From: Hydrogenobacter sp.
GTDB lineage: Bacteria > Aquificota > Aquificia > Aquificales > Aquificaceae
Assembly: GCA_028276405.1 (NCBI GenBank)
Contig: JAPYWJ010000010.1
Coordinates: 1 to 36,128 of the forward strand
Length of the DNA: 36,128 nt
Direction: 5' to 3'
In this document: in pieces, positions 1 to 36,128 of the stretch
Position numbering within the stretch: position 1 is the stretch's first letter
How the letters are laid out: every line of letters starts with the position of its first letter
Made by a program: the position numbers and the translations under genes
The notes under the pieces: model-generated
Database searches by the model: none
Told to the model about the DNA's origin: nothing
Seen by the model: the letters and a program-made list of their open reading frames with translations, nothing else

Positions 1-296
1 TCATATACCCATCTCACACTTTCCCAAACTGCATACCCACCTCCATGAGAAAACAACTTCCAACACTGGTCAAACAGCTTCTTGCTCACAATAGCCCCCT
101 CAGGCTTATAGATGATTACACACATTTTGGCAAGCTTTCTTAGAAGACTAAGTGGCGGGTTTTGTCTCCCACTTTCAAAAAGAGAAAGCTCATCCTTGGT
201 AATCCCAAGCTTTTTTGCCACATCTTCTATCGTGTAGCCTGCCGTCTCCCGTGCTTGTCTTAGCCTTTGTCCGATGATTTCAAGGAGTGAACCCAC
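1..296 (-). CDS. XRE-type helix-turn-helix protein, 3' part outside window
   Basis: Reading leftwards from a GTG at 296, an open frame runs off the left edge (at least 98 codons). Residues about 8-65 read as an XRE/Cro-type HTH: RLRQARETAGYTIEDVAKKL is followed by GIT.DELSLFESGRQNPPLS, with the usual spacing of the helix 2-helix 3 turn and the ESGR.NP signature. The rest (Trp- and Gly-rich) is not recognised. The start lies 37 nt inside the 3' end of the DUF29 gene, suggesting translational coupling. It is probably a DNA-binding regulator, perhaps an antitoxin or a regulator with a C-terminal domain outside the window. The HTH call is fairly sure; the start and function are not. Confidence 0.7.
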   Translation of the reverse strand, partial: MGSLLEIIGQRLRQARETAGYTIEDVAKKLGITKDELSLFESGRQNPPLSLLRKLAKMCVIIYKPEGAIVSKKLFDQCWKLFSHGGGYAVWESVRWVY

Positions 297-793
297 GGCT
301 CGTATTCCATCACCTGCTCAAAGGTATAAGGGCATTCTTTTGGAAAGTCTTCTTCTGTGGGAAATCTGCCAAAGTATTTTTTAGCCTTTTGGTGGTTTTT
401 AGGTTCTTTGAACCAGTTAATCAAGCTATAGACCGCCAACTCCCATGCGGTTTGTATATTTTCCTTTTCCTGAGCTTTTGCCTTAACCGTTGGATGCCTT
501 ATAAGGATAACCTCCAGTTCATTCCTTGCATTGTTTATGCTACTTATCCAGCTGTGTTTTACATCCTCACTGCACTCAAAGTTTTCCCACTTGTAAAGGT
601 GCTCCAAAATATCCGCCATCAGACCTACCACCCTATCCACATACCACTCTCCCATGTACCTTATCTCCTCCAGAAGGTTCTCCCAGTCCACAAGGTCATA
701 CTTTTTGTTTTTCAAAAGCCTTAGATTTTCCTGAACCCACAAATAAAAGTCCTTTTCATACAGCTCCTTTAGACTTTGGGTTTTTTGGCTCAT
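260..793 (-). CDS. DUF29 family protein
   Basis: This 177-aa protein matches the DUF29 pattern: an N-terminal YEKDFYLWVQENLRLLKNKK stretch, then a D..NLLEEI..MG motif (about residues 35-48), a helix ending in HLYKW, and a later S.NNARNELE segment. DUF29 proteins are small and helical, are common in cyanobacteria and thermophiles, often occur in accessory regions, and have no established function. The sequence TATATT lies 7 nt before the ATG, which would give a leaderless transcript; no Shine-Dalgarno sequence is visible. The 3' end overlaps the start of the HTH gene. Family assignment is confident; any role is unknown. Confidence 0.8.
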   Translation of the reverse strand: MSQKTQSLKELYEKDFYLWVQENLRLLKNKKYDLVDWENLLEEIRYMGEWYVDRVVGLMADILEHLYKWENFECSEDVKHSWISSINNARNELEVILIRHPTVKAKAQEKENIQTAWELAVYSLINWFKEPKNHQKAKKYFGRFPTEEDFPKECPYTFEQVMEYEPWVHSLKSSDKG

Positions 794-865
794 AGGTCTA
801 AATATATAAAAAAGGAAAAGAGAGGGGGGAGGCCATGCGGGACGAGGTAGTATATAATATGCTAC

Positions 866-1348
866 TTATTTTCCCAAAATCTCAGGATGCACAAACAATA
901 TTTGCTTTGTGTTGTAATACACTTCTTTTGCTATGCGTCTTTCTGCTTCATCAAGTGTGATGAAACGAAACTTGTCCTCAAAGTTGTCATTCTTTCTAAA
1001 CGGTAGCCAGTATCTCTTTTCGCCACTTGTGAATATCACTATACGGTCATGTTCTTTGTCTATATCTTCAAAAAGCTTTTGCAAAATTACTGCCTCTTGG
1101 TCAAAATCAAGTTGGTAAAACTCTTCAAGAAGAGTAGTATCATAATACTTGTGATACCACTTAAACCTTGCAATAAGCTTGGGTTCCTGTGCCTGCTTGA
1201 TGTCTTGCTTTGTGAATTTCACCGCTTCTTCGCCGTCAAAAAGCTTCATATGAATTTTAATTTCTCCGTTGTTGCCAAACAAAACAAAAGTGAAATCGTA
1301 AATAGAAGGAAACTCAACAGGGTTGGGTTGGATGTTAATTAGTTCCAT
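866..1348 (-). CDS. Hypothetical protein, 160 aa
   Basis: I do not recognise this protein. It is soluble, charged and aromatic-rich, with no signal peptide or membrane segment and no cysteine. A strong ribosome binding site (AAAGGAGGTG, 5 nt before the ATG) supports the start. It follows the collapsed DUF1874 gene by only 14 nt and shares its promoter direction, so both belonged to one transcript driven by the TTGCAA/TATAAT promoter at 1662-1690. The setting next to DUF29, HTH and TnpB suggests an accessory gene, possibly of viral or plasmid origin. This origin is an inference from neighbours only. Confidence 0.65.
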   Translation of the reverse strand: MELINIQPNPVEFPSIYDFTFVLFGNNGEIKIHMKLFDGEEAVKFTKQDIKQAQEPKLIARFKWYHKYYDTTLLEEFYQLDFDQEAVILQKLFEDIDKEHDRIVIFTSGEKRYWLPFRKNDNFEDKFRFITLDEAERRIAKEVYYNTKQILFVHPEILGK

Positions 1349-1362
1349 GCTTACACCTCCTT

Positions 1363-1613
1363 TTATATGATTTCAACTGCTACAAAACTTGCTTTGCCTT
1401 GATTGTAAAGGTCAAGCACTTCTTCCTTGCTTAGCACTTGTCCTTCTGCAAGTCTGATGCCGAGTTGAAAGACTATTAGAGTATCGCCTGATTTCAGTGT
1501 GATGCCTACAGTGTGATGCTTAGTGATCTGACAAAAAGCTTGGTTGGGACATGCGATGTTAGGTCAAGCATACTAAGGCAAAATGCGTTGGATAAGTAAA
1601 GCTTGTTCTTTAT
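1363..1613 (-). pseudogene. Collapsed DUF1874 / STIV B116-like gene
   Basis: Read on the minus strand, two pieces in different frames resemble the start and the end of a DUF1874 (STIV_B116-like) protein. The first begins KNKLYLSNAF and runs through SMLDLTSHVPTKLFVRSLSI before a TAG. The second has GDTLIVFQLGIRLAEGQVLS and ends ASFVAVEII. The middle of the usual fold of about 110 residues is missing. The break carries two copies of the 11-mer GCATCACACTG separated by 3 nt. An expected ATG also appears lost: the codon after the GAGGAGGTG site is ATA. The family is known from archaeal viruses and from bacterial integrated elements. Assignment is from motif memory, so moderately sure. Confidence 0.6.
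1495..1519. repeat. 11-bp direct repeat at the deletion point
   Basis: CAGTGTGATGC occurs at 1495-1505 and again at 1509-1519, separated by CTA. It sits exactly where the two reading-frame pieces of the DUF1874-like pseudogene meet, as expected for slippage or short-homology recombination. Confidence 0.8.
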
Positions 1614-1661
1614 GACAACACCTCCTCTAATAAGTCTTTTTAAGTGGTTTTGATGTATAGT

Positions 1662-1690
1662 ATTATATCATACTTTAACTAAATTTGCAA
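1662..1690 (-). promoter_or_regulatory. Sigma-70 promoter for the minus-strand accessory operon
   Basis: On the minus strand TTGCAA (1690-1685) is followed after exactly 17 nt by TATAAT (1667-1662). It points at the GAGGAGGTG site of the DUF1874 remnant and the 160-aa gene. It is a near-consensus housekeeping promoter and still looks intact although the first gene is broken. Confidence 0.7.
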
Positions 1691-1726
1691 GAGGTTTCGA
1701 AAGGCTGTTCTAAAAACACACACCCA

Positions 1727-1755
1727 TTGACACACAAAAGTTTTAAAGCTAAAAT
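1727..1755 (+). promoter_or_regulatory. Sigma-70 promoter of tnpB
   Basis: TTGACA (1727-1732), a 17-nt spacer and TAAAAT (1750-1755) form a near-perfect housekeeping promoter. Only 9 nt separate the -10 box from the tnpB ATG at 1765, so the mRNA would have almost no leader, and no Shine-Dalgarno sequence is seen. Confidence 0.7.
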
Positions 1756-1764
1756 CTAACTCTG

Positions 1765-3321
1765 ATGTTTGTTAGCCTACAGTTCAAGCTTGAACTAAGA
1801 AAGGAAGACAGAGAAAAACTCATAAAGCTGATGCGTAAGCAGTCCTCCGCTATCCGTGTGGCATACAATATGCTAAAGGAGTTGGAGGAAGAGAAAGCTA
1901 AAAACCCTCTCACCCAGATGTACCAAAGACTGAGACAGCTATTCCCTGATTTACCAACAATATACATTGCTTCAGCCATATACAAAGCTAAGCAATATCC
2001 CACAGATAAACCAGTAGTGTTTGGTGGCAGAAGACTTTTTGAAAAACTTTGTAAAAACCACCTTTCAGGAAAAGCGAGAGAAAAACTTAAAAAGCAGTGG
2101 AGGGAGCTAAGACAGGGGACACTTATAAGCATCGGGTCAAAGGCAGACAAAGGAAACAGATTGGCAAGGTTTGAAGACCTAAACGGACAGCTTTACCTTA
2201 GAATTACCACAGGAAACAGAGAGTTTATCTACGCCAAAGTGTTAAGAAAACCAAGCAACAGCAAAGATAAATGGATAACTTTTATGGCTATGCTTTTAGA
2301 AAGTTGGCAAACCCAAAACTACTTTGCCTACACAGTGGAGTTAAAACTGAGAGATGGAGAAGTTTATGGAAGTGTATCCTTTGAAATCCCAACGCCTGAA
2401 GTAAGATACACAAAAGAAAAGGGAGTAATAGCCATAGACACAAACGCATCACCCATCCACTTAGCCGTAGCTGAAGTTTCAAAAACTGGAGAATTAGTAA
2501 GCTATCAGACTATTAGCCTTCATAATCTTTTGGGACTTTCTCAAAACAGCAGAGACCATCAAGAGTGGATATTGGCACATCAGATAGTGAATTTAGCTAT
2601 TGAGAAAGGTAAAGCCATAGCTGTAGAGAATTTGAAAAAGCTTAAGAAAGGAAAGAGAGGAGATGGCAAGGCTAAACTGAGAAAAATACTTCACAACTGG
2701 AACGCCAAAAAATTTTTGCAAAAGCTAAAAAGAGTAGCAATGTTAAAGGGAGTGGAAGTAATAGAAGTCCATCCCGCCTATACATCAATCATAGGCATGT
2801 TAAAGTATGCACCACAGTTAAACATAGACAAAGACATAGCATCCGCATATGTGATAGGGAGAAAGGCATTAGGTTTTAAGGAAGACACATCCGAGAATTA
2901 TGAAAAGCTTTTGAAAGACAAAGCATATTTAGAGTTTGCCCTAAAGAGGTACGAAGAGAGAGAAAAGGAACTTGCGGAACTTTTAGAGAAGGAGACAAAC
3001 CAATACAAAAGGAATGCGTTAGAAAGTGAAGCTAAGACAGTAGAAAATGCAAGGAAGCTATTAACTAATCTCATACAAAGCCTTCAGAGTGAGCCAAGCT
3101 CCTGTGAGGGAGCCGAGGGAAGGAATCCTGAGCGGGGAAGAGGTAATAAAGCCTCTTCTGTAGCTTGGCAAGTTCTGAAGGTAGCCCTCCTCTTCCCTAT
3201 TCTTGGACGAATTCCACCAAGGGATTTGTCCCCTCTGAAGCCAGTGTTGGTGGAAGGGGTGTGGGATAGGGTGAGGAGTAGGTTAGCTCCTTTAGAGGTT
3301 GGAGGGGCGTCATGGAGCTAA
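1765..3321 (+). CDS. tnpB: TnpB-related RNA-guided nuclease lacking the zinc ribbon
   Basis: This is an IS200/IS605-type TnpB-related protein. The split RuvC site is intact: D225 in VIAIDTNAS, E288 in AIAVENLKKL, and D357 in NIDKDIASAYVIG. The part between HPAYTS and the last RuvC motif is short and has no cysteine, whereas canonical TnpB carries a four-Cys zinc ribbon there. This fits the 'TnpB-related' clade with a TSxIG..KY segment. The 518-aa frame probably overstates the protein: beyond about residue 443 the DNA becomes G+C-rich and folds as a structured RNA. Known TnpB proteins are RNA-guided DNA nucleases that help keep the element in place. No tnpA transposase is visible nearby, so the copy may be stranded or domesticated. 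Confidence 0.85.
   Translation: MFVSLQFKLELRKEDREKLIKLMRKQSSAIRVAYNMLKELEEEKAKNPLTQMYQRLRQLFPDLPTIYIASAIYKAKQYPTDKPVVFGGRRLFEKLCKNHLSGKAREKLKKQWRELRQGTLISIGSKADKGNRLARFEDLNGQLYLRITTGNREFIYAKVLRKPSNSKDKWITFMAMLLESWQTQNYFAYTVELKLRDGEVYGSVSFEIPTPEVRYTKEKGVIAIDTNASPIHLAVAEVSKTGELVSYQTISLHNLLGLSQNSRDHQEWILAHQIVNLAIEKGKAIAVENLKKLKKGKRGDGKAKLRKILHNWNAKKFLQKLKRVAMLKGVEVIEVHPAYTSIIGMLKYAPQLNIDKDIASAYVIGRKALGFKEDTSENYEKLLKDKAYLEFALKRYEEREKELAELLEKETNQYKRNALESEAKTVENARKLLTNLIQSLQSEPSSCEGAEGRNPERGRGNKASSVAWQVLKVALLFPILGRIPPRDLSPLKPVLVEGVWDRVRSRLAPLEVGGASWS
3093..3311 (+). ncRNA. Putative omega RNA (reRNA) overlapping the tnpB 3' end
   Basis: The last 220 nt of the tnpB frame hold nested complementary stems that a coding tail would not need. 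GCCAAGC 3093-3099 pairs with GCTTGGC 3163-3169. Inside it GAAGAGG 3137-3143 pairs with CCTCTTC 3152-3158, and GCTCC/GGAGC (3098-3102/3109-3113) is an alternative local stem. A long arm follows: CTCCTC 3187-3192 with GAGGAG 3273-3278, CCCTAT 3195-3200 with ATAGGG 3266-3271, TTCCACCAA 3212-3220 with TTGGTGGAA 3247-3255, and the hairpin GGGA-TTTG-TCCC at 3221-3232. The stretch is visibly richer in G+C than the gene body. Omega RNAs of TnpB elements lie at this place; the guide would be the bases just beyond the right end, near 3305-3330. Confidence 0.65.
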
Positions 3322-3340
3322 AAAGTTGGCAACCTCAGCC

Positions 3341-6300
3341 ATGAGCATTGAAAAGTATTTGGTCTTAAACAAGTATTTTTTATGGCTTTTTGGTGAAGAG
3401 GATAACAGAGGACTTTTGAGATATCTAAAAAGTGTGGAAGAGGGCGAAAGGGATGGTCTAACGAACTTTGCCATAAATCTTATGACAAAGGAGGGAGTAA
3501 AGCTTCCAAAGGATGAGCTAAAAAGATACGACCAAAATATACAGGAATACCTACGGAAAATAAACCAAAGCAGACTGGAAAGGATAAAGCTTAAATACTT
3601 TCAATACTTGGCGGTTTTGTTCACGGAGATATTCTTAGGCAGGTTAAAAAATCAAAAGTGGGAGTTTTTGGCGGAGCTAAACGATTTTGTTAATAGTTTG
3701 GAGAAAAAGGTAAGAGAAACCGTCGGCGAATTTACAGAAGAAGACCTTAAAAAGCTTGCCTTTTGGATGGCAACGGGGTCTGGGAAAACCCTCATAATGC
3801 ACATAAACTATTTGCAGTTTTTGAGGTATAAACCCTTTGAACCGGATAACATTTTGTTAATCACTCCCAACGAGGGGCTTTCCAAACAGCATTACGAGGA
3901 GATGCAAAAAAGCGGTATTCCATGCGGACTTTACAGCGAAAGCGGGAGTTCAAGCGGACAAAGGGAACACGAAGTTTTGATAATAGAGATCACAAAGTTA
4001 GCGGAAAGCACAAGGGGAAGGGGAAGGTCTATACACATTTCAGCCTTTGAGGGGAAAAATCTTATCTTTGTGGATGAGGGGCATAAGGGCAAAAGGTCTG
4101 AAGAGAAGAAGTGGGCAAAGCTTAGGGACAAGCTTATTGAAAAGGGTTTTGCCTTTGAATACAGTGCCACCTTTGGGCAGATATTAGACAAGGAGGATAC
4201 CCTAAAGGAATATGCAAAGGCAATAATCTTTGATTACTCTTACAAACACTTTTACCTTGATGGTTATGGAAAGGACTTTTGGGTGCTAAACATCAAAGAC
4301 TCAAAGATTGATGACTTTACAGAAATGGCTTTTTGTGCTAACCTTTTGGACTTTTACCAACAACTTTCGGTTTATGAAGAAAAAAGAAGGATTGCCAGAG
4401 AGCATAACATAGAAAAACCACTTTGGATATTCGTAGGTTCCACCGTCTCGGGCAAAAACATAGACTCAGACATAGTAAAGGTTTTGGACCTTATAAGAAA
4501 TAGCTTAAACAGGGATTGGCTGAAGGAGAGGATTGACAAAATCCTAAACGGAGAGTTTAAAAACGAAAAGGGAGAGGATATTTTTAGGCATAAGTTTGAA
4601 AGGTTAAGAAGGGGCTTTGATTTGGAGGACCTTTACGAAAAAGTTTTCAACGGTAGGGGGAAGCTGAGGATTCTTGAGATAAAGAGGGCGGAGGGAGAGT
4701 TTGGGCTAAGGCTTGGAGAAAACGCATACTTTGGCGTGGTAAATATTGGTGATGTGTCTGCCTTTAAAAAACTACTGAAAGAGAAGGACTTTGAAATAGA
4801 GCAGGACGCAATAAGTGATTCTCTCTTCGATAGCATAAAAAGGGAAAACTCCACCATTAACATACTCATAGGTTCCAAAAAGTTCATAGAGGGATGGGAC
4901 ACTTGGAGGGTCTCCTGTATGGGACTTTTGAACATCGGAAAGGGCGAAGGTCCGCAGATCATCCAGCTTTTTGGAAGGGGCGTAAGGCTAAAGGGCAAAA
5001 ACCTTTCCCTCAAAAGGTCTGGCAATCCTGAAATCTCAACCCTTGAAACTTTAAACATATACGGCATATCCGCAGACTACATAGGTAAGTTTTTGTCCGC
5101 CATAAAGAAAGAAGAGGTAGAGTTTGAAGAAATAAAAGTGCCTGTGCGTGTGTTAAACAGAGAGATTTGGAAGGACTTTCCTTATCCTACCAAAGATGAA
5201 AGCAAAAGGTTTGAAAGGGAGAGGGTTTTACACTTAAGGGTGGATAAAACAATTTCTGTTTCTATGAACTTGGTGCCACGCATAGCAGTCTATATGTCAA
5301 AGGAGCAAAGGGAAGATGTCCAATCTTCTGAAGTTGAAACTCAGATTGCGTCAAAAAGCATCGCGGACCTTGTGAATATAGAGCTTTTTGATTGGACGAG
5401 GATCTATACAGAGCTTTTGGAGTTCAAAAGGGAGATCCGCTACTTAAACCTTAGCTTTGATTTGGAGACTTTAAAGGAAATCCTCATAGAAAGATGCAAG
5501 GTTGTTGTGCCAAACGATTTTGAAGTAAAGGACTTGGAAGATTTGAAGGATTTGGAAAACATAGCCATTTCCCTTCTAAAGAGCTACATAGACAAGTTTT
5601 ACAAGAGGGAGAAGGGTAAGTTTGAAAAGGACATCATAACTTACAAGCCTGCGGGAGAACAATTAAGCCTGTTTAGATTGGCTTCCGATAAAGTTGAATA
5701 CTATACGCTGACCGTGCCTGCGGATAAATCAAAATTGATTGAAAAGTTGAAAAGACTTGTTGAAGATATGGATGCCCTTTTGCGCGAACAGGAGGGAAGA
5801 GATATATTGCCAAGGATTGTTATAGATAATTCTGTATTTGTCCCACTGCTTTTGGAAAAGGAAGGTATAAGCATTTCTCCATCGGCATTGAACGAGGGGG
5901 AGAAAAGGTTTTTGGAAGGTCTGAGGGATTATTTAAACAAAAACCAAGAACTTTTGGATGAATACCACATAGTTTTACTCAGGAACGAGGCAAGGGAAGG
6001 GGTGGGCTTTATGCTTGATTGGAGAGAGTTTTATCCTGACTTTATCCTTTGGATAAGAGAAAAAAAGGGAAACAGAATTTACATAGTTTTCATAGAACCA
6101 AAGGGACTAAAGATGCTGGGAGATGTGCTTGATAATGAAAAGGTCAGGTTCCTTTCAGAAGGATTGAGGGAAACCCTTAGAAAGGAACATGAAAACTGGC
6201 AAGTGGAGGTAAAGGGTTTTATCCTTTCTACCACTCCTTACGAAGAATTGCGGAGAGGTCAAGCAAGCATAAAACCCAAAGAGAAATACGAGGAGAAAAA

Positions 6301-6364
6301 CATACTATTTTTAGAGGATCGGGATTGGGCTGAAAAGCTTTTTGAAAGGGTTTTCTCTGCGTAA
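3341..6364 (+). CDS. Type III Res-like helicase-nuclease
   Basis: This protein of about 1007 aa combines a superfamily 2 helicase with a restriction nuclease. Walker A is ATGSGKT (144-150), the Walker B/motif II region is FVDEGHKG (D245-H248), motif III is YSATF, motif VI is QLFGRGVRLKG (from 542). Near the C terminus a PD-(D/E)xK site reads YPDF (P899-D900) and then IEPKG (E919, K921). The order matches the Res subunits of type III restriction systems and related orphan defence helicases. Motif II is DEGH rather than the common DEPH. ATG 3341 opens at MSIEKYL; a TTG at 3299 in the same frame lies inside tnpB. Neither has a clear ribosome site. No Mod methylase is in the window. Confidence 0.85.
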   Translation: MSIEKYLVLNKYFLWLFGEEDNRGLLRYLKSVEEGERDGLTNFAINLMTKEGVKLPKDELKRYDQNIQEYLRKINQSRLERIKLKYFQYLAVLFTEIFLGRLKNQKWEFLAELNDFVNSLEKKVRETVGEFTEEDLKKLAFWMATGSGKTLIMHINYLQFLRYKPFEPDNILLITPNEGLSKQHYEEMQKSGIPCGLYSESGSSSGQREHEVLIIEITKLAESTRGRGRSIHISAFEGKNLIFVDEGHKGKRSEEKKWAKLRDKLIEKGFAFEYSATFGQILDKEDTLKEYAKAIIFDYSYKHFYLDGYGKDFWVLNIKDSKIDDFTEMAFCANLLDFYQQLSVYEEKRRIAREHNIEKPLWIFVGSTVSGKNIDSDIVKVLDLIRNSLNRDWLKERIDKILNGEFKNEKGEDIFRHKFERLRRGFDLEDLYEKVFNGRGKLRILEIKRAEGEFGLRLGENAYFGVVNIGDVSAFKKLLKEKDFEIEQDAISDSLFDSIKRENSTINILIGSKKFIEGWDTWRVSCMGLLNIGKGEGPQIIQLFGRGVRLKGKNLSLKRSGNPEISTLETLNIYGISADYIGKFLSAIKKEEVEFEEIKVPVRVLNREIWKDFPYPTKDESKRFERERVLHLRVDKTISVSMNLVPRIAVYMSKEQREDVQSSEVETQIASKSIADLVNIELFDWTRIYTELLEFKREIRYLNLSFDLETLKEILIERCKVVVPNDFEVKDLEDLKDLENIAISLLKSYIDKFYKREKGKFEKDIITYKPAGEQLSLFRLASDKVEYYTLTVPADKSKLIEKLKRLVEDMDALLREQEGRDILPRIVIDNSVFVPLLLEKEGISISPSALNEGEKRFLEGLRDYLNKNQELLDEYHIVLLRNEAREGVGFMLDWREFYPDFILWIREKKGNRIYIVFIEPKGLKMLGDVLDNEKVRFLSEGLRETLRKEHENWQVEVKGFILSTTPYEELRRGQASIKPKEKYEEKNILFLEDRDWAEKLFERVFSA

Positions 6365-6383
6365 GCGGAATATATATGGCGTT

Positions 6384-7196
6384 TTACTCGTTAATGATGA
6401 CTTTTAGAAGGTGGTCTATATGGAGCTTCCGTAAGTTTTCAATGCCAAAGGGGTTTTCTAAGTATGGAACTTTAAGGAAAGGTGTTTTTTCAAGACTGCA
6501 CCTGTTTATCACCTTATACACCTTAAAATTCCTAAGATGCTTCTGGAGACTATCCCCTTCTTCCATAGACAGCGGATCTTCGTTGGTAACTGCAAATACG
6601 ATAGCCTTTTCTCTCAAGACACTTATAACCTTTTTCACTCTATTCTTTCTACTTCTTAACAGTTCAATAAGATTATTCTTCCTTCCCATAAAATTCTCAA
6701 GCTTTTGCTTTTCTTCTGCTACTTTCTCAAGAAAAGAAAACCAGTTTTCCAGTGAGTTCATGGTATAAAAAAGCCTTACCATTTGTCCTGTAGGAGCGTT
6801 GTCTATTATTATGAAGTCAAAAGGTTCTTCAAAATAGTCAACTAAACGGTCAAGTAAAGCTGTTTCTAAAGCAGTAGGTGAGTGCTTTAGTTGTCTCGCA
6901 TACTCTTCAAGTCCTGAGCTTAATGTGGGAATAGTCTCCTTTAAAGCAAGAAGGACTTTTTTTGAATATTTCTCTACGAGCTCCTCCGCTAATAACTCTT
7001 GTGCATAAAGTTTGTGTGTTATTCTAGAAATCTCAGAACCTATTTTTGTCTGAAGTATGCCCGAAAGGGAGTGGGCTGGGTCTATAGAAAGCAAAAGGGT
7101 TTTGTGATGTTCTGATAACTTAAGGGCTGTAGCACAAGCTAAAGTGCTTTTACCAACACCACCTTTACCACCAAAAAGTACTATCCTTAACAGCAT
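6384..7196 (-). CDS. ArsA/GET3-family ATPase
   Basis: This 270-aa single-domain ATPase has the deviant Walker A GGKGGVGKST (signature K11), switch I SIDPAHSLS (D39) and switch II IIDNAPTGQ (132-138), all hallmarks of the ArsA/GET3 group of the SIMIBI class. It lacks the CxxC dimer-zinc motif of GET3 and any arsenite efflux gene nearby, so arsenic resistance is not supported. Its ATG lies within the last codons of the upstream Cys-Cys protein (10-nt overlap), so the two are translationally coupled. A role in delivering or maturing a partner (a metal or a membrane protein) is an inference. The 3' end converges with the helicase gene, leaving 19 nt between stops. Confidence 0.85.
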   Translation of the reverse strand: MLLRIVLFGGKGGVGKSTLACATALKLSEHHKTLLLSIDPAHSLSGILQTKIGSEISRITHKLYAQELLAEELVEKYSKKVLLALKETIPTLSSGLEEYARQLKHSPTALETALLDRLVDYFEEPFDFIIIDNAPTGQMVRLFYTMNSLENWFSFLEKVAEEKQKLENFMGRKNNLIELLRSRKNRVKKVISVLREKAIVFAVTNEDPLSMEEGDSLQKHLRNFKVYKVINRCSLEKTPFLKVPYLENPFGIENLRKLHIDHLLKVIINE

Positions 7197-7441
7197 GGAA
7201 GCATGTTAAAGCCACCTTTTTCTATACCTAAGCTCTTGTGCCAAAGATGAAACTCTTCAAGTAGGTATGGGTAAAGGTCAAGGGCGTAAATACCTAAAGG
7301 GTTATCAAGTCCAAAGTACTCCGCAAAAAGAAAGAACAAGAGGGCGTCCCTCAGATAGGAGCAGGACACCTCCACAGGTTTTTTAAAATGAAGTTCAACA
7401 AAGCTTGAAAAGTAAGACCTTATTTCAGAGAAAGGATCCAC
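7187..7441 (-). CDS. Small protein with C-terminal Cys-Cys (possible 'cory-CC-star' family)
   Basis: This 84-aa protein has aromatic and acidic helices and ends in GGFNMLPCC directly before the stop. It has one further cysteine, in VSCSYLR. It overlaps the cytochrome gene by 22 nt upstream and the ArsA-like gene by 10 nt downstream, the mark of a tightly coupled three-gene unit. I recall a small family named for a terminal Cys-Cys that co-occurs with ArsA-like ATPases ('cory-CC-star'); this may be a member, but that comes from memory. A terminal Cys pair could bind a thiophilic metal or be modified. Function unknown. Confidence 0.7.
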   Translation of the reverse strand: MDPFSEIRSYFSSFVELHFKKPVEVSCSYLRDALLFFLFAEYFGLDNPLGIYALDLYPYLLEEFHLWHKSLGIEKGGFNMLPCC

Positions 7442-7893
7442 TGGGCAAGTTCCTTAGCTTCTTCATCAGTCACATTTTGCGGAGGCATAGGTACCTGTCC
7501 CCAAGTTCCTACTCCTCCATTCTTTATCCTTTTGGCAAGCTCATCAACAGCTCCTGGTTGACCTGCAAACTTTTTGGCAACATCTTTATACGCTGGCCCC
7601 ACTTTTTTGGTGTTTATATCGTGACAAGCAAAACAGCCTTTTTGTTGAGCTAAAGCGGTCATGTCCTTAGCAGGCCCTTGGGATTTCTGTTCAGCAGGCT
7701 TTTGCTCACCAGAAGGCTCGCTTGGTTGTTCTTGTTTCTGTTGTTCGGGCTGAGCTGGTTGAGCTGGTTGTGCTGATTGCTCAGGTTGAGCTGGTTGTGC
7801 TGGTTGTCCTGCCGGCTGTGTCTCTTCAGCCTTCTTTTGGCAGGACGCAAGAAGGGCAATGCTGAGAATTCCGCTCAAAAGTACTCTCTTCAT
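7420..7893 (-). CDS. Lipoprotein class I cytochrome c
   Basis: This 157-aa protein has a lipoprotein signal peptide (lipobox LASC, Cys18), a Pro/Gln-rich linker (about 24-74) and a C-terminal monohaem cytochrome c of the c551/c552 type. The haem motif is C87-F-A-C90-H91 and the likely axial methionine is M136 in GQVPMPPQN. It would be tethered to a membrane by lipid with the haem domain on a flexible stalk, carrying electrons in the periplasm. The start is supported by GGAGG 7 nt upstream. It heads the operon with the Cys-Cys protein and the ArsA-like ATPase. The linker DNA is a run of imperfect repeats coding for AQP units. Confidence 0.9.
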   Translation of the reverse strand: MKRVLLSGILSIALLASCQKKAEETQPAGQPAQPAQPEQSAQPAQPAQPEQQKQEQPSEPSGEQKPAEQKSQGPAKDMTALAQQKGCFACHDINTKKVGPAYKDVAKKFAGQPGAVDELAKRIKNGGVGTWGQVPMPPQNVTDEEAKELAQWILSLK

Positions 7894-7922
7894 GCTTCTA
7901 CCTCCAAATGAAATTTAAACTA

Positions 7923-7928
7923 ATTATA
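7923..7928 (-). promoter_or_regulatory. -10 box of the cytochrome c operon
   Basis: TATAAT on the minus strand lies 29 nt upstream of the cytochrome c ATG, leaving room for a short leader with a GGAGGTAGAAGC ribosome site. No good -35 is seen. Confidence 0.45.
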
Positions 7929-7961
7929 TACAAAAAAGATGAATTTTTTATGAACAGGGTT

Positions 7962-7967
7962 TATAAT
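7962..7967 (+). promoter_or_regulatory. -10 box of fabZ, predicted leaderless
   Basis: TATAAT ends 7 nt before the ATG at 7975, so transcription should begin at or next to the start codon. There is no room for a Shine-Dalgarno site. Confidence 0.55.
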
Positions 7968-7974
7968 TGATACG

Positions 7975-8424
7975 ATGATGGATATAAGAGAGATAATGGA
8001 GGTCTTACCTCACAGATATCCACTTCTTCTTGCTGACAAGGTCATTCATATAGAGTTAGGCAAACGTATCGTTGGGATCAAAAATGTTTCCGCTAATGAG
8101 CCCTACTTTCAGGGACACTTTCCTGGCTTCCCCCTGATGCCGGGTGTTTACATACTTGAAGCTATGGCTCAGGTAGGTGGGATTCTTATGATAAAGTCTT
8201 TAGGTTTGGAAATAGGCAAATACGCTGTAGTTTTTGCTGGTATTGATGAAGCAAGGTTTAAAAAGCCTGTATATCCAGGAGATCAGCTAGTTCTTGAGTT
8301 GGAAGCCATTTCTCTGAAAAAAACCCTTTCCAAAATGAGGGGCAAAGCAAGCGTAGATGGACAGATGGTTGCAGAAGCTATTCTTTATGCCGCAGCAAGA
8401 GAGTTAGAAGAGTTAAAAAGGTAG
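7975..8424 (+). CDS. fabZ: 3-hydroxyacyl-ACP dehydratase FabZ
   Basis: This 149-aa single hot-dog protein removes water from 3-hydroxyacyl-ACP in fatty acid elongation. It shows the [12 protein letters not shown] motif with the catalytic His, and [12 protein letters not shown] followed by LEAMAQ with the catalytic Glu. Length and motif spacing are typical. Two ATG codons stand in tandem (7975 and 7978). The -10 box just upstream predicts a leaderless mRNA. The 3' end overlaps the convergent methyltransferase gene by 12 nt. Confidence 0.96.
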
Positions 8425-9060
8425 CTTCATAGCTCTAATGCAGAAAAAACCGCCTTCTTGCCAAAAACCTTTCCGTATCTCTTTTGTCCTTAAAGGTTGC
8501 TCGTCTTGGGGTGCTTCGAATAAAGTTGTGTATACATCATCAATACTAAAACCAGTTTCCTTTAGCATGCTGGCAAGTTGACGGTAAGAATAAAATTTAG
8601 CATTTTTGTAAATGGGATGTCCTTTCTTGGCTTTGTCTTTGTAGAACTCCGCCCAAGGACTGCCCGAAAGTACAAGTCCCAACAACAGAGAACCTTTAGC
8701 TTTGAGCACTCTGTTAGCTTCCTTCAAAGAAGCAATAGGATCTTCAAAAAAACACAAAGAAACTACCATGAGAGCTTCATCGAAAGCTTTCTCTTTAAAA
8801 GGTAAAGCTTCCGCTTTACCTAACACTCCGTGTATGCCTCTTCTTACAGCCATTTTAAGTAATTCTTTTGATGTATCTATACCATAGCGCACACCCAAGG
8901 CAAAGGCAAAACGCCCGCTTCCTACCCCTATCTCTAAGGAAATCTCAGACTGCTGGTAAAGTTTCTTGAGACACTCAAGCTCCAGCTTATATGCAGACAT
9001 TCCAAAAGGCTTTTCGTACCAAAGGTCGTATGCTTGCGCGTACTCATCAAAGACCCACAT
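8413..9060 (-). CDS. Class I SAM-dependent methyltransferase
   Basis: This 215-aa protein has the Rossmann motif [12 protein letters not shown] (about residues 42-52), an acidic motif II region GIDTSKELL, and motif [11 protein letters not shown]...[15 protein letters not shown], which place it in the Methyltransf_11 (UbiE/BioC-like) group. The substrate cannot be read from the sequence. It starts 14 nt inside the 3' end of folD and is cotranscribed with it. FolD supplies one-carbon units, but that does not by itself define the methyl acceptor. Confidence 0.85.
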
Positions 9061-9916
9061 CCTTTAATCCCATGTTTTGTTCATAAGCTTGTAAAGTGTT
9101 TAAAAGTAGAGCTGTTATGGTCATGGGACCTACCCCACCCGGTACAGGAGTTATGGCACTTGCTTTGTGTTTCACGCTCTCAAAGTCCACATCTCCCACC
9201 ACTTTATCCCCTAACTTGGATATGCCCACATCTACTACAACAGCACCTTCTTTTATCATGTCTCCTTTTATGAGATGAGGCACACCGGTTGCTGATATGA
9301 GTATATCCGCTTTTTTAGTGTACACAGTTATATCTTTCGTATGTATGTGGCACACGCAAACCGTTGCATCTCTCCACAACATCAAAAGTGCCAAAGGTCT
9401 GCCCACTATAAAGCCAGCACCTACTATCACCACATCCTTTCCTTTCAGGTCTATACGGTAGTGTTTTAAAAGTAAGTCTATACCTAAAGGGGTACAAGGA
9501 ACAAAACCTCCTTCAATGCGAGCCACCAATCTTCCCATGTTTTCAGGATGAAAGCCGTCCACATCTTTTCTTGGGGATATGGAGAGTATAACTTCTTGCT
9601 GGGATATGTGCTTAGGTAGTGGCAACTGGACAAGTATGCCGTCTACTTTTTCTTCACTGTTTAGGTAGGCTATTAGGTCCAGGAGTTCCAGTGTTGTGGT
9701 GTTCTCAGGGAGGTGATAAAAAAGAGATTTTATCCCTACTTTTTCGCACGCTCTCCTTTTGTTCCTGACATATATATGACTTGCAGGATCATTACCCACC
9801 AAAACCACCGCCAAGGTTGGCTCTCTGTATCCTTTTGAAGTTATAGCCTTCACCTTCCTATTTATTTCTTCTCTTATGTTTTCTGATAAAGTCTTTCCAT
9901 CTAAAAGGAGGGTCAT
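9047..9916 (-). CDS. folD: Bifunctional methylene-THF dehydrogenase/cyclohydrolase
   Basis: This 289-aa protein interconverts 5,10-methylene-, methenyl- and 10-formyl-tetrahydrofolate. Signatures: IYVRNKRRACEKVGI with the catalytic lysine, VDGILVQLPLPKHI, FVPCTPLGI, the NAD(P)-binding VVIVGAGFIVGRPLA, and the C-terminal PVPGGVGPMTI. The nucleotide motif reads AGFIVGRP where most family members have GRS.VGRP. A minus-strand TATAAT at 9946-9951 lies 29 nt upstream of the ATG; no strong ribosome site is seen. Confidence 0.96.
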   Translation of the reverse strand: MTLLLDGKTLSENIREEINRKVKAITSKGYREPTLAVVLVGNDPASHIYVRNKRRACEKVGIKSLFYHLPENTTTLELLDLIAYLNSEEKVDGILVQLPLPKHISQQEVILSISPRKDVDGFHPENMGRLVARIEGGFVPCTPLGIDLLLKHYRIDLKGKDVVIVGAGFIVGRPLALLMLWRDATVCVCHIHTKDITVYTKKADILISATGVPHLIKGDMIKEGAVVVDVGISKLGDKVVGDVDFESVKHKASAITPVPGGVGPMTITALLLNTLQAYEQNMGLKDVGL

Positions 9917-9945
9917 CGCTTTTAAACCTTCAGAGCATGTTATAG

Positions 9946-9951
9946 ATTATA
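9946..9951 (-). promoter_or_regulatory. Possible -10 box of folD
   Basis: TATAAT on the minus strand, 29 nt before the folD ATG, in the gap between radC and folD. The -35 position (17-nt spacing) does not match consensus. Confidence 0.4.
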
Positions 9952-9954
9952 CCA

Positions 9955-10629
9955 TCATAAAAACCCTCCCTCTTTCATAGAAAAGTAGCTAAAGGCTGTA
10001 ATTATGATGTGGTCAAGGAGTTCAAATCCCAAAAGCTGACATGCATCTTTTATTCTTTTAGTAAACTCTAAGTCCGCTTTTGAAGGTTTTGGTTGTCCCA
10101 TAGGATGACTATGGGCTAGTATAATAGAATGACAAGCACTTTTTACAGCTCCATAAAGTACATCCTTTGGGTCTGCAAACACAGAATTCATCCTACCTAT
10201 AGCTACCGTTTCATAGCTTACAAGGCTGTTGGAAGGACTCAGATAGAGTGCCCAAAGATGTTCTCTTCTGTTATCCATCTTACTCTTGAGAAATTTGTAG
10301 ACATCTTCGGGCGTATTTATAACCACATGAGCGTGCGGTTCGTATATGCGTTTGCTCAGTTCAAAGATAGCTTTTATTTGGCACGCCTTTACTTCTCCTA
10401 TCCCTTTTATCTCTTTTATAATCTCTTCAACGCTCATGCTTTTGAGTCTCTCCCACCCGAGCCTAACTATTTTCTTTGAAAGAGAGAGTACATCGTCCCT
10501 CTTTGTCCCAAAGCCTAATATAATAGCCATTAACTCTTCGTCAGAGAGTGCGTCAACACCTAAGGTTCTGAGTTTTTCTCTTGGTCTTAGCTCCTGAGGT
10601 ATCTCTTTAAGCTTTCTGCTCCTGTACAT
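9955..10629 (-). CDS. radC: RadC family JAB/MPN protein
   Basis: This 224-aa protein belongs to the RadC/UPF0758 family. An N-terminal helix-hairpin-helix region (KGIGEVKACQIKA, about 75-87) is followed by a JAMM metalloprotease-like site HSHPMGQPKPSKAD and the terminal DHIIIT. RadC's earlier link to recombination repair in E. coli has been withdrawn, and its real role is unclear. It overlaps the 3' end of the CNNM/CBS gene by 23 nt and is the last gene of the secG-prmC-CNNM-radC operon. Confidence 0.93.
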   Translation of the reverse strand: MYRSRKLKEIPQELRPREKLRTLGVDALSDEELMAIILGFGTKRDDVLSLSKKIVRLGWERLKSMSVEEIIKEIKGIGEVKACQIKAIFELSKRIYEPHAHVVINTPEDVYKFLKSKMDNRREHLWALYLSPSNSLVSYETVAIGRMNSVFADPKDVLYGAVKSACHSIILAHSHPMGQPKPSKADLEFTKRIKDACQLLGFELLDHIIITAFSYFSMKEGGFL

Positions 10630-11845
10630 ATTTTTCCACCATCAGTTTTCTCACCTTCCTGCTGTCAGATTGGATAACTAGGAACTTTAGTCCACAACAA
10701 ACAACCACCTCGCCCTTACGGGGTATCCTTTTGAGTTGGTATATTATAAAACCTCCCAAGGTTAAAAAGGGTCCATCAGGAAACTTTATACCCGCTACCT
10801 TTTCAAATTCGTGCTTGTCAATCATGCCATCAACAATCCATTTTTCCTTCTCTATTTCCTTTATGGGTTCTTCTGACTGGGTGAGACTGTCCCCTATCTG
10901 ACCCAAAACCTCCCTTACTATATCATCAAAGGTAACTATGCCCAATACGATGCCTCTTTCGTCCACCACAAGACCCATGCGTGCGCTGCTTTTCCTAAAA
11001 GTCTCAAGAGCATCCTGCAGAGGTGTAAACTCAGAGAATATACTGAGAGGTTTTACGAACTCTCTGATGGGTGCTGATGGAGGATTGTCTATTATATCAA
11101 ACATATCCACATAGCCTGTTATGTCATCAACCCTTTTCCTATAAACAGGTAGTTTGGTAAAACCGCTCTCTTTCATCCTTTGGAGAGCTTGTCCCACAGT
11201 AGAAACTTCGTCTATCATAACCACTTCGTAAATGGGTTTTACCACTTCCGAAAGGGTACTTTCTTTAAGCGCGAGGAGTTCAACAGCGGTTTTTATCTTT
11301 TCATCCTGAAGCTCTATTTCTTCCAAAAGTTTCATTATGTCTAGCTTGGTTAACTTTTCCGAGTACCTGCTTTTGAAAAACTCCGTAAGCAGTCTGCTTA
11401 CTTTTTTTGAAAATATAAGAAGAGGGAAAGCTACCAATTTGAGCTTGCTTAGATACCATAGGCTTGGTATGAGAAGTTTGTCTGCATGCTTTTGAAAGAG
11501 GCTTTTAGGTATAGCCTCTCCCAGTACTAAGGTAAAGAGGACTAAGCTAAGAGAGATAAAAACCTCATAACCTTTTATGTAAGGCATGTAGTCCGACAAG
11601 GTGATGACTGCCATAGTGTAAAAGGTGCTTGCAAAGACTACACTTACTGTATAACCCAGCATGGAAAGGGTGATGTACTCCTCTGGGTTTTCGTAGAAGT
11701 CTCTTAAAAACCTGTATCCTGTCTTTCTGTAAAGGGCAAGGACTTTGCTCCTGTCTGTACTTATAATAACTATTTCTGCGCCTGCAAAAATCCCTTCAAA
11801 CAGTATGAAGAACAAAACACCAAGAAAAAAGCCTACAGCCTCCAT
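10607..11845 (-). CDS. CNNM/CBS/CorC_HlyC membrane protein (HlyC/CorC family)
   Basis: This 412-aa protein has an N-terminal DUF21/CNNM membrane domain with about four hydrophobic segments (residues 1-160), a pair of CBS domains (about 200-320; IYEVVMIDEVSTV and FDDIVREVLG) and a C-terminal CorC_HlyC domain (about 330-405). Family members are linked to Mg2+ or Co2+ efflux, with nucleotide-sensing CBS domains. It overlaps prmC by 13 nt and radC by 23 nt. Confidence 0.9.
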   Translation of the reverse strand: MEAVGFFLGVLFFILFEGIFAGAEIVIISTDRSKVLALYRKTGYRFLRDFYENPEEYITLSMLGYTVSVVFASTFYTMAVITLSDYMPYIKGYEVFISLSLVLFTLVLGEAIPKSLFQKHADKLLIPSLWYLSKLKLVAFPLLIFSKKVSRLLTEFFKSRYSEKLTKLDIMKLLEEIELQDEKIKTAVELLALKESTLSEVVKPIYEVVMIDEVSTVGQALQRMKESGFTKLPVYRKRVDDITGYVDMFDIIDNPPSAPIREFVKPLSIFSEFTPLQDALETFRKSSARMGLVVDERGIVLGIVTFDDIVREVLGQIGDSLTQSEEPIKEIEKEKWIVDGMIDKHEFEKVAGIKFPDGPFLTLGGFIIYQLKRIPRKGEVVVCCGLKFLVIQSDSRKVRKLMVEKYVQEQKA

Positions 11846-12648
11846 CCTACTATTACCCTGTCCTGACCTGCGTAATCTTTAAAAATATCTACTCGGAAAC
11901 CTTTTTCTGTAAAGAGCTTCTTAAGGATGGCTCCCTGATCATGTCCTATCTCTAACGCAAAAAATCCTCTGTCCTTTATAAACTTCTGTACTTCCTGGGC
12001 AAAGCGCTCATAAAACTCATAACCCTTTTTACCTCCTATAAGAGAGGTCCAACCTTCAAGCCTTACACCTAGGGGTAAATTTTCCCACTCTCTTTGGGAT
12101 ATGTAAGGTGGGTTAGAAACTATAAAGTCAAACACCATACCCTCCACAGGCTCAAACATATCTCCCTTTTTAAGTATAAGTCTTTTCTCTACTTTGTGCA
12201 TCTTTGCGTTTTCTTTGGCAAGTTCTAAAGCCGTGTCTTGCACATCATCTGCATACATAATGAGGTTCTTCCTTTCCAAGAGTAATGTTATGGATATACA
12301 TCCTGTCCCAACACCTATCTCAAAGCCCACATATTCCCCATCGGTGGGGATCAGCTCAAGCACCTTCTCACAGAGCAACTCTGTTTCAGGTCTTGGGATT
12401 AGCACGCCTTCTTTTACCTTAAAGGTCCTTCCGTAAAAGTCCCACTCTCCCAATATGTACTGAAGAGGATAGCCTTCTTCAAGTAGTTTCATGGACCTTA
12501 GGTACTTTTCCTGTAGATCTCTGGACACCTCTCTGTCCTCAATAAGGTATATATCACCTGGTTTTACTTTCAGAAGGTGTGCCAGAAGGAGCTGTCTTTC
12601 CCGCGGGGATACTTTGCTGGTTACTTTTAGGAGGTCTTTCAGTCTCAT
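11833..12648 (-). CDS. prmC: Peptide chain release factor glutamine methyltransferase
   Basis: This 271-aa enzyme methylates the GGQ glutamine of release factors. It has the N-terminal helical domain (about 1-75, ending in PLQYILGEWDF), a SAM motif VGFEIGVGTGCISITLL and the catalytic NPPY (VSNPPYISQREW). The start at 12648 is needed for a complete N-terminal domain, and it forces a 95-nt overlap with the 3' end of secG in another frame. Downstream it overlaps the CNNM gene by 13 nt. Confidence 0.93.
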   Translation of the reverse strand: MRLKDLLKVTSKVSPRERQLLLAHLLKVKPGDIYLIEDREVSRDLQEKYLRSMKLLEEGYPLQYILGEWDFYGRTFKVKEGVLIPRPETELLCEKVLELIPTDGEYVGFEIGVGTGCISITLLLERKNLIMYADDVQDTALELAKENAKMHKVEKRLILKKGDMFEPVEGMVFDFIVSNPPYISQREWENLPLGVRLEGWTSLIGGKKGYEFYERFAQEVQKFIKDRGFFALEIGHDQGAILKKLFTEKGFRVDIFKDYAGQDRVIVGWRL

Positions 12649-12892
12649 CTTTTATAAGGGAACCTTTCCTTGATGGATTAGTAAGAGCAAGAAGTAAAGC
12701 CAAGAGCATGAAAAAAAAGCCCAGCCAATAAGTGAACTTGGTAAGTATAGTGTCCACACCACCTGGACCGAAAACACCTTGACCCATCCCACCAAAAGCA
12801 GTTCCTACATCTCCCCTGCTCCTTTGAAGAAGCACAACTATTATAAGCAGTAGGGAAACTATAACAAACAGCACAAGCAAAAAGTAGTACAT
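12554..12892 (-). CDS. secG: Preprotein translocase subunit SecG
   Basis: This protein of about 112 aa starts at ATG 12892 (MYYFLLV), although the frame is open further upstream. It has two membrane helices (about 2-22 and 50-72) joined by QRSRGDVGTAFGGMGQGVFG, which is diagnostic for SecG. The tail of about 35 residues is polar and Pro/Ser-rich and probably disordered. TATAAT sits 6 nt before the ATG, giving a leaderless start of the secG-prmC-CNNM-radC operon. SecG assists SecYE in protein export. Confidence 0.93.
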   Translation of the reverse strand: MYYFLLVLFVIVSLLLIIVVLLQRSRGDVGTAFGGMGQGVFGPGGVDTILTKFTYWLGFFFMLLALLLALTNPSRKGSLIKDETERPPKSNQQSIPAGKTAPSGTPSESKTR

Positions 12893-12898
12893 GGCATT

Positions 12899-12921
12899 AT
12901 TATACCACCTAAAGATATAAT
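12899..12921. promoter_or_regulatory. Divergent secG/pdxJ promoter pair, both predicted leaderless
   Basis: On the minus strand TATAAT (12904-12899) is 6 nt before the secG ATG. On the plus strand TATAAT (12916-12921) is 7 nt before the pdxJ ATG. Only 36 nt separate the two start codons. Confidence 0.6.
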
Positions 12922-12928
12922 TTTTTAT

Positions 12929-13657
12929 ATGAGACTTGGCGTAAATATAGATCATGTGGCAACTCTCAGACAGGCAAGGAAGACCTTTGAACCAAACCCT
13001 GTATTTGCAGCACTCATAGCTCAACAAGCAGGGGCAGACCAGATAACGCTTCATCTTAGAGAAGACAGAAGACACATACAAGATAGAGACTTGGAGCTCA
13101 TAAAGGAGCTCCTAACTGTGCCTGTGAACTTGGAAATGGCACCCACTGAAGAAATGAGAGGAATAGCTCTTAGAGTAAAGCCCAACAGGATAACGCTTGT
13201 TCCAGAAAGAAGGGAGGAAATAACCACTGAAGGAGGCTTAAATGTAGCAAGTATGAAAGACTTCCTAAAGGATTACATAAAACCCTTTAGGTCCGTAGGT
13301 ATAGAGGTTTCCTTTTTTATTGAACCCCATACAGAGCAAGTGTTTGCATCCAAAGAGGCAGGAGCGGACGCGGTGGAACTTCACACGGGCAGGTTTGCCC
13401 ATCTGTGGAAGGAAGGAAAGACTGCCCAACTCAAGGAAGAGATAGAAAAGCTAAAAAGAGCGGGTATGGAAGCAAAAAGTCTTGGGCTTAGGGTTTACGC
13501 AGGACATGGACTTACCTATCAAAATGTGCGCGATTTTGTAAGGGAATTAAAAGGTATAGTAGAAGAGCTCAACATAGGACACTCCATAATATCCAACTCG
13601 GTCATATTCGGTATTGAAAGAGCGGTAAAGGAGTTTTTAAACTTGATAAAGGATTGA
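12929..13657 (+). CDS. pdxJ: Pyridoxine 5'-phosphate synthase
   Basis: This 242-aa TIM-barrel enzyme condenses 1-deoxyxylulose 5-phosphate with 3-amino-2-oxopropyl phosphate to form pyridoxine phosphate (DXP-dependent vitamin B6 route). Signatures: the N-terminal MRLGVNIDHVATLRQARK, ITLHLREDRRHIQ, VNLEMAPT, ITLVPERREEITTEGGL, VELHTGRFA and the C-terminal AGHGLTYQNV and NIGHSIISN. Length is typical. It starts next to its -10 box without a ribosome site. Confidence 0.97.
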   Translation: MRLGVNIDHVATLRQARKTFEPNPVFAALIAQQAGADQITLHLREDRRHIQDRDLELIKELLTVPVNLEMAPTEEMRGIALRVKPNRITLVPERREEITTEGGLNVASMKDFLKDYIKPFRSVGIEVSFFIEPHTEQVFASKEAGADAVELHTGRFAHLWKEGKTAQLKEEIEKLKRAGMEAKSLGLRVYAGHGLTYQNVRDFVRELKGIVEELNIGHSIISNSVIFGIERAVKEFLNLIKD

Positions 13658-13679
13658 CAGGATGTTAAATTAATAAAAC

Positions 13680-13940
13680 ATGGCACAAAAAGAGGAACTT
13701 AAACCAGAGAGCATGCAAGAGGAGGTAGAGGAACTTCGCAAGAGTGTATTTAAGCTTTTTGAGATCCTTTTACCACCTAAAGAAGTAAGAGGGGAAGTGA
13801 TGAAAAACCTCTACATGGCAGAACTTTCTATGCTCAGGATACTCAAAACTCTCTTAGACTACAAGGTATCACAGTTAGAGAGCAAAGCCCAAGGAAAAGA
13901 AGAAAAGAAGGAAAGAGCTAAAAAAGTGCCAGTAGAGTGA
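13680..13940 (+). CDS. Hypothetical small helical protein, 86 aa
   Basis: I do not recognise this protein. It is strongly charged with an amphipathic helical core (about 15-70; KLFEILLPPKEVRGEVMKNL) and a lysine-rich tail. There is no signal or membrane segment and no cysteine. It lies 22 nt after pdxJ and is probably cotranscribed, although TTGACA occurs just before it at 13653-13658. Its stop codon abuts the stop codon of the convergent malQ with no base between them. Confidence 0.7.
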   Translation: MAQKEELKPESMQEEVEELRKSVFKLFEILLPPKEVRGEVMKNLYMAELSMLRILKTLLDYKVSQLESKAQGKEEKKERAKKVPVE

Positions 13941-15371
13941 TCACCTACCGTATGTTAAGCACAGCTCTTTGAGTTTGAAAGACAGTTCATCGTCTGGCAT
14001 GTCTTTTAGCCTCCATTCCCAGTTTCCTTCCTTTTTGCCTGGAGTGTTCATCCTTGCATCTTGCCCTAAATTCAAGAGGTCTTGCATGGGAACTATACAA
14101 GCCTTAGATACAGACATGTAAGCAAGTCTTATAAGTGCATAGCTCACATCCTCCTCGCTTAGTTCCCTACCCAAATATCTAAAAAGCCTTTCCTTTGATG
14201 AGGGATCAAGCTCTTGCAAGTACCAACCTCTTACCGGCATGTTGTCGTGTGTGCTTGTATAAACAAAGGAATTTTTGTTGTGGTTGTGAGGCATGTAAGG
14301 GTGGTTTTCCGACTCAAAGGCAAAAACAAGCACTTTCATTCCCGGAAAACCAAAGCGGTCCCTTATCTCTTCCACATCTTTAGTAATAAGGCCCAGATCT
14401 TCTGCAACAAAGGGAAAATCTGGAAACTCCTCCCTTAGCTTAGTGAAAAACTCCTCTGCAGGCGCACTTACCCATCTGCCCCGCACGGCAGTTTTTTCGG
14501 AAGCAGGCACTTCGTAGTAGGCAACAAAACCCCTAAAGTGATCAAGCCTCAGAAGGTCAAAAAGTCTTAAGTTATGCCTTATCCTTCTTATCCACCAAGA
14601 AAAGCCCTCCTCCTTTAACCTTTCCCAGTTATATACAGGATTTCCCCAAAGCTGACCCTCTTTGCTAAAATAGTCTGGTGGTACACCCGCAACCACATAA
14701 GGACTATTGTGCTCATCTAGCTTGAATAGATCTTTGTTGGACCACACATCGCTACTGTCAAACGCTGGGTATATGGGAAGGTCACCCATTATTTTTATCC
14801 CTTTAGAGTTCGCGTAAGCTTTTAGAGCCTTCCATTGCTTGAAAAACACGAACTGCAAAAACTTCTCTTTTTTAATCTTGTCTTCAAGTCCCTTTATACT
14901 TTCGCTTTCCCACACATTCCATGGTTTTCTGTATTTGTCCTTAAGAACTTTGAACCTACAAAAATCTTCAAGCCAGTATGCGTTTTCTTCAAGAAAATTT
15001 CTATACTCGCCGTTTTCGCTAAAGTTCCTGTAAGCCTTTTCTAAGATATTTTCCTTTATACTCCAAGCGGTGGGATAATCCACCTTATCCCCTTGAACCT
15101 GACAACCTTCTAAGTCCTTTTCAGAAAGTAAACCATCTTTACAGAGAAGTTCAGGACTTATAAGTAGTGGGTTGCCCGCAAATAGAGAGATGCTAAAGTA
15201 AGGGGAGTTTCCATGCTCCACGCAGGTGGGATTTAAAGGAAGCACTTGCCACAGCTTTTGTTCAGATGCGTACAAAAAATCTACAAATTGGTAGGCGGTA
15301 GGACCCAGCTCTCCTATGCCAAAAGGTGAAGGTAAAGAGGTTATGTGAAGAAGGATACCCGCAACTCTCAC
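13941..15371 (-). CDS. malQ: 4-alpha-glucanotransferase (GH77)
   Basis: This 476-aa amylomaltase moves glucan segments between alpha-1,4-glucans. GH77 signatures are present: an N-terminal LPSPFGIGELG, FSISLFAGNPLLISPELL, GDLPIYPAFDSSDVW, LLRLDHFRGF with the nucleophile Asp, FVAEDLGLIT with the acid/base Glu, and YTSTHDNMPVRGW. The C-terminal LGQDARMNTPG...NWEWR is also typical. It starts at GTG 15371 next to a TAAAAT -10 box (6 nt), opposite the lipoprotein gene. It points to glycogen or maltodextrin metabolism. Confidence 0.96.
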   Translation of the reverse strand: MRVAGILLHITSLPSPFGIGELGPTAYQFVDFLYASEQKLWQVLPLNPTCVEHGNSPYFSISLFAGNPLLISPELLCKDGLLSEKDLEGCQVQGDKVDYPTAWSIKENILEKAYRNFSENGEYRNFLEENAYWLEDFCRFKVLKDKYRKPWNVWESESIKGLEDKIKKEKFLQFVFFKQWKALKAYANSKGIKIMGDLPIYPAFDSSDVWSNKDLFKLDEHNSPYVVAGVPPDYFSKEGQLWGNPVYNWERLKEEGFSWWIRRIRHNLRLFDLLRLDHFRGFVAYYEVPASEKTAVRGRWVSAPAEEFFTKLREEFPDFPFVAEDLGLITKDVEEIRDRFGFPGMKVLVFAFESENHPYMPHNHNKNSFVYTSTHDNMPVRGWYLQELDPSSKERLFRYLGRELSEEDVSYALIRLAYMSVSKACIVPMQDLLNLGQDARMNTPGKKEGNWEWRLKDMPDDELSFKLKELCLTYGR

Positions 15372-15373
15372 GG

Positions 15374-15383
15374 TATAATTTTA
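15374..15383. promoter_or_regulatory. Overlapping divergent -10 boxes of malQ and the lipoprotein gene
   Basis: Only 14 nt separate the malQ GTG from the lipoprotein ATG. TATAAT (15374-15379, plus) and TAAAAT (15383-15378, minus) overlap by two bases, each 6 nt from its own start codon. The two promoters should exclude each other, and both mRNAs would be leaderless. Confidence 0.6.
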
Positions 15384-15385
15384 AC

Positions 15386-15805
15386 ATGCTAAAGCTTTTG
15401 TCTCTCTTAGCTATCTTTTTCTTTTCCTGTCAGCCAGTGCCAAAGGATGTACCCATAGAAAAGTACAGAAATCAATTCATAAAGGGAACCGTGGATTTAT
15501 CCCCTGAGCTTAGAAGCAAGATGCCCAAGGGGGACTATTTTCTGATCATCGCAGTTAGAGACCTTCAAAATCCTATGCCTATAGCGGTCTTAAGAGTAAA
15601 AAACCCGGAAATGCCTTACGCATTTAGGATCACAGGTAAAAATAAGCTGGATAACAACAGGATAATGGAAGGAGATGTGATCATCACTGCAAGAATAAGC
15701 AAATCTCCTATGGCTGAAGTTCAGAAAGGTGATCTTGTGGGTACCCTGCAAACCAAGGTAGGCACGCAGAACAACAGAATACTCATAAACACGGAGGTAA
15801 GGTGA
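15386..15805 (+). CDS. Lipoprotein with CcmI C-terminal-like domain
   Basis: This 139-aa protein has a short signal peptide with lipobox FFSC (Cys15). The rest resembles the periplasmic C-terminal domain of the cytochrome c maturation protein CcmI/CycH: YFLIIAVRDLQNPMPIAVLR, then PYAFRITGKNKLDNNRIMEG and ARISKSPMAEVQKGDL. In CcmI this domain binds apocytochrome c. Here it stands alone on a lipid anchor. The start follows TATAAT by 6 nt; upstream open frame is ignored. It runs into the UPF0114 gene. The similarity is by eye. Confidence 0.7.
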   Translation: MLKLLSLLAIFFFSCQPVPKDVPIEKYRNQFIKGTVDLSPELRSKMPKGDYFLIIAVRDLQNPMPIAVLRVKNPEMPYAFRITGKNKLDNNRIMEGDVIITARISKSPMAEVQKGDLVGTLQTKVGTQNNRILINTEVR

Positions 15806-16263
15806 TGATAAGAAAGCTCTTAGAACTTGGACATGCTATAGCGCTTCTACCTGCCATTAGCCTTTTTATAGGAGCTACTTTTTTGGGACTTTATGGCGTT
15901 TACATACTATTAGAGACTCTTTACGGAGTTATCTTTAAGCCAGAAATAAGAGATCCCGCAGTGCTTTCCACCAAGTTTATATCCGTTATGGACATACACC
16001 TTCTTTCCATAATACTGTACATCTTCTCGGTAGGTCTTTATGAGCTTTTTGTAGGAAAGCTTAATGTTCCAGAGTGGCTCAGGATCACAGACATAGACCA
16101 GCTTAAGGCTAAGCTTGCAAGTGTGGTGATCCTTATACTGGCAATAACCTTTACAAAAAAGCTTGTTGAGTGGAAGAATCCCGTAGACACCCTGCTGTTC
16201 GCATTAGCTATAGCGGTCATCATAGCTGTTCTTATCTTCTATTACAAGGTGAAAGAGGAATAA
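15805..16263 (+). CDS. UPF0114 (YqhA) family membrane protein
   Basis: This protein of about 152 aa has four hydrophobic segments (about 12-35, 60-80, 100-120, 130-148) and YqhA/UPF0114 features such as PAISLFIGATFLGLYGVY, VMDIHLLSIILYIFSVGLYELF and the C-terminal FTKKLVEW. The family is of unknown function. I prefer ATG 15805 (GGAGG 7 nt upstream) to the GTG at 15802. The ATG shares its A with the TGA of the lipoprotein gene, so the two are coupled. Confidence 0.85.
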   Translation: MIRKLLELGHAIALLPAISLFIGATFLGLYGVYILLETLYGVIFKPEIRDPAVLSTKFISVMDIHLLSIILYIFSVGLYELFVGKLNVPEWLRITDIDQLKAKLASVVILILAITFTKKLVEWKNPVDTLLFALAIAVIIAVLIFYYKVKEE

Positions 16264-16286
16264 TCAAAAAGGTATGATGCTTTTAA

Positions 16287-16315
16287 TTGCACAATAGTTT
16301 GCAGGACATTACTAT
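16287..16315 (+). promoter_or_regulatory. Promoter of the LysR gene
   Basis: TTGCAC (16287-16292), a 17-nt spacer and TACTAT (16310-16315) lie 11 nt before the ATG at 16327, so the leader would be only a few bases. Confidence 0.5.
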
Positions 16316-16326
16316 TAAAGTCTGTA

Positions 16327-17253
16327 ATGAAAAACATATACCTGGATACGAGGCTTCTTGAACTTTTTTGTTGTGTTTACGAAAAAGGAAGCATAGCAAA
16401 GAGCGTTAACTGTTTGCACTTATCTCAGTCCACCATAAGCTTCCACATAAACCAGCTTGAAAAGTCCATAGGTTTAAAGCTCTTTTACAGAAAAGGCAGA
16501 AGACTCGTTCCCACCAGCAACGCGCACATACTTTACCCATATGCAAAAAAGATACTTGAGCTGAAACTTCTTGCCTTAGAGGAGATAAAGCTCATATCTA
16601 GCTCTTACAAAGGACACATAAGAATAGGTGCAAGCTCTGTCCCGGGGACATATCTTCTTCCAGACATCTTAGGAGACTATTTGGCAAACAACCCTAACAG
16701 CAGTGTAGAGGTAATTGTGGAAGATTCTATGAAGATACTTAGCATGGTAGAAGAAGGCAATGTAGATATGGGTTTTATAGGCTTTAGGTGCACAAACCCA
16801 GACCTTGAGGTGTTTGAAATGTGGGAGGATACCATACACTTTGTAGGTAGCAAAGGTATACCCAAAAACTTATCTCTTGACGACCTTCTTAAGTATCCCT
16901 TTATACTCAGAGAGGCATCTTCTGGTACTAGAAAGTTTGTAGAGAACTTGCTAAAGACAAAAGGCATAGACCTCAGGGACCTAAACATCATAGCTGTAGT
17001 TGACAAAAACCATGTGATCCTTTCCTTACTCAGAAAGGTTCAAGCAATATCTTTTGTCTCTTCTTACGCACTAAGAGATAAAAAAGACCTGCAGGTGATT
17101 AGAGTAATGGATTTGGAACCTATAAAAAGGAACTTTTATCTCATTTATGACAGGAAAAGGCCCCAGGGTCCAGCAGTAAGGTTATTTATTGACCAAATGC
17201 TTCAAAGGAGTCTGTCTAAAAGCACTACAAACAAAAAGATCAAACTTATGTAA
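16327..17253 (+). CDS. LysR-family transcriptional regulator
   Basis: This 308-aa regulator has an N-terminal winged HTH (about 8-68; SIAKSVNCLHLSQSTISFHI then QLEKSIGLKLFYRKGRR) and a periplasmic-binding-like effector domain (about 92-295; GHIRIGASSVPGTYLLP). The effector is unknown; members of this subgroup often control sulfur or carbon assimilation genes (CysB/CbbR/CysL type). No divergent gene is present to suggest a target, since the upstream neighbour runs in the same direction. The last 52 nt overlap the 3' end of the convergent UbiA gene. Confidence 0.92.
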   Translation: MKNIYLDTRLLELFCCVYEKGSIAKSVNCLHLSQSTISFHINQLEKSIGLKLFYRKGRRLVPTSNAHILYPYAKKILELKLLALEEIKLISSSYKGHIRIGASSVPGTYLLPDILGDYLANNPNSSVEVIVEDSMKILSMVEEGNVDMGFIGFRCTNPDLEVFEMWEDTIHFVGSKGIPKNLSLDDLLKYPFILREASSGTRKFVENLLKTKGIDLRDLNIIAVVDKNHVILSLLRKVQAISFVSSYALRDKKDLQVIRVMDLEPIKRNFYLIYDRKRPQGPAVRLFIDQMLQRSLSKSTTNKKIKLM

Positions 17254-18062
17254 CCGTTAACAGTAAAAAAGGCTTTGTTTATCTTGGAAAGGTCATGGGG
17301 TTTTATAAGGCTATGCTCGTAGAAAAGAAAGCCTGCAAGAACCAAAAGACCTATAAAGTAAATATAACCTAACTGGGAGGAGATGAGACCTACAAGCATA
17401 AGGGAAAAGAAAGTGATAGCATGAAAGAACCTTGACAGAACTATAGCTGACTCTATGCCAAATCTTACAGCTACGGACTTTATGTGATGTTGTTTGTCAA
17501 ATTCATAATCTTGAAGAGAATAAAGTATGTCAAAACCGGCAACCCAAAAAGCCATAGCAGTTCCTAACAAAACCGAAAGTAGAGACACCTCTTCATTCAG
17601 AGCCACATCCACACCTATGGGTATGAGAAAGTAGATCACTCCAAGAACAAGATGCGGAAAGTTCGTAAAGCGTTTCGAGTAAGGGTAAAGCCAGAGGAGA
17701 AATATCACCACAGGAGATAATAAAAATGCGTAAAAATTTATAAAAAGCGTGGAAAATATAAACAATACACAAGAAATGATGATAAGAATTATTATTTCGT
17801 GCTTTTTTACTCTACCGGAAACATGCACCCAGTTTTTAGTTCTTGGGTTTTTCTCGTCTATAGGTAGGTCTATAAGCCTGTTTAGAGACATTCCTGCAGT
17901 TCTTGCACTGACCAAAGCAAAAACTATCCAAAAAATCTTCCACCAGCTTGGGAAAGATTCATACAGTATTAAAACAGAAGCTAATGCAAAGGGAAGAGCA
18001 AATACTGTGTGTTCAAACTTTACCAACCTTGCATAATCTATTAGCTTGTCTTTTAAGCTCAT
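17202..18062 (-). CDS. UbiA-family prenyltransferase, probably menaquinone pathway
   Basis: This 286-aa integral membrane protein has about eight or nine hydrophobic segments. Both Asp-rich motifs are present: N61-R62-x2-D65-x3-D69-x2-N72 (SLNRLIDLPIDEKNPRTKNW) and YSLQDYEFDKQHHIKSV. It attaches a polyprenyl chain to an aromatic acid. Aquificales make a naphthoquinone, so it is most likely the MqnP-like prenyltransferase of the futalosine route rather than true UbiA; this is inference. Its ATG faces dnaB across 29 nt. Confidence 0.88.
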   Translation of the reverse strand: MSLKDKLIDYARLVKFEHTVFALPFALASVLILYESFPSWWKIFWIVFALVSARTAGMSLNRLIDLPIDEKNPRTKNWVHVSGRVKKHEIIILIIISCVLFIFSTLFINFYAFLLSPVVIFLLWLYPYSKRFTNFPHLVLGVIYFLIPIGVDVALNEEVSLLSVLLGTAMAFWVAGFDILYSLQDYEFDKQHHIKSVAVRFGIESAIVLSRFFHAITFFSLMLVGLISSQLGYIYFIGLLVLAGFLFYEHSLIKPHDLSKINKAFFTVNGYISLIFLFVVLLDRLL

Positions 18063-18091
18063 GGTAATATTTTATAAAATCATCAGCACCA
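18063..18091. promoter_or_regulatory. 29-nt divergent promoter region of the prenyltransferase and dnaB
   Basis: The AT-rich core TAATATTTTATAAAAT lies between the two ATG codons. On the minus strand TATAAA ends 8 nt before the prenyltransferase ATG; on the plus strand TATAAA ends 13 nt before dnaB. Matches are weaker than at the other divergent pairs. Confidence 0.4.
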
Positions 18092-19492
18092 ATGACATAC
18101 TTAGACATAGACCCCCCTCACGACGAGCTGGCGGAAAGAGCCATACTGGGAGCCATGATCCTTGATCCAGAAACTATACCTCAAGTGCTTGAATACCTCA
18201 GAGAGGAAGATTTTTACTTGGAAAATCATAGACTGCTTTTTTCTCTCCTTTACAAGCTTTGGGAAGATAAAGGCAAAGACTGGGATGACATAGTGCTGCG
18301 AGAATATATAAACAGATATGGGCTAAGTGGAAAGATAGACATGTCTTTTGTTTATGCTCTTGTTGACGAAGCGGCAAAAGGTGCTCTGTTGGAAGAAGCC
18401 ATAAAGCTCGTAAAAGAAAAGTCAGGACTTAGAAGCCTTATGGAGCTTTCTATAAGTACTCTCAGGGGCGTAAAGGAGGAACCAGACTTTAACAGACTTA
18501 TTGACTTTATAACCCACAAGGTGCTTGAAATATCTGAAAAGCAAACCATAACCCACTATTACCATGTAAAAGAAGTGGTAAGTAAAGTCATAGACATAAT
18601 AGAGAAGCACAGAAAGGAAGAAAAACTCATCACAGGCAGAGCAACAGGCTTTTTAGACCTTGATGTACTAACCACGGGTTTTCATCCTTCGGACCTTATC
18701 ATAGTGGCTGCAAGACCAGGTATGGGCAAATCCAGTTTTATGCTTTCCATGGCTATAAACATGGCAATGGAAGAAAAAGTTCCTGTAGTCATATATTCCC
18801 TTGAGATGAGTAAGGAGCAGCTTACCATGAGAGCGCTTTCCATGCTTTCCGGAGTGCCTCTTCAGAACATGAGGAGAGGTTTTATAAAAGAGGAAGAAAG
18901 AAATAAGCTTATAGGTGCAGCTATTGAGCTCTCGCGCTGTGAGATATACATAGATGATACACCTACTCTTTCAACTACCGACCTGAGAATAAAAACCAGA
19001 AAACTAAAAAAGGAGAAGGGTGTGGAAGTTGCCTTCATAGACTACCTTCAGCTTCTGAGACCTCCAGTACGGAAATCCTCAAGACAGGAAGAGGTAGCAG
19101 AAATCTCCAGAAACTTAAAAGCTTTGGCAAAGGAGCTTTCCATACCCGTAGTAGCCTTGGCACAGCTGTCTCGCCAAGTGGAACACAGAAGCGACAAAAG
19201 ACCACAGCTTGCAGACCTAAGGGAGAGTGGACAGATAGAGCAAGATGCGGACCTTATCATATTTATACACAGGCCAGAGTATTATAAGAAATCCCCTCCG
19301 CCCGAAGAGCAAGGCATAGCGGAAGTCATAGTTGCAAAACAAAGACAAGGTCCTACAGGGATAATAAAAGTAGCCTTTATGAAGGAAACTGCAAGCTTTA
19401 GACCCCTTGAATCTGCGCACATGCAGAAGATAGAAACTTACGAGCCTGATTTAGAAGAGTTTTCTGAGGATGACTACGACCTTGATTTTTAA
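18092..19492 (+). CDS. dnaB: Replicative DNA helicase DnaB
   Basis: This 466-aa hexameric helicase has the N-terminal primase-interacting domain (about 8-105, LAERAILGAMIL), a linker helix, and a RecA-like domain with Walker A ARPGMGKSS (about 207-215), SLEMSKEQLTMRALSMLSGV, Walker B AFIDYLQLL, and the C-terminal LRESGQIEQDADLIIFIHR arginine-finger region. Length is normal and no intein is present. It unwinds DNA at replication forks. Confidence 0.97.
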   Translation: MTYLDIDPPHDELAERAILGAMILDPETIPQVLEYLREEDFYLENHRLLFSLLYKLWEDKGKDWDDIVLREYINRYGLSGKIDMSFVYALVDEAAKGALLEEAIKLVKEKSGLRSLMELSISTLRGVKEEPDFNRLIDFITHKVLEISEKQTITHYYHVKEVVSKVIDIIEKHRKEEKLITGRATGFLDLDVLTTGFHPSDLIIVAARPGMGKSSFMLSMAINMAMEEKVPVVIYSLEMSKEQLTMRALSMLSGVPLQNMRRGFIKEEERNKLIGAAIELSRCEIYIDDTPTLSTTDLRIKTRKLKKEKGVEVAFIDYLQLLRPPVRKSSRQEEVAEISRNLKALAKELSIPVVALAQLSRQVEHRSDKRPQLADLRESGQIEQDADLIIFIHRPEYYKKSPPPEEQGIAEVIVAKQRQGPTGIIKVAFMKETASFRPLESAHMQKIETYEPDLEEFSEDDYDLDF

Positions 19493-19578
19493 TAACAATT
19501 CTTTATGTGCCTTTAAAGACTTTTAATAGCGAATAACACTACACCGCTTTATATTCATCATTATAGGAGGTGGGAACC

Positions 19579-20991
19579 ATGTTGGAACTTCTTTTGAGCA
19601 AAGAAAGACTAAGTCCAAAGGAAAAGCTTATTTTCTTCAGAAGCATGCTCAAATCTGAGATGGATGTCATTAACGAGTACTGCGTAGAGAAGAACATTCC
19701 AAAGAGATACAAGATAGAGCTTTGCCACCTTCACAATATTAAAAAAGTGAATGTAGCCCGGCTTTTGAGCATTATAGAGTTTTACGATCCTGAGTTTATA
19801 AAGATCCTCGCCCTAACAGACCCAAGGGTAAGGACTTTTATAAAGTATTATCTTGATTTTCTCAAAACAAACCCTTACGGTTACGAAGCTTTGGAACCAC
19901 AGAACCTGTTTGGAAACTGGGACTTCATACGCTACAAGCTAAAGATACTGTTTCCCGAACTTACTCTTGATGAAATAGACAGGTTCAAGTTCAAAAGGAA
20001 GGAGTTTGTAGAGTATGTCAAAGAGAGGACGGGTGAAGGAGAGGAGGTCATAGAGTCAAAGCTCAATAAGGCTACCTGGTACGAATCTGTTCCTTATCTC
20101 GAGCTTGAAGAGGAGATGTCAAGAGAATGGCATCCAGAACCTATTATGACAGAAGAAGACTGGGCTTTTATAAAGAGACACATAAAGGGTAGAAAGAACA
20201 TATTCATAAAGGAAGGTGAAGCTGAAAGGTTCGTTTATGTTGATGTGGATATACCCGACGAGGAGTTAGACAAATATAAAAAAGACAGAGAAGGACTGAA
20301 AAAACTTTTAATGCAGAAGTACAACATAGACAACGGCGGAGCGGAGCAGATCCTCAGAAAGGCAGGATGGGAATCCGATACCTATCATATAGTACCACCT
20401 ATACATACAGACATCGTTTTGGATTACGGTGAGCTTGAAAAAGCTGTAAAAAAAGAGATAATACGGGAAGATAGAGGAACAAACTATCACGAGCTTGCTA
20501 ATTTTATAAGGCATTTGGGTGGACTTGAACTACAGCAGCTAAATTACTACGAACTTATTTACGATAAAGTGGAGGACCAGGTACGGGACAAAATTGATGT
20601 GATCATAAGAACTCAGAGAAGGATACTGGGTAAGATGTTTGGCATATTCTACACAGTAGATCCACTCATGGCTGAAGCTATAATTACCATAGAACCTTCA
20701 CGGATGGAATTTCTTAAAGGACTTACCGTAAAGGAAACAGTAAGAGGCAAAGAGTTTAGTCTTTATTCTAACCCAACAGCATGGAAGATAGTAAAGGAGA
20801 GGATAGCTTCTCGTTTTCCAGAAGTGAGTTCTGAAGAGATAGAAGGTTTTAAGGGTAAGAGGGAAGAGTTTGTTAAGTATCTTGCGGAAAAAACCCGTAA
20901 ACTTCCTGAGTCTGTTGACAATGCCCTTGAGGAGTGCGGATGGACAAAGAGCGAAGAGATACCCGCCTTCCTCAGACAGATAGGACCGTGA
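19579..20991 (+). CDS. Protein with three CsbD-like repeats, unknown function
   Basis: The ATG at 19579 has a strong AGGAGGTG site 6 nt upstream, giving about 470 aa. No whole-protein family is recognised. Three segments share a W..iK..i...FPE.t.dEi..fk.kReefv.yv.ekt...e.ie..L..agW pattern: residues 114-167, 195-264 (with an insertion) and 402-455. Units 1 and 3 are each exactly 54 residues from Trp to Trp. The pattern resembles the CsbD stress-protein fold. The N-terminal 110 residues and the 265-400 region are helical and charged. It is cytoplasmic and monocistronic, 86 nt after dnaB. Function unknown. Confidence 0.75.
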   Translation: MLELLLSKERLSPKEKLIFFRSMLKSEMDVINEYCVEKNIPKRYKIELCHLHNIKKVNVARLLSIIEFYDPEFIKILALTDPRVRTFIKYYLDFLKTNPYGYEALEPQNLFGNWDFIRYKLKILFPELTLDEIDRFKFKRKEFVEYVKERTGEGEEVIESKLNKATWYESVPYLELEEEMSREWHPEPIMTEEDWAFIKRHIKGRKNIFIKEGEAERFVYVDVDIPDEELDKYKKDREGLKKLLMQKYNIDNGGAEQILRKAGWESDTYHIVPPIHTDIVLDYGELEKAVKKEIIREDRGTNYHELANFIRHLGGLELQQLNYYELIYDKVEDQVRDKIDVIIRTQRRILGKMFGIFYTVDPLMAEAIITIEPSRMEFLKGLTVKETVRGKEFSLYSNPTAWKIVKERIASRFPEVSSEEIEGFKGKREEFVKYLAEKTRKLPESVDNALEECGWTKSEEIPAFLRQIGP

Positions 20992-20998
20992 ACCAACT

Positions 20999-21011
20999 CA
21001 GGAGCTTCCTG
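20999..21011. terminator. Weak hairpin between convergent genes
   Basis: CAGGA (20999-21003) and TCCTG (21007-21011) form a 5-bp stem with a 3-nt loop followed by CTTT. It lies between the CsbD-repeat gene and the convergent bactofilin gene. It is short, with no proper T-run, so it is a weak candidate. Confidence 0.25.
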
Positions 21012-21029
21012 CTTTAACAAAACAAGTGT

Positions 21030-21410
21030 TTACTCTGAATACTCCTTCTCTGTGGAGCCCTTCCCCATATTACATTGCCCATTGTATATGGCACCCTTCT
21101 CTATTAGCAGCTCCTCCACTTGGATGTTTCCATCCACTCTGCCAGACGCTCTGATCTCAAGGCTCTTGGCTTTTATATTTCCCTGAACTCTTCCATAAAC
21201 TATTACATTTTCAACATTCAGGTCTCCCTTTATAGACCCTTTTTCTCCAATTATTAAACCACCACTACCTTTAATGTTTCCAACTACATCACCATCTATC
21301 CTCGCAAGCCCCCCGGGAACAGTTAGATTTCCCTCAAAAACACAATCAAGACCTATAATAGTGCGCACTTCTTGAGAACTTGCCTCTGTTTCTCTTCTCC
21401 TCCCAAGCAT
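21030..21410 (-). CDS. Bactofilin (DUF583)
   Basis: This 126-aa protein starts at ATG 21410 (MLGRRRE), 6 nt after a minus-strand TATAAT; the open frame reaches further but without support. It shows the bactofilin right-handed beta-helix pattern of short Gly-rich turns: GNLTVPGGLARIDGDVVGNI, then GDLNVENVIVYGRVQGNI, then GRVDGNIQVEEL. Bactofilins polymerise without nucleotide and organise cell-wall enzymes. It is divergent from an M23 peptidase, the usual partner type. Confidence 0.92.
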   Translation of the reverse strand: MLGRRRETEASSQEVRTIIGLDCVFEGNLTVPGGLARIDGDVVGNIKGSGGLIIGEKGSIKGDLNVENVIVYGRVQGNIKAKSLEIRASGRVDGNIQVEELLIEKGAIYNGQCNMGKGSTEKEYSE

Positions 21411-21412
21411 GC

Positions 21413-21422
21413 TATAATTATA
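21413..21422. promoter_or_regulatory. Overlapping divergent -10 boxes of bactofilin and M23 peptidase
   Basis: TATAATTATA reads as TATAAT on both strands: 21413-21418 plus and 21422-21417 minus. The bactofilin ATG is 6 nt away, the peptidase ATG 11 nt away. The two starts are only 19 nt apart. Confidence 0.6.
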
Positions 21423-21429
21423 TACCGAA

Positions 21430-22263
21430 ATGAGGGAGTATATAACCATCATAATAGCCCATCATGAGGGAAAGGCACCCAAAACCATAAGAATTCGCAA
21501 AAGATACATAAAGGCTTTTGGAGTGTTTGCTATGATTTTTATTTTGTTTTCTGTGTTTTCTTACTCTATGAGCCTTAAATTCCTTTCAGAAAAACAGCAT
21601 CTTAAAGCAGAAGGGCACAGGCTCACCCAAGAGATAAAGAGCGTAGCCTTAGAAAGGCAGGAACTTAAAAAAGAGAAGGCATTGCTCACCTCAAAGTTAA
21701 AAAATTTGGAAGAGAAGTTACTTTTGGTAGAGGACTACCTTTCAAAGAGGGGTCTCGTGAAGAATTCCCTCGCTGTGGGCGGTGCAGGAAGAGCCAAAGA
21801 GGCACCTTACGACCCCTCCTACCTTCAGTTCTTAGAGGATCGGGCGGACTATCTGCTATCAACCTTGAAGGGCATACCCTTGGGCTATCCTCTGTATGGC
21901 AGGATCACCTCCAGCATGGGCTGGCGAAAAAATCCCTTTGGAAGAGGTTATGAGTTTCACTCGGGTATTGACATAGAAGCACCAATGGGTAGAAAGGTTT
22001 TTGCCACCGCGGAGGGGGTGGTGGAGTTTGCTGGCTGGTATGCAGACTACGGCAAGGCGGTGATAATAAGGCATCCCTCTGGTTACCTTACCCTCTACGG
22101 GCACCTCTCTCAGATTGATGTGAAAGAAGGTCAAAAGGTTAAGGCAGGTGAGGTGGTGGGAAGGGTAGGCTCAACGGGAAGAAGTACAGGACCACACCTT
22201 CACTACGAGGTAATAGAGGGTAACAAACCCATAGACCCTGTCAAGTTCTTAGCGTGGGAGTAA
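21430..22263 (+). CDS. M23 (LytM) family membrane peptidase
   Basis: This 277-aa protein has a cytoplasmic N-terminal tail, one membrane helix (about 31-48), a coiled coil (about 50-105) and a LytM endopeptidase domain (about 152-275). Zinc ligands are H177 and D181 (FHSGIDIEAP) and H258 in GPHLHYEV; H225 (LYGHLS) and H256 complete the site, so it should be active. It would cut peptidoglycan cross-links in the periplasm. The divergent bactofilin suggests a shape-determining pair, as in helical and stalked bacteria. Confidence 0.93.
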   Translation: MREYITIIIAHHEGKAPKTIRIRKRYIKAFGVFAMIFILFSVFSYSMSLKFLSEKQHLKAEGHRLTQEIKSVALERQELKKEKALLTSKLKNLEEKLLLVEDYLSKRGLVKNSLAVGGAGRAKEAPYDPSYLQFLEDRADYLLSTLKGIPLGYPLYGRITSSMGWRKNPFGRGYEFHSGIDIEAPMGRKVFATAEGVVEFAGWYADYGKAVIIRHPSGYLTLYGHLSQIDVKEGQKVKAGEVVGRVGSTGRSTGPHLHYEVIEGNKPIDPVKFLAWE

Positions 22264-22272
22264 GTGAAAACC

Positions 22273-22287
22273 CTGAAAAATTTTCAG
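22273..22287. terminator. AT-rich hairpin between M23 peptidase and metF
   Basis: CTGAAAA-A-TTTTCAG is a near-perfect inverted repeat in the 36-nt gap between two convergent genes, followed by AAAATTT. It may work as a bidirectional terminator but is short for a thermophile. Confidence 0.35.
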
Positions 22288-22299
22288 AGGAAAATTTAG

Positions 22300-23190
22300 T
22301 TAAAGCTCTATCTTTCTAAGAGCTTCTATACGATCGCGCACCGCATGGTATATCTGCATTGTCGCTTTGGACTTATTAAGCGTATAAAAGTGTAGCCCAG
22401 GTATACCGTTATCCAAGAGGTCCTCGCATTGCTTTATGGCAAACTCTACTCCTATCTTGGTTGTTTCTTCTTGATTATCTGCGTAAGGCTCTAAGCTTTT
22501 TACGAGCTTATCGGGTATGGTGGCACCGCACATGGAAGCGAATTTACTCACCTGCTTGAAATTGGTTATAGGCATGATGCCAGGTATTATGGGTATGTGC
22601 ACACCTTCTTTCTGGCACAGCTCAACAAATCTGTAATAGTAATCGTTTACAAAAAACATCTGGGTTATAGAAAAGTCCGCACCTGCGAACACTTTTTCCT
22701 TAAAGTATCTTATTTCCCACTCCATGTTTGGTGATTCTGGGTGTCCTTCGGGATAGGACGCTACACCTATAGAAAAAGCTTCTTTAAAGTTTTCTCTTAT
22801 AAGCATTACTAACTCGTAGGCGTACTTACACGCATCTGCAGGCGGTTCAAAGTTTTTAGGTATATCTCCCCTTAAGGCTAATATGTTTTCTATGCCCATC
22901 TTTCTGTATTCCTCTAATATGCTTAAAATCTCCTGCTTTGAGTGAGCTATACATGTCAGATGAGCCATAACTGTCAGATGAGTCTCTTTGTGTATTTTTT
23001 CTACTATCCTCTTGGTTCTGTCTCTTGTACTTCCCCCCGCTCCATAAGTTACAGAAACAAAAGTGGGTGATATGTGTTCAAGGTTTCGTATGGTTTCAAA
23101 AAGCTCTCTTTCTCCTTCTTCTGTCTTGGGTGGAAAAAATTCAAAGGATACGCTAAATATCCCTGACCTTAGTATCTCTCCTATCTTCAA
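22300..23190 (-). CDS. metF: 5,10-methylenetetrahydrofolate reductase
   Basis: This protein of about 296 aa makes 5-methyl-THF for methionine synthesis. Signatures: [13 protein letters not shown] near the start, [64 protein letters not shown] and the terminal [14 protein letters not shown] prefer TTG 23190 (MKIGEIL) because GGAGG lies 6 nt before it; the frame extends 5 codons upstream to another TTG. The start overlaps the upstream 115-aa gene by 38 nt. Confidence 0.95.
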
Positions 23191-23500
23191 GCAAAACCTC
23201 CGCAAGTCTTATTATAGTCATCTTACAAGGTGCTGGAGACTTAACAAAAATAGCTAGAGCGCTTATGAGTTTGTCAAGTTCCTCTCTATTTTTCTGCGAA
23301 AATTCATAAAGGTAGCTTAAAGAGTTTTCTACTTCTGCAGAGAGACTTCTTTCAGTAAGTACATCCTGTATATCCCTACCTTCCGAAAAAGCCCTGAGAA
23401 CCTTGATTATCTTACTTACAAGGTCATCCCTGGTCCTTGCCCATCTTAGGTCCGTGTATTCCGTTATTACCCTATAAAAGGTTCTAAGCGTGTCTTGCAT
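23153..23500 (-). CDS. Hypothetical helical protein, 115 aa
   Basis: I do not recognise this protein. It is all-helical in appearance and soluble, with Arg/Glu-rich amphipathic stretches ([40 protein letters not shown]). It starts immediately after the TGA of the GYD-domain gene (no base between) and overlaps metF by 38 nt, so it is firmly inside an operon with both. Confidence 0.75.
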
Positions 23501-23800
23501 TCACTTACTTAGTTCTTGCAGATCCTTTATGAGCTGCTCCACATCTATGGCAGGCATGGTAAGGGTTCTTATGGTTCCCCTCGAGCCGAGCTCAATAGCC
23601 ATCTTCACTATTGTGTCGTTATCTGGCGCTTCTAAAATATTCACAAAATCGTAAGGACCCATAACAGCATACTGAGCTATGAGCTTTACACCAAAGCGCT
23701 CCATCACCTCTTTGTCCACTTCCCTTATCCTCTCTGGCCTGTGCTTTAGCGTCTTCATACCCTCATCTGTCAGTGTGGTTAACATCACAAAAAGTGCCAT
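23501..23800 (-). CDS. GYD-domain protein
   Basis: This 99-aa protein fits the GYD family (ferredoxin-like dimeric alpha/beta barrel): the N-terminal FVMLTTLTDEGMKTL, a central VMGPYDFVNILEAPDN (where the family often has G.YD) and the C-terminal GTIRTLTMPAIDVEQL. The fold is shared with Lrp effector domains; function is unknown. GGAGG lies 8 nt before the ATG. First gene of the GYD-115aa-metF operon. Confidence 0.82.
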   Translation of the reverse strand: MALFVMLTTLTDEGMKTLKHRPERIREVDKEVMERFGVKLIAQYAVMGPYDFVNILEAPDNDTIVKMAIELGSRGTIRTLTMPAIDVEQLIKDLQELSK

Positions 23801-23813
23801 TTTTACTACCTCC

Positions 23814-23831
23814 CTAAAATAAATATTTTAG
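23814..23831. promoter_or_regulatory. 18-bp palindrome upstream of the GYD operon
   Basis: CTAAAATA-AA-TATTTTAG is a perfect 8-bp inverted repeat just upstream of the GYD ribosome binding site. It may be an operator overlapping the promoter. It does not match the FNR or CRP consensus. Confidence 0.4.
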
Positions 23832-23889
23832 CTTCTCAGCAGGAAAAGTCAAAAATTTCTTTCATAATCCTTTCTTATGCTTTTTTCCC

Positions 23890-23982
23890 ATGTACGCCAT
23901 ATGGATCCAGAAGAGAACAAAGACCTTAGTAAGAGGTGAGAAGTTCTATGTGTTTGCTCAGATCCACGAGCTTGCTCCGTAA
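23890..23982 (+). other. Possible 30-aa small ORF or gene remnant
   Basis: An ATG at 23890 opens 30 codons with codon use like the neighbours (MYAIWIQKRTKTLVRG to AQIHELAP). The 3' third overlaps the end of trxB on the opposite strand. No ribosome site precedes it. It may be a small protein, the tail of a decayed gene, or chance. Confidence 0.25.
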
Positions 23983-24887
23983 GTGAGATCATGGTATATG
24001 GAAAGCAATGCCTTTGCACCTTCTCCCGCAGCGGTTATAATCTGCTTAGCGAATATGTTGGTGCAATCTCCAGCAGCGTAAATGCCTCTTTCAGAGGTTC
24101 TGTTGTTGCAGTCTATTATTATTTCTCCTCTGTTTGTGGTTAGAACGCCAAGCTCTTTAGCAAGTTCTGAGTTGGGCTTTAGACCAATCTCTACAAATAC
24201 TCCCTCTACATCAAGAGTATATGTTTCACCTTTTTGCATATCTTCCAAGACAACCTTTTTGACCTCTTTTCCATCTCCATCTATTTGTAGGATCCTGTGA
24301 TTGAGAAGAGGCTTAACCTTTGGATTTCCCAGCACTTTGTCCCTTAGCACTTCGTCTGCAATGAACCTGTCCGATATTTCTACTATATATATCTGCAAAG
24401 CGTAATTGAGCAACTGCTCTGCCGCCTCAAAACCAGAATTCCCACCACCTACCACAACCACCTTTTTATTTTTAAAGAAAGGAGCATCACATGTATAGCA
24501 GTAAGATACACCTCTTCCTGTGTACTCTTTCTCACCAGGAACCTTTAGTTTTCTGTGTTCAGCCCCAGTGCAAAAGAGCACGGTTTTTGCTTCGTATTCT
24601 TTCCCAGAAAGGGTCTTAAGCTTAAAACCTTCACTATTTCTTTCCACCTTAATAACATCGTCCAATATGGGTTTTACGCCAAGCTTTTCCATCTGCTGTA
24701 TCATCTTCTCTACAAAGACTATCCCATCCACCATGGCATATCCAAGATAGTTTTCTATTTCTCCAGCTTTTATCACCTGTCCTCCCACTTCGCGCGTTAT
24801 TAAAAGAAAATCCATCTTCTTCCTTGAAGCGTATATGCTTGCGGATATGCCAGCGGGTCCACCACCTACTATAACTAACTGGTGCAT
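23958..24887 (-). CDS. trxB: Thioredoxin reductase-family flavoprotein
   Basis: This 309-aa enzyme has the FAD motif GGGPAGISASIYA (8-20), the redox CxxC C130-Y-T-C133 in SYCYTCDAPFF, a second nucleotide motif VVVGGGNSGFEAAE and the FAD-closing GIYAAGDCTN. In NADPH-using TrxB the second domain carries HRRxxxR; here that place reads VEISDRFIAD, closer to the NADH-using AhpF reductase, and the C-terminal AAGEGAKALLS also resembles AhpF. It reduces thioredoxin- or glutaredoxin-like partners. TATAAT lies 8 nt before the ATG. Confidence 0.92.
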   Translation of the reverse strand: MHQLVIVGGGPAGISASIYASRKKMDFLLITREVGGQVIKAGEIENYLGYAMVDGIVFVEKMIQQMEKLGVKPILDDVIKVERNSEGFKLKTLSGKEYEAKTVLFCTGAEHRKLKVPGEKEYTGRGVSYCYTCDAPFFKNKKVVVVGGGNSGFEAAEQLLNYALQIYIVEISDRFIADEVLRDKVLGNPKVKPLLNHRILQIDGDGKEVKKVVLEDMQKGETYTLDVEGVFVEIGLKPNSELAKELGVLTTNRGEIIIDCNNRTSERGIYAAGDCTNIFAKQIITAAGEGAKALLSIYHDLTYGASSWI

Positions 24888-24895
24888 CGTATAAA

Positions 24896-24901
24896 ATTAT
24901 A
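24896..24901 (-). promoter_or_regulatory. -10 box of trxB, predicted leaderless
   Basis: Minus-strand TATAAT ends 8 nt before the trxB ATG. There is no ribosome binding site. Confidence 0.5.
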
Positions 24902-24906
24902 TAAAA

Positions 24907-25767
24907 TCACTTCACACTGTGAGTTTTGTAAGGTACTGGTATGTACTGAACGGAAGGCACCTGGGAACCCATGGGTTGAGGGAACAGTTCCATAAGAGCG
25001 TATACTTCTTCCGGCACATCTGTGCTTACATTAAGTCCTATCTCTTTGAGCCTTTCAACACTTAGAGGATAATCGTGAGTGTACTTGCCTGTAGCAAGCT
25101 CCTGAGCTATGCTCTTTGCCTTATTCTCTTCTATACCGTTATTTTTTAAAAGATTCACCAGGTATTCCACCATTTGATCTATGGCTTTTTTAGCTACATC
25201 CGCCAGTATAAGGGTTTGATCGTCTATCTCATTGATATCTTTAAGCTCAAGCACTTTAAGTATGGATGCAGCAGGCATCTGTCCCAACTGTGGGTCAACA
25301 GGACCAAGTACCGCATTGTGATCCATAATGATCTCGTCCGCAGCAAGAGCTATAAGAGTACCACCAGACATAGCATAGTGGGGTACTATAACTCTTACAG
25401 GAGCTTTGTGTCTTGAAAGGGCATTGGCTATCTGTGTAGCAGCAAGGGCAAGACCACCAGGCGTATGTATGATGAGGTCTATGGGCATATCCTCTGGAGT
25501 CATCCTTATAGCCCTTAGAACCTGTTCTGAGTCCTCTATGTTTATAAATCTGAATATGGGAACTCCTAACAGTGCAAGGCTTTCCTGTCTATGTATTAAA
25601 GTTATGACCCTGCTTCCTCTTTTTCTTTCAAGCTTTTCTATTATGGCTTCTCTGGCTTTATCCAGCAGAAACCTCCTCCATACAGGCAGAATTAGGAAAA
25701 ATATTAGTAGTAAAATCCAGAAGAGATTAAAGATGTACGCTACAGGATTAAAGTAAGTTTGATCCAT
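24907..25767 (-). CDS. Membrane-anchored Clp-fold serine protease (SDH/DUF114 family)
   Basis: This protein of about 286 aa starts at ATG 25767 (MDQTYFN), 8 nt after a TATAAT; an in-frame TTG 3 codons upstream lies inside the promoter and is rejected. One membrane helix (about 12-30) is followed by a ClpP/crotonase-fold protease domain: IDLIIHTPGGLALAATQIA, then PHYAMSGGTLIALAADEI with the likely nucleophile Ser, and GPVDPQLGQ. This is the S49-like SDH family (PF01972) found in archaea and thermophilic bacteria, probably degrading membrane-associated substrates. Confidence 0.88.
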   Translation of the reverse strand: MDQTYFNPVAYIFNLFWILLLIFFLILPVWRRFLLDKAREAIIEKLERKRGSRVITLIHRQESLALLGVPIFRFINIEDSEQVLRAIRMTPEDMPIDLIIHTPGGLALAATQIANALSRHKAPVRVIVPHYAMSGGTLIALAADEIIMDHNAVLGPVDPQLGQMPAASILKVLELKDINEIDDQTLILADVAKKAIDQMVEYLVNLLKNNGIEENKAKSIAQELATGKYTHDYPLSVERLKEIGLNVSTDVPEEVYALMELFPQPMGSQVPSVQYIPVPYKTHSVK

Positions 25768-25775
25768 AAAGTACA

Positions 25776-25781
25776 ATTATA
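25776..25781 (-). promoter_or_regulatory. -10 box of the Clp-fold protease gene
   Basis: Minus-strand TATAAT ends 8 nt before ATG 25767, again a leaderless arrangement; this decides the start. Confidence 0.5.
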
Positions 25782-25794
25782 AGTCAGTGTTTGG

Positions 25795-26514
25795 TCAAAT
25801 AACTAACTTTTCCAACTCTCTTCTTTTTATTATCTCTATGTATCCTCTCTCTGTGTTTATAATACCTTGCTTTTTCCACTTGCTCATGACTCTTATGGTT
25901 GTCTCTACAGTGGTGCCAGTCATCTCTGCTATATCAAGTCTTGTTAGGGGTGCTTCTATTATTATGGTATCGTCGTACCTTTTTCCTATTCTATCCGCTA
26001 TCTCTAACAGCACTTTTGCGATTCTCTCTTCCACCTTTCCTCCCGCTATGCTCTTTATGGTTTCGTAGGTCTGTATGAGGTTTGCTGTTGCCTCACAGGT
26101 CATTTTTATGGCTACTGCAGGGTGTTTTATAGCAAGGTTTATAAAGTCTTTGTTGGATATGTAAAGCGCTTTGGATTCTGTCATGGACTTGGCTGTGTAT
26201 GTGTTTTTAGGGGCTTTTTTACCCCATTCTATCCATCCAAACACATCGCCTGGGTATACAAGCCTTACTATCACTATGCGTGCATCCTGCGTCTCTTTGA
26301 GTAGTTTTATGAGTCCCTCTATGAGTATGTATATGCCAGGTTCCGCTTCCTCTTCAAAGAAGATGTATTCGTTTCTCCTAAACTCTTTGACTTGCATATA
26401 CTTTATAGCCTCTTTTAACTCTTCTTCTCCTAAACCTTCAAAGAGGTGTATTTGTTTGAGCATATCCAGCTTTATGTGCATATCTTCCCTTTCTCTAATA
26501 GCCTCTTTTGCCAT
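25795..26514 (-). CDS. Crp/Fnr-family transcriptional regulator
   Basis: This 239-aa regulator has a cyclic-nucleotide-binding-like beta-roll (about 20-130; LFEGLGEEELKEAIKYMQVK, then PGDVFGWIEW), a long dimer helix (about 130-165) and a C-terminal HTH (LTRLDIAEMTGTTVETTIRV). It has no N-terminal Cys cluster like FNR, and only one cysteine overall (MTCEATAN), so oxygen sensing by an iron-sulfur cluster is unlikely; the effector is unknown. GGAGG lies 6 nt before the ATG. It overlaps the 3' end of the aminopeptidase gene by 43 nt. Confidence 0.92.
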   Translation of the reverse strand: MAKEAIREREDMHIKLDMLKQIHLFEGLGEEELKEAIKYMQVKEFRRNEYIFFEEEAEPGIYILIEGLIKLLKETQDARIVIVRLVYPGDVFGWIEWGKKAPKNTYTAKSMTESKALYISNKDFINLAIKHPAVAIKMTCEATANLIQTYETIKSIAGGKVEERIAKVLLEIADRIGKRYDDTIIIEAPLTRLDIAEMTGTTVETTIRVMSKWKKQGIINTERGYIEIIKRRELEKLVI

Positions 26515-27551
26515 CCTTTACCTCCTACTATAACTTCTGGTCTAAAAACTACATAATCTGTGTGAAAGGGTACTCTGTTGATACCACCAAATGTATGGTT
26601 ATCTCCTATGGCTATATGAATGGTACCAAGTATTTTTTCTGCTTCCAACACATTGTCAGCTCTTTTAGCTCCCGGGTTTGTACCTATACCAAACTCCGCT
26701 ATGAACCTTGCATTTTCGTACTTTTTAAATACATCCTCAAGGGTGTATCTGTAGGGTTCAAAACCTTCTATCTCCTCCACAGCGCCATCTTTAAATTTAA
26801 GGCTGATAGGTCTTTCTAACCTTCTGTCAGGACCATAAGTGATCACGAGCTTTCCGTAAGCGGATGTCTCTAAGGGTGCAATAAATGCCTCTCCTGCAGG
26901 GAGGTTTCCAAAATCACCCCTTGTGTGAAATAGTCCCGTATCCGCTATGGCTTTTCTACCTTGAAGGGAGAACTCTACGCTTGTGCCTTCCTCACCTTTT
27001 ACGATCGCCCACTCTGCTTCTGTTAGTATGTCTGCTATGTCGCTACTTAATCTGCTTACTAAGTTCCAATCTACACTCATGGGACCCTCAAACATGTCAG
27101 GATCAAAAAGAGGCATAGATGCATAACGCGCACCAAATACCTCCGTAAGAAGCTTTCTGTAAAAGGTATGGGTTGTAGAATAGTAAGAAAATGCTATCAC
27201 AACTTGAGGGACATCTTGTGCATACTCCTTGATGATGTTTATCACCTCTTGCTCTGGGTAAGCCTCTTTGTTGAGCAGTTTTTCTAAAAGCCCTTTTTCT
27301 TTTAAAAGGTCTATTGCCTTTCCCCCAAAGGTTGCTCTCCATACCTCTTCTGGTGGTTCTTTACCGTGAGACTTAAGGGATGTATAAAGAACATACCTCA
27401 CCTTTGTGGTGATCCTTTTGGCAACCTCCAAGAATTCTTCTAAAAGCTCTACTAAGTAATCCTTTTCGTCATCTACAAGCAAAAGTAAACTCTCTTCTTG
27501 TTTTAGGTCCATATTCACTTTATAGAGCCTGTATATATGCTCTTCGTACAT
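26472..27551 (-). CDS. M29-family aminopeptidase
   Basis: This 359-aa metalloenzyme matches the thermophilic aminopeptidase T/AmpS family: GNLPAGEAFIAPLE, ARFIAEFGIGTNPGAK, VLEAEKILGTIHIAIGDNHT and FHTDYVVF, which supply the Glu/His/Asp ligands of the two-metal site. The N-terminal part is the usual alpha/beta domain. It releases N-terminal residues from peptides in the cytoplasm. It lies 26 nt after the MCE gene on the same strand and overlaps the Crp/Fnr gene downstream. Confidence 0.88.
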   Translation of the reverse strand: MYEEHIYRLYKVNMDLKQEESLLLLVDDEKDYLVELLEEFLEVAKRITTKVRYVLYTSLKSHGKEPPEEVWRATFGGKAIDLLKEKGLLEKLLNKEAYPEQEVINIIKEYAQDVPQVVIAFSYYSTTHTFYRKLLTEVFGARYASMPLFDPDMFEGPMSVDWNLVSRLSSDIADILTEAEWAIVKGEEGTSVEFSLQGRKAIADTGLFHTRGDFGNLPAGEAFIAPLETSAYGKLVITYGPDRRLERPISLKFKDGAVEEIEGFEPYRYTLEDVFKKYENARFIAEFGIGTNPGAKRADNVLEAEKILGTIHIAIGDNHTFGGINRVPFHTDYVVFRPEVIVGGKGWQKRLLEKGKICT

Positions 27552-27577
27552 GGTAATAAAATTTAAACCATTTTTTA

Positions 27578-29125
27578 CTAAAAAGGTATCTTCAAGGTAC
27601 CAATAAGGTATTTAAGGTCGTTATCTGTAAATAAGAGTCCTACACCACCAAAAGCGCCTCTAAGTTTAGAATTCAAAAGGTCATCTGCTCCAAAGCGCAC
27701 AAACAGGGGTCCACTTACTTTGTAGTTTACACCCACCTGAAGGTTAGGCTTGAGGTTTTTATCTTGGGGTCTATCTCGCCTTCCAAAATCCCATAGGTCA
27801 GAAGTAAAGGTAATTTTCTTGTTATAAACAAGGTCAGCACCAATACCTCCAGTGGATTCCTTTAGTCCTCCCCTGAGCACCAAGCTTTTGTCTCCCATTA
27901 TAGGAAATATCCTCGCATACTGTAGCGTAAACTGGGGTTTGAACTCCTTTTTTATTACGGTCTGGTTAGGAAGTATCTCTTCCCTGTAAACCCTACCTCT
28001 TGAGTTTCCCACCACTTCAACAAGATAGTACTTCTGCTCATCAGGTTGCAGAGTTATGCTCAGTATTCCCTTTGAATCACCTGCCTTGTAAAGCTCTCCT
28101 CTGAAGCCTATGTAAAGATTAGTTTTATCTGCTACTTCTCCTGCCTTGGCAAAGGTTCTTGTGGCAAAGTTTATATTTCTGTATAGTTCCTCGTCTTTGA
28201 CCAGCTTACCCAAAGTGCCTTCGCCTTTTTCTATTCTTGCAACGATTCTGCTGAGGTTCTCTGTAAGTTCTGCAAGGTTTGAGGTTGTTGTCTTGAGATT
28301 CTCCCTGTTTTCTACCACAACCTTGTTGAGACTATTAGAAAGGTCGTTGAGGTTTTTGGCAAGCTCGGGAAGTGTTACTTTAAGTCCGTATGTAAGCTCT
28401 CTTAAGTTTTCAACGGTTTGTCTCAGATCTTGCCTGTTTTCAACGGTGAGCTTATCCACATCCTGAGCTAACCTGTCCACAGATGCTATAGCAGAAGGAA
28501 GGGTCCTGTTTAAGTTTGCTACCAGTATATTGAGGTTCGCTATGGTCTGCCTGAGATTTTCTCTGTTTTCTATAGAGATCTTGCTTAGGGTACCCGAGAG
28601 CAGTTCAAGGTTTTGAACTATCCTTCTTATGTCCTCTCTGTTCTCTGCAAGAATCATCTGAAAGTTTTCCACCATCAATCTTATAGCCTCAGAAGTGTTG
28701 GTTAGTTCCTTTACCATTCTATCCGTGTCTGCATAACTGTATGTTTTGGTTATGGCAGAACCCTCAGAGAGGACACCAGAGGAGGGGTCGCCTGGGTTTA
28801 TAGATAAGTACTTGTCTCCCATAAGTCCCAATGTGCCTATCTGGGCGCTCGCATTTTTATAGAGCTGTATATCCTTATCTATTTCAAACACTACTTGTAC
28901 TTTTCCGTCTTTTAACTCTACGCTACGCACCTTCCCACTCCTTATTCCGGCAACCCTCACCTCTGCACCTTTTGATAGTCCACCTACATTGTCAAAATAA
29001 ACCTTGTAAACCTTTACGCCGGGTCTGAAAAAGGGGATCTCTCCAAAAGTAAGCACAAGAAATGCAAAAGCAAGGGATACAGCAACTACAAAGGCACCTA
29101 CCTTAAATTCCGCGGACAGCTTCAT
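27578..29125 (-). CDS. MCE (MlaD-like) protein with long helical repeats and C-terminal barrel-like domain
   Basis: This 515-aa protein has an N-terminal membrane anchor (about 9-27), one MCE domain (about 36-115; YFDNVGGLSKGAEVRVAGI; IGTLGLMGDKYLSINPG), a long helical region (130-305), and a C-terminal 170 residues of alternating hydrophobic strands (about 345-515) ending in LIGTLKIPF, like an outer-membrane or barrel-type domain. The helical region contains ENRE/Q(D/N)L motifs at 161, 186, 229 and 272; the last three are 43 residues apart. MCE proteins carry lipids across the periplasm. No MlaE/MlaF partners are next to it. Confidence 0.88.
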   Translation of the reverse strand: MKLSAEFKVGAFVVAVSLAFAFLVLTFGEIPFFRPGVKVYKVYFDNVGGLSKGAEVRVAGIRSGKVRSVELKDGKVQVVFEIDKDIQLYKNASAQIGTLGLMGDKYLSINPGDPSSGVLSEGSAITKTYSYADTDRMVKELTNTSEAIRLMVENFQMILAENREDIRRIVQNLELLSGTLSKISIENRENLRQTIANLNILVANLNRTLPSAIASVDRLAQDVDKLTVENRQDLRQTVENLRELTYGLKVTLPELAKNLNDLSNSLNKVVVENRENLKTTTSNLAELTENLSRIVARIEKGEGTLGKLVKDEELYRNINFATRTFAKAGEVADKTNLYIGFRGELYKAGDSKGILSITLQPDEQKYYLVEVVGNSRGRVYREEILPNQTVIKKEFKPQFTLQYARIFPIMGDKSLVLRGGLKESTGGIGADLVYNKKITFTSDLWDFGRRDRPQDKNLKPNLQVGVNYKVSGPLFVRFGADDLLNSKLRGAFGGVGLLFTDNDLKYLIGTLKIPF

Positions 29126-29132
29126 GTAGTTT

Positions 29133-29138
29133 ATATTA
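29133..29138 (-). promoter_or_regulatory. -10 box of the MCE gene
   Basis: Minus-strand TAATAT ends 7 nt before the ATG at 29125; predicted leaderless. A matching -35 is not seen. Confidence 0.4.
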
Positions 29139-29160
29139 ACCCATTTCTCCCTGATGACAT

Positions 29161-29187
29161 TTTGGCAATGTTTTGTCCCTTTGGCAA
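29161..29187. repeat. Direct repeat TTTGGCAA upstream of the sigma-54 promoter
   Basis: TTTGGCAA occurs at 29161-29168 and 29180-29187, 19 nt apart, within the 154-nt gap between the MCE gene and the DsrE-like gene. The distance from the promoter (54-80 nt upstream of the -24 element) suits an enhancer site for a sigma-54 activator. Confidence 0.4.
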
Positions 29188-29240
29188 CACATCCTTAAAT
29201 GGGTGCATTGAAAAACAAGGCTTCTTTGTAAAGAGGGCGT

Positions 29241-29256
29241 TGGCATGCTTTTTGCA
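29241..29256 (+). promoter_or_regulatory. Sigma-54 (RpoN) promoter
   Basis: TGGCATGCTTTTTGCA matches the -24/-12 consensus TGGCAYG-N4-TTGCW throughout, with GG (29242-29243) and GC (29254-29255) 10 nt apart. Transcription should begin near 29267, leaving a short leader with GAAGGAGGTG before the ATG at 29280. Confidence 0.8.
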
Positions 29257-29279
29257 CACAATGTTGAAGGAGGTGCACC

Positions 29280-29786
29280 ATGGACAGAAGAAGCTTTTTT
29301 AAGCTTACTGCGGCGATGGGTTCCATTCCTGTATTGAATAAGTTAGCTTATTCAGCACCCGCTAAGGTCAATCCTGTTGATTTAAAAAAAGACACACCCA
29401 TAGCGGTTGTTTACCACTGCGACTTTCCACAAGAAGCGCGTTTTAGCGCCATGCTTACCAACATAGGGAATCACCTCTCTGTATACGACAACGACCCTTT
29501 CAAGATAAAGATAGTTGTTGTAGCGCACGGTCCTGGAGTTAAGTTTTTCATGAAGGACCTCTCGGGAAGCCCATGGGAAAACGAACCCATAAACATTCCG
29601 GAACTTGCAAGAAGGGAAAAAGACTTAACTTTATACGGCGTTGAGTATTACATATGCAACATAACCCTGACACGCTTAAGGCTAAATCCGGATAAGCTTT
29701 ATGACTTTACCAAGATAGTGCCTTCTGGTGTGGGTGCCATAGGAGAACTTCAGTCAAAGGGTTTTGCGTACATAAAAGTTCAATAA
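29280..29786 (+). CDS. Tat-exported DsrE-like protein
   Basis: This 168-aa protein begins with a twin-arginine signal (DRRSFFKLTAAMG, cleavage near residue 26) and then a DsrE/F-like alpha/beta domain (about 40-168): PIAVVYHCDF, KIKIVVVAHGPGVKFFM, LTLYGVEYYICNITLTRL, with C126 at the place of the reactive Cys in many DsrE proteins and C47 near the first strand. Tat export implies folding in the cytoplasm. A periplasmic sulfur-binding role is inferred, not shown. First gene after the sigma-54 promoter; the porin follows 14 nt later. Confidence 0.82.
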   Translation: MDRRSFFKLTAAMGSIPVLNKLAYSAPAKVNPVDLKKDTPIAVVYHCDFPQEARFSAMLTNIGNHLSVYDNDPFKIKIVVVAHGPGVKFFMKDLSGSPWENEPINIPELARREKDLTLYGVEYYICNITLTRLRLNPDKLYDFTKIVPSGVGAIGELQSKGFAYIKVQ

Positions 29787-29800
29787 AAGGAGGAAAAAAA

Positions 29801-31390
29801 ATGAGAAAGGGGAAGATTTTAAGCTCAGGATTTTTGATGGTGTGCCTTTTTGCTCCCGAATTTGCTCATGCCATAAGGCTTTCCGGTCCTGCGGAGGAAC
29901 AGTATCTTGACATTAACTTCCTGATGCAACTGTGGTTTAGGCATCAGGATATAAGCTCTCAAAATAGGCCTAACTTTGTAAATGCGAGTGATAGAGATGA
30001 TGTATTTTTTAGAAGGATAAGGTTAAGATTCTTTGGTAGCGCTTCTTCATGGTTTAAGTTCAACTTGGTTTTGAGAGACAATGACTTTGGAAGAGACCCC
30101 TACGATGCACCTTTTGGTGGACAACCTACACATTCCAAAAGACAAAGCAACAGAAATACTGGATACATTCACGAATTTGATGCCATATTAGTTCCAAGTG
30201 CTATGACGGATACTAGAGGAATAACTCTTGATTTACATTTGGGTTATCCAAGAGTACCTTTGGGAAGAGAGCAGTTTCAGAGAGCTTACGATAACATAGA
30301 TTTAGACAGAACAAATGCCTCTTTAAGATGGACCCATTTAGCGATAGGAGATGTGACAGGTAGAGCTTTTGGAGGTTATGCACATATAAGAGCTTCCAAT
30401 AAGGGTAGCGGCTATTCAAAAATCACCCTTGACGGATTTGTTGGTGCTTTCGGTGGGTTCAAAAATGTTAAAAACCCGTGGGATGAGTCTGTTGTAGGTG
30501 TGGGCGCAAGTACTCCCCTATGCGGGTATACATCCCCTAATCCCGCAATAAGTACTTGCCTTTCTAAAGCAAGGGGCAACTCTTCCAATAACTTTTTGTA
30601 CACTTTCAGGGCAACGGTACAGTTCGGGGAGCCAGAAGGCAAGCCAGTTATATACAACTGGCTATATAGGGATACTTACTTAGGAAAGAGGAAAGGCGTT
30701 ACTTTAGGTGTATCTTACGCCTTCCAGAATAAAATAAGCCAGCACATAATTACGGATACTCAGGGTATATCCCCCGGATTTCTTGGCAACGGAGCCCCTT
30801 ACAACGGTGCAGGAACAGTAAATGCGAGAATACCATACCTTCTCTTGCCCAATCCCATAGGAGTGGGTAGTGCCGCTGTATCCAACAGTCTTTTAGATAA
30901 TAAGGTGGATATGAAGTTTTACGGAGCTGATATCTCATGGCATCACGGACCCATATCCTTTGTGGCGGAAGTTGGGCAGGTAAAGTTTAGCAAACTACTC
31001 CTTGCTGATGGTGCTAACAATCTGTATCCAGGAAAGAGCATAAAGAATGACTTTTGGCTTGTCAAGGCAGGTTACATGATAAACCCTAACGCGGTGCATA
31101 AGTTTGAACCTTACATTAGTTACTCAGAGTACAAACCTCAGATAGTTCAGGTGGGTAGTGGTGCAAACGCAAGACTTTACGGAGATGCTACCGACTTTGT
31201 GGGTGCTAACCAACTCACAGCAGGTCAAGACAGATCAAGCCTTGGAAAGATAAAACAGGTAGGCATTGGAATAAATTACTACTATAAAAGTGAAAACTTC
31301 AGGTGGACTGTAGAGTACACAAGGTTTGATGAGCAAAGGAACAAGATAAACAATGATGCGGTAAGCGTGCAGTTTCAGTGGATCTTTTAG
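29801..31390 (+). CDS. OprO/OprP-type outer-membrane porin
   Basis: This 529-aa protein has a Sec signal peptide (cleavage after AHA, about residue 24), many alternating beta strands and a C-terminal aromatic (QFQWIF) as in outer-membrane barrels. The early FFRRIRLRFFGSASSWFKFN region resembles the phosphate-selective porin O/P family. Two cysteines 12 residues apart (LCGYTSPNPAISTCL) may form a loop disulfide. AAAGGAGG supports the start. It is cotranscribed with the Tat DsrE-like protein. The ligand is unknown. Confidence 0.85.
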   Translation: MRKGKILSSGFLMVCLFAPEFAHAIRLSGPAEEQYLDINFLMQLWFRHQDISSQNRPNFVNASDRDDVFFRRIRLRFFGSASSWFKFNLVLRDNDFGRDPYDAPFGGQPTHSKRQSNRNTGYIHEFDAILVPSAMTDTRGITLDLHLGYPRVPLGREQFQRAYDNIDLDRTNASLRWTHLAIGDVTGRAFGGYAHIRASNKGSGYSKITLDGFVGAFGGFKNVKNPWDESVVGVGASTPLCGYTSPNPAISTCLSKARGNSSNNFLYTFRATVQFGEPEGKPVIYNWLYRDTYLGKRKGVTLGVSYAFQNKISQHIITDTQGISPGFLGNGAPYNGAGTVNARIPYLLLPNPIGVGSAAVSNSLLDNKVDMKFYGADISWHHGPISFVAEVGQVKFSKLLLADGANNLYPGKSIKNDFWLVKAGYMINPNAVHKFEPYISYSEYKPQIVQVGSGANARLYGDATDFVGANQLTAGQDRSSLGKIKQVGIGINYYYKSENFRWTVEYTRFDEQRNKINNDAVSVQFQWIF

Positions 31391-31404
31391 AAGCTGTCAA
31401 GCCC

Positions 31405-32334
31405 CTACTCACCTCCCTTTTCTTCCTTTTTTTTCTTTTTTAAATACTCATCAACCATCACACCTTCCTTGAGCCCCCAGTCGCTAACTAAGATCTCTCT
31501 CTTTCCAAACAGTACCATACTCCTGTAAAATATGACTATTCCCGGGATGATGACCTTAGCTCTTTTTGGCTCTATCTGAGGAAAGCTCTTTACACTTTGC
31601 TCTTCCTTCATGGTGCTTAGGGTCTCAAGCCAGAACATGACACTATCAATGCTCAGCCTTTTGCCGTGCACCATATGACCTTTGTAAGGGAAGATGCCGT
31701 ATTCTATGGCGGCAATGGTGGTTATAGTGCCTCCCAAACCTACAAGTGTTTGGCAGTCTTCTTTTACCTCCTTTATCTGCTCATCTAAAAAGTTTTTCAA
31801 AGACTCAAGTTCGTAATTAAGGGGTGGATCGTGCTTTATGAACTCTTCTGTTAAGTTCACTATACCAAAGGGTAAAGAGACTACTTTGTTGGGTACAAGG
31901 TTTTGACCGCATACATACTCCGTTGAACCACCACCTTGGTCTATTATGCAAAACTTACCTTTTGGTCTTAAAGAGTACGCTACCGCAAGGAAGGCATATC
32001 TTCCTTCTTCTTCGGGGCTTATTACTTTTACTTCTAAACCGAGTCTTTCCTTTACCATACCAAGAAAGTCTTTAGTGTTTTTTGCTGTCCTTAGAGCCTG
32101 TGTGCCTACCGCAACTATGCTGTCTGCTTTAAACTCTTTTGCTTTATTCATATAATCTTTTAACACGCCAAGGGTATACTCCATTTTATCTTTTTGTAAA
32201 AGCCCCGAGCTTTTGACTCCTTCACCTAAAGCGGTTATATTACCTTCTTCGTAAACAAGCTCAAGCTCATCTTGTATGTTCCCTATACTGAGTCTGCAAG
32301 AGTAAGAGCCTATATCTACAACCGCTACTCTCAA
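31405..32334 (-). CDS. Ppx/GppA-family phosphatase
   Basis: This protein of about 309 aa is read from TTG 32334 (MRVAVVDIGSYS), with GAGGAG 6 nt upstream; the longer frame adds 23 residues overlapping the upstream gene and is rejected. The ASKHA fold shows the phosphate-1 motif VVDIGSYSCRLSIG, VAVGTQALRTAKN and the phosphate-2 motif CIIDQGGGSTEY. It hydrolyses polyphosphate or pppGpp; which cannot be told. The tail is a lysine/glutamate run. Overlap with the MBL gene stop is 4 nt. Confidence 0.92.
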   Translation of the reverse strand: MRVAVVDIGSYSCRLSIGNIQDELELVYEEGNITALGEGVKSSGLLQKDKMEYTLGVLKDYMNKAKEFKADSIVAVGTQALRTAKNTKDFLGMVKERLGLEVKVISPEEEGRYAFLAVAYSLRPKGKFCIIDQGGGSTEYVCGQNLVPNKVVSLPFGIVNLTEEFIKHDPPLNYELESLKNFLDEQIKEVKEDCQTLVGLGGTITTIAAIEYGIFPYKGHMVHGKRLSIDSVMFWLETLSTMKEEQSVKSFPQIEPKRAKVIIPGIVIFYRSMVLFGKREILVSDWGLKEGVMVDEYLKKKKKEEKGGE

Positions 32335-32963
32335 AGTAAACTCCTCAGATAAGGATTGAAAACCTTCTCGTGTCCTATTGTAGTTTCTTCGTAATGTCCA
32401 CAAACTACTAAGGTATTCTCTGGAAGCTCACTAAACACTCTAAGCAAGGATTTTTTAAGGTCTTCTAAACTGCCACCCGGCAGGTCCCACCTTCCTACGC
32501 CACCTTTGAAAAGAAGGTCTCCTGCAATGAGAAGTTCCTGATCCTCTGCATAAAAACAGCAAAGTCCTGGTGTATGTCCCGGTGTGTGTAGCACTCTAAG
32601 GTTGATTTCTCCTACTTTTATTTCTTTTCCATCCTCTAAAAATTCGTCAGGCTGGGGGCACGGAAGGTTAGCTCCTATGTGCTTTTCAAATCCGGGCCAT
32701 ATGGGGTCGTTTATAAGGAAAACATCTTCTTTGTGTAAGTAAAAAGGCACACGGAATTTTTCCTTAAGGGTCCTTACCTGACCCACATGGTCTATGTGTC
32801 CGTGCGTACATATTATAGCTACAAGCTCAAGCCCTTGAAGTTCCTTTTCTATGTTTTGCGCATCTGCGCCCGGGTCAAACACAACAGCTTTGCCTTCTTT
32901 CTGATCAACCAAGATGGAACAGTTCACGGAAAGCAGGCCTACGGGAAGGATCTTGAGTATCAT
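32331..32963 (-). CDS. Glyoxalase II-like metallo-beta-lactamase-fold hydrolase
   Basis: This 210-aa protein has the metal motif CTHGHIDHVG (HxHxDH), the second ligand in LHTPGHTPG, AGDLLF with the bridging Asp, and GHYEETTIGHEK at the end. These fit the short glyoxalase II/YcbL group of thiolester hydrolases. Its ATG overlaps the nuoN stop (ATGA), so it is translated from the nuo transcript. A metabolic link to complex I is not implied. Confidence 0.9.
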   Translation of the reverse strand: MILKILPVGLLSVNCSILVDQKEGKAVVFDPGADAQNIEKELQGLELVAIICTHGHIDHVGQVRTLKEKFRVPFYLHKEDVFLINDPIWPGFEKHIGANLPCPQPDEFLEDGKEIKVGEINLRVLHTPGHTPGLCCFYAEDQELLIAGDLLFKGGVGRWDLPGGSLEDLKKSLLRVFSELPENTLVVCGHYEETTIGHEKVFNPYLRSLL

Positions 32964-34348
32964 AGCCCTTTGAGTATAAGGTCATAAAGAGCGTTGGGGA
33001 AAAGGCCTAAGGACAATACAAACACCGCGCACACTAATATAACAAAAGCTTCTCCTACAGACACTTCAGCCTTTTGCCACTTTCTTTGGCTTCCTTCCAT
33101 AAACATGTAAACTATCACTTTAAGATAGTACCCTGCAGATATGATGCTTGCCAGTAAGAAAAGCAAAGCCAAAGGCAAAAACCCCAGCTTTATAAGACCT
33201 GCAAACATACCCAGCTTGCCTATAAAGAGAGCCATAGGTGGTATCCCTATCATAGCAAAGAGGAAAAGAGACAGAAATATAGCCAAGAGGGTATCGTGCC
33301 TTCCCAAACCTTTATAGTCCATAAAATGATGGGTGAAGTTTTCTCTCTTTTCAAGAACAGCAAGTATCACAAAAGAGCCAAGAACCGCAAAGGCATAAAC
33401 GGACAGATAAAAGAGCATGGCAGAGTTTAAAAGCTTATCCCATACGACTATACCAAGCAGGAAGTATCCCGCGTGTGCTACGGAAGAGTATGCCAAAAGT
33501 CTCTTTACAGATCTCTGACTGTAAGCAATAAAACCAGCGTAAAACATGGAGAGCACGGATAAAAGGATCACCAAAAGCATCCATCCTCCTATCTGTGAGA
33601 AAAGCATAGCCATTTTGGTGAGTAAAAAGTAAAGAGCCACTTTGGGAGCTGTTGATATGTAAGCAGTTATAGGTGTAGGAGCCCCCTCATAAGCGTCTGG
33701 CGTCCAAAAATGGAAGGGAACGGAAGAAACCTTAAGAGCTAAGGCAGAAAGGATCAGGAACATACCTAGCAAGAAAAGAGTATTATCCTGGGCATATTGC
33801 CTGAGCGTTAAGCTACCTACAGCACCGTAGTAAAAGGCACTTCCAAAGGCTAACATGGCTGTACCTACGCTACCTATGACCAGATACTTATAAGACGCTT
33901 CTTTTGAAAGATACTCCCTTTTAAAAGTGCCTATGAGTATGTACATGGTGATTGATGCGAGTTCTAAGGATAAAAAAAGAAGTGCTAAGTTAGCAGAAGA
34001 AACAAGAAGAGAAAGCCCTAAAGAAGCCAAAAGCATCAGATAGGCAAGCTCGCCGTACTCTGAACTTTTTTTGAGAAAGTAGTCGTAGCTTGCAAAAAGA
34101 CTCAAGCCTGTGATAAGGTATATCAAGCCCTTAGCAATAAGGCTAGAAGTGTCTGTGTAAAGAACACCAAAAAAAGCTTGCGTAGGGGTTTGTACTAAAA
34201 ACAAGGAAAGTATGCTCAGCAAAGGAACAAGCCCTGCTACAAAGATGAGCAATTTATAATGTTTCCTGCTCAGGAAAAGCTCAAGGAAAAATACTACCAG
34301 AGTGCCCACTGAAAGGAAAAGTTCGGGTAAAATGGCATTCCAGTTCAC
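32960..34348 (-). CDS. nuoN: NADH-quinone oxidoreductase subunit N
   Basis: This 462-aa antiporter-like subunit of complex I has about 13-14 membrane helices. Typical stretches are SLELASITMYILIGTF, LKVSSVPFHFWTPDAYEGAP, and LLAYSSVAHAGYFLLG. It pumps protons as part of the membrane arm. The start is a GTG at 34348, with the nuoM stop 3 nt upstream. Confidence 0.95.
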   Translation of the reverse strand: MNWNAILPELFLSVGTLVVFFLELFLSRKHYKLLIFVAGLVPLLSILSLFLVQTPTQAFFGVLYTDTSSLIAKGLIYLITGLSLFASYDYFLKKSSEYGELAYLMLLASLGLSLLVSSANLALLFLSLELASITMYILIGTFKREYLSKEASYKYLVIGSVGTAMLAFGSAFYYGAVGSLTLRQYAQDNTLFLLGMFLILSALALKVSSVPFHFWTPDAYEGAPTPITAYISTAPKVALYFLLTKMAMLFSQIGGWMLLVILLSVLSMFYAGFIAYSQRSVKRLLAYSSVAHAGYFLLGIVVWDKLLNSAMLFYLSVYAFAVLGSFVILAVLEKRENFTHHFMDYKGLGRHDTLLAIFLSLFLFAMIGIPPMALFIGKLGMFAGLIKLGFLPLALLFLLASIISAGYYLKVIVYMFMEGSQRKWQKAEVSVGEAFVILVCAVFVLSLGLFPNALYDLILKGL

Positions 34349-34350
34349 CT

Positions 34351-35817
34351 TTAGCCCCCTAAAATGTACCTTGAAGTCTGTTCAACTATTTTAACAAAAG
34401 GTAGAGGGTATATACCCAACAAGAAGGCACAAGCTAATATGAGCACAAAAGGTACGAAGTGATGAAGCTCTAAATCCTTAAGATACTTCCACTTTTCAAG
34501 CCTATACTCGGATATGGTTTCTTCTTCAAACATGACCTTTTTATACATGTATAGAAAGTAAGCAGCGCTGAGTATCATACCTGTTCCTGCTATAAAAGCC
34601 CACAGAGGAAAGTTTTTAAAAGTGCCCAGAAATACCAGAAACTCTGCAACAAAACCAGCGAGCCCGGGAAAACCTATCCCCGCAAGACCGCTTATCATGA
34701 AAACGACCGCAAGCTTTGGAAGGTATCTGGCAAGTCCTCCAAGATCATCCATATGGTAGCTGTGTATCCTGTCGTATATAAAGCCGGCAGACATAAAGAG
34801 TGTTGCAGAAGAAAGCCCATGAGCTATCATCATGTATATGGCACCGTTTAAGGCGTTTATGTCTGACGCAAAGGTGCCTAAGGTAACTATACCCATGTGG
34901 CTTATGGAAGAATAAGCTATAAGCCTTTTTATGTGGGTTTGAGCTATGGCCATCATGGCAGCGTATACTATGGCTACCAAGCTTAGGATGAATATGAGAG
35001 GGATGTAGTACTTGCTAGCTTCTGGAAAGAGAGGTAAAGAATAGCGCACAAAACCGTAAGTACCCATCTTAAGAAGCACAGCAGCAAGTATCACAGAGCC
35101 AGCGGTAGGAGCTTCCACATGAGCATCTGGAAGCCAAGTATGAACAGGCCACATGGGGATCTTCACTGCAAAACCTATACCGAAAAGCAAGAAAGCTAAA
35201 AGCTGTAGCCAAAGGGGATAGCTGAAGTTCTTGTGAAAAGCATAATCAAAGGATATTTGCCCTGTGTTTATGTATGCGTAAGCTATTAAGGATGCTATAC
35301 CCAAAAGCAAGAACAAGCTACCAAAAAAGGTGTATACAAAAAACTTGTTGGCGGCATAAACCTTCCGTTCGTGCCCCCACAAGCCTATTATGAAGTACAT
35401 GGGAATGAGCATACCCTCCCAGAATATGTAAAATAGAAAGAAGTCCAGAGCGGAAAAAACACCCAAACATGCGGTTTCAAGCATCAAAAACAAAGCATGA
35501 TATAGGTTAGGTCTGTCTTCTACCTTCCAAGACCATATAAAAGACGCAAAGAACATGATGGCAGTCATAAGTAGCAAAGATATAGCCATACCATCAACAC
35601 CTACATGGTAAGATATGCCTAGCGTAGGTATCCATGTGTACTTAGTCTCATACTGAAAACCTGCCTTGCTCCAATCAAAGCCAAGAAACAGGGAAAGTAC
35701 AAGCAAAAGTACTACACCTGAAGTCAATAAGGATAACATTTTGGAAAACTTCTCTCGCCTTACCAAAAGTATCAAGATACCAGCAAGCAGAGGCAGGAAT
35801 ATGGCTACGCTTAACAT
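34351..35817 (-). CDS. nuoM: NADH-quinone oxidoreductase subunit M
   Basis: This 488-aa antiporter-like subunit has about 14 membrane helices, with YHVGVDGMAISLLLMT, FYIFWEGMLIPMYFIIGLWG, MWPVHTWLPDAHVEAPTAGS and LLKMGTYGFVRY, including the conserved Glu and Lys of the proton channel. GGAGG 8 nt upstream, inside the end of nuoL, supports ATG 35817. Order L-M-N is the standard complex I order. Confidence 0.96.
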   Translation of the reverse strand: MLSVAIFLPLLAGILILLVRREKFSKMLSLLTSGVVLLLVLSLFLGFDWSKAGFQYETKYTWIPTLGISYHVGVDGMAISLLLMTAIMFFASFIWSWKVEDRPNLYHALFLMLETACLGVFSALDFFLFYIFWEGMLIPMYFIIGLWGHERKVYAANKFFVYTFFGSLFLLLGIASLIAYAYINTGQISFDYAFHKNFSYPLWLQLLAFLLFGIGFAVKIPMWPVHTWLPDAHVEAPTAGSVILAAVLLKMGTYGFVRYSLPLFPEASKYYIPLIFILSLVAIVYAAMMAIAQTHIKRLIAYSSISHMGIVTLGTFASDINALNGAIYMMIAHGLSSATLFMSAGFIYDRIHSYHMDDLGGLARYLPKLAVVFMISGLAGIGFPGLAGFVAEFLVFLGTFKNFPLWAFIAGTGMILSAAYFLYMYKKVMFEEETISEYRLEKWKYLKDLELHHFVPFVLILACAFLLGIYPLPFVKIVEQTSRYILGG

Positions 35818-35820
35818 TCA

Positions 35821-36128
35821 TCACCTCCAGAAGGTTATTAGAAGAAGCATCAGAACAAAGCCTATGTATATAAAAAGATTGTAGTGGTTTATCTTACCTC
35901 TTTGGAATAAGGTCAGAAAGCTCCCAAAAAACTGCGCACTGTAGTAAGTGTTGTTTACTGTGCCGTCTATAAACTGTCTCTCTATGAAAATGTGTACCAC
36001 CTTAGACACCATCAGATAGCCTTTGGCAAACACCTTATGGTAGAGCCTCTCTGTGTAGAACTGCTCCCTGAAGGTGTCTGCTATGGGCTTTAAAAGACTG
36101 TAGGCTCTCTTGTGGTCTATAAGACCCC
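35821..36128 (-). CDS. nuoL: NADH-quinone oxidoreductase subunit L, C-terminal part
   Basis: The minus-strand frame enters from the right edge (first residues GLIDHKRAYSLLKPIADTFR) and ends at TGA 35821. It covers the last 102 codons: EQFYTERLYHKVFAKGYL, a lateral-helix-like region and the final membrane helix ending LLLITFWR. Position directly before nuoM and the C-terminal pattern identify NuoL. The 5' part lies beyond the window. Confidence 0.85.
   Translation of the reverse strand, partial: GLIDHKRAYSLLKPIADTFREQFYTERLYHKVFAKGYLMVSKVVHIFIERQFIDGTVNNTYYSAQFFGSFLTLFQRGKINHYNLFIYIGFVLMLLLITFWR

Follow-up and report, generated by a model that had tools for sequence, protein, structure and literature searches.

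The locus described here raises the question of why Hydrogenobacter sp., from the thermophilic and sulfur-oxidizing bacteria of the Aquifex family, encodes a Tat-type DsrE-family protein and an outer-membrane porin side by side behind a putative sigma-54 promoter, and which substrate and regulator the two proteins would serve. The window (the whole stretch of 36,128 nucleotides that was analyzed) carries dsrE on the + strand (29280..29786, 168 aa) and, 14 bp after its stop and on the same strand, a porin gene with its own ribosome-binding site (29801..31390, 529 aa).

The DsrE assignment is based on Pfam, on an alignment of relatives, and on a structural model with fold matches. The protein matches the Pfam DsrE family (PF02635) at 1.5e-11 (44.9 bits against a cut-off of 22.7), and its model (pLDDT 89) has MTH1491 as the nearest fold (5.4e-9), followed by other DsrE/F, YchN, DsrEFH, and TusBCD chains. 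Across 41 relatives that span Aquificota, Thermus, and Alphaproteobacteria, C126, H46, and H65 are invariant; Cys126 (codon 29655-29657, +) aligns with the conserved cysteine of MTH1491 and ST0148, and the protein thus has the sulfur-binding cysteine of PF02635. The initial annotation described a Tat-exported DsrE-like protein with two cysteines. The family and the count (C47 and C126) are correct, but C47 is replaced by A or S in many orthologues, and we therefore reject two catalytic cysteines. Regarding export, the twin-arginine motif DRRSFFK has an R3-R4 pair that is invariant in close orthologues, whereas the Pfam TAT_signal profile scores 12.3 bits, below its cut-off of 22.7. Orthologues that are 54-56% identical also occur in several Thermus species (L087, L089, L090, L105, L123), with no porin or sox nearby.

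The porin is assigned to an OprP/OprO-like barrel based on Pfam matches of its homologues, HHalign, and fold matching. The window porin itself has no Pfam match at E up to 1, including Porin_O_P (PF07396); however, 10/14 of its homologues match Porin_O_P, and the porin profile aligns with that of Porin_O_P porins from Sox clusters at an HHalign value of 99.8%. The best PDB folds for its model, which is of moderate quality (pLDDT 61, pTM 0.69), are OprP and OprO (2o4v, 4rjw). The proposal of an OprO/P-like porin thus holds at the level of the predicted fold, although the window porin has ~12% identity to OprP/OprO and a longer chain. Similarity to the selenite/tellurite porin ExtI is weak (54.2 bits with profile NF040900, against a curated cut-off of 150). 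The porin has many invariant arginines, which suggests that it forms an anion channel.

Absence of co-occurrence in relatives would have argued against a functional unit, but dsrE and the porin gene were found side by side in 29 genomes, of which 28 are Aquificaceae and one belongs to the Hydrogenothermaceae. The Aquifex porin gene is broken (L139, G001:C1:782189-783584), and so the porin would be dispensable there or in that strain; in another genome (G057, L142) both the porin and the binding protein described below have one internal stop. The neighborhoods of unpaired dsrE genes in Aquificaceae revealed no functional context. Elsewhere in the window, there is a 518-aa open frame (1765-3321) with no Pfam match, possibly a mobile-element protein; related sequences lie next to dsrE loci in L010 and L154, the one in L154 at 70%.

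Gene context in relatives points to sulfur. Ten alphaproteobacterial loci have a dsrE orthologue (41-56% identity) in the vicinity of soxABCYZ (families confirmed for L094), and the Sox clusters of Hydrogenothermaceae and Hydrogenobaculum include genes for Porin_O_P porins and DsrE proteins. A SoxB match was identified in 29/29 genomes with the pair (partial in G014, G019, and G024). However, the Aquificaceae pairs do not adjoin sox, and SoxB is also encoded by many genomes that lack the pair. Thus, based on the Sox-linked relatives, a sulfur role of the pair is likely, on indirect evidence.

Two other functions have to be weighed against sulfur supply. The same regulation might serve the uptake of a different anion, either phosphate/polyphosphate or another oxyanion (for instance selenite or arsenate), with DsrE as a redox helper. 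The porin family includes phosphate porins, which counts against the sulfur reading, and the best folds, OprP and OprO, are phosphate and pyrophosphate porins; the weak ExtI match (54/150 bits) and genes reading as arsR and arsC a few kb upstream of the pair in one genome (G028) are also consistent with such uptake. We nevertheless consider it unlikely, as the related DsrE and Porin_O_P genes are situated in Sox clusters, rather than in phosphate or selenite clusters, and the arsenic neighbors are restricted to that one genome. Alternatively, the pair might answer sulfide, persulfide, or elemental-sulfur stress instead of supplying substrate, with DsrE keeping periplasmic sulfane sulfur soluble and the porin letting the excess out. 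DsrE proteins bind sulfane sulfur, and another sigma-54 site in the genome precedes a gene that reads as a flavocytochrome-c-like sulfide dehydrogenase, both in keeping with a stress response; yet the Sox clustering of relatives indicates thiosulfate oxidation, and the porin gives no direction, which leaves this alternative improbable.

A sigma-54 -24/-12 element, TGGCATGCTTTTTGCA, is present at 29241..29256 (+) as an exact consensus match that is conserved in orthologues. In TTGGCATGCTTTTTGCA, GG (29242-29243) and GC (29254-29255) give the GG-N10-GC spacing, with the dsrE ATG 39 bp on, and the full pattern used to define such promoters (GG-N10-GC with TGGCAY-N5-TTGCW) is matched exactly at 29241-29256. 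Exact TGGCAYNNNNNTTGCW matches number one in the whole window (the dsrE promoter) and 10 in the genome, compared with one in the genome for the reversed control pattern, and 0/100 shuffles of the 300-bp region upstream of dsrE equal the -24/-12 score. The genome also encodes RpoN (Sigma54_DBD, 7.3e-38), with the RpoN box ARRTVSKYR intact in the C-terminal part and the 5' part past the contig edge; we considered whether this gene is broken by the one TGA within the match, but the TGA is the normal stop of a gene merely cut by the contig edge. The predicted transcript start (~29267) falls on the ribosome-binding site of dsrE, AAGGAGGT (29267..29274, +), which would give a short leader. Upstream DNA was usable for 27/29 pair loci, of which 23 keep the full GG-N10-GC; three (L023, L047, L050) keep the -24 with an altered -12, and L057 has a poor element. 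For L007, L011, and L012, in which the tandem scan chose another hexamer pair, the element position was taken from an earlier orthologue comparison. The full-consensus promoter proposed in the initial annotation is therefore borne out by the exact match, the shuffles, the conservation in orthologues, and the presence of RpoN.

Further upstream we predict activator sites that the initial annotation had missed. Two half-site pairs, TGACATTTTGGCA (29155..29167, unstranded; consensus TGYCA-N3-TGRCA) and TGTCCCTTTGGCA (29174..29186, unstranded), form the best tandem of the window (18/20), a score reached by 0/60 shuffles, and are conserved. Across the 27 upstream regions, 13-bp palindromes (TGYCA-N3-TGRCA) occur as a tandem of two with a gap of 6-8 bp, and the tandem ends 41-79 bp upstream of the -24; with the exception of L057, the best tandem scores at least 18/20 (26/27 loci), a score not attained by any of the 60 shuffles made for each locus. 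In 64 Aquificaceae genomes the strict tandem occurs in 13 places, all at the dsrE-porin promoter (control, 0; ~0.006 expected by chance), and the window's own tandem is a weaker version (18/20, below the Aquifex sites) outside these 13. One contig (in G021) ends at a strict tandem, just past the NtrC1 stop. Upstream of the eight dsrE genes that lack a porin there are neither tandem sites nor a -24/-12 element (8/8); this, together with conservation and the tandem sites, leads us to reject chance as the origin of the -24/-12 element. The tandem is also close to the start of the divergent mlaD, but control of mlaD is not needed to account for it, because elsewhere NtrC1, and not mlaD, lies upstream.

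In most genomes with the pair, the gene upstream is an NtrC-type regulator, and in Aquifex and other genera a PF04392 binding lipoprotein gene comes first, followed by genes for a PAS histidine kinase and an NtrC-type regulator, then the sites and promoter, and finally dsrE and the porin gene. The Aquifex regulator is NtrC1 (PDB 1NY5, 4L4U); its match to 4L4U extends over the full 438 residues and contains a single difference. In the genus to which the window belongs, the genes for the kinase and the binding protein are in one place, NtrC1 in a second, and the pair in a third, but all have been kept together. Among 42 near-complete Aquificaceae, 20 have both porin and NtrC1, 21 have neither, and one is discordant (the draft genome G062, with the pair and sites present and NtrC1 not found), and the counts for porin and binding protein are the same (20/21/1); the Fisher value is 8e-11 in each case, in a test that ignores kinship, and linked genes move together, such that the informative cases are the unlinked ones, genus g1 and G063. 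A joint loss is evident in G026 (L141, genus g1): stops and gaps interrupt the pair, a remnant of 86 residues is left of the binding protein, and NtrC1 is absent. The pair is present in G102, where both NtrC1 and the sites are lacking. NtrC1 is therefore the likely activator of the pair as judged from gene content and DNA sequence. That a different sigma-54 activator acts at the dsrE promoter is highly improbable: the genome encodes some six proteins that contain a sigma-54 activation domain, and G062 has the pair and sites with no NtrC1 found, but co-distribution with NtrC1 is otherwise complete, also where the genes are unlinked, and G026, G018, G051, and G052 retain other activators though the pair and sites are gone.

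Sigma-54 control and the coupling of both genes, as initially proposed, are strongly supported by adjacency in 29 genomes and by conserved promoter and predicted activator sites, and signal-dependent induction by the co-inherited binding protein, histidine kinase, and NtrC1. We are thus confident that dsrE and the porin gene would be transcribed as one operon by sigma-54 RNA polymerase, with NtrC1 as the activator. As the inducing signal suggested earlier, sulfur is plausible in view of the Sox-linked relatives.

The other nine exact -24/-12 matches in the source genome comprise four at promoter distance from genes, with the rest within genes; the genes behind them are named here from reading the sequence. 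The four precede an lpxC-like gene, a flavocytochrome-c-like sulfide dehydrogenase gene, a DUF2173-like operon, and a kinase-like gene. The match at L177:10641 (G000:C4) is ~29 bp before the gene reading as lpxC; published work on NtrC4 reportedly describes sigma-54 control of lpxC in Aquifex, with which this site agrees. The Tat-type gene reading as a flavocytochrome-c-like sulfide dehydrogenase follows an exact element (L181:5774; G000:C27:7773-7788) and has a sigma-54 activator gene just upstream (C27:5347-6453), which makes it a second sulfur-linked sigma-54 promoter in the genome. A further match (L177:5526, G000:C4) precedes small DUF2173-like genes in a row, and then a PAS-type sigma-54 activator gene. 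The sox genes of the source genome were considered as a second target, but no -24/-12 element was found upstream of them.

Taken together, these data are compatible with the following mechanism. The binding protein would sense a ligand outside the inner membrane, and the kinase would phosphorylate NtrC1, which, on its two tandem sites, would open the sigma-54 closed complex. With less certainty, the ligand may be a form of reduced sulfur, with thiosulfate, a polythionate, or a polysulfide as the most likely candidates; the porin, rich in arginine, may let this anion cross the outer membrane; and DsrE, exported via Tat, may accept sulfane sulfur or a thiosulfonate on Cys126 and deliver it to the periplasmic Sox machinery. 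We regard the case for the sulfur-import part as evenly balanced, and the explanation as a whole (an NtrC1-driven sigma-54 operon for sulfur import to Sox) as reasonably probable. More tentatively, the binding protein, kinase, and NtrC1 could be devoted to sensing a sulfur anion outside the cytoplasm, with the outer-membrane channel and exported sulfur carrier as their single target; this would be an undescribed system that imports sulfur compounds for Sox, and NtrC1 would have its natural target in it.

With respect to known systems, the regulator next to the operon in Aquifex is Aquifex aeolicus NtrC1 itself (PDB 1NY5, 4L4U, 3M0E), which is known as a structural model and is here given a candidate target; a search of the open literature found no description of a target of NtrC1. 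NtrC1 is among the best-resolved AAA+ sigma-54 activators, and the enhancer, promoter, and two-gene output would provide a complete, testable thermophilic in vitro system. The closest regulatory precedent is TspS/TspR of Acidithiobacillus caldus, a sigma-54 two-component system that activates the sox-II operon via TGTCCCAAATGGGACA (PMC6335251). A sigma-54 promoter, a two-component NtrC-type activator, and a periplasmic sulfur context are common to both, but TspR targets sox itself, whereas the operon described here has tandem TGYCA-N3-TGRCA sites, dsrE-porin as the target, and an additional PF04392 binding protein; at the dsrE-porin promoter we found neither the TGTCCC-N4-GGGACA site nor a sox target. 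By contrast, the sox promoters of several Hydrogenothermaceae (L149:978, L151:10364, L148:1001; upstream of soxX in L146, L147, and L150) have a -24/-12 element and tandem TGTTCC-N4-GGRACA-type palindromes that closely resemble the TspR site of Acidithiobacillus, and seem to belong to the TspR type. Some of these sox operons adjoin genes for an NtrC-type regulator, a kinase, a phosphonate-type binding protein, and DsrE.

In Sulfurovum indicum, dsrE is beside sox and induced on thiosulfate, and OprD-like porins have been proposed for S0 uptake, although how elemental sulfur crosses the outer membrane of sulfur oxidizers is still open (PMC10045233). Sox-linked dsrE and porins suggested to import sulfur are features in common, but the Sulfurovum porins belong to the OprD family and have no dsrE partner, and sigma-54 control was not reported there. 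For the passage of sulfur substrates across the outer membrane of sulfur-oxidizing bacteria, the present analysis puts forward a regulated porin, together with its exported DsrE protein, as a candidate. DsrE3A and TusA carry thiosulfonate (PMC4175335) and have in common with the protein described here a DsrE fold whose active cysteine binds sulfur compounds; they are cytoplasmic proteins with a link to hdr and tusA, whereas the present DsrE is predicted to be Tat-type and is linked to a porin. The initial statement that no such system has been described thus stands for the exact combination, which is new as far as the open literature shows, but not for its parts, since Sox-linked dsrE, porins proposed to take up sulfur, and, in TspS/TspR, sigma-54 two-component control of Sox have already been described.
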